Source: an uncultured Opitutia bacterium (lineage in GTDB: Bacteria > Verrucomicrobiota > Verrucomicrobiia > Opitutales > UBA953). From it: a DNA stretch of 45,876 bases. A program made the translations under genes and the position numbers. The notes beneath the pieces are model-generated. The model did no database searches, had not been told where the DNA came from, and saw nothing but the letters and a program-made list of their open reading frames with translations. Below are positions 1 to 45,876 of the stretch, piece by piece (the first letter of the stretch is position 1; each line of letters opens with the position of its first letter). The stretch lies in assembly GCA_903840355.1 (NCBI GenBank), contig CAIMFJ010000002.1, positions 195,001 to 240,876 of the forward strand, given 5' to 3'.

Positions 1-1
1 G

Positions 2-43
2 GCTCGCGCCATCCTCGACCTGTGCGCGAGCGAAGCTAAGTGA
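2..43 (+). CDS. 3' end of an unidentified gene (partial)
   Basis: The first bases of the window read as a short open frame ending in TGA at 41-43, with thirteen codons whose third positions are mostly C or G, like the neighbouring genes. If real, this gene ends one base before the stop codon of the convergent asnS. Another frame (stop at 37-39) is also open over this tiny distance, so the call is weak. No family can be recognised from thirteen residues. Confidence 0.35.
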   Translation, partial: ARAILDLCASEAK

Positions 44-44
44 C

Positions 45-1421
45 TTAAGCGTGCCCCGGGGTACGAGGATAAGCCAAGACGTCGCGGATATTGCCTTCGC
101 CCGTCACAAACATCAGCAAACGTTCAAAGCCTAAACCAAAGCCGGCATGAGGCACGGTGCCGTAACGGCGTAAATCCGTATACCAGCGATAAGCTTCTAA
201 ATCTAAACCTTGCGCCGTCATCGCCGCCACGAGTCGATCCAAACGTTCTTCGCGCTGACTGCCGCCCACAATCTCCCCAACGCCAGGGACCAAGACATCC
301 ATGGCCGCCACAGTGCGTCCGTCCTCATTCTGCCGCATGTAAAAGGGCTTCGCCGCCCGGGGATAATCATGCACGGTGACGGGCGACTTAAAATGCTCCT
401 CGGTGAGGAAGCGTTCATGCTCCGATTGTAAATTCTCGCCCCACACCACAGGGTACGTAAACGCCCGACCACTCTTAAGTAAGATCTCGACGGCGTCGGT
501 GTAAGAAACGCGGGCAAAGGGGCGCTCCACGACGAGTTGCAAACGCTGCAAGAGTGTCTTGTCGACGTAGGCATTAAAGAACTCCAACTCTTCGCTACAT
601 TGCTCCAAAGCCGATTTTACAAGGGTTTTAACGAGGTCTTCAGCACATTGCATATCGCCCGCTAAATCACAAAAGGCCATCTCAGGCTCAATCATCCAAA
701 ACTCACTGGCGTGGCGACTGGTCTGCGAATTCTCTGCCCGGAAAGTAGGGCCAAAGGTATAAATGTCGCCCAAAGCACACGCGAGGGTCTCGCCTTCCAA
801 TTGCCCCGAGACCGTTAAATACGACTGCCGGGCAAAAAAATCTGCCGACCAATCGACTTTGCCATCGGGTAACTTAGCAGGGGCCAAGGGATCCAAGGTG
901 GTGACGCGAAACAATTCCCCGGCGCCTTCACAATCACTGGCGGTGATAATCGGGGTGTGAACATAGGCAAAACCGCGCTGCTGGAAAAATTGGTGCACCG
1001 CCATGGCCATGCGACTGCGAACCCGCATCATCGAGCCGAGTCGATTCGTCCGCGCCCGCAAATGCGGAATGGTGCGTAAGAACTCCACCGTATGACCTTT
1101 CTTCTGTAACGGGAACGTTTCATCCGCTCGGCCTAATAACTGAAAGGAGGTCGCCTTGAGCTCCCACTTCTGCCCCTTGGCAGGTGAAGCCATTAAATCG
1201 CCCTGACAAAGCACCGAAGCCCCCGTCAAAGTATCCGCCAACGCTTCCGCCCCAGGCACGGTGTGGTCGACGACGATTTGGAGGTTTTTGAAACCGGAGC
1301 CGTCATTGACCTCTACAAAAGAAAAACCTTTCGCATCGCGCCGCGTTCGCACCCAACCCGCAATGGTAATGCCCGCAAGGGGCTGCTCGGCCGTGAGCGC
1401 TTGTCGGACCTTGATACGCAT
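45..1421 (-). CDS. asnS: Asparagine--tRNA ligase
   Basis: Cytoplasmic class II aminoacyl-tRNA synthetase that charges tRNA-Asn with asparagine using ATP. The N-terminal OB-fold anticodon-binding domain (about residues 1-100) carries the typical GWVRTRRD stretch followed by VNDGS. The catalytic core has motif 2 ([16 protein letters not shown], from about residue 227) and a C-terminal motif 3 ([10 protein letters not shown]) followed by the conserved [11 protein letters not shown] ending. A start 21 codons upstream is open, but ATG at 1421 places the OB-fold at the usual distance and gives 458 residues, normal for AsnRS. The gene is divergent from transaldolase. Its presence implies direct Asn-tRNA synthesis rather than only the transamidation route. 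Confidence 0.95.
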
Positions 1422-1546
1422 ACGATAATTTGCACCAGACTCAGGCGTAAAACAAGCGAGAGATTTCCTTTCCGCCGACTCCACGCTTTTTTCGACTCAG
1501 GCTGGACAACTCGCACCCTTTTAACACGCTCCTTGGACTCACTTCT

Positions 1547-2500
1547 ATGAACGCCCTCGAGCAACTTCGCCAACACACTAAAGTAGTCGCCGACACCGGT
1601 GACTTCGCCGCCATGAAGGCTTTCAAGCCTCTGGATGCGACCACGAACCCCAGCCTGATCTTAAAGGCGGTGCAAATGCCCGAGTACCAAGCCCTGCTCC
1701 AAAAGGCCGCCCAAGATAATAAAAATAAAGGCGTCGATGCCGCGGTGAGTGCCCTCTTAATCTCTTTTGGCACCGAAATTCTCAAAATCGTCCCCGGTCG
1801 TGTTTCGACCGAAGTCGATGCCCGTTTGTCCTTCGACACGAAGGCTACCATCGCCAAAGCCCATGAGTTGATCGCTCTCTATAAGGCCGCTGGCATCCCA
1901 CAGGAGCGCATCCTCATCAAGATTGCCTCGACCTGGGAAGGCATCCAAGCCGCCCGCGAACTGGAAGCCTCGGGCATCCGCTGTAACCTGACCCTGCTCT
2001 TCTCCTTCGCCCAAGCGGTGGCTTGCGCCGATGCCAAGGTGCAACTGATCTCGCCCTTCGTGGGCCGCATCTACGATTGGCATAAAAAATCCCAAGGCGC
2101 GAACTGGAATGAAGCCGCTTCCTCGGGCTCCAATGACCCCGGCGTGCAATCCGTCCGCCGCATTTTTGCCTACTATAAGCGCAATGGCATCAAGACCGAG
2201 GTCATGGGTGCGTCCTTCCGCAACATCGGCCAAATCAAGGCCCTCTGCGGTTCCGACCTCCTCACGATTGCGCCTAACTTGCTCGACGAGCTTTCTAAAG
2301 ACACCTCCGCGGTGCCCAAAATGCTCGATGCCGACAAGGCCAAGACCGAAGGCGAAACGCTCAAGGCTTGGGGCGAAAAAGAATTCCGCTGGCATCATAA
2401 CGAAGATGCGATGGCCACGGAAAAGACCGCCGAAGGCATCCGCCTCTTCGCCATCGATGGCAAGAAGCTGGATGACATGGTGGCCAAAGCCATCGGCTAA
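1547..2500 (+). CDS. tal: Transaldolase (TalB type)
   Basis: Transfers a dihydroxyacetone unit between sugar phosphates in the non-oxidative pentose phosphate pathway; cytoplasmic. The 317-residue length and the start ([17 protein letters not shown], then ATTNPSLI) match the long TalB subfamily. The Schiff-base lysine is K125 in [12 protein letters not shown], with D16 and E89 at the positions of the catalytic acid/base residues. The C-terminal part ([19 protein letters not shown]) is also typical. The gene stands alone between divergent asnS and a strong terminator. Confidence 0.96.
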
Positions 2501-2520
2501 AGCATCGGCTGAATTTCTTA

Positions 2521-2552
2521 AAAAAGCCGGGCAAATTAGCCCGGCTTTTTTG
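2521..2552. terminator. Bidirectional rho-independent terminator
   Basis: Perfect 8-bp stem (AGCCGGGC / GCCCGGCT, 2526-2533 with 2540-2547) around a 6-base loop. It is preceded by an A-run and followed by a T-run, so it can end transaldolase on the plus strand and the convergent methyltransferase on the minus strand. Confidence 0.88.
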
Positions 2553-2602
2553 TGCCCCATGAGGTCGCTCCAGCCCTTATCGACGATTAAATGCTTTTAA
2601 AA

Positions 2603-3415
2603 TCAAGGCTTTCCTGCACGTCGTTGGCGGACGGCTTCGAATAACACAATCCCAGCAGCCATCGAAACGTTGAGCGAATCGGAAAGGCCAGCCTGCGGAA
2701 TCGAAATTTTTTCGTTCGCAGCACTTAACATAAAGTCGCTCAAGCCATCCTTCTCCGATCCCAATAAAAGTGCACTGGGACGGCGCATATCTACATCCCA
2801 AAACGACTTCGTCGCCGCCGGCGTCGTGGCCAAGGACTGAATGCCCTGCGCCTTCATCCAAGCGACGACTTCGGCAGACGTGCCCACAGCCACTGGCATA
2901 GAAAAGAGTGCACCTTGAGATGAGCGCACGACGTTGGGATTAAAAATATCAGTAATGGGATCGCAGATGATCAAAGCATCGCACCCAGCGGAATCCGCCG
3001 TGCGCAACAAAGCCCCTAAGTTACCGGGTTTCTCCACGGATTCAGCGACTAATAACAAGGGTGCCGCCGTGAGTTTTAAATCCGTCAAAGCCCGCTGCCA
3101 AATCTTGGCGACTCCTAGCAGCCCGTCTGGACCTTCGCGGCCGCTGACTTTTTCAAACGCGGCTTCACCCAACTCGCAACAGGCAAGGCCCGCTAAACGG
3201 GCACGAGTGACTAATTCCGCCGCTTCGGAGCCACGAAACATCGCGGGACAAAAATAGACCTCGGTCACGGCGACTTGACGCTCTAAGGCACGCGATAACT
3301 CGCGCAAGCCTTCGACTAAGAACAAGCCCCGGGCCTCGCGCTCCGCACGATCACGCAGACGTGCCAAAGCTTGCACGCGGGGATTTTGTCGACTCTGGAT
3401 AACCTCTTCAGCCAC
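2603..3415 (-). CDS. TrmH/SpoU-family RNA 2'-O-ribose methyltransferase
   Basis: SAM-dependent SPOUT-fold methyltransferase, probably acting on rRNA or tRNA ribose 2'-OH. All three SpoU motifs are visible: motif 1 (VEKPGNLGALLRTADSAG), motif 2 (LLLGSEKDGLS) and motif 3 (SLNVSMAAGIVLFEA), which form the knotted SAM site. The N-terminal part (IQSRQNPRVQALARLRDR, then GLFLVEG) is the substrate-binding domain of RlmB/TsnR-like members. GTG at 3415 is preferred as start because family members begin just before the IQSRQNP stretch; an in-frame GTG two codons upstream is equally possible. The exact target nucleoside cannot be told from sequence. Divergent from the uracil methyltransferase gene. Confidence 0.88.
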   Translation of the reverse strand: MAEEVIQSRQNPRVQALARLRDRAEREARGLFLVEGLRELSRALERQVAVTEVYFCPAMFRGSEAAELVTRARLAGLACCELGEAAFEKVSGREGPDGLLGVAKIWQRALTDLKLTAAPLLLVAESVEKPGNLGALLRTADSAGCDALIICDPITDIFNPNVVRSSQGALFSMPVAVGTSAEVVAWMKAQGIQSLATTPAATKSFWDVDMRRPSALLLGSEKDGLSDFMLSAANEKISIPQAGLSDSLNVSMAAGIVLFEAVRQRRAGKP

Positions 3416-3506
3416 GCCCACAGTGAGTAGAAAGTATCGCCGGGAGCAAGGAAAGCCGTCCGCCGATAAATCTCGACCTTCTGGCCGAGAGCAGGACTTT
3501 GAGTGC

Positions 3507-4739
3507 ATGTCCGATTTCGAGCCACCACGTTCTAACCCTCCTAAATTCCGCGAAGGGCCGTTTACCTACCACCAGGAAGTGGAAATGGAAATCGCCACGG
3601 TGACGAACTTGGGCGAGGGCCTGGGCCGCGTAAATGGTTGGGTAATCTTTGTGAGCGGCGCCTTGCCAGGCGAAAAAATCATCGCCCGGATTTGGCATAA
3701 CTCGGCTAATTTTTCCCGCGGGGACTTAGTCCGCGTACTCGTACCATCGCCCCACCGCGTCACCCCGCGTTGCGACCTTTTTGGCGAATGCGGTGGTTGC
3801 CAATACCAGAACTTGGCTTACCCCCAGCAACTGATTTGGAAAACGAAACAGGTTTCCGAGGTTTTCACGCGCATCGGCGGACTGACCTTGGAAGTCGAAC
3901 CGTGCCACCCTTCGCCCAAACAATACGGCTACCGGTCTAAAATCACGCCCCACTTCATGACGCCACGGCGGGCTGATTTCCCCATCGGCTTCTTGGCCGC
4001 AGGCACAGCCCGTCGCGTGATCGACGTGCCTAAATGCCCCTTGGCCACGGAAGCAATTAATTCCGCTTACGCCAAAACCCGTACCGAGATTCGTCGTCAT
4101 GCACATCAATACGACCGCGGAGCGACCTTGCTCTTCCGCGATTGCGAAGAGGGCGTGGTCACTAACCCCCGCGAAGTGGTGACGGAAAAAGTCGGCCCGA
4201 TTCAATTAAAATTCCTCGCTGGCGAATTCTTCCAAAACAACCCCTCCGTCCTCGAGCAGTTCGTTTCCTATGCCATTGAATTAGCCCGTAAATCGGGGGC
4301 GAAACACTTAGTCGACACGTATTGTGGCTCTGGTCTGTTCGCCCTGTCGGGAGCTCGACTCTTCGAATCTGTCCACGGCGTAGAATTCAGCGCCGAAGCC
4401 GCCCGTAAGGCCGCCGAGAATGCGACGCTGAATCGTTTGCTGAATTGCCGCTTCATCGCGGGCGAAGCGGAATCCATCTTTGATAACCTACCCGTCAAAG
4501 GCTCGGAGTCGGCCGTGATTGTCGACCCCCCACGCAAAGGTTGCGACGAGGCTTTCTTAACGCAGTTACACGCCTTCGGCCCGCGCCGCATCGTGTACGT
4601 GAGCTGTGCCCCCGATACCCAAGCCCGCGATTTAAAGTTCCTGTGTGGCTTAGGCTGGAAAGTGATTTCGGCCCGGCCGTTCGACCTCTTCCCGCAGACA
4701 CGACACGTGGAGTGCATCGCGGCCCTGGAGCGGGCCTAA
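3507..4739 (+). CDS. rlmD: TrmA/RlmD-family class I 23S rRNA (uracil-5-)-methyltransferase
   Basis: Methylates C5 of a uridine in rRNA (RlmD or RlmCD class) or tRNA, using SAM. An N-terminal TRAM domain (about residues 20-65) is followed by an iron-sulfur cluster motif C89-x5-C95-x2-C98 with a fourth Cys further on (VPKC). The Rossmann domain has SAM motif DTYCGSGLFALSG, then VDPPRKGC, and the catalytic Cys in YVSCAPDTQARD. ATG at 3507 gives 410 residues; an upstream in-frame GTG (3423) would overlap the divergent gene's start and adds an unlikely basic tail. The specific uridine is not decided by sequence alone, so the symbol is tentative. Confidence 0.85.
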   Translation: MSDFEPPRSNPPKFREGPFTYHQEVEMEIATVTNLGEGLGRVNGWVIFVSGALPGEKIIARIWHNSANFSRGDLVRVLVPSPHRVTPRCDLFGECGGCQYQNLAYPQQLIWKTKQVSEVFTRIGGLTLEVEPCHPSPKQYGYRSKITPHFMTPRRADFPIGFLAAGTARRVIDVPKCPLATEAINSAYAKTRTEIRRHAHQYDRGATLLFRDCEEGVVTNPREVVTEKVGPIQLKFLAGEFFQNNPSVLEQFVSYAIELARKSGAKHLVDTYCGSGLFALSGARLFESVHGVEFSAEAARKAAENATLNRLLNCRFIAGEAESIFDNLPVKGSESAVIVDPPRKGCDEAFLTQLHAFGPRRIVYVSCAPDTQARDLKFLCGLGWKVISARPFDLFPQTRHVECIAALERA

Positions 4740-4740
4740 A

Positions 4741-4767
4741 AAAAGGGGCACCACGGTGCCCCTTTTT
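4741..4767. terminator. Bidirectional terminator between rlmD-like gene and gyrA
   Basis: Stem GGGGCAC / GTGCCCC (4745-4751 with 4756-4762) with a 4-base loop, flanked by an A-run on the left and a T-run on the right. It lies one base after the methyltransferase stop and 20 bases beyond the gyrA stop, so it serves both convergent units. Confidence 0.85.
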
Positions 4768-4788
4768 AATGAATCAGGTTAAGAACGT

Positions 4789-7284
4789 TTACTCTGCTGC
4801 CTGAGGCTTAGCATCGCCGTCGTCTTCATCTTCGGCGCGCTCGACCTTAGAGATGCCCAACAAGGCTTCATCGTCCTTCAAGCGCATCACGCGCACACCC
4901 TTGGTATTACGGCCTACCGTACAACGGATGTCCGAAACCTTGGTGCGGATCGACTGACCACCCTTCGTGAGCAACATGACTTCATCGTCTTCGTGGACGC
5001 TCAAGGCACCCGCGACCCCGACGACGGTAGCAATCGCAATCACGCCCTTACCCCCGCGCGATTGTTTACGATAAACGGCTTCCTTGGTTTCGGGATCATC
5101 AAACGGCGTCCGCTTACCAATCCCGTCGATACCCACCACGAGCAACGTGCAAGATGGGTCGACAATTTCCATGGCGCGCACTTGGTCGCCCTTGTCTAGG
5201 CTCATGCCAATAACGCCCGTGGTGTCTCGGCCAGTCGGACGGACATCGGATTCGTGGAAGCGAATCGACATGCCAGACTGCGAAATCATCACGACTTCAT
5301 TGTCACCATTGGTGAGCTTCACGGCGATGAGTTGGTCGCCGTGTTCAATGTTCACGCCGATGATGCCACCCTTGCGGTAATTGGCATACTTCGAGATTTC
5401 GGTCTTCTTAATCGTGCCGTTAGCGGTGCACATCATCAGGAATTTACCTTCTGCAAACTCCTGCACGCACACCATGGCCGCTAATTTCTCGTCTTGTTGT
5501 AAGTCCAACAGCCGGGCAATCGACTTACCACGCGAGGCGCGTTGGGCTTCTTCGATTTCGTAAACCTTCTCCACATAGACGCGACCGTTGTTCATGAAGA
5601 ACAATATGTGGTCGTGTGTGTTGGCGGTGAAGAGGTGTTCGATGAAATCGGCATCTTCTTCCGTCGGCACCTTCGTCAAAGTCGCCCCCTTCGTGCCCTT
5701 GCCGCCACGCTTCTGCAAGCGATACTGCGCCACCGGCGTGCGCTTGATGAAGCCAGCGTGCGAAACGGTGACCACGCAACCTTCGTTGGCGACGATGTCT
5801 TCCATCGAGAGATCGCCTTCTTGGGCCGTGACCTTGGTCTTGCGGGGGCCAATGTGCTTCTTCGCCGCTTCGCGCAATTCCTTCTTAATCAAGGTTAAGA
5901 GCTTGGATTCGCTACTCAGAATGCCGCGAAGTTCTTCCACCAGGGCCATAAGTTCACGGTATTCGGCTTCAATCTTATCCCGCTCTAAACCAGTGAGCTG
6001 GTAGAGGCGGAGGTCTAAGATGGCGACGGCTTGGCGTTCGCTGAGACCATACTTTTCCATGAGTTTCACGCGGGCTTCGTCGCGGTTGGCAGCGGCCCGA
6101 ATGATTTTTACGAAGTCATCGAGGTTGCGCAGGGCAATCTTGAAGCCTTCTAAAATATGGGCGCGGTCTTCGGCTTTACGTAAACGGAAACGAGTGCGGC
6201 GCGTCACGACATCCCGACGGTGCTCGACGAAACACTCGAGCAACTCGCGGATGTTCATCTGCTTCGGACGACGCTTATCGAGCGCCAAGAGGATTACGCC
6301 GAAGGAATTCTCAAAGTTCGTTAACTTGTATAACTTATTGATAACGACCTTCGGATTCTCATTGCGCTTCAACTCAATGACCACGCGCGTGTTTTCGTCC
6401 GACTCATCGCGCAAATCCGAAACTTCATCCAACACCTTCTCGGCACAAAGATCGGCAATGTGCTTCACGAGGGTGGAACGGTTCACGTTGTAAGGCAGCT
6501 CGGTTAAGACGACCTGCTCTTTCCCATTCTTGAGTTCTTCAGTGTGAGCCACGCCACGCACACGAACAATCCCGCGACCGGTGCGAAGGTATTGCTTAAT
6601 GCCTTCCTTGCCGTTGATCACGCCGCCCGTGGGGAAGTCGGGACCAACGATGATTTTCTCGAGGTCTTCAACCGTAGCACTGGGCTTATCAATGATGAAG
6701 CAGGTGGCCTCCACGAGTTCTTGGAGGTTGTGCGGCGGGATATTGGTGGTCATGCCGACCGCAATGCCCGTCGAGCCGTTCATCAATAAGTGCGGCAAAC
6801 CGCAGGGCAAAACCGTGGGCTCGGTGGTCGACTCTTTATAGTTCGGCACGAAGTCGACGGTTTCTTCATCAATATCGGAGAGGAGTTCCGCCGAGACTTC
6901 CGTCAAGCGACACTCGGTGTAACGGTAAGCTGCGGGTGGGTCGCCATCAACGGAACCGAAGTTGCCTTGGGGTTCGATGAGTTGATAACGCATGACCCAG
7001 TTTTGGGCCAAGCGCACCAAGGTGTCGTACACCGAACTATCACCGTGGGGGTGATAATTCTTGAGCACTTCACCGACGACACCGGCGCACTTATCAAAGG
7101 GGCGATTGTGCACCAGACCTTCACGCATCATGGCGTAAAGGATGCGGCGTTGCACGGGCTTCAGACCATCGCGGGCATCAGGCAAAGCACGGGAGACAAT
7201 CACCGACATCGAATAATCGATGTAGGCGGTCTGCATGATTTCCGTGATGTTCGCCGCGGTCAGTTTTTCTTTATCAGAATACAT
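4789..7284 (-). CDS. gyrA: DNA gyrase subunit A
   Basis: Breakage-reunion subunit of DNA gyrase (A2B2), which introduces negative supercoils. The catalytic tyrosine is Y122 (AAYRYTE). The quinolone-resistance region reads HPHGDSSVYD with S83 and D87, the same numbering as E. coli and quinolone-sensitive residues at both sites. A GyrA box (QKRGGKG) marks the DNA-wrapping C-terminal beta-pinwheel, which distinguishes it from ParC. It ends in a short acidic tail (ERAEDEDDGD), as in many gyrases. 831 residues, normal length. It starts 18 bases after the gyrB stop, so the two subunits are co-transcribed. Confidence 0.97.
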   Translation of the reverse strand: MYSDKEKLTAANITEIMQTAYIDYSMSVIVSRALPDARDGLKPVQRRILYAMMREGLVHNRPFDKCAGVVGEVLKNYHPHGDSSVYDTLVRLAQNWVMRYQLIEPQGNFGSVDGDPPAAYRYTECRLTEVSAELLSDIDEETVDFVPNYKESTTEPTVLPCGLPHLLMNGSTGIAVGMTTNIPPHNLQELVEATCFIIDKPSATVEDLEKIIVGPDFPTGGVINGKEGIKQYLRTGRGIVRVRGVAHTEELKNGKEQVVLTELPYNVNRSTLVKHIADLCAEKVLDEVSDLRDESDENTRVVIELKRNENPKVVINKLYKLTNFENSFGVILLALDKRRPKQMNIRELLECFVEHRRDVVTRRTRFRLRKAEDRAHILEGFKIALRNLDDFVKIIRAAANRDEARVKLMEKYGLSERQAVAILDLRLYQLTGLERDKIEAEYRELMALVEELRGILSSESKLLTLIKKELREAAKKHIGPRKTKVTAQEGDLSMEDIVANEGCVVTVSHAGFIKRTPVAQYRLQKRGGKGTKGATLTKVPTEEDADFIEHLFTANTHDHILFFMNNGRVYVEKVYEIEEAQRASRGKSIARLLDLQQDEKLAAMVCVQEFAEGKFLMMCTANGTIKKTEISKYANYRKGGIIGVNIEHGDQLIAVKLTNGDNEVVMISQSGMSIRFHESDVRPTGRDTTGVIGMSLDKGDQVRAMEIVDPSCTLLVVGIDGIGKRTPFDDPETKEAVYRKQSRGGKGVIAIATVVGVAGALSVHEDDEVMLLTKGGQSIRTKVSDIRCTVGRNTKGVRVMRLKDDEALLGISKVERAEDEDDGDAKPQAAE

Positions 7285-7302
7285 GGAAAATAAAGTCAGG
7301 GG

Positions 7303-9969
<2,667 letters not shown>

Positions 9970-10094
9970 TCAAAATGCTGTTTTTAACACCCCATTGTGC
10001 AATCGGAAAAGGGCCCTTCGTGAATGTTTTTTTCGCCCCAGAAATATCTCCCTATCAACCCCTTACAAAATCTAATAGGGGGTGTTAGAAACCG

Positions 10095-10114
10095 TTGTTC
10101 ACAGGTTATCCACA
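10095..10114 (+). promoter_or_regulatory. Tandem DnaA-box-like sites upstream of gyrB
   Basis: TTATCCACA at 10106-10114 is a perfect match to the DnaA box (TTATNCACA). TTGTTCACA at 10095-10103 is a one-mismatch copy in the same orientation two bases away. They lie in the 232-base gap between oleB and gyrB, about 170 bases before the gyrB start. No dnaA, dnaN or long AT-rich unwinding element is present here, so a regulatory or titration role is more likely than an origin. Confidence 0.4.
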
Positions 10115-10156
10115 GGCAAAAATACAGCCCGCCCCACCCCCTAGGAATGTCCCGGC

Positions 10157-11041
10157 TTATCGAGGGCCAAAAAATTCGGCAATGGGCTCTAGCGCCGCCT
10201 CTCGGGCATCCTCTAGAACATAATGCCCAGCCTTCGGGAAAAGGAGCTGCTGGGCCTCAGGAAACCGCACGGCAAAGGCATCCAAGAATGACTGATTGAA
10301 GCAGAAGTCCTTCAAACCCCAGCAAATCAAAATGGGCTTACCTCGCAAAGTCGCCAAACGGTCATCGACCGCCTGCAACACCGGCCGCGTGGGGTGATCG
10401 AGCTCCATCGGGATATCGGCCACAAAGTTAGCAATGGCCTTTCGCTCCCGACGGGTGGCGTAAACCTCCAGAAAACCTCGCTTCACGGCGGGTGATAAAG
10501 GTTGCTCCACCGCCATCCACGTCGCGGGCCAGGCAAAAGCATTAAACTGTTCGACGAGAAAACGACCTAAATACGGCACGCGACAGAGAGCGATGCGCCC
10601 AGGGATCTCTTCGGAGAGAAACGCCCCGGTGTTCGTAATCAGAATCTTGCCGACTTGATGGGGGCGACGTCCAGCAACGCCCAAACCAATCGCACCACCC
10701 CAATCATGGACGCCTAAATCGAAAGAGGTGATTTGGAGATGATCCAAGAGGGCCTCGATGTCGGCCATGCGGTCGGCAAGGCGTAAGAATTGGGACACCC
10801 GCTCCGACCGGCCCATGCCGACGTGGTCAGGAGCAATCACCCGACGTCCCTGACGCCCTAATTTCAGGATTAAATCGCGCCACAAGAACGACCAACTGGG
10901 ATTGCCGTGCAACAAAAGCACGGGGCGGCCATCTTTGGGTCCATGGTCGATGTAATTCATTCGACCCGATGGAGCCTTAAAGTTCTGATAATCAGTACGA
11001 TAGAGGTTTAGTACCTCTTCTGGAAGCTGGTCTTGGCTCAT
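10157..11041 (-). CDS. oleB: OleB-like alpha/beta hydrolase (probable beta-lactone decarboxylase)
   Basis: Haloalkane-dehalogenase-superfamily hydrolase. With oleA directly upstream it is best read as OleB, which converts a cis-beta-lactone to a cis-olefin with loss of CO2 in head-to-head hydrocarbon synthesis. Visible features: oxyanion region LLLHGNPSW, nucleophile Asp113 in VHDWGGAIG (near D114 of the Xanthomonas enzyme), and catalytic His in PKAGHYVLED. The second ATG of the frame (11041) is chosen because it overlaps the oleA stop as ATGA, indicating translational coupling; an ATG three codons upstream is also possible. By sequence alone a haloalkane dehalogenase cannot be excluded; context decides. 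294 residues. Confidence 0.78.
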   Translation of the reverse strand: MSQDQLPEEVLNLYRTDYQNFKAPSGRMNYIDHGPKDGRPVLLLHGNPSWSFLWRDLILKLGRQGRRVIAPDHVGMGRSERVSQFLRLADRMADIEALLDHLQITSFDLGVHDWGGAIGLGVAGRRPHQVGKILITNTGAFLSEEIPGRIALCRVPYLGRFLVEQFNAFAWPATWMAVEQPLSPAVKRGFLEVYATRRERKAIANFVADIPMELDHPTRPVLQAVDDRLATLRGKPILICWGLKDFCFNQSFLDAFAVRFPEAQQLLFPKAGHYVLEDAREAALEPIAEFFGPR

Positions 11042-12078
11042 CCGATGCATTCAGCCGCCAGCATCAAGCTCGCTAAGCCGCTCCCAATCCCCAGCAGGGC
11101 CACTTGGTCGCCCGGCTTCACGCACCCCTCTTGTCGCGCCAACGCCAAGGTGGCAGGCAACGAAACGGAGCCGACATTACCGAGGCGATCAAAGGTCTGG
11201 TAATCCTTCACAGGGTCTAAACCGAGTTTTTCGAAAAGCATCAAAGAGTGACGTCGCCCGACTTGGTGCGTGATGACGCGCTGGGGTGTGGCTTCGGTCC
11301 AACCGGTCGTGGTCTTAAAGCGACCCCAACAACGCTGCGCTAAGCCGACCCCGGCATACAACAGGGCTTCGGAATCGGTCCGCATCTCCAACGCTTCCGA
11401 GGCGGTATCCCCTTCGCAAAGTTGATTCGCCGACGAATCGGTTTCAGCCGCCCCACCTAAGAGCCTAAAGGTGGGCGTGCGCACTAAATCATCGCGGGCA
11501 ATCACGACCGCCGCCGCCCCAGCTCCAATCGTCAAATTCGCAAAGTAAGGTTTAATGCCGTCACGCGTGAGGGCTAAGTTCTCGTTTAAGAGTTTAATGG
11601 TGTTCTCCACCAAAGGGCGGCCGTCTTCGCCCGAACACACCAAGGCACGGCGGATTTGTCCCGACTCCACCATGCCAGCGGCCAAAGCCGTAGCATTGAG
11701 AAATCCTAAACAGGCATTGGAGACGTCGAGGATTTGGGCCTGCGGACCAAGCCCGAGCAAGCCATGCACATACGCGGCGGTCGAGGGTTCTAAACGATCC
11801 CGACACACGGAGGAGTGAATCAGTAAATCAATGTCAGCAGGACCCACTCCAGCTTCCGCCATCGCCTTGCGCCCTGCAGTCGCCGAGGCCCAAGAGGGTC
11901 GCACGGCTTGCGGCCAAAAGCGTCGCTCGCGAATCCCAGTCATCAATTCCAAGCGACCTTCTGGCAAACGGAGTCGAGTGTAGAGTGGCTCCAATTTTTT
12001 TTCTAAATCAGCCGATGACCAAACTTCCGGAGGAAGCTCCGCCACGAGGCCAGTTAAAACAGTGCGACGAAATTGCAC
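11038..12078 (-). CDS. oleA: OleA-like 3-oxoacyl-ACP synthase III family thiolase
   Basis: Thiolase-fold enzyme that in the Ole pathway condenses two fatty acyl-CoAs head-to-head to a beta-keto acid. The OleA signature SVCRDRLEPSTA with E97 and the nucleophile Cys in SNACLGFLN (C123) have the same 26-residue spacing as E117/C143 of Xanthomonas OleA. The N-terminal stretch LPEGRLELMTGIRERRFW is also characteristic. His (THQVGRRH) and Asn (LGNVGSVSLP) of the FabH-type triad are present. The frame is open much further upstream, but that part overlaps fabI; GTG at 12078, 7 bases after the fabI stop, gives 346 residues, near the usual OleA length of about 340. FabH is the alternative but lacks the RDRLEP motif. 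Confidence 0.82.
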   Translation of the reverse strand: MQFRRTVLTGLVAELPPEVWSSADLEKKLEPLYTRLRLPEGRLELMTGIRERRFWPQAVRPSWASATAGRKAMAEAGVGPADIDLLIHSSVCRDRLEPSTAAYVHGLLGLGPQAQILDVSNACLGFLNATALAAGMVESGQIRRALVCSGEDGRPLVENTIKLLNENLALTRDGIKPYFANLTIGAGAAAVVIARDDLVRTPTFRLLGGAAETDSSANQLCEGDTASEALEMRTDSEALLYAGVGLAQRCWGRFKTTTGWTEATPQRVITHQVGRRHSLMLFEKLGLDPVKDYQTFDRLGNVGSVSLPATLALARQEGCVKPGDQVALLGIGSGLASLMLAAECIG

Positions 12079-12085
12079 GGTGAAA

Positions 12086-12886
12086 TTAGGAAAGGCGGTT
12101 AGAGGCTTTGACCAATGCTTCGTCGAAGAAATTCCAACCCATGCCCGCATCGACCACAATGCCTTGACCGTTAATCCCACTCGAACGCGGCGAGAGCAAG
12201 TACACGGCCACATCCGCCACTTCCTGCGTCTTCAACGCCTGCTTTCGGAAGGTCATCTTTTCCGCATGCAAGTAATTGTCCAAATACCCTGGAATCCCCG
12301 CACTGGCACTGGTCTTTAACGGACCTGCATTGACGGAGTTAAAACGTACTTTGGTGTCGTGCGAAAACGACTTGGCTAAGAAGCGGCTGGCCGATTCCAA
12401 CGCGGCTTTAATCGGCGACATGTAACCGTAATTGGAAGCGGTGACTTGCGAGGAAATGCCAATCGAAACGAAGGCGGCATCGACGCGTAAATAGGGCTTT
12501 AACTCGCGCGCCAACTCGACGAGTGAAAAAGCCGAAATGGTCGTGGCCTGTAAAAAGTCGGCCCGCTGCGTTTGGTGAAAAGGCTGCATGCCTTGCGAAA
12601 AATTCGCAAAGGCCACGCTGTGCAAGACACCATCCAGCGGCCCATGCTCCTGCCCTACTTTGGCAGCCAAGGCCTTGATGTCCGACTCCTGTTCGAAGTC
12701 ACAAATGTAAACCGCTTTGCCCGCTAAAAGGGTCTTGAGCGACTCCAGACGCGTGGCCGAGCGCACGGAATAAACCACCTTGGCCCCTTCAGCTTCAAGG
12801 GTCTGAGCGACGTGCCAAGCGACGGACTTTTTGTTGGCGACGCCGAGGACAAGAAAGGTTTTTCCAGTTAAACCAAGGAAGGACAT
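12086..12886 (-). CDS. fabI: Enoyl-ACP reductase (NADH), FabI type
   Basis: Last reduction step of each type II fatty-acid elongation cycle; soluble tetramer of the short-chain dehydrogenase family. The FabI-type nucleotide site reads LVLGVANKKSVAW, and the active site has Y-x6-K as Y153 (NYGYMSPIK) to K160, the FabI rather than classical SDR spacing. DFEQESDI and LHSVAFAN follow the family pattern. ATG at 12886 is preferred over the TTG two codons upstream; it lies two bases after the fabZ stop. 266 residues. Co-directional with fabZ and oleAB, so acyl chain synthesis and Ole condensation may be co-expressed. Confidence 0.93.
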   Translation of the reverse strand: MSFLGLTGKTFLVLGVANKKSVAWHVAQTLEAEGAKVVYSVRSATRLESLKTLLAGKAVYICDFEQESDIKALAAKVGQEHGPLDGVLHSVAFANFSQGMQPFHQTQRADFLQATTISAFSLVELARELKPYLRVDAAFVSIGISSQVTASNYGYMSPIKAALESASRFLAKSFSHDTKVRFNSVNAGPLKTSASAGIPGYLDNYLHAEKMTFRKQALKTQEVADVAVYLLSPRSSGINGQGIVVDAGMGWNFFDEALVKASNRLS

Positions 12887-12888
12887 AA

Positions 12889-13329
12889 TCAACTCAGTTG
12901 GTCTACGAGGGCCAAGGTAAAGCGCAAGGTTAAGACCGCTTTACCCTCACGACGCACGGTGCCGGTGAGAAAGTGAAAATGTTGTAACGTCTCCAAGTAC
13001 TTTACTTCGATGGAAACGGTATCGCCCGGTCGCACGGCGCCTTTAAATTTAGCTTCTTCAATCCGACAGAGCGCTGGCGTCTTGCCTTCTAAATTCACCC
13101 CTTCGTTGGTCATTTTCTTAACGAGGTAAACGGCTCCAGCTTGGAACACGGACTCGCAGAGTAAGACGCCCGGGGTAATCGGATTGCCCGGATAGTGCCC
13201 GGCATAAAAAGGCTCGTCGGCCCGGAAGGTGCGTGTGCATGTCGCCCCATCAGGTCGCACTTCATCAATGCGATCCAAGAACAGGAACGGCGGGCGGTGG
13301 GGGATGGTGGCAAGCACTTCCGGGAGCAT
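12889..13329 (-). CDS. fabZ: 3-hydroxyacyl-ACP dehydratase, FabZ/FabA-like hotdog protein
   Basis: Dehydrates 3-hydroxyacyl-ACP in fatty-acid elongation. The hotdog-fold active site is GHYPGNPITPGVLLCES with catalytic His45 and Glu59, the same spacing as in E. coli FabZ (H54/E68). The N-terminus reads LATIPHRPPFLFLDRI, the standard FabZ opening. 146 residues. It is the first gene of the leftward fabZ-fabI-oleA-oleB group, with only two bases to fabI, and is divergent from a secreted peroxiredoxin gene 92 bases away. Confidence 0.92.
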   Translation of the reverse strand: MLPEVLATIPHRPPFLFLDRIDEVRPDGATCTRTFRADEPFYAGHYPGNPITPGVLLCESVFQAGAVYLVKKMTNEGVNLEGKTPALCRIEEAKFKGAVRPGDTVSIEVKYLETLQHFHFLTGTVRREGKAVLTLRFTLALVDQLS

Positions 13330-13421
13330 GCCTTATTTTTGGCCCGAGAAAGCCTCGCTAGCGATAGCAAACACATCGACTCGCGTTTGCTTTTTGTCCA
13401 CTTTGCCCCAAGTTCAAAACC

Positions 13422-13934
13422 ATGAAACCCCTCCTCTCCACCATGCTCCTCGCCCTCATCCCCTTCTTCGGTTCAGCCGCCGAAAAATTAGCCGTTGGCG
13501 ACGCCATCCCGGCCGTGACCTGCAATGACCAAGACGGCAAACCCGTCGACCTCGCCAAAGAAGGCGCCAAGGGTCTCTTGCTCGTTTACTTCTACCCTAA
13601 GGCTAAGACGGGTGGTTGCACGAAGCAGGGCTGTTCCTTGCGCGATCACTGGGCCGAATTACAAAAAGCCGGCGTGCAAGTGATTGGCGTGAGCACCGAC
13701 GACGAGAAGCTCCAAAAGGAATTTAAAGAAGAACAAAAATTTCCCTTCCGCTTACTCGCCGACAAAGACAAGAAAGCCGTGACGGAAGCTTTCGGGATGA
13801 AGAATATGGTGGGCATGGCCAGCCGCAGCGCCTTCCTCTTCAAGGACGGCAAGTGCATCATGGCTGACTACAAGGGCCACACGACCGACCAAGCGGAGCA
13901 GGTCTTAAACTTCTTACAAAGCCACGGTAAGTAA
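13422..13934 (+). CDS. Exported peroxiredoxin (Bcp/AhpC-TSA family)
   Basis: Thiol peroxidase reducing hydroperoxides. A cleavable signal peptide is evident (MKPLLSTMLLALIPFFGSAA), so it should act in the periplasm, unlike classical cytoplasmic Bcp. The active site YFYPKAKTGGCTKQGC keeps the P-x3-T-x2-C arrangement, with Gly where most Bcp proteins have Pro before the peroxidatic Cys neighbourhood (TPGC becomes TGGC). The second Cys five residues later matches the atypical 2-Cys Bcp layout. The rest (VIGVSTDDEKLQKEF, FPFRLLADKDKKA) is typical. 170 residues, single gene followed by its own terminator. Confidence 0.9.
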   Translation: MKPLLSTMLLALIPFFGSAAEKLAVGDAIPAVTCNDQDGKPVDLAKEGAKGLLLVYFYPKAKTGGCTKQGCSLRDHWAELQKAGVQVIGVSTDDEKLQKEFKEEQKFPFRLLADKDKKAVTEAFGMKNMVGMASRSAFLFKDGKCIMADYKGHTTDQAEQVLNFLQSHGK

Positions 13935-13962
13935 GCCTGGCGTCTCAGGCGCTCCGGGTAAT

Positions 13963-13990
13963 AAAAAAGGCCGATTCATCGGCCTTTTTC
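13963..13990. terminator. Bidirectional terminator between peroxiredoxin and prs
   Basis: Stem AGGCCGA / TCGGCCT extended by an A-run and T-run on either side of a 4-base loop (13975-13978). It follows the peroxiredoxin stop by about 30 bases and precedes the prs stop on the opposite strand by 20, so it can end both convergent transcripts. Confidence 0.85.
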
Positions 13991-14009
13991 TTTGGTCTGA
14001 TAACCGAAC

Positions 14010-14960
14010 TCAGTGGCCCTTGATGGGGAACAGGTCGGTGACGCTGCTGTTGCCGTGAATGCGGCGCATGGCGTCGGCTAACAAAGGGGCAATCGATAAG
14101 ACCGTAATGGGTAAGCCGCGCGTTTCGATGGGCACCGAGTTCGTGGTGATGACTTCGTCAATCGAACCATTACCCAAACGCTCGTAGGCAATTTCTTGGA
14201 TCATGCAGTGCGAGACCAGTGCCCGGACGGTGCGAGCCCCGTTCTTTTTCAAGAGCGAAGCGGCCGCCACCAACGTGCCCGCGGTCTCCGTCATGTCGTC
14301 GACTAAAATAATATCCCGGCCTTCGACTTCACCGACCAAGCTCGTGGCCTGCACGGTGGTAGCGCTGGTGCGGCGTTTCGCCACAAAGCCATAAGGCAGA
14401 TTCAACATATCAGCCACCGCAGCGGCATACTTCAAACCGCCGACGTCAGGCGAAAATACCGTGGCCTCTTTCAGCCAGGGCTTATTGCGAATGTGGGCGT
14501 AGAAAACGGGCGAGGCGTAAAGATGGTCAACGGGGATGTCAAAGAAGCCCTGAATTTGTTGGGCGTGCAAATCCACCGTCAACACGCGATGGGCTCCAGC
14601 GGCCGTCAGCAAATTGGCTACGAGTTTCGCGGTGATCGGCACGCGAGGCTTATCCTTACGGTCTTGGCGTGCGTAACCAAAAAAAGGAATCACCGCGGTG
14701 ATACGCGCAGCGGAAGCCCGACGCATCGCATCAATCATGATCAGCAACTCCATGATGCGATCGTTCGCAGGTGCACACGTAGGTTGCACGACATATACAT
14801 CGCAACCCCGAATGTTCTCATTAATTTGCACAAACGTTTCACCATCGGGGAAACGATTCACGGTCGCGGAGCCGAGCGGCATCCCTAAGTTTTCACAAAT
14901 CTCCTTCGCTAAAAGAGGGTTAGCGTTACCAGCAAAAACTTTCATCTCGAGAGCACTCAT
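14010..14960 (-). CDS. prs: Ribose-phosphate pyrophosphokinase (PRPP synthetase)
   Basis: Makes PRPP from ribose 5-phosphate and ATP for nucleotide, His and Trp synthesis; cytoplasmic. Hallmarks: [16 protein letters not shown], the flexible-loop region [14 protein letters not shown], the catalytic region [19 protein letters not shown], and the PRPP-binding loop [13 protein letters not shown]. 316 residues. ATG at 14960 overlaps the lpxD stop as ATGA; another ATG five codons later ([10 protein letters not shown]) also matches family starts. Translational coupling to lpxD favours the upstream one. Confidence 0.95.
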
Positions 14961-16009
14961 GGATTAGACTTACGAACAGCGTCCAAAGATGAGGCCAATG
15001 AATCAACCTTTTTGAAGAGGTCAGGTAAACGACGGGAGAGGACGACCAAGCGTCGTTCTAAACCAAAGGGAATCGCGGGCGTGCCATTCACAAACTGACC
15101 TTCGGGGATATCCTCCAAAACCCCCGCTTGGGCGCCGACTTGGACGCGGTTGCCGAGCTTGATATGACCGGCAATGCCCGCTTGGCCGCCGACCACGCAA
15201 TAATCGCCCAAAACAACGCTCCCAGCGATACCGACTTGGGCTACGATGATACAGTGGCGTCCGATCCGGACGTTATGGCCGATTTGGACTAAATTATCAA
15301 TTTTGGAGCCACGACCGATGACGGTCTGACTAAAACGAGCCCGATCTAAGGTCGAGTTAGCCCCGATTTCGACGTCGTCTTCAAGAACGACATTGCCGAT
15401 TTGAGGAATCCGGCGAATCTCTGTGCCCACAGGCTCATAGCCAAAGCCGTCCGAACCGAGGACGACGCCGGCTTGCAAACGACAACGGGCGCCGACGACG
15501 CAATAATCACCAATCACCACGCGAGGTTTCAACCAAGAGTCAGCTCCGATGCTCGCATTCACGCCGACGGTGCAATGGGCTTCTAAGACCACGCCCGCAC
15601 CGACGACCGCGCCTGGACCAATCACACACTGAGGACCCACACTCGCCGTCGACTCAACTTTAGCGGTGGGATCAATCACCGCCGACGGGTGAATTCCCGC
15701 CGCGGGTTTAGGCCACAGACGAGCTTCTAAAACCCCGCACAATAAAGCCAAAGCATACGAAGGCTTTTCGACGCGAAGGTAAACCTGATTCGCCCGAGGC
15801 TGGCCGGCATAATCCAACGGTACCAAAATCGCCCCGGCTTCCGAAGTCGCCACTTCCGCCACATAGCGTGGATTTCCTAAAAAAGATAAATCATCCGGAC
15901 CGGCCTCGCTCAACGAGGCGATCGACTTCAACCCGCCCTGCCTTTCGCCCACAACCGACTTAGCCTCTGTTAAGGCGGCGAGTTCGGTGACGGTGAAAGT
16001 TTGGGACAT
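14957..16009 (-). CDS. lpxD: UDP-3-O-acylglucosamine N-acyltransferase
   Basis: Third step of lipid A synthesis: N-acylation of UDP-3-O-acyl-glucosamine from 3-hydroxyacyl-ACP. An N-terminal uridine-binding domain (to about residue 100) precedes a left-handed beta-helix of hexapeptide repeats ([15 protein letters not shown] onward). Catalytic His245 lies in [13 protein letters not shown]. The C-terminal helix follows GTPAIP. 350 residues, normal length. Skp lies upstream and prs overlaps downstream. It confirms an LPS-bearing outer membrane. Confidence 0.95.
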
Positions 16010-16010
16010 G

Positions 16011-16043
16011 ACCTAAATAAAACGCCCCTGATTGTCAGGGGCG
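16011..16043 (-). terminator. Terminator/attenuator between skp and lpxD
   Basis: A perfect 9-bp inverted repeat (CGCCCCTGA / TCAGGGGCG, 16023-16031 with 16035-16043) is followed, reading leftward, by a T-rich run. It sits inside the dnaB-bamA-skp-lpxD-prs series directly before the lpxD ATG. It probably lowers lpxD-prs transcription relative to bamA-skp, or lpxD has its own promoter. Confidence 0.65.
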
Positions 16044-16050
16044 AGGGAGA

Positions 16051-16677
16051 TTATTTAGCGGCTGGAGCTTCTCCAGCGGCAGGGGCAGCGGCGGGAGCCG
16101 TCGCAGGAGCCGCAGGGGCGGCTGCTGCAGGGGCGGGAGCCGAGGGCTTATAGTTGGCATTCAGCTCCTTCAACACGTCTTCCGTGATATCTAACGAGCT
16201 ATCCACGTAAACGGTCAGGCCTTTCGAAAAGACGATTTGGAGACCCTTTGCCTTGGCGATTTTTTCCGCCTGAGTACGAATATCAGCGCCGATTTGCTTA
16301 TTCATTTCCGAGATGCGCTGCTGGATGGTCGCATTTGCCGAATTCACGAATTGTTGGAACTCGTTATAGCGTTCTTGGAAGGTCTTGTTCTTCACTTGAG
16401 CTTCCGACATCAGAGACTTCTTGCCTGCTTCGCTGAGGATCGGATCTTGGGCCCGCTTCACGGTGCTGTCCAAGTCGGCCTTCAATTGCTCGACTTCTTT
16501 ACCACGCTCCGTCACGGCGGCTTGGCTGACTTCAGCCGACTTCTTGATGTCGGCTTGGATTTCGAGGGCCTTGGTGTATTTCTTCATCACTTCGGACTCG
16601 TCCACAATGCCCACATTGGGGGCCGCGGCAAAAACCGACGCAGTCACGAAAGCGAGGGAAAGGAAAATCGACTTCAT
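16051..16677 (-). CDS. skp: OmpH/Skp-family periplasmic chaperone
   Basis: Periplasmic chaperone that holds unfolded outer-membrane proteins on their way to BAM. ATG at 16677 starts a clear signal peptide (MKSIFLSLAFVTASVFAAA); the frame is open 14 codons further upstream but that part is hydrophilic and overlaps bamA. The mature part has VGIVDESEVMKKYTKA, a long charged coiled coil (about residues 40-140) and the C-terminal LQIVFSKG. Unusually, it ends in about 35 residues of Ala/Pro-rich low complexity. Position directly after bamA and before lpxD is the classical arrangement. Confidence 0.9.
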   Translation of the reverse strand: MKSIFLSLAFVTASVFAAAPNVGIVDESEVMKKYTKALEIQADIKKSAEVSQAAVTERGKEVEQLKADLDSTVKRAQDPILSEAGKKSLMSEAQVKNKTFQERYNEFQQFVNSANATIQQRISEMNKQIGADIRTQAEKIAKAKGLQIVFSKGLTVYVDSSLDITEDVLKELNANYKPSAPAPAAAAPAAPATAPAAAPAAGEAPAAK

Positions 16678-16715
16678 AGTGAGCCAAGAAAGAAGGTCTA
16701 ACCAGCCGTTGGCAA

Positions 16716-19271
16716 TCAAAAGACGGTGCCGAAACTGAAGTTAAACTTCATACCCGGACTGTTCAATTTTGCCCCGGTGGCGGGGTCGGTGGTGAACTGC
16801 AAGGGGAAGCCAAAGTCGAGGCGCATGACGGCCCCGCCGAGCAAGATACGCAGGCCAATACCCACGTCTGAATTAGCCCCGCTCTGACTGAAATCGTTCG
16901 CTGGGCGGTTCACAAACCCGTAGTCATAAAAGGTCGCAAAACGGAAATTATCGGCGGCCTTAATCAAGTATTCAGTCGAGAAATAACCGTAGGTTAAGCC
17001 CCCCATCGGCTGATTGCCGTTGGTCGTATCCCAGGTCGCCGCCGAGCCGACTTCATTGTAATTGAAGCCGCGCATGTCATACGCACCACCGAGGTAAAAG
17101 CGTTCGTAGAATGGCAAGTAGGAGCCAGCTCCATTAATCGCCCCCACGCGGGCCACGACCGAGAGGGTTTGTTCCGCACTCGGCGATAAGAGGAACCACT
17201 TCCCGGTACGTAACTCGGTCTTAAAGTAAGAGAGGTCTCCGCCTAAACCATTGCCCGCAATTTCTTCGGATAAAGAAATCCGCGAACCCTTGGTCGGGAA
17301 GTTATATTCGTCGCGCGTGTCGCGTACCGCCGAAAGGGTGATCGAAGAAATGGTCTTGGGATTGCCATTCTCGATTTGCACATCCACGGGAGCCTGGGGC
17401 GTCACATTCGTCACATCCACGCGACGTAAGTCATACTGAATCTTGCCTTCGATGAGCCCCCAAATCCGGCGGCGAGCATACACCCCGACGTCTTCCGTGA
17501 TGACGGAATAGTTGACGGATTGATAACCGGAATAAACGCGCGAGAGTTGGTAGCCGACCGCTAAATCGCGATCCCACAACGCAGGTTCTTCAAACGAGTG
17601 TTCTAAAGAATTTGAAAGCGTGCCGGCGGAAACCCGGAGGCGGAACTTCTGACCTCCCCCGCGATACCAGCCTTCAGGGTTAGTGTAATCAAAATTACCT
17701 TCGGAGTACTCGACGAAGCCAACGAGTTGCTCGACGGTGCTGTAACCCGCACCAAAGCTCACTTGGCCCGTCGGACCTTCTTTGACCACGATGCGCATGT
17801 CATCCTGACCTGGCACTGGCGTGGGCACGGGCAACACTCGTACTTCTTCAAAGAATTGCGTGTTCTTCAACCGAGCCTCCGAAACCCGAGCTCGGGCTAA
17901 GTCAAAAGTTTCGCCAGGCGACAACGCTAACTCGCGCGCAATGACGTTCGAGCGAGTCTTCAAGTTTCCTTGAATATCAATCGACCGAACGGTGAAGCGC
18001 TGACCTTCGTCTAAATTGAATTTTAAATCAATCGCTCCCGTCTCTAAGTTAGGGACGCGTTGTAATTCGACGCGGGCATTCAAATACCCCATCTGACCAT
18101 AGTACTCCTGCAACTTCTCGGTGGCCGCCTCCACCGCACCCGTGGAATACCAGTCGCCCGTTAAAAGCTTATCGACTTCAATCGGATGGGCGCCACGTCG
18201 CAACGAGGGTTCGACTAAAACTTTTTGTAAATTCTCCGTCGAGAAAACGGGATCCGCCGTGCCGAGACGATTACCGGTGATGGTGACTTTACCCACCGTG
18301 TAACGGCGACCTTCCTTCACGCGGATGATAATATCCAACCAACCGGAGTTGCCACTAAGATCTTTAACCGTACAGGCCTTCTCAGGGTCTTGATCTTCAA
18401 TCTGAATATCGAGGAAACCTTTCGTGCGGTAGTAATCACGCACGCGCTGACAGTCTTTGCGGTATTCATCAGGGTCCAAGCGACCTGAACTGGTAAGCCA
18501 AGAGAACTTCCACCAGCGCCAAGTGGTCGCTTTTAAATCGGCCCCCGAAATGACATCGTCCTCCGACAAGGCACTCGCGCCTTCGATATGAATATGATCC
18601 ACCTTCAGTTCAATCCCTTCGCGGACGAGTACCTTCACGCGCACGCCTTTGGGCACTTTTACCATGGTGGAAGTGACAATGGTAAAGGGACGCTTCTTGC
18701 GCAGTTCGGTTTGGAGCTTCACTTCCGCACGACGCAACGCCGCTGGGTCGAGTGGCTCGCCCTTTTTAATATCTTCTAAAACAATATCCGAATCAGCCGC
18801 AGGCTTGTCCTTTTCTTCTCCTTTATCCTCGACCTTGGCATCGGGTTTCTTGTCAGTCTTTTCAGCCTTCGCCGGCTCCACCTGATCACCCCAATCCTTC
18901 ACATCATAATCGATGCCCACGAGGACGGGGCGCGGTTCGACCATCACGACTAAGTTAACCTCACCCGTCTTGGGGTCCAAATCTGGCACCACGGTGGCCT
19001 GATTAAAACGACCAGTGGCAAACAACGCCCGCACGGTAGCCGAGACGGCATCACGCGAAAAAGGCTGGCCAACGCGCAACGCAACGTGACCCAAGACAAA
19101 CTCTTCGGAGACTTCCCCACCCTCTGCCTTCACGCGAATCGAGTGAACCAGGGGTGCCGCAGGCACGCCTGGGACAGGGTTGCTTGCCTGAGCCATGCCT
19201 GCCAACGGAGCCAACGCCATGGTTAACAAGGCGACCCGAAGCGCAGCGCTCCGGACTAAAGAATTATTCAT
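16716..19271 (-). CDS. bamA: Outer membrane protein assembly factor BamA
   Basis: Omp85-family core of the BAM machine that inserts beta-barrel proteins. A signal peptide (MNNSLVRSAALRVALL...MAQA) is followed by POTRA domains and a C-terminal 16-strand barrel ending in FNFSFGTVF with the terminal Phe. The conserved barrel-lumen motif appears as MRGFNYNEVG. Between the first and second POTRA region (around residue 140-190) there is a Lys/Glu/Asp/Pro-rich linker absent from E. coli BamA. ATG at 19271 overlaps the dnaB stop by 8 bases; a GTG/ATG further upstream would lie inside dnaB. 851 residues, slightly above usual. Confidence 0.94.
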   Translation of the reverse strand: MNNSLVRSAALRVALLTMALAPLAGMAQASNPVPGVPAAPLVHSIRVKAEGGEVSEEFVLGHVALRVGQPFSRDAVSATVRALFATGRFNQATVVPDLDPKTGEVNLVVMVEPRPVLVGIDYDVKDWGDQVEPAKAEKTDKKPDAKVEDKGEEKDKPAADSDIVLEDIKKGEPLDPAALRRAEVKLQTELRKKRPFTIVTSTMVKVPKGVRVKVLVREGIELKVDHIHIEGASALSEDDVISGADLKATTWRWWKFSWLTSSGRLDPDEYRKDCQRVRDYYRTKGFLDIQIEDQDPEKACTVKDLSGNSGWLDIIIRVKEGRRYTVGKVTITGNRLGTADPVFSTENLQKVLVEPSLRRGAHPIEVDKLLTGDWYSTGAVEAATEKLQEYYGQMGYLNARVELQRVPNLETGAIDLKFNLDEGQRFTVRSIDIQGNLKTRSNVIARELALSPGETFDLARARVSEARLKNTQFFEEVRVLPVPTPVPGQDDMRIVVKEGPTGQVSFGAGYSTVEQLVGFVEYSEGNFDYTNPEGWYRGGGQKFRLRVSAGTLSNSLEHSFEEPALWDRDLAVGYQLSRVYSGYQSVNYSVITEDVGVYARRRIWGLIEGKIQYDLRRVDVTNVTPQAPVDVQIENGNPKTISSITLSAVRDTRDEYNFPTKGSRISLSEEIAGNGLGGDLSYFKTELRTGKWFLLSPSAEQTLSVVARVGAINGAGSYLPFYERFYLGGAYDMRGFNYNEVGSAATWDTTNGNQPMGGLTYGYFSTEYLIKAADNFRFATFYDYGFVNRPANDFSQSGANSDVGIGLRILLGGAVMRLDFGFPLQFTTDPATGAKLNSPGMKFNFSFGTVF

Positions 19272-20706
19272 GACGGTGGTCTCGAGCAAGGGATTCAAAA
19301 CGGGTCAGCCCTGGATTAAAAAGCAGATTTACATCGTAAGTAGGGCCATTTCGGTTTTTGGCGACTATTAATTGACGCATGAAACTGCCCGGATGGGCCG
19401 CATGCTCCTCTTCCTGTTGGTCAGCCGCCTGCTTCTGCGAAGTGGGGGGCTTGGAAATCAACATCACGATGTCCGCATCTTGCTCAATCGAACCCGACTC
19501 GCGCAAATCCGACATGCGCGGCTGACGGGCTTCGTCTTCGGACTTACGGTTCAACTGCGCCAAAGCGATGATGGGAATCTTAAACTCCTTCGCCATGGCT
19601 TTGATACTACGCGAGACTTCGGCAATCTGTTGCTCCCGCGGTAACGCCGAATCCAAACCGTTGATGAGCTGGATGTAATCGATGACGACCATGTCGAGCT
19701 TGCGACGCGCACTGACGCGCCGGCACTTGGCCCGAATTTCTAAAATGTTTTGGCCCCCGTTATCATCCACCACGAGGGGCAAGCCTTTGAACTCATTGGC
19801 GGCTTGAACTAAATCGATTTGCATCTGCTGATCGGGGTGGGCGGTGCGCAACTTCTGCATGTTCACGCGGGCCCGCGAACACAATAAACGCAAGGCCAAC
19901 TCGCGCGCTGGCATTTCCAGCGAGAACAATAAAACGTGCGCCGGTTCGCGTCCGGAATTAGGCTTAGGGAAAAGCGCGGCTTCAATGAAGTTCAACGCAA
20001 TCGAGGTCTTGCCCATACCTGGACGAGCGGCGACGACGACCATTTGACCGGACTGAAAACCGAAGGTTAAGGCATCTAAATCGGGGAAACCCGTCGGCAC
20101 ACCCTGCACCGAATTGCGATCGCGGATGATGCGTTGCACCAACTCCATCGCCTCTTCAATCGGCTTATCAATCGAGACGGCTGACTCGGTTAAACGGTCT
20201 TCACTGATGCGGAAAAAGGACTGTTCGACGTCTTCCAACAAACGACTGATTCCCTCGGTGTGCGTGTGAGCTTTTTCCACCGTGGTCACGGCCGTAGCAA
20301 TCAACGAACGTAAGAAATGCTTCTCGCGAATAATCGCCAACCAATGCGGGGCATGCGCGGTCGACGTGACTAAACTGGTGAGCTCGTTGACATAAGCCAC
20401 GCCCCCGGCGGTTTCTAAACGGCCACCCCGACGGAGGGCTTCGGTGACAGTGATTTCATCGATGGCCGAACTTTCCTGGGAGAGCTTAATCGCTGCGGCG
20501 TAGATGTCCTGATGCTTAGGATCAAAAAAGTAATCAGGCGTCACACGTTGCTCCAAGCAACGCTGCAGCGTGTCACCGCCATCGAGCAACAAACTCGCCA
20601 TCAAACCGCGTTCGGCATCTAAGTTATGCGGAGGTACCCGGTCCCCATAATTGGGAGCAGCTTCGCGGCGGGCGCGGCGAGGGCGTTCAGGAGAAAGGTC
20701 GGCCAT
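19264..20706 (-). CDS. dnaB: Replicative DNA helicase DnaB
   Basis: Hexameric 5'-3' helicase at the replication fork. The N-terminal primase-interaction domain begins PPHNLDAERGLMASLLLDG. The RecA-like ATPase domain has Walker A ARPGMGKTSIAL, Walker B-like MVVIDYIQLI, and the DnaB motif IALAQLNRKSEDE followed by MSDLRESGSIEQDADIV. 480 residues, no intein or insertion. First gene of the leftward dnaB-bamA-skp-lpxD-prs group; a perfect DnaA box lies 70 bases upstream of its start. Confidence 0.96.
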   Translation of the reverse strand: MADLSPERPRRARREAAPNYGDRVPPHNLDAERGLMASLLLDGGDTLQRCLEQRVTPDYFFDPKHQDIYAAAIKLSQESSAIDEITVTEALRRGGRLETAGGVAYVNELTSLVTSTAHAPHWLAIIREKHFLRSLIATAVTTVEKAHTHTEGISRLLEDVEQSFFRISEDRLTESAVSIDKPIEEAMELVQRIIRDRNSVQGVPTGFPDLDALTFGFQSGQMVVVAARPGMGKTSIALNFIEAALFPKPNSGREPAHVLLFSLEMPARELALRLLCSRARVNMQKLRTAHPDQQMQIDLVQAANEFKGLPLVVDDNGGQNILEIRAKCRRVSARRKLDMVVIDYIQLINGLDSALPREQQIAEVSRSIKAMAKEFKIPIIALAQLNRKSEDEARQPRMSDLRESGSIEQDADIVMLISKPPTSQKQAADQQEEEHAAHPGSFMRQLIVAKNRNGPTYDVNLLFNPGLTRFESLARDHRHE

Positions 20707-20777
20707 GAGCTACAAAACAATAAAACGTTCCCCACCTTCGCATAGTCAGAGTTAGACGCAAAGAATAACCAATGCGT

Positions 20778-20786
20778 TGTGAATAA
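20778..20786 (-). promoter_or_regulatory. DnaA-box-like site upstream of dnaB
   Basis: TGTGAATAA on the plus strand is TTATTCACA on the minus strand, a perfect DnaA-box consensus, in the 232-base gap between dnaB and the divergent large gene. A single 9-mer can occur by chance, but its place before a replication helicase gene is suggestive. Confidence 0.3.
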
Positions 20787-20938
20787 CCTCAACAAGAGTC
20801 GGGTTTAGGTAAAATAACTAAAAGTGTCTCACCATCAAGAGGTTACCATGTTACAATAAAGTGACTTCCCCTGCCCTCCTAAACCCCTCAGGGGACTAAT
20901 GGCGTAGACCGCAACGAACCCCTAGCTGGAGTGCGGAT

Positions 20939-23900
20939 ATGCCGCCCTCGCGCCTCGTCCCAACTTCGTCCGCCTTCGCCCTCGTAGTCTGCTTGTTAAT
21001 CATGGGATTACTGGTGTGCCTGACCCTGAGCTTTGCCGCCTGCCTGTGCCTCGAAAGCAAAGCGTCCCAACAAGCCCTCGCCCGCCAAGCGAGTCGACTG
21101 AACGCTTGGATGGCCGCCCGACTGGCCCTAGCCCACCTGCAACAAACCGCCGGACCCGATCAACGCAGCACGGCCACGGGTGCGCTGGCTGGGGGCTTCG
21201 ACCCCCAAGATCCCGCCAACTTAGGCGTGAGCCACTGGACGGGCGTGTGGCGTACAGACTTCCCCGACGAGCCCCCGGCTTGGCTCGTGAGTGGTACTTT
21301 AGGCACAGGGGTCAGCCTTTCAGGCGAAACAGATTACCCGTCTAACGCGCTAACCCCATGGCAACACCCTCCTCTCAACCGTGAAACGTTCCTCGTAAAC
21401 CAAGGGAGCGTTGGGGCCTCGCCCAACCTGCAAGATGGACGCGTAGCTTTGCCGCTGATTCTTTTAACGGAATTTGCGGAAGCGACTGCTACCGGCGCCA
21501 TGGCTTATTGGATTGGCGATGAAGGCGTGAAGGCCCGCGTGAACTTAGTCGATGCACGGCTGACGGCTTCGTCCGATAACTTTACCGCGGCGAAAATCCA
21601 AGCCCTACGCTCGCCAGGTCGCTACGGTACCGAACTTCTAACAGGGCTCCAAAAGATTCCGCCCAATCACCCTCGCTACGACGTACTCACGCCCGCTTCC
21701 TTGGCGTTCTTGCCCGACTACACGTCGCCCAACGCAGCCGCTTACCCTTTCTCGGAGGCTGATTTTACCAGCCAAACTTGTTGGTCGGCTGGTTTGCAGG
21801 TGGATAGTTTGCGCGGCGGACTGCGACGCGACCTGTCGCTGGCCTTCGAAATGGATGACCGTGATTTTGATGCCTCAGCGTTCGGGTCAGGCACCCAAGA
21901 TTCCAACCCGGTGATTGAAAGTTACACCACCGACTTCACCCAAAAAAGTCGGCACTCGTGGTTTCCTCCTTTCGTCACCACCGCCGACGACCCGCGTCCG
22001 CGCGTCTGGGTGCCGATGCATGAAATCAATGCCACTAACCCAGCTCGCGACTTGGGGCAAAGCGGCGAGCGTTACCTGACATGGAGCCCAGTCTTTATTC
22101 GCGAAGATGAAATGGGCCAACCGCGCCGCGACCCGTCCCTACATCCTCCGCTGACAACCCTCTCCCTTAGCCCGCACCAAACACCACGCCGCCTCGTGGG
22201 GCCGCTCTGGCACTTACTGCGCGATTACTATCGGCTTTATAAAGAAATCGAAATCACGCCCACGGGACCTCAACTCACCGCGCGCAGTCACTTCCCCAAC
22301 ACGTCGCAATTCCTCGCCGGGGGCTACCGCCCACCGCTCCGCGTCAACGCTTACTCGCACTACAACCACGATGAAGCCCTTTGGCCCAACGGCGGCAGCG
22401 TCGTGGCTCCGTATCGGGATGCCCAAGGCGACACGCCCGACCCGCTGGGCTGGCCTCAGGGTCTAAAAGAAAATCATTTCCTCCCCCGGGCCGTGCGCGG
22501 GGCTTACTTGCCAACGCTCCATCGCCTGTCTCTCGCGTTCAGCCTCCGAGCCTTTCCGGTCGGCAAAAACTTCGGTCTGCAAGCGCAGTGCACGCCCTGG
22601 GTGGTCTTGCATAATCCCTACAACACACAACTCGCACTCGTCGCTGCGACCGCCCCCGAGCCAGATGAGCGCGTGCAAGGCTACGCCATGCGCTTGGCCT
22701 TAGCCGACTGGACGAACGTCGCCCTGAAACTCCAATCTCATAAGAATAATACCGTCACCGAACCACTCACCGATTTCACGGGGATTCGCCTGCCAGATCT
22801 TTTCGGTCTGCAACCCTCGAGCAACGTCAACCACGCCGATAACCTGTCCCTGCTCATTCCTGCCACCGTACTCCAGCCCGGCGAACACGCGGTTTTCTCC
22901 GTACCACAACTGGTCAAAGCCACATCGCTTGGCGATGCCACGCGCGAAAGTGCCCGGCCCTTATTAAAACTCGCTCGAGGCTTCACGCCTCAAGGTGGCT
23001 TCAGTGCCGACCTCGCCACCCACGCCCTCACAGTCTTAGGCAACCCCGATAATCGGACGCGGCTATTGCTCCGCGTCTTTGCCCCCGGAGATGAAATCAA
23101 TGCTTGGCTCTCGATTGCGGAAACGTCTTGGCACCAAACGGTCTTTTTAATCTCGGGCTGGCGTCAAAATCTCGCGGAGGATCGTCTCCATCCCGACGTG
23201 CTCGCCTTAAGTTCACAAGAGGTGCTCGGGTCCAATCGAACTAACTGCACCGCCAGCCAAGGGCCGATGGTCAATCTCGGGACGTTCAACACCCAGCCGG
23301 GAACTTTCTTTGGCCATGCGGGCGATGAAACTTGTCCGGTCCCCTTGGGCCCCGTCCAAACCTTGCCGAGAGCCAACGGGCCTCAGCCCGGCGTGCTCGT
23401 AGGGCTCATCGAAACGCGGATGCGTTTAGCGGACACGCAAAGGACGACTACTTACCATCGTCCATCGTGGTCTTGGAAGGAGGCCCAAGAAAACCCGACG
23501 CCTGCACCCAATCCCGTCTGGCTCTGGAGCAACCCCTTGGCCCTCAGTTCCACCACACCCGCCCAAAATGGACTTCCGGCGCTCGGAGCCCCGAGCTTAC
23601 GCACGCAAGTCTACGGCGGCGATGAATGGGGTCTACATCGACCCGACGGAGATTGGGCCAAACTCATGGCGACGGCTCCGGAAAATCCTGGCCAAGCTTT
23701 TGGAGGATGGTCTCACGAAAGCACCGGCGTGCTCTATCACTCAGTCCTCGAAGTTCCGCTGTGCCCCCCAGTATCGCTCGGTCAATTCATGCACGCCAAC
23801 TTGAGCCCTTGGGATTGGTTGCCCTACCGCACCGTCGGTAATTCATTCCCAAACTTAGTCTGCCCGTTGGACAAAACCTGGACGCATGGGACGCCAGCCT

Positions 23901-25207
23901 ATGTCGGCGGACACACTTTCCCAGACCTGAGCTACTTATTAAATAACGCCCTGTGGGATCATTTTTTCTTCTCGGGCGCTTCGCCTGAAATCTCCCTTTC
24001 AACGCACGGTGATTACACGCAACGCCGCCTCACCACCACCGCCGAACGGCTGCAACGCTGGGGCGAACGTACCGGAACCTTGGCCAACCCGCGGCATCGT
24101 TATTACGAAGGCGCCCGAGTCGAAACATCGCTCACGCCGACCACTTATCAGCGCATCGCTGGGTGGCTACTCCAAGACGGGGCCTTTAATGTGAACTCTA
24201 CTTCGGTGGCTGCCTGGCAAGGGTTTTACGGCGCACTCAAACAACTTCCACTGGGCTCACTCAGACCACACGAACCCGCGACGTCGCACAACGCTCGCCT
24301 GCCGCGCGTGATCACCGCCAATCCACAACCCTTCCCCACCACCGACCTCCACGACGCGGCTTATTGGTCGGGCTGGAGCAACCTGAGCGACGCCCAAATC
24401 ACCGCACTCGCGGAGGCGACGGTAGCTGAAATCCTCGCACGCACGGCGTATTTCATGCGCCAAGAACGCGATCAAGAATTTCCGCCCCAGACTCGACGTT
24501 TTCGCGGCTTCCCCGCTTCGGTCCAGCCACACACTCCGTTTCTAAGTCTCAGCGAATTCGTGAATCGGTTTTTAGGGCCGACGAAAAAAATCGGAGCGCT
24601 GGTACATAGTTCGGCCAGCTACAATCGCTCATTCTACCCTCTAGAAAACACCTCAGCCCCTTTCCCCAAACTCCCTGCTCCTGCCGAAGCGGTGCGCTGG
24701 ATGTTTCAATCGGGCACCCTCGAAAGTGCCCTCGCCCGAGCGGATCAAAAACTCTTCGCGACCCCTCTCGCGGGCTTACCGCACCAGGGCTTCTTCATCG
24801 ACCCTGCCATCACCCACAACTGGCAATACCTCAGCCCTCAAGGTCAACGTTCGGGCATGCCGCCGGGCTCTTACTTTCGCAATCTAGCCATCCTCAATCC
24901 CGAGGGCCAAAATCGCACACACCAAGGCTTCGGGGCGAACGGGTGCGTGTTTCAAGGCGACCTCTTGCAAGCGCTGGGTTCGCGACTGGCGACGCGTTCC
25001 GACACGTTTCGCCTGCGTGCATATGGGGCCGACGCCAGCAACCGGTCGCGTCACTGGCTCGAATGGATTGTGCAACGCACGCCCGACTTCATCGACCCCC
25101 ACGATACCCCCGAAACCGAACTCTCCAAACTCTCGCCGCTCAACCGACTCCTCGGTCGTCGCTTCAAAGTCATCAGTGCCCGCTGGTTAACTCCTCCAGA
25201 AATCTAA
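20939..25207 (+). CDS. Verru_Chthon cassette protein A-like envelope protein
   Basis: A 1422-residue protein with one N-terminal hydrophobic helix (SAFALVVCLLIMGLLVCLTLSFAA), followed by ALARQASRLNAWMAARLALAHLQQTAGPDQR. That opening, a prepilin-like helix and then LA-x-LQ-x-TGPDQR, is the mark of the Verru_Chthon A proteins (TIGR02600-like) of Verrucomicrobia, encoded elsewhere next to type IV pilin-like proteins B, C and D. The long remainder is hydrophilic, rich in Trp, Pro, Asn and Thr, and has no enzymatic motif I recognise. Here no B, C or D partner follows: rplI lies downstream on the other strand. Likely PilX/minor-pilin-like role at the envelope, which is inference. Confidence 0.72.
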   Translation: MPPSRLVPTSSAFALVVCLLIMGLLVCLTLSFAACLCLESKASQQALARQASRLNAWMAARLALAHLQQTAGPDQRSTATGALAGGFDPQDPANLGVSHWTGVWRTDFPDEPPAWLVSGTLGTGVSLSGETDYPSNALTPWQHPPLNRETFLVNQGSVGASPNLQDGRVALPLILLTEFAEATATGAMAYWIGDEGVKARVNLVDARLTASSDNFTAAKIQALRSPGRYGTELLTGLQKIPPNHPRYDVLTPASLAFLPDYTSPNAAAYPFSEADFTSQTCWSAGLQVDSLRGGLRRDLSLAFEMDDRDFDASAFGSGTQDSNPVIESYTTDFTQKSRHSWFPPFVTTADDPRPRVWVPMHEINATNPARDLGQSGERYLTWSPVFIREDEMGQPRRDPSLHPPLTTLSLSPHQTPRRLVGPLWHLLRDYYRLYKEIEITPTGPQLTARSHFPNTSQFLAGGYRPPLRVNAYSHYNHDEALWPNGGSVVAPYRDAQGDTPDPLGWPQGLKENHFLPRAVRGAYLPTLHRLSLAFSLRAFPVGKNFGLQAQCTPWVVLHNPYNTQLALVAATAPEPDERVQGYAMRLALADWTNVALKLQSHKNNTVTEPLTDFTGIRLPDLFGLQPSSNVNHADNLSLLIPATVLQPGEHAVFSVPQLVKATSLGDATRESARPLLKLARGFTPQGGFSADLATHALTVLGNPDNRTRLLLRVFAPGDEINAWLSIAETSWHQTVFLISGWRQNLAEDRLHPDVLALSSQEVLGSNRTNCTASQGPMVNLGTFNTQPGTFFGHAGDETCPVPLGPVQTLPRANGPQPGVLVGLIETRMRLADTQRTTTYHRPSWSWKEAQENPTPAPNPVWLWSNPLALSSTTPAQNGLPALGAPSLRTQVYGGDEWGLHRPDGDWAKLMATAPENPGQAFGGWSHESTGVLYHSVLEVPLCPPVSLGQFMHANLSPWDWLPYRTVGNSFPNLVCPLDKTWTHGTPAYVGGHTFPDLSYLLNNALWDHFFFSGASPEISLSTHGDYTQRRLTTTAERLQRWGERTGTLANPRHRYYEGARVETSLTPTTYQRIAGWLLQDGAFNVNSTSVAAWQGFYGALKQLPLGSLRPHEPATSHNARLPRVITANPQPFPTTDLHDAAYWSGWSNLSDAQITALAEATVAEILARTAYFMRQERDQEFPPQTRRFRGFPASVQPHTPFLSLSEFVNRFLGPTKKIGALVHSSASYNRSFYPLENTSAPFPKLPAPAEAVRWMFQSGTLESALARADQKLFATPLAGLPHQGFFIDPAITHNWQYLSPQGQRSGMPPGSYFRNLAILNPEGQNRTHQGFGANGCVFQGDLLQALGSRLATRSDTFRLRAYGADASNRSRHWLEWIVQRTPDFIDPHDTPETELSKLSPLNRLLGRRFKVISARWLTPPEI

Positions 25208-25292
25208 ACCCGCCCGAACCTTATTCACCTTCATTCACGGGTACTTCAGAACTTAATCACAGGCTTTTCACACCCCCTCGACATCCGGGCAC

Positions 25293-25326
25293 AAAAAAAG
25301 CGCCTGGTCGAAACCAGACGCCTTTT
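25293..25326. terminator. Terminator between Verru_Chthon A-like gene and rplI
   Basis: A 9-bp stem around a 4-base loop (25300-25308 with 25313-25321). On the minus strand the one imperfect pair is a U-G wobble and a run of seven T follows, so it mainly ends the leftward ribosomal operon; on the plus strand only four T follow. Confidence 0.8.
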
Positions 25327-25348
25327 GGGGAGGCCGAGGCCGGAAAGC

Positions 25349-25930
25349 TTATTCAGCCTTCTTGGACTTCTTACCTTCGGGCTTTTCTTTGCGAGGCTTG
25401 CGACCCTTCTTGCCCTTGTCGTCGTGACGATCGCTTTCCTCGGCCTCAGCAGCTTCCGCTACGGGCTCGATGGGGTTTTCGGAAACGACTTCAAAACCTT
25501 GTTCCACCATCACGGAGCCGTGCAAGCGGATGCTGCAAACGTGCTTACCGAGGAGTTTCACAGGGCCTTGGCCGAGGTGAATGCGCTTGCGCTCGATTTC
25601 CAAGCCATGCTCAGCGAGCTTGGAGGAGATTTCGGCGGTGCTGATGGCACCAAACATCTTACCACCTTCACCGGTCTTAACGGCGAAGACGAGGTTGATG
25701 GTCGCCAACTTGGTCTCGATGGCCTTAGCGGCATCGAGGTCGCGGGCCTCGCGAGCTTCGCGAGCCTTCTTCAAAGCTTCCACATACTTGGTGTTGGCTC
25801 GGTTGACGGGCAAAGCCATGCCTTGAGGCATGAGGAAATTACGGGCAAAGCCCGCACGAACGCGGACCTGCTCGCCTTCGGCGCCGAGGCCATCGACGGG
25901 CTTAATGAGAAGTACTTCAGTGAATGCCAT
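25349..25930 (-). CDS. rplI: 50S ribosomal protein L9 with extended C-terminus
   Basis: Ribosomal protein binding 23S rRNA near the L1 stalk. The N-terminal domain signature GLGAEGEQVRVRAGFARNFLMPQGMA matches L9. The central helix and C-terminal domain (FGAISTAEISSKLAEHG, LLGKHVCSIRLHG) are intact. At 193 residues it exceeds the usual 148-150: after about residue 155 comes a charged tail rich in Glu then Lys (EAAEAEESDRHDDKGKKG...). Last gene of rplY-pth-rpsF-ssb-rplI, 24 bases after ssb. Confidence 0.95.
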   Translation of the reverse strand: MAFTEVLLIKPVDGLGAEGEQVRVRAGFARNFLMPQGMALPVNRANTKYVEALKKAREAREARDLDAAKAIETKLATINLVFAVKTGEGGKMFGAISTAEISSKLAEHGLEIERKRIHLGQGPVKLLGKHVCSIRLHGSVMVEQGFEVVSENPIEPVAEAAEAEESDRHDDKGKKGRKPRKEKPEGKKSKKAE

Positions 25931-25954
25931 AGGATTATCTTGGGTTAGAGGGTT

Positions 25955-26392
25955 TTAGAAAGGAACATCATCGCCACCGTGATCGGAGGGCGCTGCGGGG
26001 GAATCATTACCACCGCGGGAACGAGGGGCTGGGCCACCTTCATCGCCGCCTTGAGGCTTACCACCGGTGAAAGTAAAGTTTTCGAGAACGACGCCGAGAC
26101 GCGAACGCTTTTCGCCGGTCTTTTTGTCTTCCCACTGGTCGAGCTTGAGACGGCCTTCGACTAAGATGCCCGAACCCTTGCCACAATACTTGGCAATGAT
26201 TTCGGCCTGCTTGCCGTAGCTCTCAACATCGACGTAAGTCACTTCCTCGCGCTTCTCACCTTCTTTGGTGGTGTAAGCACGATTAATGGCCAACGAGAAC
26301 TTCGTCGAAGCCATCCCCGAGGGCAACGCCCGCGCCTCAGGATCGCGGGTCATATTGCCAGCGATAATCACGCGATTGTAGGATGCAGCCAC
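25955..26392 (-). CDS. ssb: Single-stranded DNA-binding protein
   Basis: Binds ssDNA in replication and repair. The OB-fold begins SYNRVIIAGNMTRDPEAR and contains FSLAINRAYTTKEGEKREEVTYVDVESYGKQA. A Gly-rich linker leads to the acidic tip DDVPF, the docking peptide for partner proteins. 145 residues. It lies between rpsF and rplI, the usual ribosomal operon position, but rpsR, which normally follows ssb, is absent. Confidence 0.96.
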   Translation of the reverse strand: MAASYNRVIIAGNMTRDPEARALPSGMASTKFSLAINRAYTTKEGEKREEVTYVDVESYGKQAEIIAKYCGKGSGILVEGRLKLDQWEDKKTGEKRSRLGVVLENFTFTGGKPQGGDEGGPAPRSRGGNDSPAAPSDHGGDDVPF

Positions 26393-26411
26393 GGGAAAAA
26401 AGGGTTAAAGA

Positions 26412-26717
26412 TTATTTGCCAACCTGGACCAGCAAACGATTGACGGTGCGGTCGAGGCGGAGTTTTTCGCGGAAATCCTTGGGAGCCGAGACGGGACCCG
26501 AGAAATGGAATTGGACGTAGAGACCCGAGAGGAACTTGCGGTCCACCGCGCGGGAGAACTCCTTGACCCCGAGGTTTTCGACTTCGCTCACTTGGCAATC
26601 AATGGCCTTCAAAATGTCCTTGAGACGGTCAATGACAGTCTCAGGAGCGTCCGTGGATCCACGGAGGTCGAGGATCAGGCTGGCGCGATAGGAGCGACGG
26701 AGCTGGGTGGTGGTCAT
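26412..26717 (-). CDS. rpsF: 30S ribosomal protein S6
   Basis: Small-subunit protein that pairs with S18 on the platform. The ferredoxin-like fold is recognised from YRASLILDLRG, VIDRLKDILKAIDCQVSEVENLGVKEFSRAV and YVQFHFSGP. 101 residues, typical. Its start overlaps the pth stop (26714-26717) and ssb follows after 19 bases, consistent with one transcript. Its usual partner gene rpsR is not adjacent. Confidence 0.92.
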   Translation of the reverse strand: MTTTQLRRSYRASLILDLRGSTDAPETVIDRLKDILKAIDCQVSEVENLGVKEFSRAVDRKFLSGLYVQFHFSGPVSAPKDFREKLRLDRTVNRLLVQVGK

Positions 26718-27298
26718 GGTAATGGTGTTTTTCTGTTGGTGAAGTTTTGTGCGGCCGGGAGGCCACGGGAAATGAGAAGGGTTAGTCCTTGGAGAAAGTC
26801 AGGAATGCGTTGGTTAAAGAGGGCGAGGTCAGCGGCGGGAAAGTTTCCCAAGACGTGGGAGGCTAAATCTTGACTGGGGTGTTGCTTGGGACCGATGCCC
26901 AAACGCGCCCGGACAAAGCCGTCGCCACAATGCTGTAAACAGCTTTCGACCCCGTGGTGACCAGCGGCGGAACCTCCCACGGAGAGTCGCATCTGGCCAG
27001 GTTCGAAAGCAATGTCGTCGTACATCACGACGAGCTCGCTCGGTTCGATTCGATAGAAACGCAAAAAGGAGGCGATGGGCAAACCGCTGTTGTTCATGAA
27101 CGTCAGGGGCTTGAGCAAGTGAATGGATTGACCTCCAAACGTGACCGTCGCGTGAGCGGCAGCAAAACGTTCTTCCTTCTTCCATTCGGCCTTCGCTTGC
27201 GCAGCGAGGGTATCGATAACCATCCACCCCGCGTTGTGGCGCGTGGTAGAATATTCTCGGCCCGGATTGCCGAGGGCGGCGATGACCGAGAATGGCAT
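26714..27298 (-). CDS. pth: Peptidyl-tRNA hydrolase
   Basis: Releases tRNA from prematurely dropped peptidyl-tRNA. The family signature LGNPGREYSTTRHNAGW contains the catalytic His21 and Asn11. KPLTFMNNSG and the catalytic Asp region VVMYDDIAFEPGQMRL are present. The loop usually reading GGHNG is AGHHG here, replacing the tRNA-binding Asn with His. 194 residues, normal. It sits between rplY and rpsF, and its stop overlaps the rpsF start by 4 bases. Confidence 0.93.
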   Translation of the reverse strand: MPFSVIAALGNPGREYSTTRHNAGWMVIDTLAAQAKAEWKKEERFAAAHATVTFGGQSIHLLKPLTFMNNSGLPIASFLRFYRIEPSELVVMYDDIAFEPGQMRLSVGGSAAGHHGVESCLQHCGDGFVRARLGIGPKQHPSQDLASHVLGNFPAADLALFNQRIPDFLQGLTLLISRGLPAAQNFTNRKTPLP

Positions 27299-27340
27299 AT
27301 GACTTCAAAGAACAGGTGCCGGGAACGCCCGGCGCGGAAA

Positions 27341-28042
27341 TTACTTCTTGGCGGGGGCGGCGGCAGGAGCAGCGGCGGCCGCAGGGGCACCGGCTGCAGG
27401 AGCAGCGCCAGCGGCAGGAGCAGCCGCACCGTCGGCCGGAGCAGCCGCAGCAGCCGTGGCCGCGGTGGGCTCGGGAGCGGCTTCTTCTTCGGCCATTTCG
27501 GAGCAAACCACGACTACGCGCTTAGGATCGCCAGGGAAAGAGATGCCAGCAGGAGCCTTAACTTCGCCGACGTGAATCGACTGGTTAACTTTCAACTCGG
27601 TGACATCAATTTCGATAAATTCAGGTAAATCCTTAGGTAAGCAGCGCACCTTGATGGTCTGTGACACAATCGCCAAGGTACCACCTTCGGTCTTCACGCC
27701 GTAAGCTTCGCCCTTGGTGTGAATGGGGATCGCCGCCGTCATAGGAGAATTAGGATCAATCTCCATGATGTCGATGTGCTGTACCTTTTGGGTGATGGGA
27801 TTACGTTGGTAATCCTTAATCAGGGAAAGCATCTTTTTGCCGTCGACCACGAGGTCAATCAAGGCCGCGGCATTGCCCTTCAAGCGCATTAAGTCGCGGA
27901 AGGCGTCTTGAGCGACGGTAACGCTCTTATTGCCGGACTTGCCGTAAATGATGGCAGGAATAGAACCGGCGACGCGTAAGCGACGGGCAGGACCACGACC
28001 ATGGAGTTCGCGGCTGGTGACGGTGAGACTGAGCTGCTTCAT
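27341..28042 (-). CDS. rplY: 50S ribosomal protein L25/Ctc with Ala-rich tail
   Basis: 5S rRNA-binding ribosomal protein of the long TL5/CTC type. The N-terminal L25 domain shows RGPARRLRVAGSIPAIIYGKSG and KVQHIDIMEI; the C-terminal beta domain runs to about residue 185 (KAPAGISFPGDPKRVVVVC). After EEEAAPEP come about 45 residues almost wholly Ala/Pro/Gly ending in KK, a low-complexity tail. 233 residues in all. First gene of the rplY-pth-rpsF-ssb-rplI operon. Confidence 0.93.
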   Translation of the reverse strand: MKQLSLTVTSRELHGRGPARRLRVAGSIPAIIYGKSGNKSVTVAQDAFRDLMRLKGNAAALIDLVVDGKKMLSLIKDYQRNPITQKVQHIDIMEIDPNSPMTAAIPIHTKGEAYGVKTEGGTLAIVSQTIKVRCLPKDLPEFIEIDVTELKVNQSIHVGEVKAPAGISFPGDPKRVVVVCSEMAEEEAAPEPTAATAAAAAPADGAAAPAAGAAPAAGAPAAAAAPAAAPAKK

Positions 28043-28171
28043 AAAAAAATAGAGAGTGGTTAGGCTTTGGGATCCTAGTAAGTCGCGGACCCGCTTAGTG
28101 CGGCCGTGCCTTGCCTAGGGAAAGGGAGGGTCGAACTTGAGAAGCCCACGGCCTAAGGCAAGCGATAAATG

Positions 28172-28207
28172 AAAGAAGGGCCTTTTCTTCCGAAAAAGCC
28201 CTTCTTT
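28172..28207 (-). terminator. Terminator of the sugar-oxidation operon
   Basis: A long inverted repeat (AAAGAAGGGC / GCCCTTCTTT, extended by T4/A5 around the loop) lies 24 bases beyond the stop of the heme-binding protein. It is nearly symmetrical, so it may also insulate the rplY operon promoter region to its left. Confidence 0.82.
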
Positions 28208-28230
28208 AAAGGAGTAAACGGGGTTAAGGC

Positions 28231-30918
28231 TTACTTGTAGCTGGCCAACCACTCGGCGATATCCGCCACATCCTGCGCCGTTAAGCCCAGTTGCTCGGCC
28301 GACATCATCAAGGAGCGGGTCATCTTCGAGGTGCCAGCAATGCGATTCTTCGGAATCAACTGCGACGCGCCACCGGTCGACTTGATCACGACGGGGTCAT
28401 TGTTCGACTGCAAGATGCCGTCCACTTGGCCACCCGCCTTAAGCTTGATGGTGGTGCCTTCGTAGCCGAGAGCGATACTGGCCGAGGGCTCGACAATCGA
28501 AACGACGACCATCTCGCGACCTTGACGTGCCGCAATGCTGCGGAGCTCCGGACCATACGAGGGACCGTTGTTACCGATTTGGTGACACATGGTGCAACGT
28601 TGCACGAGTTGCGCACCGCGCGTGGCGTCACCCGTCTTGGCGAGGACATCCTTAACGGTGTAAGTCGCCTTAGGCTCGGCAGGAACTTGCATGGGAGTGA
28701 CGACGACTTTGTCGGCATCATAAACGCCAGCTTTCTTCAATTCCGCACGGATATCAAACGCTGACCAGAAACCAGTCATGCGCATGAGTGCCCACGTGGC
28801 GGCCTCGCCTTTGACAGGCGAGCCTTCAGCTGCGAGCTTGATCATCGCTAAAGCGGCTTCGCGCGATTCGACAAACGAAAGCGTCTCCGTGGCCAACACG
28901 CGTTGAGCCGCAGGGAGACTCGTCGAAGTGGCTTGAGCCACTAATTCGTCAACCATCTCTGGCGTGTGCAAGACCCAAGCCACGCGAGCGACTTCAGGCG
29001 ACCAGGGCGAACCTTGTTTAACCAAGGCAGCTTTGACGGCGGCCCACACAGCACTTTCTTTACCGGCCGAACCGATGCCGAAAGCAGCGATGGAATTCTT
29101 GTCGGTGACGTCGAGGTGCTTCGCGAGTTCAACTAAGATAGGGACGGCTTTATCCGCCGACACGGCGTGCAACGACGTCGAGACGTCGCGACGGACCGCG
29201 ATATCCGAATCCGACGCTAATTGAGCGGCGAAGCCCAAGGTGTCTTGACCGGCACGACGCAACGCCCGGAAGGCCAAGAGGCGATTCGCGGCATTGCTGT
29301 CCTTTAATAATTCTTTCGCCCGAACCACACCTTCGTCGCCCAAGTAAGGCAAGAGCCAGACGGCGCGAGCGGCGATGTAAGGATTGGAATCCTTGCGTAA
29401 TTCTAAAACGGCGGGGAGCGCTTTGGCACCAAAAGCTTTCAACGCATTGAAGCCGAGGTGGCGCACGTTGACCGCAGGGTTGCGCAAGACTTGGGCCGCA
29501 CCTTCTGGCGTGCTGAGATCAATCTTGGGAATGACCGACTTGAAACCCTTCGGTGCAATGCGATAAATCGCCCCCGTGCAGGTACCGTCTAAAGTTTGGT
29601 GACCACCGACGCGGGAGTCATACCAATCGGCGACGTAAATCGCACCATCAGGACCGACCGCGACGTCGGAAGGACGGAACAAGATCGCGTCATTCTTCGT
29701 ACCGGCATTTTTGATACGATGGAAGTCGGTGCCTTCGAATTCACGCGAGGGATTCGAGGTGATGAAATCTTTGCGCGTGGTTTCGTTCAACGCGAAGCCA
29801 CCCTTCTGGGCTTGGAGTTTATACGCCAAGATGGTGTTACGCGAAGGCTCGCAATTTAAGAGCGTGCCATTCCACGACGCATCCAAGGCACCGTTTTCGT
29901 AAACGGTGATACCCGTGGGCGAACCGGAACCGTAGACGTCACCCGTATCAAACGTATCTGGATCGTCCTGACGCCAGTGAGCGCGAGGCAGGGGTTGGCC
30001 AGGACGGCGCACGGAATTGTAACCTGCGCCTTTCGACGTGGTGTAACCAGCGGTGCCGTATTCTAAAACAAACGAGGTGCGGCAGCTGCTGGAGTCGTCG
30101 TTGTCACCTTGGAAGAGGTCACCAAAGGACGAAGGGAAATGTTCAAAGCTATTGCGGTAACCATTGCCGATCACTTCGACGTCGGAAGCGTCTTCGTTCA
30201 TGCGGGCCGAGAAACCGGAGGTCCAAACAAAGCCGTCATCGCTCTTCGCTCCGGCCGTGGTCTTAGGATCATAGGGCCAAGCGCCGCCGCGTTGGTCGAC
30301 GTAACCCGACGAGACGCGGAAGGTCTTGCCCGTCTTGTCGGTGAAGGAGCCACCGCAGTTACCCGAGTTGAGGTAGAGCTTACCATCAGGACCCGCGACA
30401 ATCGCGTGCAACGAGTGGTCGTGGTCTTGGCCACCGAAACCGGTTAACAAAACTTCTTTCTTATCCACCGCGGGGTCGAACTTACCGTCGCGATTGACGT
30501 CAGTAAACTTGTAGAGCGTCGGAGCGTGCGAGACGATGACGACGTTATCGAAGACGGCGATGCCGAGCGGAGCAGTCCAACCAGCGTCTTGCACGAACGT
30601 GCTCGAAGTGTCGGCATGACCCAAGCCCTTGGTGTCGCTGAGCACGACCACGCGGTCGCCTTCGGGACGACGCTTGCCGCCGACGTTATACACGCGGTAG
30701 TTCACGCCTTCCGTCACCCACACGCGACCTTGGGCGTCGATGTCGAGATTCGTAGGATTAAAGACCATGGGCGACTGAGCCCACACGGTGACTTCGAGTC
30801 CTTCGGGGACTTGGAAGAGATTCGTGGGAATCGTACCGCCTTCCGAGGGCGTGAAAGGCGTCGGCGCTGCGGACAGCAAAGAAGCCGCTGCTAAGAGAAA
30901 CAGGGGAGAACGAGGCAT
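28231..30918 (-). CDS. PVC-type exported dehydrogenase with HEAT repeats and C-terminal heme c domain
   Basis: Exported protein of the large 'membrane-bound dehydrogenase' family of planctomycetes and verrucomicrobia. A signal peptide (MPRSPLFLLAAASLLSAAP) is followed by a beta-propeller domain (about residues 30-420; GLEVTVWAQSPMVFNPTNLDIDAQGRVWVTEG, DVAVGPDGAIYVADWYDSRVGG). Then come alpha-helical HEAT-like repeats (to about 700). The C-terminal cytochrome domain has the heme c site C775-TM-C-H. ATG at 30918 is chosen because it starts the signal peptide; the frame stays open 89 codons upstream into the neighbouring gene. 895 residues. Probably oxidises a sugar or polyol and passes electrons to a periplasmic cytochrome; the substrate is unknown. 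Confidence 0.85.
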   Translation of the reverse strand: MPRSPLFLLAAASLLSAAPTPFTPSEGGTIPTNLFQVPEGLEVTVWAQSPMVFNPTNLDIDAQGRVWVTEGVNYRVYNVGGKRRPEGDRVVVLSDTKGLGHADTSSTFVQDAGWTAPLGIAVFDNVVIVSHAPTLYKFTDVNRDGKFDPAVDKKEVLLTGFGGQDHDHSLHAIVAGPDGKLYLNSGNCGGSFTDKTGKTFRVSSGYVDQRGGAWPYDPKTTAGAKSDDGFVWTSGFSARMNEDASDVEVIGNGYRNSFEHFPSSFGDLFQGDNDDSSSCRTSFVLEYGTAGYTTSKGAGYNSVRRPGQPLPRAHWRQDDPDTFDTGDVYGSGSPTGITVYENGALDASWNGTLLNCEPSRNTILAYKLQAQKGGFALNETTRKDFITSNPSREFEGTDFHRIKNAGTKNDAILFRPSDVAVGPDGAIYVADWYDSRVGGHQTLDGTCTGAIYRIAPKGFKSVIPKIDLSTPEGAAQVLRNPAVNVRHLGFNALKAFGAKALPAVLELRKDSNPYIAARAVWLLPYLGDEGVVRAKELLKDSNAANRLLAFRALRRAGQDTLGFAAQLASDSDIAVRRDVSTSLHAVSADKAVPILVELAKHLDVTDKNSIAAFGIGSAGKESAVWAAVKAALVKQGSPWSPEVARVAWVLHTPEMVDELVAQATSTSLPAAQRVLATETLSFVESREAALAMIKLAAEGSPVKGEAATWALMRMTGFWSAFDIRAELKKAGVYDADKVVVTPMQVPAEPKATYTVKDVLAKTGDATRGAQLVQRCTMCHQIGNNGPSYGPELRSIAARQGREMVVVSIVEPSASIALGYEGTTIKLKAGGQVDGILQSNNDPVVIKSTGGASQLIPKNRIAGTSKMTRSLMMSAEQLGLTAQDVADIAEWLASYK

Positions 30919-30974
30919 CCCTCGATTAACAACTTCGCCTTTAAAAAGTTCCAGCCTAACTTTTGCCCCCTGCC

Positions 30975-31880
30975 CTACGCCCACCACTCGCGCAAGGTGG
31001 CCAAGTCCTTGGCCGTCGCCCGCACGGCTTCTTCTAAATAATGGGGGTCGCTCAGACCGCCCTTTAAATACTCGACGTGCAAACAAATCGGCCCCTGAAA
31101 ACCGGAGCTTTTGAGGCGATTTACATAAGAACGCCCCACCACCCCTTCCGCCAACGGCACCGGGTGGTGACCTTGGGCATCCCAAGCAAAATTCTTAAAA
31201 TAAGCCATCGCCAGGTGATCGCGCACGAGGGCTAATTCCGTCGGCCAAGAGGTACTGCCCTCCACAGTGGCGTGCATGATGTCAAAAGCCCAAGCGAGGT
31301 CGGTAGCGGGATACTCCTTCATCAATAAGGCCATGTCCCAAATCCCCGCGCCGACATTTTTCGCCCCAGAGTGATTTTGGTAACAGGGCAAAATCCCAAT
31401 TTCGCGACTCAGAGCCACCAAATCGCGCAGCTTCGGCCGAATCTCATCTAACTGTGTCCAAATCGGACGTTTCTCGTCATAGGTATACCAATTTAAACGA
31501 TAACGCTCGATGCCCAACTGCTTAGCCGTGCGGAGCACCAACTCGGTGTGCGTGCTGGGGCTAACGCTGTTAATCCCCGAGGTGAGCATCGTGATGCGCA
31601 AACCCCGCTGCTGCAACGCCGCCACTAGCTTGGGTAAATCCTCGGCGACCCGCGCAGGCTCGACATGCCCACCTGGACGCACGGGGGCCTCGATGCCGTC
31701 GAATCCCAACTGCGCCACGACGTCAGCGAGGCGCTCAAATGGTAATCCTACTAGATGTTTAGTAAAAAGGCTGATGGCCGGCCGCCGAGGTGCCGGGGGC
31801 GTTTCTGCCTTTAACGACGCCCCCAAAACCGCGCCACCCACGAGAGTGGCCGCGGTTTCAATCCAGGTGCGGCGCTGCAT
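30975..31880 (-). CDS. Exported xylose-isomerase-like TIM-barrel protein
   Basis: Sugar phosphate isomerase/epimerase-like (AP endonuclease family 2) TIM barrel of 301 residues. The N-terminus has a twin-arginine-like export signal (MQRRTWIETAATLVGGAVLGASLKA), so it should fold before export to the periplasm. The barrel shows QLGFDGIEAPVRPGGHVEP, LPCYQNHSGAKNVG, AWAFDIMHATVEGS and HVEYLKGG, with His/Asp/Glu residues suited to a divalent metal site. It starts 10 bases after the PQQ-type dehydrogenase stop and is followed after 56 bases by the heme protein. Isomerase or epimerase of a keto-sugar made by its neighbours is inferred, not shown. Confidence 0.82.
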   Translation of the reverse strand: MQRRTWIETAATLVGGAVLGASLKAETPPAPRRPAISLFTKHLVGLPFERLADVVAQLGFDGIEAPVRPGGHVEPARVAEDLPKLVAALQQRGLRITMLTSGINSVSPSTHTELVLRTAKQLGIERYRLNWYTYDEKRPIWTQLDEIRPKLRDLVALSREIGILPCYQNHSGAKNVGAGIWDMALLMKEYPATDLAWAFDIMHATVEGSTSWPTELALVRDHLAMAYFKNFAWDAQGHHPVPLAEGVVGRSYVNRLKSSGFQGPICLHVEYLKGGLSDPHYLEEAVRATAKDLATLREWWA

Positions 31881-31890
31881 AAAGGCCTAA

Positions 31891-33162
31891 TTATTTATTC
31901 ACCAAGCGCTTAACGTCGCCGCCCAAGGTGGCAATGAGGACATCGCCCGTGGAGGGATCAACGCCCAAGCCTGCAATCGTGAGATCTTTACCGACCACGC
32001 GCGGCTCCCACTTGCCGTCCTTCTCGCGCAAGGTGACGATGCGACCCGAACCGAAATCGCCAAAGACATAAGCGTCTTTCAAAACCTCGACTTTGGTCTC
32101 GCGGGCGACAATACCACCGGTCACGGAATTGCCGATTTTGCGGTCATATTCGTAAATAGGCAGGGTGAAACCTTCAGGAGCTAAGAGCTTGGGAGGCTGT
32201 TGCTTACCATTGGGATCCTTGCGGTTAAACTCGTGCAAGCCTTCGACCACGCTCCAACCATAGTCGCCACCCGCAACCACGATATCGATTTCCTCAAAGA
32301 GGTTCTGCCCGACATCACCCGCAAAGCAGGTGCCCTTGACGGGGTCGAAGCTGAAGCGCCAGGGATTGCGCATGCCCGTGGCCCAAACTTCCGTACGCAC
32401 CGTGCCTGCCTCGATCTTCTGACCGCGGTGGCTGGTAGCCCCAATGAAAGGATTATCGGCCGGAATCGTGTAAAAGGCCTTACCTTGAGGGTCTACGGCG
32501 ACCGAGGGACCAGGGTTAGGTGCTAAGCTCGTTGGGCGGTTGTCGACGTCGATGCGGAAAATCCCCGCAAAGAAGCCCTTATTGATATAGCCTGCATTAT
32601 TAAACACGTCGTTGCCGGCGCCACCATCGCCACAGCTGAAGTATAAATAGCCATCAGGACCGAAGTGCACATCGCCGCCATTGTGGTTCGAAGCGGGGTC
32701 CAATTGGGTCATCAAAGGCTGCTCCGTGGTCGCATCGACCGCAAAGGGCTCGGTGGTGGAAAGCTTGAAGCGGGCGAGGCGTTGGTGAAGTTTATTATTA
32801 ATCTTAAGGCTATAATAGACAAAGACTTGTCCATTTTCACGCCACTTGGGATGGGGGGCGAAACCGAGCAGCCCGCACTCCCCTCCCATCTCAAATTTAC
32901 CGTCCTTGGGTTGGGTGATATTAAAAACTTCGCGCTTGGTCACCTTGTCGGTGCCCAGGCCTTCGAGCATCTGGACGCGACCGGTTTTCTCGACGATGAA
33001 GAGGACGTCTTTTTTGCCCGGGCAAGGGACGATGCCCAGAGGCTGACTGAAGGTCAGTCCCTTGAAGGCAACTTCGGCTTGCACCGGAAACTCGTCGGCC
33101 GCCCAAGAGGCGACGGCGGAAGCACCGAGTACGAACATGGCAGTGAGGTGACGCTGGAGCAT
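31891..33162 (-). CDS. PQQ-dependent sugar dehydrogenase (soluble GDH/Asd-like)
   Basis: Six-bladed beta-propeller of the glucose/sorbosone dehydrogenase family, periplasmic. ATG at 33162 starts a signal peptide (MLQRHLTAMFVLGASAVASWA); the frame is open 24 codons upstream without hydrophobic logic. Family markers are ECGLLGFAPHPKW, NHNGGDVHFGPDGYLYFSCGDGG (catalytic His and Ca/PQQ region), GMRNPWRFSFDP and EEIDIVVAGGDYGW. 423 residues. First gene of a three-gene exported group with the TIM-barrel and heme proteins. Substrate (aldose) not determined; aldose dehydrogenase activity is from family knowledge. Confidence 0.86.
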   Translation of the reverse strand: MLQRHLTAMFVLGASAVASWAADEFPVQAEVAFKGLTFSQPLGIVPCPGKKDVLFIVEKTGRVQMLEGLGTDKVTKREVFNITQPKDGKFEMGGECGLLGFAPHPKWRENGQVFVYYSLKINNKLHQRLARFKLSTTEPFAVDATTEQPLMTQLDPASNHNGGDVHFGPDGYLYFSCGDGGAGNDVFNNAGYINKGFFAGIFRIDVDNRPTSLAPNPGPSVAVDPQGKAFYTIPADNPFIGATSHRGQKIEAGTVRTEVWATGMRNPWRFSFDPVKGTCFAGDVGQNLFEEIDIVVAGGDYGWSVVEGLHEFNRKDPNGKQQPPKLLAPEGFTLPIYEYDRKIGNSVTGGIVARETKVEVLKDAYVFGDFGSGRIVTLREKDGKWEPRVVGKDLTIAGLGVDPSTGDVLIATLGGDVKRLVNK

Positions 33163-33291
33163 AGGAAAAATAATTAGGGGGGCGACGGCTGGTCTTATGT
33201 CAGACACCGTGTTGCGGGAAAAGTTTTTTCGCAAAAAACTACCGACACCCCTCCCTGAAAAAACTTCCCGATAGGCTTATTTTTCGCTGGT

Positions 33292-33322
33292 TTTACTCAT
33301 TTACTTCGCTACTAAATATACC
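33292..33322 (+). promoter_or_regulatory. Possible promoter of the HU gene
   Basis: An AT-rich stretch 30-60 bases before the HU start holds TTTACT and, about 15-19 bases on, overlapping TAAATA/TATACC hexamers. This resembles a weak sigma-70 promoter, but spacing is uncertain and no experimental support exists. Confidence 0.25.
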
Positions 33323-33352
33323 CGCATCACTGCACTAACAACCCATAACACC

Positions 33353-33640
33353 ATGTCCAAAGCCCTCACCAAATCCCAAATCGCCGCCGCCATCGCTGAA
33401 AAAGCTGAGCTCTCGAAGAAGCAAGCTGTTGCGATCCTCGAAATCATCGCGCACCTCGCTTACAAGAACGCGAAGAACTCTTTCACCTTGCCTGGTCTCG
33501 GCAAACTCGTGCTCGTTCAACGCAAAGCTCGCCTCGGTCGCAACCCTGCCACCGGCGAAACGATCCAAATCAAAGCTAAGAAGGTTGTGAAGTTCCGCGT
33601 GGCTAAGGCCGCGAAGGACGCCATCCTCGGCTCCAAGTAA
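33353..33640 (+). CDS. hup: HU-family DNA-binding protein
   Basis: Nucleoid-associated dimeric DNA-bending protein. The N-terminal helices read LTKSQIAAAIAEKAELSKKQAVAILE, and the DNA-embracing arm has the signature PGLGKLVLVQRKARLGRNPATGETIQIKAKK. 95 residues, standard. Monocistronic: divergent from the sugar dehydrogenase operon and closed by a terminator. No IHF-specific feature is clear, so HU is the safer name. Confidence 0.93.
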   Translation: MSKALTKSQIAAAIAEKAELSKKQAVAILEIIAHLAYKNAKNSFTLPGLGKLVLVQRKARLGRNPATGETIQIKAKKVVKFRVAKAAKDAILGSK

Positions 33641-33662
33641 TTTTTTAATTACACTTTCAATC

Positions 33663-33690
33663 AAGGCACTCCCACGGGAGTGCCTTTTTT
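33663..33690 (+). terminator. Terminator after HU
   Basis: Stem GGCACTCC / GGAGTGCC with a 4-base loop, preceded by AA and followed by six T, about 20 bases after the HU stop. Confidence 0.88.
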
Positions 33691-33786
33691 ATTGGCCTTT
33701 TTTGCGGCGCGAAAAAATCAGTTCGCGAACTTGCGGTTTTTCTTGCACCCCACGCGGGTCCGAGAATGAATAACAGCCCGCAACCC

Positions 33787-33870
33787 GCCCGGGTGGCGAA
33801 ATGGCAGCCGCAGCGGACTCAAAATCCGCCGCCCTCTAAAGGCGTGAAGGTTCGACTCCTTTCCCGGGCA
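33787..33870 (+). tRNA. tRNA-Leu (CAA anticodon)
   Basis: An 84-nt class II tRNA. The acceptor stem pairs GCCCGGG (33787-33793) with CCCGGGC (33863-33869), discriminator A at 33870. The anticodon stem GCGGA / TCCGC encloses loop CTCAAAA, giving anticodon CAA (33820-33822), which reads UUG leucine codons. A long variable arm (around CGCCCTCTAAAGGCG) and the T-loop GGTTCGACTCC fit tRNA-Leu. CCA is not encoded. Confidence 0.95.
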
Positions 33871-33885
33871 CTTGCGGAAAACTTT

Positions 33886-33913
33886 ACTTCGGTGCGATGT
33901 CACCGAAGTTTTG
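33886..33913 (+). terminator. Hairpin terminator after tRNA-Leu
   Basis: Perfect 9-bp stem ACTTCGGTG / CACCGAAGT (33886-33894 with 33901-33909) with a 6-base loop and four T at its 3' side, 15 bases past the tRNA. Fits an intrinsic terminator. Confidence 0.7.
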
Positions 33914-34232
33914 GTTTATCCCCCTCGCAACGGCGGACGGGTCGTTGTGTCATAGGACTTCGCGGTTTTTCTTAATAAAATCAGTAGTTTCCAGCGGTCG
34001 GTCACCGTTAGGCACCGGAGAAAACTTGCCAAACTTCCGGGCGCTGCTATGAATGAGAGTGTTCTTTCAAGTCACATTACGAGCAAGTGGGTTTACCAAA
34101 ACCTCCTGCACCAACCGAGCTTAGGAAAGCCACGGTGGTTCCGAAACTTCTAGTTTCGATATGAGAGCTTAACAGCTACAAACAACTCCTCGCGGGTCTT
34201 GATCGTAATGCGGCGCCAAAGTTTTCGCCCAC
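33914..34232. other. Intergenic stretch without recognisable gene
   Basis: The 319 bases between the tRNA terminator and the small 81-residue ORF show no open frame with coding character on either strand. A few short hairpins can be drawn (for example CGAAAC-TTCTA-GTTTCG near 34142-34158). I do not recognise tmRNA, SRP RNA, 6S RNA, RNase P or any riboswitch signature. It may hold an unknown RNA, an old decayed gene, or the 5' region of the small ORF. Confidence 0.5.
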
Positions 34233-34478
34233 ATGATTAACACCCAAGAAATCAACCAACCCATCACGCGCTCGGTGCGTATTGATGACGCCAACCCGTT
34301 GCACCACCTCTGGAATAATAACGGGACGTGGTGGATCCACTTCACGGAGCACTTGCCGAATTACACGAAGCGCCGCGTGCGGCGCTCGTTAGGCACGCCC
34401 CACTTGCACGTGGCTCAGCAACGTCGTGATGCCATCTTAACACCTGGCACCATCATAGCCGACCGACGCGCGGCGTAA
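34233..34478 (+). CDS. Small hypothetical protein, possibly recombinase-arm-like
   Basis: An 81-residue protein I cannot assign. The middle reads NGTWWIHFTEHLPNYTKRRVRRSLGTPHLHVAQQRRDAIL: aromatic pair, basic stretch, then a helix. This is reminiscent of the N-terminal arm-binding domain of tyrosine recombinases, which often reads like W-x-R-Y...R-x-S-L-G-T, but no catalytic domain follows. Coding bias and the compact length suggest a real gene. Start ATG at 34233 has no clear Shine-Dalgarno. It ends 4 bases from the stop of the convergent outer-membrane-like gene. Confidence 0.6.
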   Translation: MINTQEINQPITRSVRIDDANPLHHLWNNNGTWWIHFTEHLPNYTKRRVRRSLGTPHLHVAQQRRDAILTPGTIIADRRAA

Positions 34479-34482
34479 GGTT

Positions 34483-35385
34483 TTAGAAGCGAGCCCCGAG
34501 GCGTGCCGACAAACCATACGACGAAGCGGCTTGAAACGCTTCCACGGTTTCGCCGCCATGCACAAAGCTTTGACGGGAAAAGGGCACGCACTCGACCGCC
34601 CCGCGTACAAACCAGGTTCCGGATTTTTCTAAAAATTGGGTCACGCCAAAACGCACCGGGACCTCGCCAATACTGACCGCCCGGCCGCCGTAACTGACGG
34701 GGGTGAGTTCAAAGGTCAGGGTTTCGTAGGCGATCGAGAAGTCCACCGTCGTGGCATGGTCCGCCGTCACAAACCAGCGCACAAAGAGCCCGTTTTGGAG
34801 ACCCGTGACGCGTAATTCGACTTCGGTATAGCGACAGGGCTTCCAGATGGCTTTGACGTAAGGAATCGCCAGCAGACTGGTTTCAAAACGGTCCTCCACC
34901 AAGACGCCCAAGGCGATATCGGTTTCGGCATTCGGACGCCAGCGAGCCGCCCCGCCCATCCCCCAGCGAAATCCTTGGCTCATGCTTTCGCCAGTCTCGC
35001 GGGCGCTTTCCAAAGCGTAAATAAATTGCACGGCGTAATGGGAATTCCAATCCGTCTGCTGATACCCCGTCAGCATCAAGTCGGTGGTGTCGCCATACGA
35101 GCGATTCGTCCCAGCGACGTTGCCACCGAAGTTATTGGTGTAACGATAATATTCTAAATCATAAACCTGCGTGGGATTTTGGTAGATCACTTCCGCCCCG
35201 TCGCGTGAACGGCCGTAAGTGCCGGTGGTGCCATCGGTGTGGCTGATCGATTCGCTGCTGCGGTATTGGTAATCCAACATCGCAATCCAGTTCTTCGTCG
35301 CGGGCGGGGTGACGGCCTCTTCGGCTTGCAACGCGGTCATCGAGAGCAACCCAGCTAAGGCCAAAATTTTCCACGAAGAGTTCAT
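34483..35385 (-). CDS. Predicted outer-membrane beta-barrel protein
   Basis: A 300-residue exported protein. A signal peptide (MNSSWKILALAGLLSMTALQA) is followed by a sequence with alternating hydrophobic/polar strands rich in Tyr, Thr and Gly (WIAMLDYQYRSSES, DLMLTGYQQTDWNSHYAVQFIYALES, WGMGGAARWRPNAETDIALG). The protein ends in LSARLGARF with a C-terminal Phe, the BAM-recognition ending. It resembles barrel proteins of the DUF6268 sort common in verrucomicrobia, but the family assignment is only a guess. No substrate clue. Divergent from the ammonium transporter region. Confidence 0.65.
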   Translation of the reverse strand: MNSSWKILALAGLLSMTALQAEEAVTPPATKNWIAMLDYQYRSSESISHTDGTTGTYGRSRDGAEVIYQNPTQVYDLEYYRYTNNFGGNVAGTNRSYGDTTDLMLTGYQQTDWNSHYAVQFIYALESARETGESMSQGFRWGMGGAARWRPNAETDIALGVLVEDRFETSLLAIPYVKAIWKPCRYTEVELRVTGLQNGLFVRWFVTADHATTVDFSIAYETLTFELTPVSYGGRAVSIGEVPVRFGVTQFLEKSGTWFVRGAVECVPFSRQSFVHGGETVEAFQAASSYGLSARLGARF

Positions 35386-35567
35386 GCAGGGAGAAATGGT
35401 TTAATTGGTTCTGATGGCAAGTGATGACCCGCCAACAGGGAGGACTTCCGCACAGAAAACTCTGGCTCCCCCCGAAAGCCCCCACCGTTTTGACCAAAAA
35501 AGGCAGATTTAACCCGCTTTATGTTTATTTTTAAACATCAAGCATCGCGCGTTTTCTTAATCACTAG

Positions 35568-35756
35568 GTCACTTGGTTAATTTTAACGATTAAGGGACAA
35601 CTCTTAGCGATGGTCCTCTGCATTGGGTTATCGTTGGCCCTAACTTGGGGTATTACCCTCCTCTTAGCGAAAACCGTCGGCCTGCGTCCTACCGAAGAAG
35701 AACCGCAAGGGCTCGATATTGCGGATCACGGCGAGGAAGGCTACCAGCACAGCTGA
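35568..35756 (+). pseudogene. C-terminal relic of an ammonium transporter (amt)
   Basis: The frame ending in TGA at 35754-35756 encodes GLRPTEEEPQGLDIADHGEEGY near its end, almost the same as GLRPSEEDEARGLDITDHGEEGY at the end of the intact transporter downstream. The preceding hydrophobic part (QLLAMVLCIGLSLALTWGITLLL) aligns with the last membrane helix (QLKAVAVTLVLSLVATGIL). Everything N-terminal is gone: an in-frame TAG occurs at 35565-35567. The two copies differ at many positions, so this is an old paralogue remnant rather than a recent duplication. An ATG at 35610 could give a 48-residue peptide, unlikely to be functional. Confidence 0.8.
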
Positions 35757-35873
35757 GGATTTTTGGGGTTAAGCGGTATCTTTAGGGTGTTTTCTGTTCA
35801 AAAAACAGCAGGGTCGCCCCCTGAAAAGGTGTATTTTGAACAAAAAAACCTGAAGCCTTAAAGTCTTAGCGAT

Positions 35874-35889
35874 TGGCACATCGGTTGCT
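35874..35889 (+). promoter_or_regulatory. Near-consensus sigma-54 promoter of amtB
   Basis: TGGCAC (35874-35879), five bases, then TTGCT (35885-35889) matches the -24/-12 consensus TGGCACG-N4-TTGCW in all but one weak position. It lies directly upstream of an ammonium transporter, a classical nitrogen-limitation target of RpoN. The predicted transcription start would be about 35900, only a few bases before the ATG at 35904, so the message would be almost leaderless. Enhancer-binding sites are not obvious upstream. Confidence 0.6.
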
Positions 35890-35903
35890 CCAGCGAAGGT
35901 GCC

Positions 35904-37442
35904 ATGAAATCCCTGCTACGAACTCTAACCATCTTAACCCTCGCGGCGTTACCTTTTGTAGCGTCCGCACAAAATGCTCCCGCACCTGCCGCACCTGCTG
36001 CAGCGGAGCCGGCTAAAACGCCGCCGCCGCCCCAGCCGACGCTGGAGATGCGTGTGGCCGGCATCGAAGCCTACCTCACCAACTCCGATCCTACGGTGCC
36101 CCTCCAAGTCGGCCCCAAGGACAAAGATGGCAAGCCTACCATCCCAACTGGTTTGACCACGCCCGCCGCGGGCACCTCGGGTCCAGGCCACAACAGTTTC
36201 ATGATGGTCAGCGCCGCCTTGGTGCTCTTCATGACGCTCCCCGGTCTCTTCCTCTTCTACGGCGGTTTAGTGCGCTCGAAGAACGTGCTCTCCGTGGTCG
36301 CGCAATGCTTCGGCCTCGCCGGCATGGTGACGATCCTCTGGTGGGCCTTCGGTTACTCGCTCGTTTTCGGTAAGAGCTTTGCCGGTACGGGTCTCGGTCA
36401 CCTCTTCGGCGGTAGCGAGTTCTTCTTCCTCAAGGATGTAACCTCGGCTCCTAATTCGGATTACTCCTTCTGGGTTTCGCAAAATGTCTTCGCGATGTAT
36501 CAGCTGATGTTCGCGATCATCACCCCCGCCTTGATCGTGGGTGCGATCGCCGAGCGCATGAAGTTCTCCGCACTGATGCTCTTCATGGTCGGCTGGATGT
36601 TCCTCGTCTACTTCCCCATGGCCCACGCGATCTGGGGTGCTACGGGTGACATGAATGGGGTCGCTAACGCCAGCGCCGCCATCAAGGCGATCGACTTCGC
36701 GGGTGGTACGGTGGTGCACATGACGTCGGGTTGGTCGGCTCTCTTGCTCTGTATCATCCTCGGGCCTCGCTTAGGTTTCGGTAAGCAAACCATGGCTCCT
36801 CACAGCATGGTGCTCTGCGCCGTGGGTACGGGTATGCTCTGGGTAGGTTGGTACGGCTTCAACGCCGGTTCGGCTGTGGCTGCTGACGGTATCGCCGCTC
36901 AAGCCTTCACGACCACCACGCTCGCCGCTGCGGTCGCCGCCTTCACCTGGGGTGCTCTCGAGTGGATCATCCGCAAGCACGCCAGCGTCCTCGGGATGTG
37001 CTCGGGTGCAGTCGCCGGCCTGGTCGTTATCACGCCTGCCTCGGGCTTCGTCACCGCCAACGGTGCCGTGCTCATCGGGGTCCTCGCTGCAGTGGTGCCC
37101 TTCTTGGCGGTGGTTTACCTCAAGTCGAAGCTCGGTTATGACGACGCCCTCGACACCTTCGGCGTGCACGCTGTAGGTGGCACCTTAGGCGCCATCATGA
37201 CGGGTCTCCTCGCGGCCAACGAAGCCAACGGTAACTTGGCCACGAACCTCAAAGACCTCGTGGGCAAGACGCTGGTCAACGAACAATTAAAAGCGGTCGC
37301 GGTGACCTTAGTCCTCTCGCTCGTCGCCACGGGTATCTTGGCCTACGCCATCAAGGCTCTCATCGGCCTCCGCCCCTCGGAAGAAGACGAAGCCCGCGGT
37401 TTGGACATCACCGACCACGGCGAAGAAGGCTACACCCGCTAA
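35904..37442 (+). CDS. amtB: Ammonium transporter (Amt family) with signal peptide and linker
   Basis: Inner-membrane ammonium channel with 11 helices. The N-terminus carries a cleavable signal (MKSLLRTLTILTLAALPFVASA) and about 70 residues of Ala/Pro-rich and hydrophilic periplasmic sequence before the first channel helix (SFMMVSAALVLFMTLPGLFLFYGGLVRSKNVLS). The twin histidines of the pore lie in GGTVVHMTSG and DTFGVHAVGG; the gate region has NVFAMYQLMFAIITPALI. The cytoplasmic tail LRPSEEDEARGLDITDHGEEGY keeps the PII-interacting motif. 512 residues, longer than E. coli AmtB because of the extra N-terminal part. No glnK neighbour in the window. Preceded by a sigma-54 promoter and an amt relic. 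Confidence 0.95.
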   Translation: MKSLLRTLTILTLAALPFVASAQNAPAPAAPAAAEPAKTPPPPQPTLEMRVAGIEAYLTNSDPTVPLQVGPKDKDGKPTIPTGLTTPAAGTSGPGHNSFMMVSAALVLFMTLPGLFLFYGGLVRSKNVLSVVAQCFGLAGMVTILWWAFGYSLVFGKSFAGTGLGHLFGGSEFFFLKDVTSAPNSDYSFWVSQNVFAMYQLMFAIITPALIVGAIAERMKFSALMLFMVGWMFLVYFPMAHAIWGATGDMNGVANASAAIKAIDFAGGTVVHMTSGWSALLLCIILGPRLGFGKQTMAPHSMVLCAVGTGMLWVGWYGFNAGSAVAADGIAAQAFTTTTLAAAVAAFTWGALEWIIRKHASVLGMCSGAVAGLVVITPASGFVTANGAVLIGVLAAVVPFLAVVYLKSKLGYDDALDTFGVHAVGGTLGAIMTGLLAANEANGNLATNLKDLVGKTLVNEQLKAVAVTLVLSLVATGILAYAIKALIGLRPSEEDEARGLDITDHGEEGYTR

Positions 37443-37470
37443 GGGTCCTTCCTCCCAGGGATTTCTCCCC

Positions 37471-37502
37471 ACAGGCCGCCCACCCGGGCGGCCTGTTTCT
37501 TT
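37471..37502 (+). terminator. Terminator after amtB
   Basis: Perfect 11-bp stem ACAGGCCGCCC / GGGCGGCCTGT (37471-37481 with 37486-37496), 4-base loop, followed by a T-rich run; 28 bases after the amtB stop. Confidence 0.9.
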
Positions 37503-37629
37503 TGGTGGGGTTCTCGCTTAATTCTTTAAGAAATTCACCCTTTCGACCCCCGATGGTCACGGGGCGAGTTTTTCGGGCTTTTGATTGCCCAATTTCGGCC
37601 CAAAGTGTAGACCCTCCGCTGTCTTGTTT

Positions 37630-40600
37630 ATGCGTCGCGTCTTCCGCTTTTTCCTCTGGGCCCTTGGTATCTTTATCCTGTTGATCGGGGGCACGGTCCT
37701 GTGGGTCGAATCCCAACTGCGCCCCGAGCCGCTCGGCATCCGCGTCAAAGACGCCCTCACCCAAGCACACATCGGCGGCAGCATCGCCCGCGTCGAAGCT
37801 TCGCTCGATGGTTCGTTCTCGGCGGAAGGCGTCGACCTGACCTTGGAAGACGGCACGCAAGTGAAACTGGCGAGCGTCAAGGGTGCGGTGAAATTGCTGC
37901 CCTCGATCAAGGGGACCTACACGCTAGAGAGTATTGATATTAAAAATATCGAACTCGACCTCAGCCATCGTCACGCGGTGAAAACCACCGAGCCCGTCAA
38001 AGCCGCTCCGGCCACCAAGCCCACGCTACCACCCTTTGCCCTCGGGCCTTATTCTGTCACGGGTCGCGTGACGCTCGCGGATGGGACGTTACTGCGCTTC
38101 ACGGTGCGCGGGGATCAATTTGCTTCGCAAGGTAATGCCGACCTGCGCGCCGGCGTGGCTTGGCCAGGTTTTACGGTGGGTACGACCGCCACCGACCCCC
38201 GCGGTGAAGTGGTGTTGAAAGCGAACTTCCGCCGTCCACTCGGTGGCGCGGGTTTAAGCATCGAAGAACTGACGCGCGACATCGGGAGTTTGGAACTGAA
38301 TTTAACCGCGAAAGACGCGAGTCCGGTCGCCGCGGGAGCGATGGAATTTAACCTGACGGGCAAGCCAGGCAAAGATGACTTGTTTGGTTTCACGGGCGTG
38401 CTACTCGACTCGGGTCGCCACGAGGCGATTAAATTCCAAGGCTCTACGCACGCCGGTGTGTTTGACCTCACCGAGGCCAACCTCGACATCGACCCCACGC
38501 GCTTTGGGATTTTGAGCGCCAGCCTCCCCGACTTCCACATCGCGGGTTCTTTCACGGCGTCGGCCAACACGCATTCGTCGCAATGGAAGACGAACTTGAA
38601 CTTGAAAGTACTGTGGGCTGACTTGCATCGTTTCTCGGCCTCGGTTCCCGCAGGCACGAAATCGGAATGGGCCATTCAAGCCGAAGCGCAAAGCACGGCC
38701 GAAGGTTTCTCACTCGATCACCTCTCTATCGCAGGCAATGGGATTCAACTGACGATTCCCAAGGCGTTACAATGGAAAGGCGGCGTGATGCCCGAAGAAT
38801 CGCCCGATGCGACGGTGAGCATCGTCGCCCAAGATGCGAATTTGATCACGCTGACGCCCTTCTCGGCCATTGCCAAAATCACGCCCACGGAAGGGACTTG
38901 GACCGGTGCAGCGGAATTATCGTTTAAAGACGGCCAGCCAATCGTGAACAATGTGAAGACGCATTCGTTCAAGGGCCTCACGATTGAACGCGATGGTAAA
39001 GTGCTTTTAAAATCCATCGACGCCGAAGTGCCCTTAGTTTCCAAAGACGGTACGATTTCAATCAAGGGTCTCAGCGTCTCAAGCCCTGCAGGGGCCATCG
39101 CTCGCGGTGATGTGGAGTTTCATCCTGGCAAAGACGGCTCTTGGAACGCGGCCGCCGATGTCGATGTAGGGATTGCCGAATTAGCGGCGCAACCGGGCTG
39201 GGAAGACCTGCCAATTGAAAAGCTCAAAGGTATCCGTGTGGTCGCCCAAACCGCCCTCTCAGCCGCGGCGAATCAAAACCCCGTCGTGAATAGCCTGACG
39301 GCCAAAATCTCGCGCGCGGGCACGGACTTGCTCACGCTGAAATTACGCCAGCCTTACGTCGTCGGGGGTCCTAAACCCACGGGCGTCCTCGTCGAAGCCT
39401 CCGCCGCTAATTTACCCCTCGAATCCGTCGCCGCCGTGGTGCCTGGTTTGAAAGTCACCGGCAACCTGGATCGTGCCGAAATCGTCGCGGGCTTCAAAGC
39501 CGAAGGGCTCTTTGTGCGCACCGAAGGTGCTCCGATGGCCTTCGTAGGTACGAGCGTGACGTGGAACAACAAGACCTGGGTGCAGACGTGTGATTTGAAC
39601 GCGAGCCTCGACCTGCTCATCGGCGAAAAATCCACCGTGCTCGGTTTCCAAAAAGCCGAACTGAAAAATAAAGGTCGCATCCTCGCCGCAGGTGATATCT
39701 CGCTGGGCTTGGGCGAAGCTTCGACCACGCTCAAACTCTCGGGCAACTTAGCCGCCTTGGGCGAACAGCCCTTCGCCGCCCAACTCGCTATCATCGGCAA
39801 CGGCACCTACAATGCGGTGGTAGAACGCAATCCTGCAGGTGATGTCGACCTGGGCTTGGACCTCAAAGAGGTGCGTCTGAAAAACAGCACAGGCCAAGTG
39901 AAGTCGGCCTCGGTACGCGGTAAATATCACCCGCTCAGCAATGGTCTTTCTGCCGAGGGTCAATTGAACGTCATCGTGAACAATGTGACCTCGGGTCATT
40001 TCAGTGTGACGCAAAAATTCTCCGGTGCTAAAACGGATTGGAAGGCCGACATCACGCTCGATAACATCGATGCCGACGACTTGCTGACGCTTGCGCCCCA
40101 AGAAAAGGATGTGAGCAAAACGCCACCTCCTCCCGCGAAGAAACCCGTGCCTGATAAAGCTCCCGTTTGGGAAAACCAATCGGGCAACATCTCGCTCGCC
40201 ATCAACAAAGCGAACGCCAAAGGCATCATCGCCAAAAAAGTCGTACTCCAAATTTCCATCGACGAAAAAGCTGTCCACCTCGACAAGTTTACCGGTCAGT
40301 TAGCCGAAGGCACCTTGAGCGGACGTGGCCAATTGGGCTTCAACCCCAAGACCATCAACGGTCCTTACACCTTGGCGACCACGGTGAGTCTTCATCAATT
40401 CGAAATCGGTAGTTTAGCCGACGCGTTCCCTGATTTGAAAAAATACGCCCAAGGCAATGCCGATGTCAGCGTCAGCGCCAGCAGTGTCAGCCCCACCGTC
40501 AGCAACCTTGCTAACACGCTCCAACTTGACCTCGACCTCCTCGCTAAAAACGGCCACGTGCGCGCCTTTGGCGGCAATCAAGGGGCCACCGAATTCACCA

Positions 40601-41205
40601 CCACCGCCGGACAAGTGGGTGAAATCGCCGGAGGTCTGGCGATGATCGCGGGCGTGCTCACGAAGAATCAAGCAGGCAGCACCGCGATGTCCAAAACCGG
40701 GGCGGCGCTGGCGGCGGCTTCGAAATTACAAAAAGCCTTTGCCGACTTCGCTTACGACACGGCCGAGGTCAAAGCCTCGCGCTTGCCCACGGGTACGCTC
40801 AAAATTGATAAAGCCGACATCCGCAACAAGCTCCTGCACTTCACCATCAACGGCGGCATCGGCTACCGTCCTAACATGGATATGCTCGATTGGCCCATGA
40901 TTCTCAAAGGCCAGTTGCGCGGTAGCGGCGAGTTTGCGAATTACTTCACTATCCTCGGCTTCAGCTCGGGTAAACCCGAAGCCGATGGCCTTTCCAGTGG
41001 CCCGACGATTTCCGTCACGGGCTCGATGAATAATGTTAAGACCGATTTGAACGAAACCATCCAGGCCGCGATCAATCGCGCCACCGGGACGGGGACTTCT
41101 TCTAATCTGACGAATGGCAATAATGCTTCGCCCGATTCCACGCCCAAGACTGCTCCCACCAATCGCAATCCTTTGGGCGACTTGTTTAAAGAACTCGGTC
41201 GATGA
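37630..41205 (+). CDS. AsmA-like envelope protein (AsmA/YhdP/TamB type)
   Basis: A 1191-residue protein with one N-terminal membrane helix (FRFFLWALGIFILLIGGTVLWVES) and a very long periplasmic part of repeating beta strands, as in AsmA-like bridge proteins that move phospholipids between membranes. ATG at 37630 begins just before the helix; the frame is open 15 codons upstream without reason. Repeats such as GLSIEELTRDIGSLELNLTAKD and the C-terminal LRGSGEFANYFTILGF... with low-complexity Thr/Asn/Pro end fit the superfamily. Its stop overlaps the ATG of the next gene (ATGA), so it may be translated together with the ABC importer. Role in lipid transport is inferred from family resemblance. 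Confidence 0.7.
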   Translation: MRRVFRFFLWALGIFILLIGGTVLWVESQLRPEPLGIRVKDALTQAHIGGSIARVEASLDGSFSAEGVDLTLEDGTQVKLASVKGAVKLLPSIKGTYTLESIDIKNIELDLSHRHAVKTTEPVKAAPATKPTLPPFALGPYSVTGRVTLADGTLLRFTVRGDQFASQGNADLRAGVAWPGFTVGTTATDPRGEVVLKANFRRPLGGAGLSIEELTRDIGSLELNLTAKDASPVAAGAMEFNLTGKPGKDDLFGFTGVLLDSGRHEAIKFQGSTHAGVFDLTEANLDIDPTRFGILSASLPDFHIAGSFTASANTHSSQWKTNLNLKVLWADLHRFSASVPAGTKSEWAIQAEAQSTAEGFSLDHLSIAGNGIQLTIPKALQWKGGVMPEESPDATVSIVAQDANLITLTPFSAIAKITPTEGTWTGAAELSFKDGQPIVNNVKTHSFKGLTIERDGKVLLKSIDAEVPLVSKDGTISIKGLSVSSPAGAIARGDVEFHPGKDGSWNAAADVDVGIAELAAQPGWEDLPIEKLKGIRVVAQTALSAAANQNPVVNSLTAKISRAGTDLLTLKLRQPYVVGGPKPTGVLVEASAANLPLESVAAVVPGLKVTGNLDRAEIVAGFKAEGLFVRTEGAPMAFVGTSVTWNNKTWVQTCDLNASLDLLIGEKSTVLGFQKAELKNKGRILAAGDISLGLGEASTTLKLSGNLAALGEQPFAAQLAIIGNGTYNAVVERNPAGDVDLGLDLKEVRLKNSTGQVKSASVRGKYHPLSNGLSAEGQLNVIVNNVTSGHFSVTQKFSGAKTDWKADITLDNIDADDLLTLAPQEKDVSKTPPPPAKKPVPDKAPVWENQSGNISLAINKANAKGIIAKKVVLQISIDEKAVHLDKFTGQLAEGTLSGRGQLGFNPKTINGPYTLATTVSLHQFEIGSLADAFPDLKKYAQGNADVSVSASSVSPTVSNLANTLQLDLDLLAKNGHVRAFGGNQGATEFTTTAGQVGEIAGGLAMIAGVLTKNQAGSTAMSKTGAALAAASKLQKAFADFAYDTAEVKASRLPTGTLKIDKADIRNKLLHFTINGGIGYRPNMDMLDWPMILKGQLRGSGEFANYFTILGFSSGKPEADGLSSGPTISVTGSMNNVKTDLNETIQAAINRATGTGTSSNLTNGNNASPDSTPKTAPTNRNPLGDLFKELGR

Positions 41206-42146
41206 ATCGGCCTTTTCTGATTTACGGACTTAGCGGTTTATGCCTCGGCGGCCTCATCTTGCTAGCGCTCTCGCTGGGAGTCGCGGGCTTTGGTTGGGGC
41301 GATCACCACACGCTGCTCATCCTCCGCGCCCCGCGCGTGGTGGCTGCGCTGGCCGCAGGATTGGCCCTCGGAGTGGGTGGCGGAGCGCAACAAGGGTTGT
41401 TTCGTAATCCCCTCGCCGACCCCGGTTTAACGGGCGTTTTTGGTGGAGCGTTGGCGGGCATTGCGGTGCTGCTGACTTTCCAATCCGAAATCGCGTGGCG
41501 CCAAACTTCAGTCCTCCCGCTCGCCGCTTTTGGCGGAGCGCTCTTGGCCTCCGTGGCGTTAGTTATTTTAGGCAACAATAAGAGCCCTGGCCGTTTGCTC
41601 CTCACCGGACTCGGCATCAACGCGTTCACTGCCGCGATTGTCATCGTTCTCGCCACACTCTCACCCACCTCGCGCGAACTGCTCACCAATGGAGCTTACG
41701 GCGATTGGCTAGGCTTAGCGGCGTTTCGGTTCACGTGGTTACCCTGCACCCTGTGCGTGATTGCGAGCTTGTGCTTATTCCGCTTCGGCACCGCGTGGGA
41801 TTATTTATCCTTCGGACCCGAAGTCGCCCAAACCCTCGGCATCAACCTCCTCCGCACGCAACGCTGGTCGATTTTACTCACCGCCCTCGCCGCCGCGGCG
41901 GCCACGTGCCTCGTGGGTCAAATCGCTTTCATCGGACTCCTCGCCCCGCACCTCGCCCGCACGCTGATTGGTCCGCGTCATCGCTTAATGCTACCGCTCG
42001 CGGGAATTCTTGGAGCAACGTTGCTGCTCGCGGCGGATACCGCTGGTCGCACGCTATGGACGAGTACGCCGCTCTCGGCCGCAGGGGTGATGGCACTCAT
42101 CGGCGCGCCGCTTTTCATTTGGATCGCCCGACAACACCATGTCTAA
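41202..42146 (+). CDS. FecCD/BtuC-family ABC importer permease
   Basis: Inner-membrane permease of a binding-protein-dependent importer for vitamin B12, siderophores or heme. Multiple hydrophobic helices over 314 residues; motif RNPLADPGLTGVFGGA and LRAPRVVAALAAGLALGVGGGAQQG are the FecCD hallmarks, and GQIAFIGLLAPHLAR is the cytoplasmic loop touching the ATPase. Start overlaps the AsmA-like stop (ATGA); its own end overlaps the ATPase start by 8 bases. No substrate-binding protein or TonB receptor is nearby, so the ligand is unknown. Confidence 0.9.
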   Translation: MNRPFLIYGLSGLCLGGLILLALSLGVAGFGWGDHHTLLILRAPRVVAALAAGLALGVGGGAQQGLFRNPLADPGLTGVFGGALAGIAVLLTFQSEIAWRQTSVLPLAAFGGALLASVALVILGNNKSPGRLLLTGLGINAFTAAIVIVLATLSPTSRELLTNGAYGDWLGLAAFRFTWLPCTLCVIASLCLFRFGTAWDYLSFGPEVAQTLGINLLRTQRWSILLTALAAAAATCLVGQIAFIGLLAPHLARTLIGPRHRLMLPLAGILGATLLLAADTAGRTLWTSTPLSAAGVMALIGAPLFIWIARQHHV

Positions 42147-42855
42147 CCCCTTGGTCCAGTTAACGGCGGTGAGCCTTGAGATTAAAGGCCGACGGATTTT
42201 GGATGGCGTTTCGCTGACGGCTCATGCGGGCGAAATCGTTTCACTGCTGGGACCCAATGGAGCTGGCAAATCCACGTTGCTCAAAACCATCGCGGGACTC
42301 CTCCCCCAAGCCACGGGCACCCTGCACGTCCACGAACACGACCCGCGCACCACCTCGCCCGCCACGCTGGCAGCCCAGCGTGTTTATGCCCCGCAAAATC
42401 CGCAGTCGACGTGGGATTATCGACTCAGCGATTTACCCATCCTCTTGCACCCACGCATCGCCTCGATCGATTGGTTCGCCCACTTCCAACTCGCGGGTTT
42501 GATGTCCAAAAAGTTTTCCGAACTCTCGGGCGGCGAACAAAAGGCGGCGCACCTCGCCTTCTCACTTAGCTCTTTAGGCGACCCTTATCAGAAAATTATT
42601 TTGTGGGATGAGCCGACCAATGGACTCGACCTCTCGCGTCAGCACTTAGTTCGCACCACCTTGACCCAACTCGCTCAAGCCGGGGCTTGCGTCTTGGTCG
42701 CCACACACGACCTCACCCTCGCCTATGCCACGACGCAAACCGCCGTACTGGAGGAAGGTCGCCTGATTGCTTACGGACGTCCGCAGGCCACGCTCACGCC
42801 TGAGATCATTCAAAGCACTTGGGGTATTGATTTGAGCCTCTTGGCGTCTAAGTAG
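42139..42855 (+). CDS. ABC importer ATP-binding protein (FecE/BtuD type)
   Basis: ATPase partner of the preceding permease. Walker A GPNGAGKST (about residues 38-46), signature LSGGEQ (129-134), Walker B IILWDEPTNGLDLSR (around 154-167) and H-loop VATHDLT are intact. The Q-loop reads APQNPQ. 238 residues. Start overlaps the permease by 8 bases, so the pair is coupled. Its stop overlaps the convergent glycosylase end by 8 bases, with no room for a terminator between them. Confidence 0.93.
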   Translation: MSNPLVQLTAVSLEIKGRRILDGVSLTAHAGEIVSLLGPNGAGKSTLLKTIAGLLPQATGTLHVHEHDPRTTSPATLAAQRVYAPQNPQSTWDYRLSDLPILLHPRIASIDWFAHFQLAGLMSKKFSELSGGEQKAAHLAFSLSSLGDPYQKIILWDEPTNGLDLSRQHLVRTTLTQLAQAGACVLVATHDLTLAYATTQTAVLEEGRLIAYGRPQATLTPEIIQSTWGIDLSLLASK

Positions 42856-43732
42856 CACTCGACTGACCCAGTCGACCTTGGCGCATGGCCGAGAACAAAT
42901 ACTGCTGAGCCAAGCCCGCGGCGGGACCGAAGTGCACCTGACCGAATTTTTCCAATTGGGCAGGCTTCCAACCCTTGAGCCCATAGGCCTCCGACATCGC
43001 CTGCACCACCCAGGTGTCGACCGGGAACGATTCGAGCCGGGCAAACCCAAACAACGCCACGCACGAGGCTACTTTGGGGCCGACGCCGGGCAGGCTTTGC
43101 AACCGCTCCAGCAAGGCAGGCGTCGACAACGTCGACCACTCCTGAGCCCACTGCGGTTGGCGGACGAGCACTTGCGCCGTCCCTTGAATATACGCCGCAC
43201 GGTAGCCCAGCGCGCATTGCTTTAAAACGCTGGCTGGAGCTTGGGCCAGCGCGGACCACGTCGGCCACGCGTGATGACCATCGCCCAATGGCTCGCCCAA
43301 GTGTTGGGCCAAGTGGGCCACCATCTGGCGAATTTGCAGAATCCGTTTATTCGAACTGCACAAAAAACCCAAGAGCACCTCGTCCGCTGGCTGACGTAAA
43401 ATTCGCAGCCCGGGGTAGAGTCTTAAAGCCTCGGCCAGCACCGTATCGGAACGCCACGGCAAGTTCGCCAGCAAGTCTCCCTGCGCCCCCACCGCATCAA
43501 AATAATCCTGCAAGCGCGTTGCTTGGTCCGGTTGCGAAGCCCGCCACTGCAAGCCAGTGGGAGCGGGACGCAGCTGATAAACCACGTTACCCACCACCCC
43601 TTCCCAATCCCCTGTCGAAGTCAGCGACCAGCGGAAACATTGCCCGCCGTCTAACTGTTCGGCCCAAGTCTCAGATGGGATTGCGTATTTTAAAGCCAGC
43701 GGATGCCAAGACGTCCACGGCACTCGCTTCAT
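42848..43732 (-). CDS. ogg: OGG1-type 8-oxoguanine DNA glycosylase
   Basis: Excises oxidised guanine from DNA in base-excision repair and nicks the strand. It has the OGG1 N-terminal domain (GGQCFRW, residues 29-35), FLCSSNKRILQIRQMV like the human SSNNNI helix, and the helix-hairpin-helix LPGVGPKVASCVALFGF with catalytic Lys220. Asp239 in FPVDTWV sits 19 residues later, as K249/D268 in human OGG1. 294 residues; no fused domain. This eukaryote-like type occurs in scattered bacteria. It follows the lipoprotein gene (4-base overlap), perhaps co-transcribed. Confidence 0.88.
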   Translation of the reverse strand: MKRVPWTSWHPLALKYAIPSETWAEQLDGGQCFRWSLTSTGDWEGVVGNVVYQLRPAPTGLQWRASQPDQATRLQDYFDAVGAQGDLLANLPWRSDTVLAEALRLYPGLRILRQPADEVLLGFLCSSNKRILQIRQMVAHLAQHLGEPLGDGHHAWPTWSALAQAPASVLKQCALGYRAAYIQGTAQVLVRQPQWAQEWSTLSTPALLERLQSLPGVGPKVASCVALFGFARLESFPVDTWVVQAMSEAYGLKGWKPAQLEKFGQVHFGPAAGLAQQYLFSAMRQGRLGQSSAT

Positions 43733-44253
43733 AGTTTCGCGGGAGGCAGCGGATCTTTATCTTTCGACCAAAGGAAGCTGTGTTGCGAAGCCAGAACCTT
43801 ACCCGTCGCATCGACGATGGAAAGGCGCCAGGCGATCGGACGCCAATTAGCGGCTCCGCTTTCAGGGCCCGTTAAGCCGATGATGTATTCACCCAACCAA
43901 CCCTTTGGCTGGAAATTCAGGGCGAAGTCATAGCGCTCGGTGGGAGCCGTCTCGCTCCGGACCACTTCGAGAATAATGCGCCCATCTTTGGGGGGCGTAA
44001 AATCTAGACGGAAGTTATAGTAGAACCCCGCGCGCTCCTTTTCCGTCGTCCGGAAAATCACGTCATTCCCGTGGCTCTCGTCGGCATTAAACGCTTCGGA
44101 GATCCGGGCGACGTCAGCGGGCGTGCGGCGCTTCTCCTTGATGTAAGAAATCCCGGGGACTTCTACCGCAGAAGGAGGGGCGTCAGCGCAACCCACCAAT
44201 AACAAAACAGCGAGGGCCAACGACCACAGGGCCTGACTCGCCGTTCGACTCAC
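43729..44253 (-). CDS. Predicted lipoprotein of unknown function
   Basis: A 174-residue protein with a lipoprotein signal: VSRTASQALWSLALAVLLLVGC, with Cys as the lipidation site. The mature part has FYYNFRLDFTPPKDGRIILEVVRSE and LNFQPKGWLGEYIIGLTG and WRLSIVDATGKVLASQHSFLW, which look like a beta-sandwich; no catalytic motif seen. GTG at 44253 is chosen because it starts the signal and overlaps the stop of the tiny basic gene upstream (GTGA). The open frame continues far upstream only as the shadow of that gene. Its stop overlaps the ogg start. Confidence 0.75.
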   Translation of the reverse strand: MSRTASQALWSLALAVLLLVGCADAPPSAVEVPGISYIKEKRRTPADVARISEAFNADESHGNDVIFRTTEKERAGFYYNFRLDFTPPKDGRIILEVVRSETAPTERYDFALNFQPKGWLGEYIIGLTGPESGAANWRPIAWRLSIVDATGKVLASQHSFLWSKDKDPLPPAKL

Positions 44254-44369
44254 TTCTTCGCCTTCTTTTTGCTGGCCGCAATGCGCGTGGCCTTGATGCG
44301 ATCCTTCTTGCGCTGCAAGTAGGCACGGCGACGACGACGTTTGATAACTTTGTTGTATTGTTGACCCAT
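44250..44369 (-). CDS. 39-residue highly basic protein
   Basis: ATG at 44369 to TGA at 44250-44252 encodes 39 residues: MGQQYNKVIKRRRRRAYLQ, then RKKDRIKATRIAASKKKAKK. Over half are Arg or Lys. It is too short for ordinary gene callers, but its TGA overlaps the GTG of the lipoprotein (GTGA), typical of coupled genes. Composition resembles small ribosome-associated or nucleic-acid-binding proteins; similar short basic proteins seem common in verrucomicrobia, from memory only. The long frame of the overlapping ORF is a shadow; this frame has the better codon pattern. Confidence 0.7.
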   Translation of the reverse strand: MGQQYNKVIKRRRRRAYLQRKKDRIKATRIAASKKKAKK

Positions 44370-44560
44370 AGGAGTCCCTGCATCCTTCGAGAAGGACCCT
44401 GCGGGTCAAGGCGAAGGTTTGGCCTTGGGAAGGGGCAAAAGTCGGGCGGTTCGCCCCGCAAACGTCCCCAAACACCACCTTTTAGGCCGACCCACCCCAC
44501 CGCCGGTGCCCTCCGCCGGCTCTCCCCGAGGAAGAAAAGGTACACTAGCCAAGTACGTCG

Positions 44561-45454
44561 ATGGGGCCCATAGTCAGCGACGTCCAACCCCTGACTGCCA
44601 TGCCTGCTGACTCTGCTGAGCCCGTGCCGCCACCCATTGTCCCTTTGCCGGCACCGCCCTTACCTAAGCCACCCGCGTTGCCCGAGCTACGGTATCGACA
44701 TGAGACCTTGGCCAAGTCGCTCTGCCTCGGGCTAGGGCTCGGCCTGGTCCTTTTAGGCCTGCCGCTCATTGAGCACTACCCGCAACTCTCGGCGGCCCTT
44801 GGCGCGGCGCTCGGTACTGGCATGGTGGCCGCGTATTGGTTCACCGTGCGATCGGCGCGAGCGCAGGGCAATGCCATCCTCATTTCCGAGCACCAATGGC
44901 CCGAGTTGCATCAAGTCGTACTCGATTGTCAGCGCCGCCTCCAACTCCAGAACATTCGGGCGTATGTCGTGCAAGACTTGGTCTTAGAACAATCCGGCAT
45001 GAGATTGGGCGACGACCACCGCATCCTCCTCCGTGCCAGTTTAGTGGATGCCGCGCTCAGCAAGGGCGACCTTGAAATCCTGCGGTTTCACATTGGCCGA
45101 AAGTGCGGCCAAATCGCGTTGGGCCATCACCACTTCAGTTCCACCACCCTCGTCCAAATTGCCCGCCTCGTCTACCCCCTCTATGCCTGGTATCGACGTT
45201 GTCAGGAGCGATCCGCCGATCGAGCCGGACTTTGGGCGTCGGGCTCACGTCAACCCGCGCACCAAGGCCTCTCCGTGATGGCGGCCGGCGTGCAGATTGG
45301 CAATCGACTCTCGCCGCAGGCCATTCGGGTCCAGAATCAAGAAATCATCCCCAGCCTCCTCGTGAAGATCATCAGCTGGAACACCGAGCGCACGTTCTAC
45401 CCCCAACGCCTCCTCGCCCTCGACACCGACGCCAACGAACTCGGGCTGAAGTAG
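44561..45454 (+). CDS. M48-like membrane protein lacking the zinc site (pseudoprotease)
   Basis: A 297-residue protein with a Pro-rich N-terminus, two membrane helices (about 52-70 and 77-95) and a C-terminal half shaped like an M48 peptidase. Where active members have F-x-I-G-HELGH-I-x-L-G-H, this one reads FHIGRKCGQIALGHH: both zinc His and the catalytic Glu are replaced (R180, K181, Q184). The downstream ERSADRAGLWA keeps the usual third-ligand Glu (E216) and Asp. It is therefore probably catalytically inactive. Start ATG 44561; ATG at 44600 is an alternative. Divergent from the small basic gene. Function unknown; a scaffold or regulator of membrane quality control is possible. Confidence 0.65.
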   Translation: MGPIVSDVQPLTAMPADSAEPVPPPIVPLPAPPLPKPPALPELRYRHETLAKSLCLGLGLGLVLLGLPLIEHYPQLSAALGAALGTGMVAAYWFTVRSARAQGNAILISEHQWPELHQVVLDCQRRLQLQNIRAYVVQDLVLEQSGMRLGDDHRILLRASLVDAALSKGDLEILRFHIGRKCGQIALGHHHFSSTTLVQIARLVYPLYAWYRRCQERSADRAGLWASGSRQPAHQGLSVMAAGVQIGNRLSPQAIRVQNQEIIPSLLVKIISWNTERTFYPQRLLALDTDANELGLK

Positions 45455-45583
45455 GGCACTTAAACCCCTACACGGAACACCTCGTAATTTAAGAGGTATT
45501 ACAAAATTTCTAGTAGATTCTTGTGCTTTTTTGCAGACGTTGGAGGCCAGCTGGATTAATAACGGTTACCCCAAATTAAGCTT
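45455..45583. other. AT-richer intergenic stretch
   Basis: 129 bases after the M48-like gene are noticeably richer in A and T (TTTAAGAGGTATTACAAAAT...) than the rest of the window. A weak inverted repeat (ACCTC / GAGGT) occurs near 45479-45497 but lacks a T-run. Likely the promoter region of the next, broken gene. Confidence 0.4.
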
Positions 45584-45735
45584 ATGGAAGAGACCTCCAA
45601 AGACCCCGTTAACTTTGCCCCCTTATGGGACATCGTAAGGAAAGAACTCCTCGGTAAAGCTAATGATGAATGGGAACTAATTAGTTCAACTAATCCTAAT
45701 ATTTCTTATTTTATTCAAGGAGGCTTACATGGCGC
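45584..45735 (+). pseudogene. 5' part of an unknown gene cut by an IS element
   Basis: The frame starts at ATG 45584 and runs about 50 codons (MEETSKDPVNFAPLWDI..., NPNISYFIQGG) before entering the insertion-sequence end at 45736; the twelve residues after that come from the element. The native part is AT-rich, with Asn, Ser and TTA/ATT codons unlike its neighbours, suggesting a foreign origin. No family recognised. The rest of the gene, if still present, lies beyond the far end of the element. Confidence 0.55.
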
Positions 45736-45876
45736 TGAGCGGTGTCCGCCTGTTGTGCCAGCGCTTTGATACGCTGGGGCTGTACCGGCCACACTGCTTT
45801 TAGAGAGTTTTAGTGTCAAGCACACGGGCCGGAGGCCCTGGGCCGCGCAGCGGCCTCGTTGGGCGTGAGGTAGCCC
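45736..45876 (-). mobile_element. IS3-family-like insertion sequence (terminal end, partial)
   Basis: Starts with TGAGCGGTGTCCGCC, a 5'-TGA end as in IS3-family inverted repeats. About 80 bases in, the minus strand has the stop of a transposase whose last residues are legible. The rest of the element and the second inverted repeat lie outside the window, so the target duplication cannot be checked. The inserted end breaks the AT-rich gene starting at 45584. Confidence 0.65.
45816..45875 (-). CDS. Transposase C-terminus (IS3 OrfB-like, partial)
   Basis: Read on the minus strand, 45875-45816 encodes GYLTPNEAAARPRASGPCA and a TGA stop. GYLTP-x-E is the C-terminal hallmark of IS3-family DDE transposases (usually after RPHSSL). 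Only nineteen codons are inside the window. The position, within 80 bases of an IS terminus, agrees. Confidence 0.65.
   Translation of the reverse strand, partial: GYLTPNEAAARPRASGPCA

Follow-up and report, generated by a model that had tools for sequence, protein, structure and literature searches.

Head-to-head olefin synthesis is known from the oleABCD cluster of Xanthomonas and Shewanella, which in Micrococcales takes the form oleA-oleBC-oleD. A related arrangement is the pfa-ole neighbourhood of Photobacterium, in which the olefin genes adjoin a synthase that is thought to supply acyl-ACP, a polyketide-type Pfa (PMC6463001). Nearer to the organism studied here, freshwater MAGs of the same class, the Opitutae, were reported to carry oleABCD as one operon, and the available text of that report mentions neither a split nor fabZ-fabI (PMC5673642). 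The locus analyzed here lies in a stretch of 45,876 nucleotides from an uncultured Opitutia bacterium (the window). Its genome has all four Ole enzyme families and the active-site residues of OleA and OleB in common with the oleABCD systems, but the genes are found in two places, oleAB are joined to fabZ-fabI, and there is no oleBC fusion. In contrast to the Photobacterium synthase, the adjoining genes belong to type II fatty-acid synthesis and form one apparent operon with oleAB. With a probability of roughly 80%, the locus is one half of a complete Ole pathway of ordinary chemistry for long-chain internal olefins, which is split into fabZ-fabI-oleA-oleB and oleC-oleD. The olefin chemistry would be known, and the gene wiring is a variant.

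The four genes are located on the minus strand between positions 13329 and 10157, and the original prediction of four genes in one direction with gaps of 2-7 bases or a 4-base ATGA overlap was borne out by the open reading frames. The first gene of the apparent operon encodes a FabZ-like 3-hydroxyacyl-ACP dehydratase (12889-13329) and is followed after 2 bases by fabI, encoding an enoyl-ACP reductase (12086-12886, ATG start). After another 7 bases follows oleA, which encodes a non-decarboxylative thiolase of 346 amino acids (11038-12078, GTG start), and this overlaps oleB by the ATGA (10157-11041). The start codons were chosen by us; the longest oleA frame has 391 codons and starts inside fabI, and an alternative ATG for oleB is present at 11050. 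Between positions 9900 and 13500 no terminator-like site was found, compared with 6.1 in shuffled sequences, and the single promoter-like site (1.5 in shuffles) was on the opposite strand, with a promoter consensus that may not be that of the host. The genes are presumed to be read as one transcript.

As had also been predicted, gyrB is next downstream (7303-9924, minus strand). It is separated from oleB by 232 bases (9925-10156), and both the intergenic region and gyrB are outside the pathway. Two DnaA-box-like 9-mers at 10095 and 10106 raised the question of a replication origin in this gap. This was not supported by the GC skew, which was negative in 19 of the 22 2-kb steps and showed no lasting switch there.

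The identity of OleA was the clearest. The protein scored 401.5 bits with model NF006720 (cut-off 285), which was also the top model for an Arthrobacter OleA adjoining oleBC and oleD (460.3 bits). It matched the published OleA signature EPxx[AS]x(14,18)DxxNACL (PMC7158056), as did 115 of 119 OleA-hit rows (exceptions L035, L051, L052 and L053), and the signature was absent from the FabH and the other KAS III-like protein of the same genome. Glu117 and His285 (Xanthomonas numbering) are named as catalytic residues in references of PMC7064751. Alignment placed equivalents of E117, C143, H285 and N315 in the window OleA. Cys143 and Asn315, which we take to be the remaining catalytic residues, and the His were conserved in 83/83 OleA rows of the order, the Glu in 82/83 with one gap. 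In a tree of 52 rows the branch separating 41 OleA from 7 FabH rows had a support of 100/100. The comparison of trees that had been proposed thus set OleA apart from FabH, the alternative assignment as FabH was ruled out by signature and tree, and the name OleA is correct. The predicted function is the head-to-head condensation of two acyl chains.

OleB belongs to the group of subfamily III haloalkane dehalogenase-like enzymes, and shares the pentad Asn, Trp, Asp, Asp, His described, in the accessible part of the source, for DhmeA and Xanthomonas OleB (PMC10503415). The residues N47, W114, D113, D245 and H273 were present in 79/79 OleB rows from the window, the order and the phylum, and the pentad was also found in five of five Arthrobacter OleB domains. 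The Asp acid at the position of DhmeA D258 was kept in 79/79 rows, and both DhaA rows had Gly. When a tree was rooted with a distantly related hydrolase, OleB and the haloalkane dehalogenases did not separate cleanly. After rebuilding without the outgroup the window protein grouped with the OleBs (87/98, 85% of 200 bootstrap trees), in a comparison that included only three dehalogenase rows, two of them near-copies. The original name OleB could be kept on the grounds of the catalytic residues, the tree being weaker than for OleA, and decarboxylation of a beta-lactone is its predicted function.

Of the genes that make up the oleABCD cluster, oleB adjoins oleA, and oleC and oleD are on another contig. 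There they form one pair with an overlap of 8 bases (G000:C4:452,481-455,178), which was revealed by the genome search that the original prediction had called for. OleC scored 599.5 bits with NF006754 (PRK09274; cut-off 478), compared with 375.5 for the OleC part of the Arthrobacter protein. The next models were two olefin beta-lactone synthetase equivalogs, on which both the OleC studied here (506.7 and 426.4, cut-offs 900 and 850) and Arthrobacter OleC (312.9 and 278.4) remained below the cut-offs. Likewise, OleD matched best a 2-alkyl-3-oxoalkanoate reductase equivalog, and its 348.2 bits, like the 290 of Arthrobacter OleD, did not reach the cut-off of 580. A gene for a hot-dog thioesterase is found downstream of oleD (L094, 7988-8437); it is close to oleD in some relatives, but not in all.

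With oleC-oleD on another contig, the Ole pathway of this genome is complete but divided between two sites. Two options had been offered originally, namely that oleC and oleD lie elsewhere or that the pair OleA/OleB performs different chemistry, e.g., with a ketone or another product and without OleC and OleD. The first was confirmed, while the second, suggested by the missing genes in the operon, is very improbable, as oleC-oleD exist, genomes of the order tend to have OleA together with OleC, and the catalytic residues of OleA and OleB are those of the known enzymes. The presence of OleA, OleC and OleD would also fit a natural product pathway of the oleACD type that ends at the beta-lactone. 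This was rejected because oleB is present, directly adjoining oleA, and published oleACD lactone clusters, in the part of the source available, have no oleB (PMC7064751); such a pathway has hardly any credibility here.

The split layout turned out to be old and widespread in one bacterial order. In 34 contigs from closer relatives, which measured 4.7 to 17 kb and several of which ended within the region, the pair FabI-OleA was found in 34/34, OleA-OleB in 33/34, and OleB-gyrB as well as FabZ-FabI in 32/34, and thus the four-gene layout is far beyond chance. Queries with Arthrobacter OleC and OleD had no match in any of these contigs. Forty loci of the order were selected by us, on stretches of 4 to 20 kb. 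FabI was at most 250 bases upstream of oleA in 32 of them, which represent 14 families in addition to that of the window, oleB was at most 300 bases downstream in 37, and oleC was found in none of the stretches. In 273 genomes of the order OleA and OleC occurred together in 201, OleA only in 11, OleC only in 16 and neither in 45 (Fisher p 1.8e-27, not corrected for kinship). Some lineages had neither protein, e.g., all six listed members of family f17 and members listed for f7 and f28, two families with small genomes.

The linkage was not universal. A close FabI was missing in eight of the 40 loci (L163-165, L173, L179, L184, L190 and L192), and four of nine oleA stretches of the window's own family had neither FabI nor OleB (L138, L139, L142 and L143). 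In the same family L140 had FabI and no OleB, and the gap between FabI and oleA was larger in L137 (900 bases) and L141 (432 bases). Among 20 oleA loci of the phylum outside the order OleB was nearby in five and FabI in none, and therefore the ole genes appear to move freely in the phylum. It is thus possible, on a tentative view, that the pathway is ordinary but the operon is an old neighbourhood only, in which oleAB follow fabI but are coupled to it neither by regulation nor by substrate, all the more as several genomes lost the fabI-oleA link and retained OleA. The tight gaps in 32/40 loci of 14 families and in all 34 contigs of closer relatives argue against it.

The two fatty-acid synthesis proteins were less typical. 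FabZ scored 80.2 bits with the Pfam FabA-like model (cut-off 23), and 100.3 bits with the NCBIfam FabZ model, below its cut-off of 113; a second FabZ copy in the genome is part of an LpxC-FabZ fusion. FabI matched Pfam PF13561 with 189.7 bits and solved FabI structures with a best E of 6e-38, and reached up to 169.6 bits on the NCBIfam FabI models, all below the cut-offs. Tyr146, Tyr156 and Lys163 are the active-site residues in E. coli FabI numbering. Equivalents of Tyr156 and Lys163 were present in 71/71 rows, and that of Tyr146 was missing in 71/71 rows of the clade, with an invariant Ile in that stretch.

The original prediction had FabZ and FabI supplying the condensing enzyme. Their link to oleA was confirmed and is maintained across the order. 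A dedicated supply, separate from general fatty-acid synthesis, is doubtful. The missing Tyr, the scores of FabI under all cut-offs shown and the second FabZ would fit such a supply. However, this FabI was the single match in the genome (E up to 1e-10), and a search for the FabK family gave nothing above the cut-off. Because of these two results FabI is probably the general enoyl-ACP reductase, and a dedicated role is unlikely.

Which acyl donor OleA uses is a related point. OleA of Shewanella is reported to be functional in E. coli mutated in fadD, and acyl-ACP was argued to be the donor in the part of the study available (PMC6463001). With OleC as query, which is not an exhaustive test for FadD, the AMP-ligases retrieved from the genome were limited to OleC, an Aas-like protein and another ligase adjoining the gene for the malonate symporter MadM, and no clear FadD was found. 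The last ligase may be an acyl-CoA ligase, because it scored best with an acyl-CoA synthetase model (402.5, cut-off 575), followed by malonyl-CoA synthase (378.9, cut-off 558), both below the cut-offs. The odds that acyl-ACP rather than acyl-CoA is the donor are about even. Separately, an Arg five residues past the catalytic His of OleA was seen in 47/83 rows of the order, 0/20 of other phylum members and 0/13 Arthrobacter rows. A separate count by regular expression was not reliable for distant rows or those from Arthrobacter. The FabH of the same genome also carries an Arg there, which we take to be the ACP-docking residue of FabH; the observation is only suggestive.

Taken together, in the split pathway FabZ and FabI would complete the elongation cycle of type II fatty-acid synthesis and yield acyl-ACP, and OleA would form a beta-keto acid by head-to-head condensation of two acyl groups. 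This would be reduced by OleD, OleC would then close the beta-lactone, and OleB would strip CO2 from it. The resulting cis olefin is probably a lipid of the membrane. With oleAB behind the apparently sole FabI, olefin output would be tied to fatty-acid synthesis.

A literature search of limited depth found no description of the split layout or the fabI-oleA link, which could be noted in Sukovich 2010. A survey that requires at least two of the genes oleB, oleC and oleD no more than six genes away from oleA, as given in the accessible text (PMC7064751), would drop split loci, and therefore the Ole pathway may be undercounted in the phylum. A further-reaching proposal, which we regard as speculative and rather doubtful, is that in this order olefin synthesis is built into type II fatty-acid synthesis, with OleA taking acyl-ACP directly and oleA wired to a sole, unusual FabI; the hydrocarbon would be a core component of the membrane in most members, which even several families with genomes as small as about 0.7 to 1.1 Mb have retained, whereas others have lost it. 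Neither the acyl donor of Ole hydrocarbons nor their role in the cell is settled in the field, and a genome in which the last step of fatty-acid elongation is joined to oleA, and in which no clear FadD was found, offers a direct test case for acyl-ACP as donor.

The genome from which the window comes (G000; 2.27 Mb, 8 contigs, 99.3% complete, with the window at C2:195001-240876) carries four genes on the minus strand in the order fabZ (13329-12889), fabI (12886-12086), oleA (12078-11038) and oleB (11041-10157). Going by how its nearest relatives are named, we place G000 in the Opitutales group of Verrucomicrobiota. The spacing is 2 bases between fabZ and fabI and 7 bases between fabI and oleA, oleA and oleB overlap by 4 bases, and gyrB follows 232 bases downstream of oleB. 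The coordinates thus confirm the tightly packed, unidirectional run of the original prediction. Ahead of fabZ lies a divergent PrxQ-like gene (13422-13934), whose model scores were under the cut-offs. Terminator-like sites were not detected across 9900-13500.

It had also been proposed that oleC and oleD might lie elsewhere, and this was borne out. Arthrobacter OleC and OleD as queries each gave one strong match in G000, adjoining on another contig, C4, and weaker ones elsewhere. OleC (569 aa) matched NF006754 with 599.5 bits (cut-off 478), and its next-best models were olefin beta-lactone synthetases; the top model for OleD (331 aa) was 2-alkyl-3-oxoalkanoate reductase. Strict olefin models scored under their cut-offs for both. 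The two genes overlap by 8 bases, and genes for shikimate dehydrogenase and prepilin peptidase lie upstream. Just downstream is a gene for a 4HBT-type (hot-dog) thioesterase (7988-8437 of L094, the fetched C4 stretch), which reached only 47 bits with the YbgC model (cut-off 141); its position recalls that of pfaT by ole/pfa operons in PMC6463001. Since OleC and OleD are found on C4, the predicted Ole pathway has a complete gene set, split over two places.

The tree, a sequence pattern and the catalytic residues agree that the third gene encodes a putative OleA, as predicted, and not a FabH. NF006720 matched it with 401.5 bits (cut-off 285) and was also the top model for Arthrobacter OleA from an ole cluster; general FabH models gave at most 107 bits. 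The closest solved chains (E 1e-63, the next ones 1e-18) are labelled 3-oxoacyl-ACP synthase III, and we take them to be Xanthomonas OleA. The window protein keeps the equivalents of Glu117, Cys143, His285 and Asn315 (Xanthomonas numbering). Among 83 OleA rows of the order Opitutales, those of Cys143, His285 and Asn315 were each present in all, and that of Glu117 in 82 (one gap). In a tree of 52 rows, a branch with support 100/100 parted 41 OleA rows from 7 FabH rows. The remaining four rows had been assigned to neither group: three sided with FabH (L052, L053 and the KAS III-like protein of G000), and L051 (Streptomyces) stood beside OleA. The OleA pattern EPxx[AS]x(14,18)DxxNACL, taken from PMC7158056, was present in the window protein and absent from the plsX-linked FabH and the other KAS III-like protein of G000.

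For OleB, the top solved matches were 8ckp and 8ooh, followed by DhaA-type dehalogenases. From residue numbers in PMC10503415, we infer that both are DhmeA. The subfamily III pentad of that text (Asn, Trp, Asp, Asp, His) is complete in OleB, and its Asp acid is missing at the matching place in DhaA. Scores on NCBIfam haloalkane dehalogenase models were 120 to 130 bits, short of cut-offs that range from 241 to 466. An initial tree with a distant outgroup gave no clean split between OleB and dehalogenases; in the later tree, with few dehalogenase rows, the protein clustered with OleBs with moderate support (87/98).

The operon FabI was the sole match in G000 at E up to 1e-10, and a FabK family search gave two matches, both under the cut-off; therefore, as far as these two families go, the operon probably carries the general enoyl-ACP reductase. 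By its sequence it is an unusual FabI, because all NCBIfam FabI models scored under their cut-offs (maximum 169.6 bits) and one active-site Tyr is missing in the clade. GISS replaces the Tyr-containing stretch of the two solved FabIs compared, and the equivalent of Tyr146 (E. coli numbering) is missing in all 71 rows (the window and 70 relatives); those of Tyr156 and Lys163 are invariant (71/71). A second FabZ copy in G000 is fused with LpxC.

At E up to 1e-5, the OleC query had further matches to an Aas-like acyltransferase/ligase and to a ligase adjoining the gene of the malonate symporter MadM, the latter with acyl-CoA synthetase and malonyl-CoA synthase as best models, both under cut-off; it found no further FadD-type proteins in G000. 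PMC6463001 describes ketone production by OleA when E. coli fadD is mutated, and acyl-ACP was concluded there to be the in vivo donor in Shewanella. The odds are about even that acyl-ACP from type II fatty-acid synthesis is the OleA donor in G000.

Two DnaA-box-like 9-mers, TTGTTCACA and TTATCCACA, lie 2 bases apart at 10095-10114, between oleB and gyrB, with exact copies nowhere else in the window. When the pattern was relaxed slightly, at least one was found in 26 of 32 relatives and both in 15. GC skew showed no lasting switch at this gap. The pair may perhaps mean DnaA control of gyrB.

In the window's family, OleA was found in 70 of 79 genomes (E up to 1e-40) and OleC in 76 (E up to 1e-60). 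Across the order (273 genomes), OleA was found in 212 and OleC in 217: 201 had both, 11 OleA alone, 16 OleC alone and 45 neither. The last group includes all six listed members of family f17 (2.2 to 2.7 Mb); those listed for f7 and f28, two families with small genomes, also have neither. Both are retained in six genomes that measure some 0.7 to 0.9 Mb (G102, G106, G120, G215, G217 and G234; families f25 to f27).

Gene neighbourhoods were compared at 40 hand-picked oleA loci of the order, on stretches of 4 to 20 kb (8 of them below 12 kb). FabI lay at most 250 bases upstream of OleA in 32 loci, spanning 14 families, OleB at most 300 bases downstream in 37, and OleC near OleA in none of these stretches. 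The distance between OleA and OleC was at least 25 kb in all 13 genomes with both places readable on one contig. The 20 loci from the phylum outside the order (L197-L216) had neither FabI nor OleC close to OleA, and OleB was nearby in 5; at 15 of them, the fetched stretch held oleA without recognisable oleB, oleC or oleD. Closeness of FabI and OleA is thus frequent in the order and was seen at 0/20 loci elsewhere in the phylum, and therefore the joined fabZ-fabI-oleA-oleB unit looks like a derived trait of the order. Some members appear to have lost it, and parts of the window's family are among them.

A literature search, with Sukovich 2010 outside its scope, found no report of the ole split or the fabZ-fabI join. 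Earlier papers already describe oleABCD for freshwater Opitutae (PMC5673642) and olefin genes for Opitutaceae-type MAGs (PMC10176705). The Ole chemistry is known, and the gene wiring is a variant on a known system.
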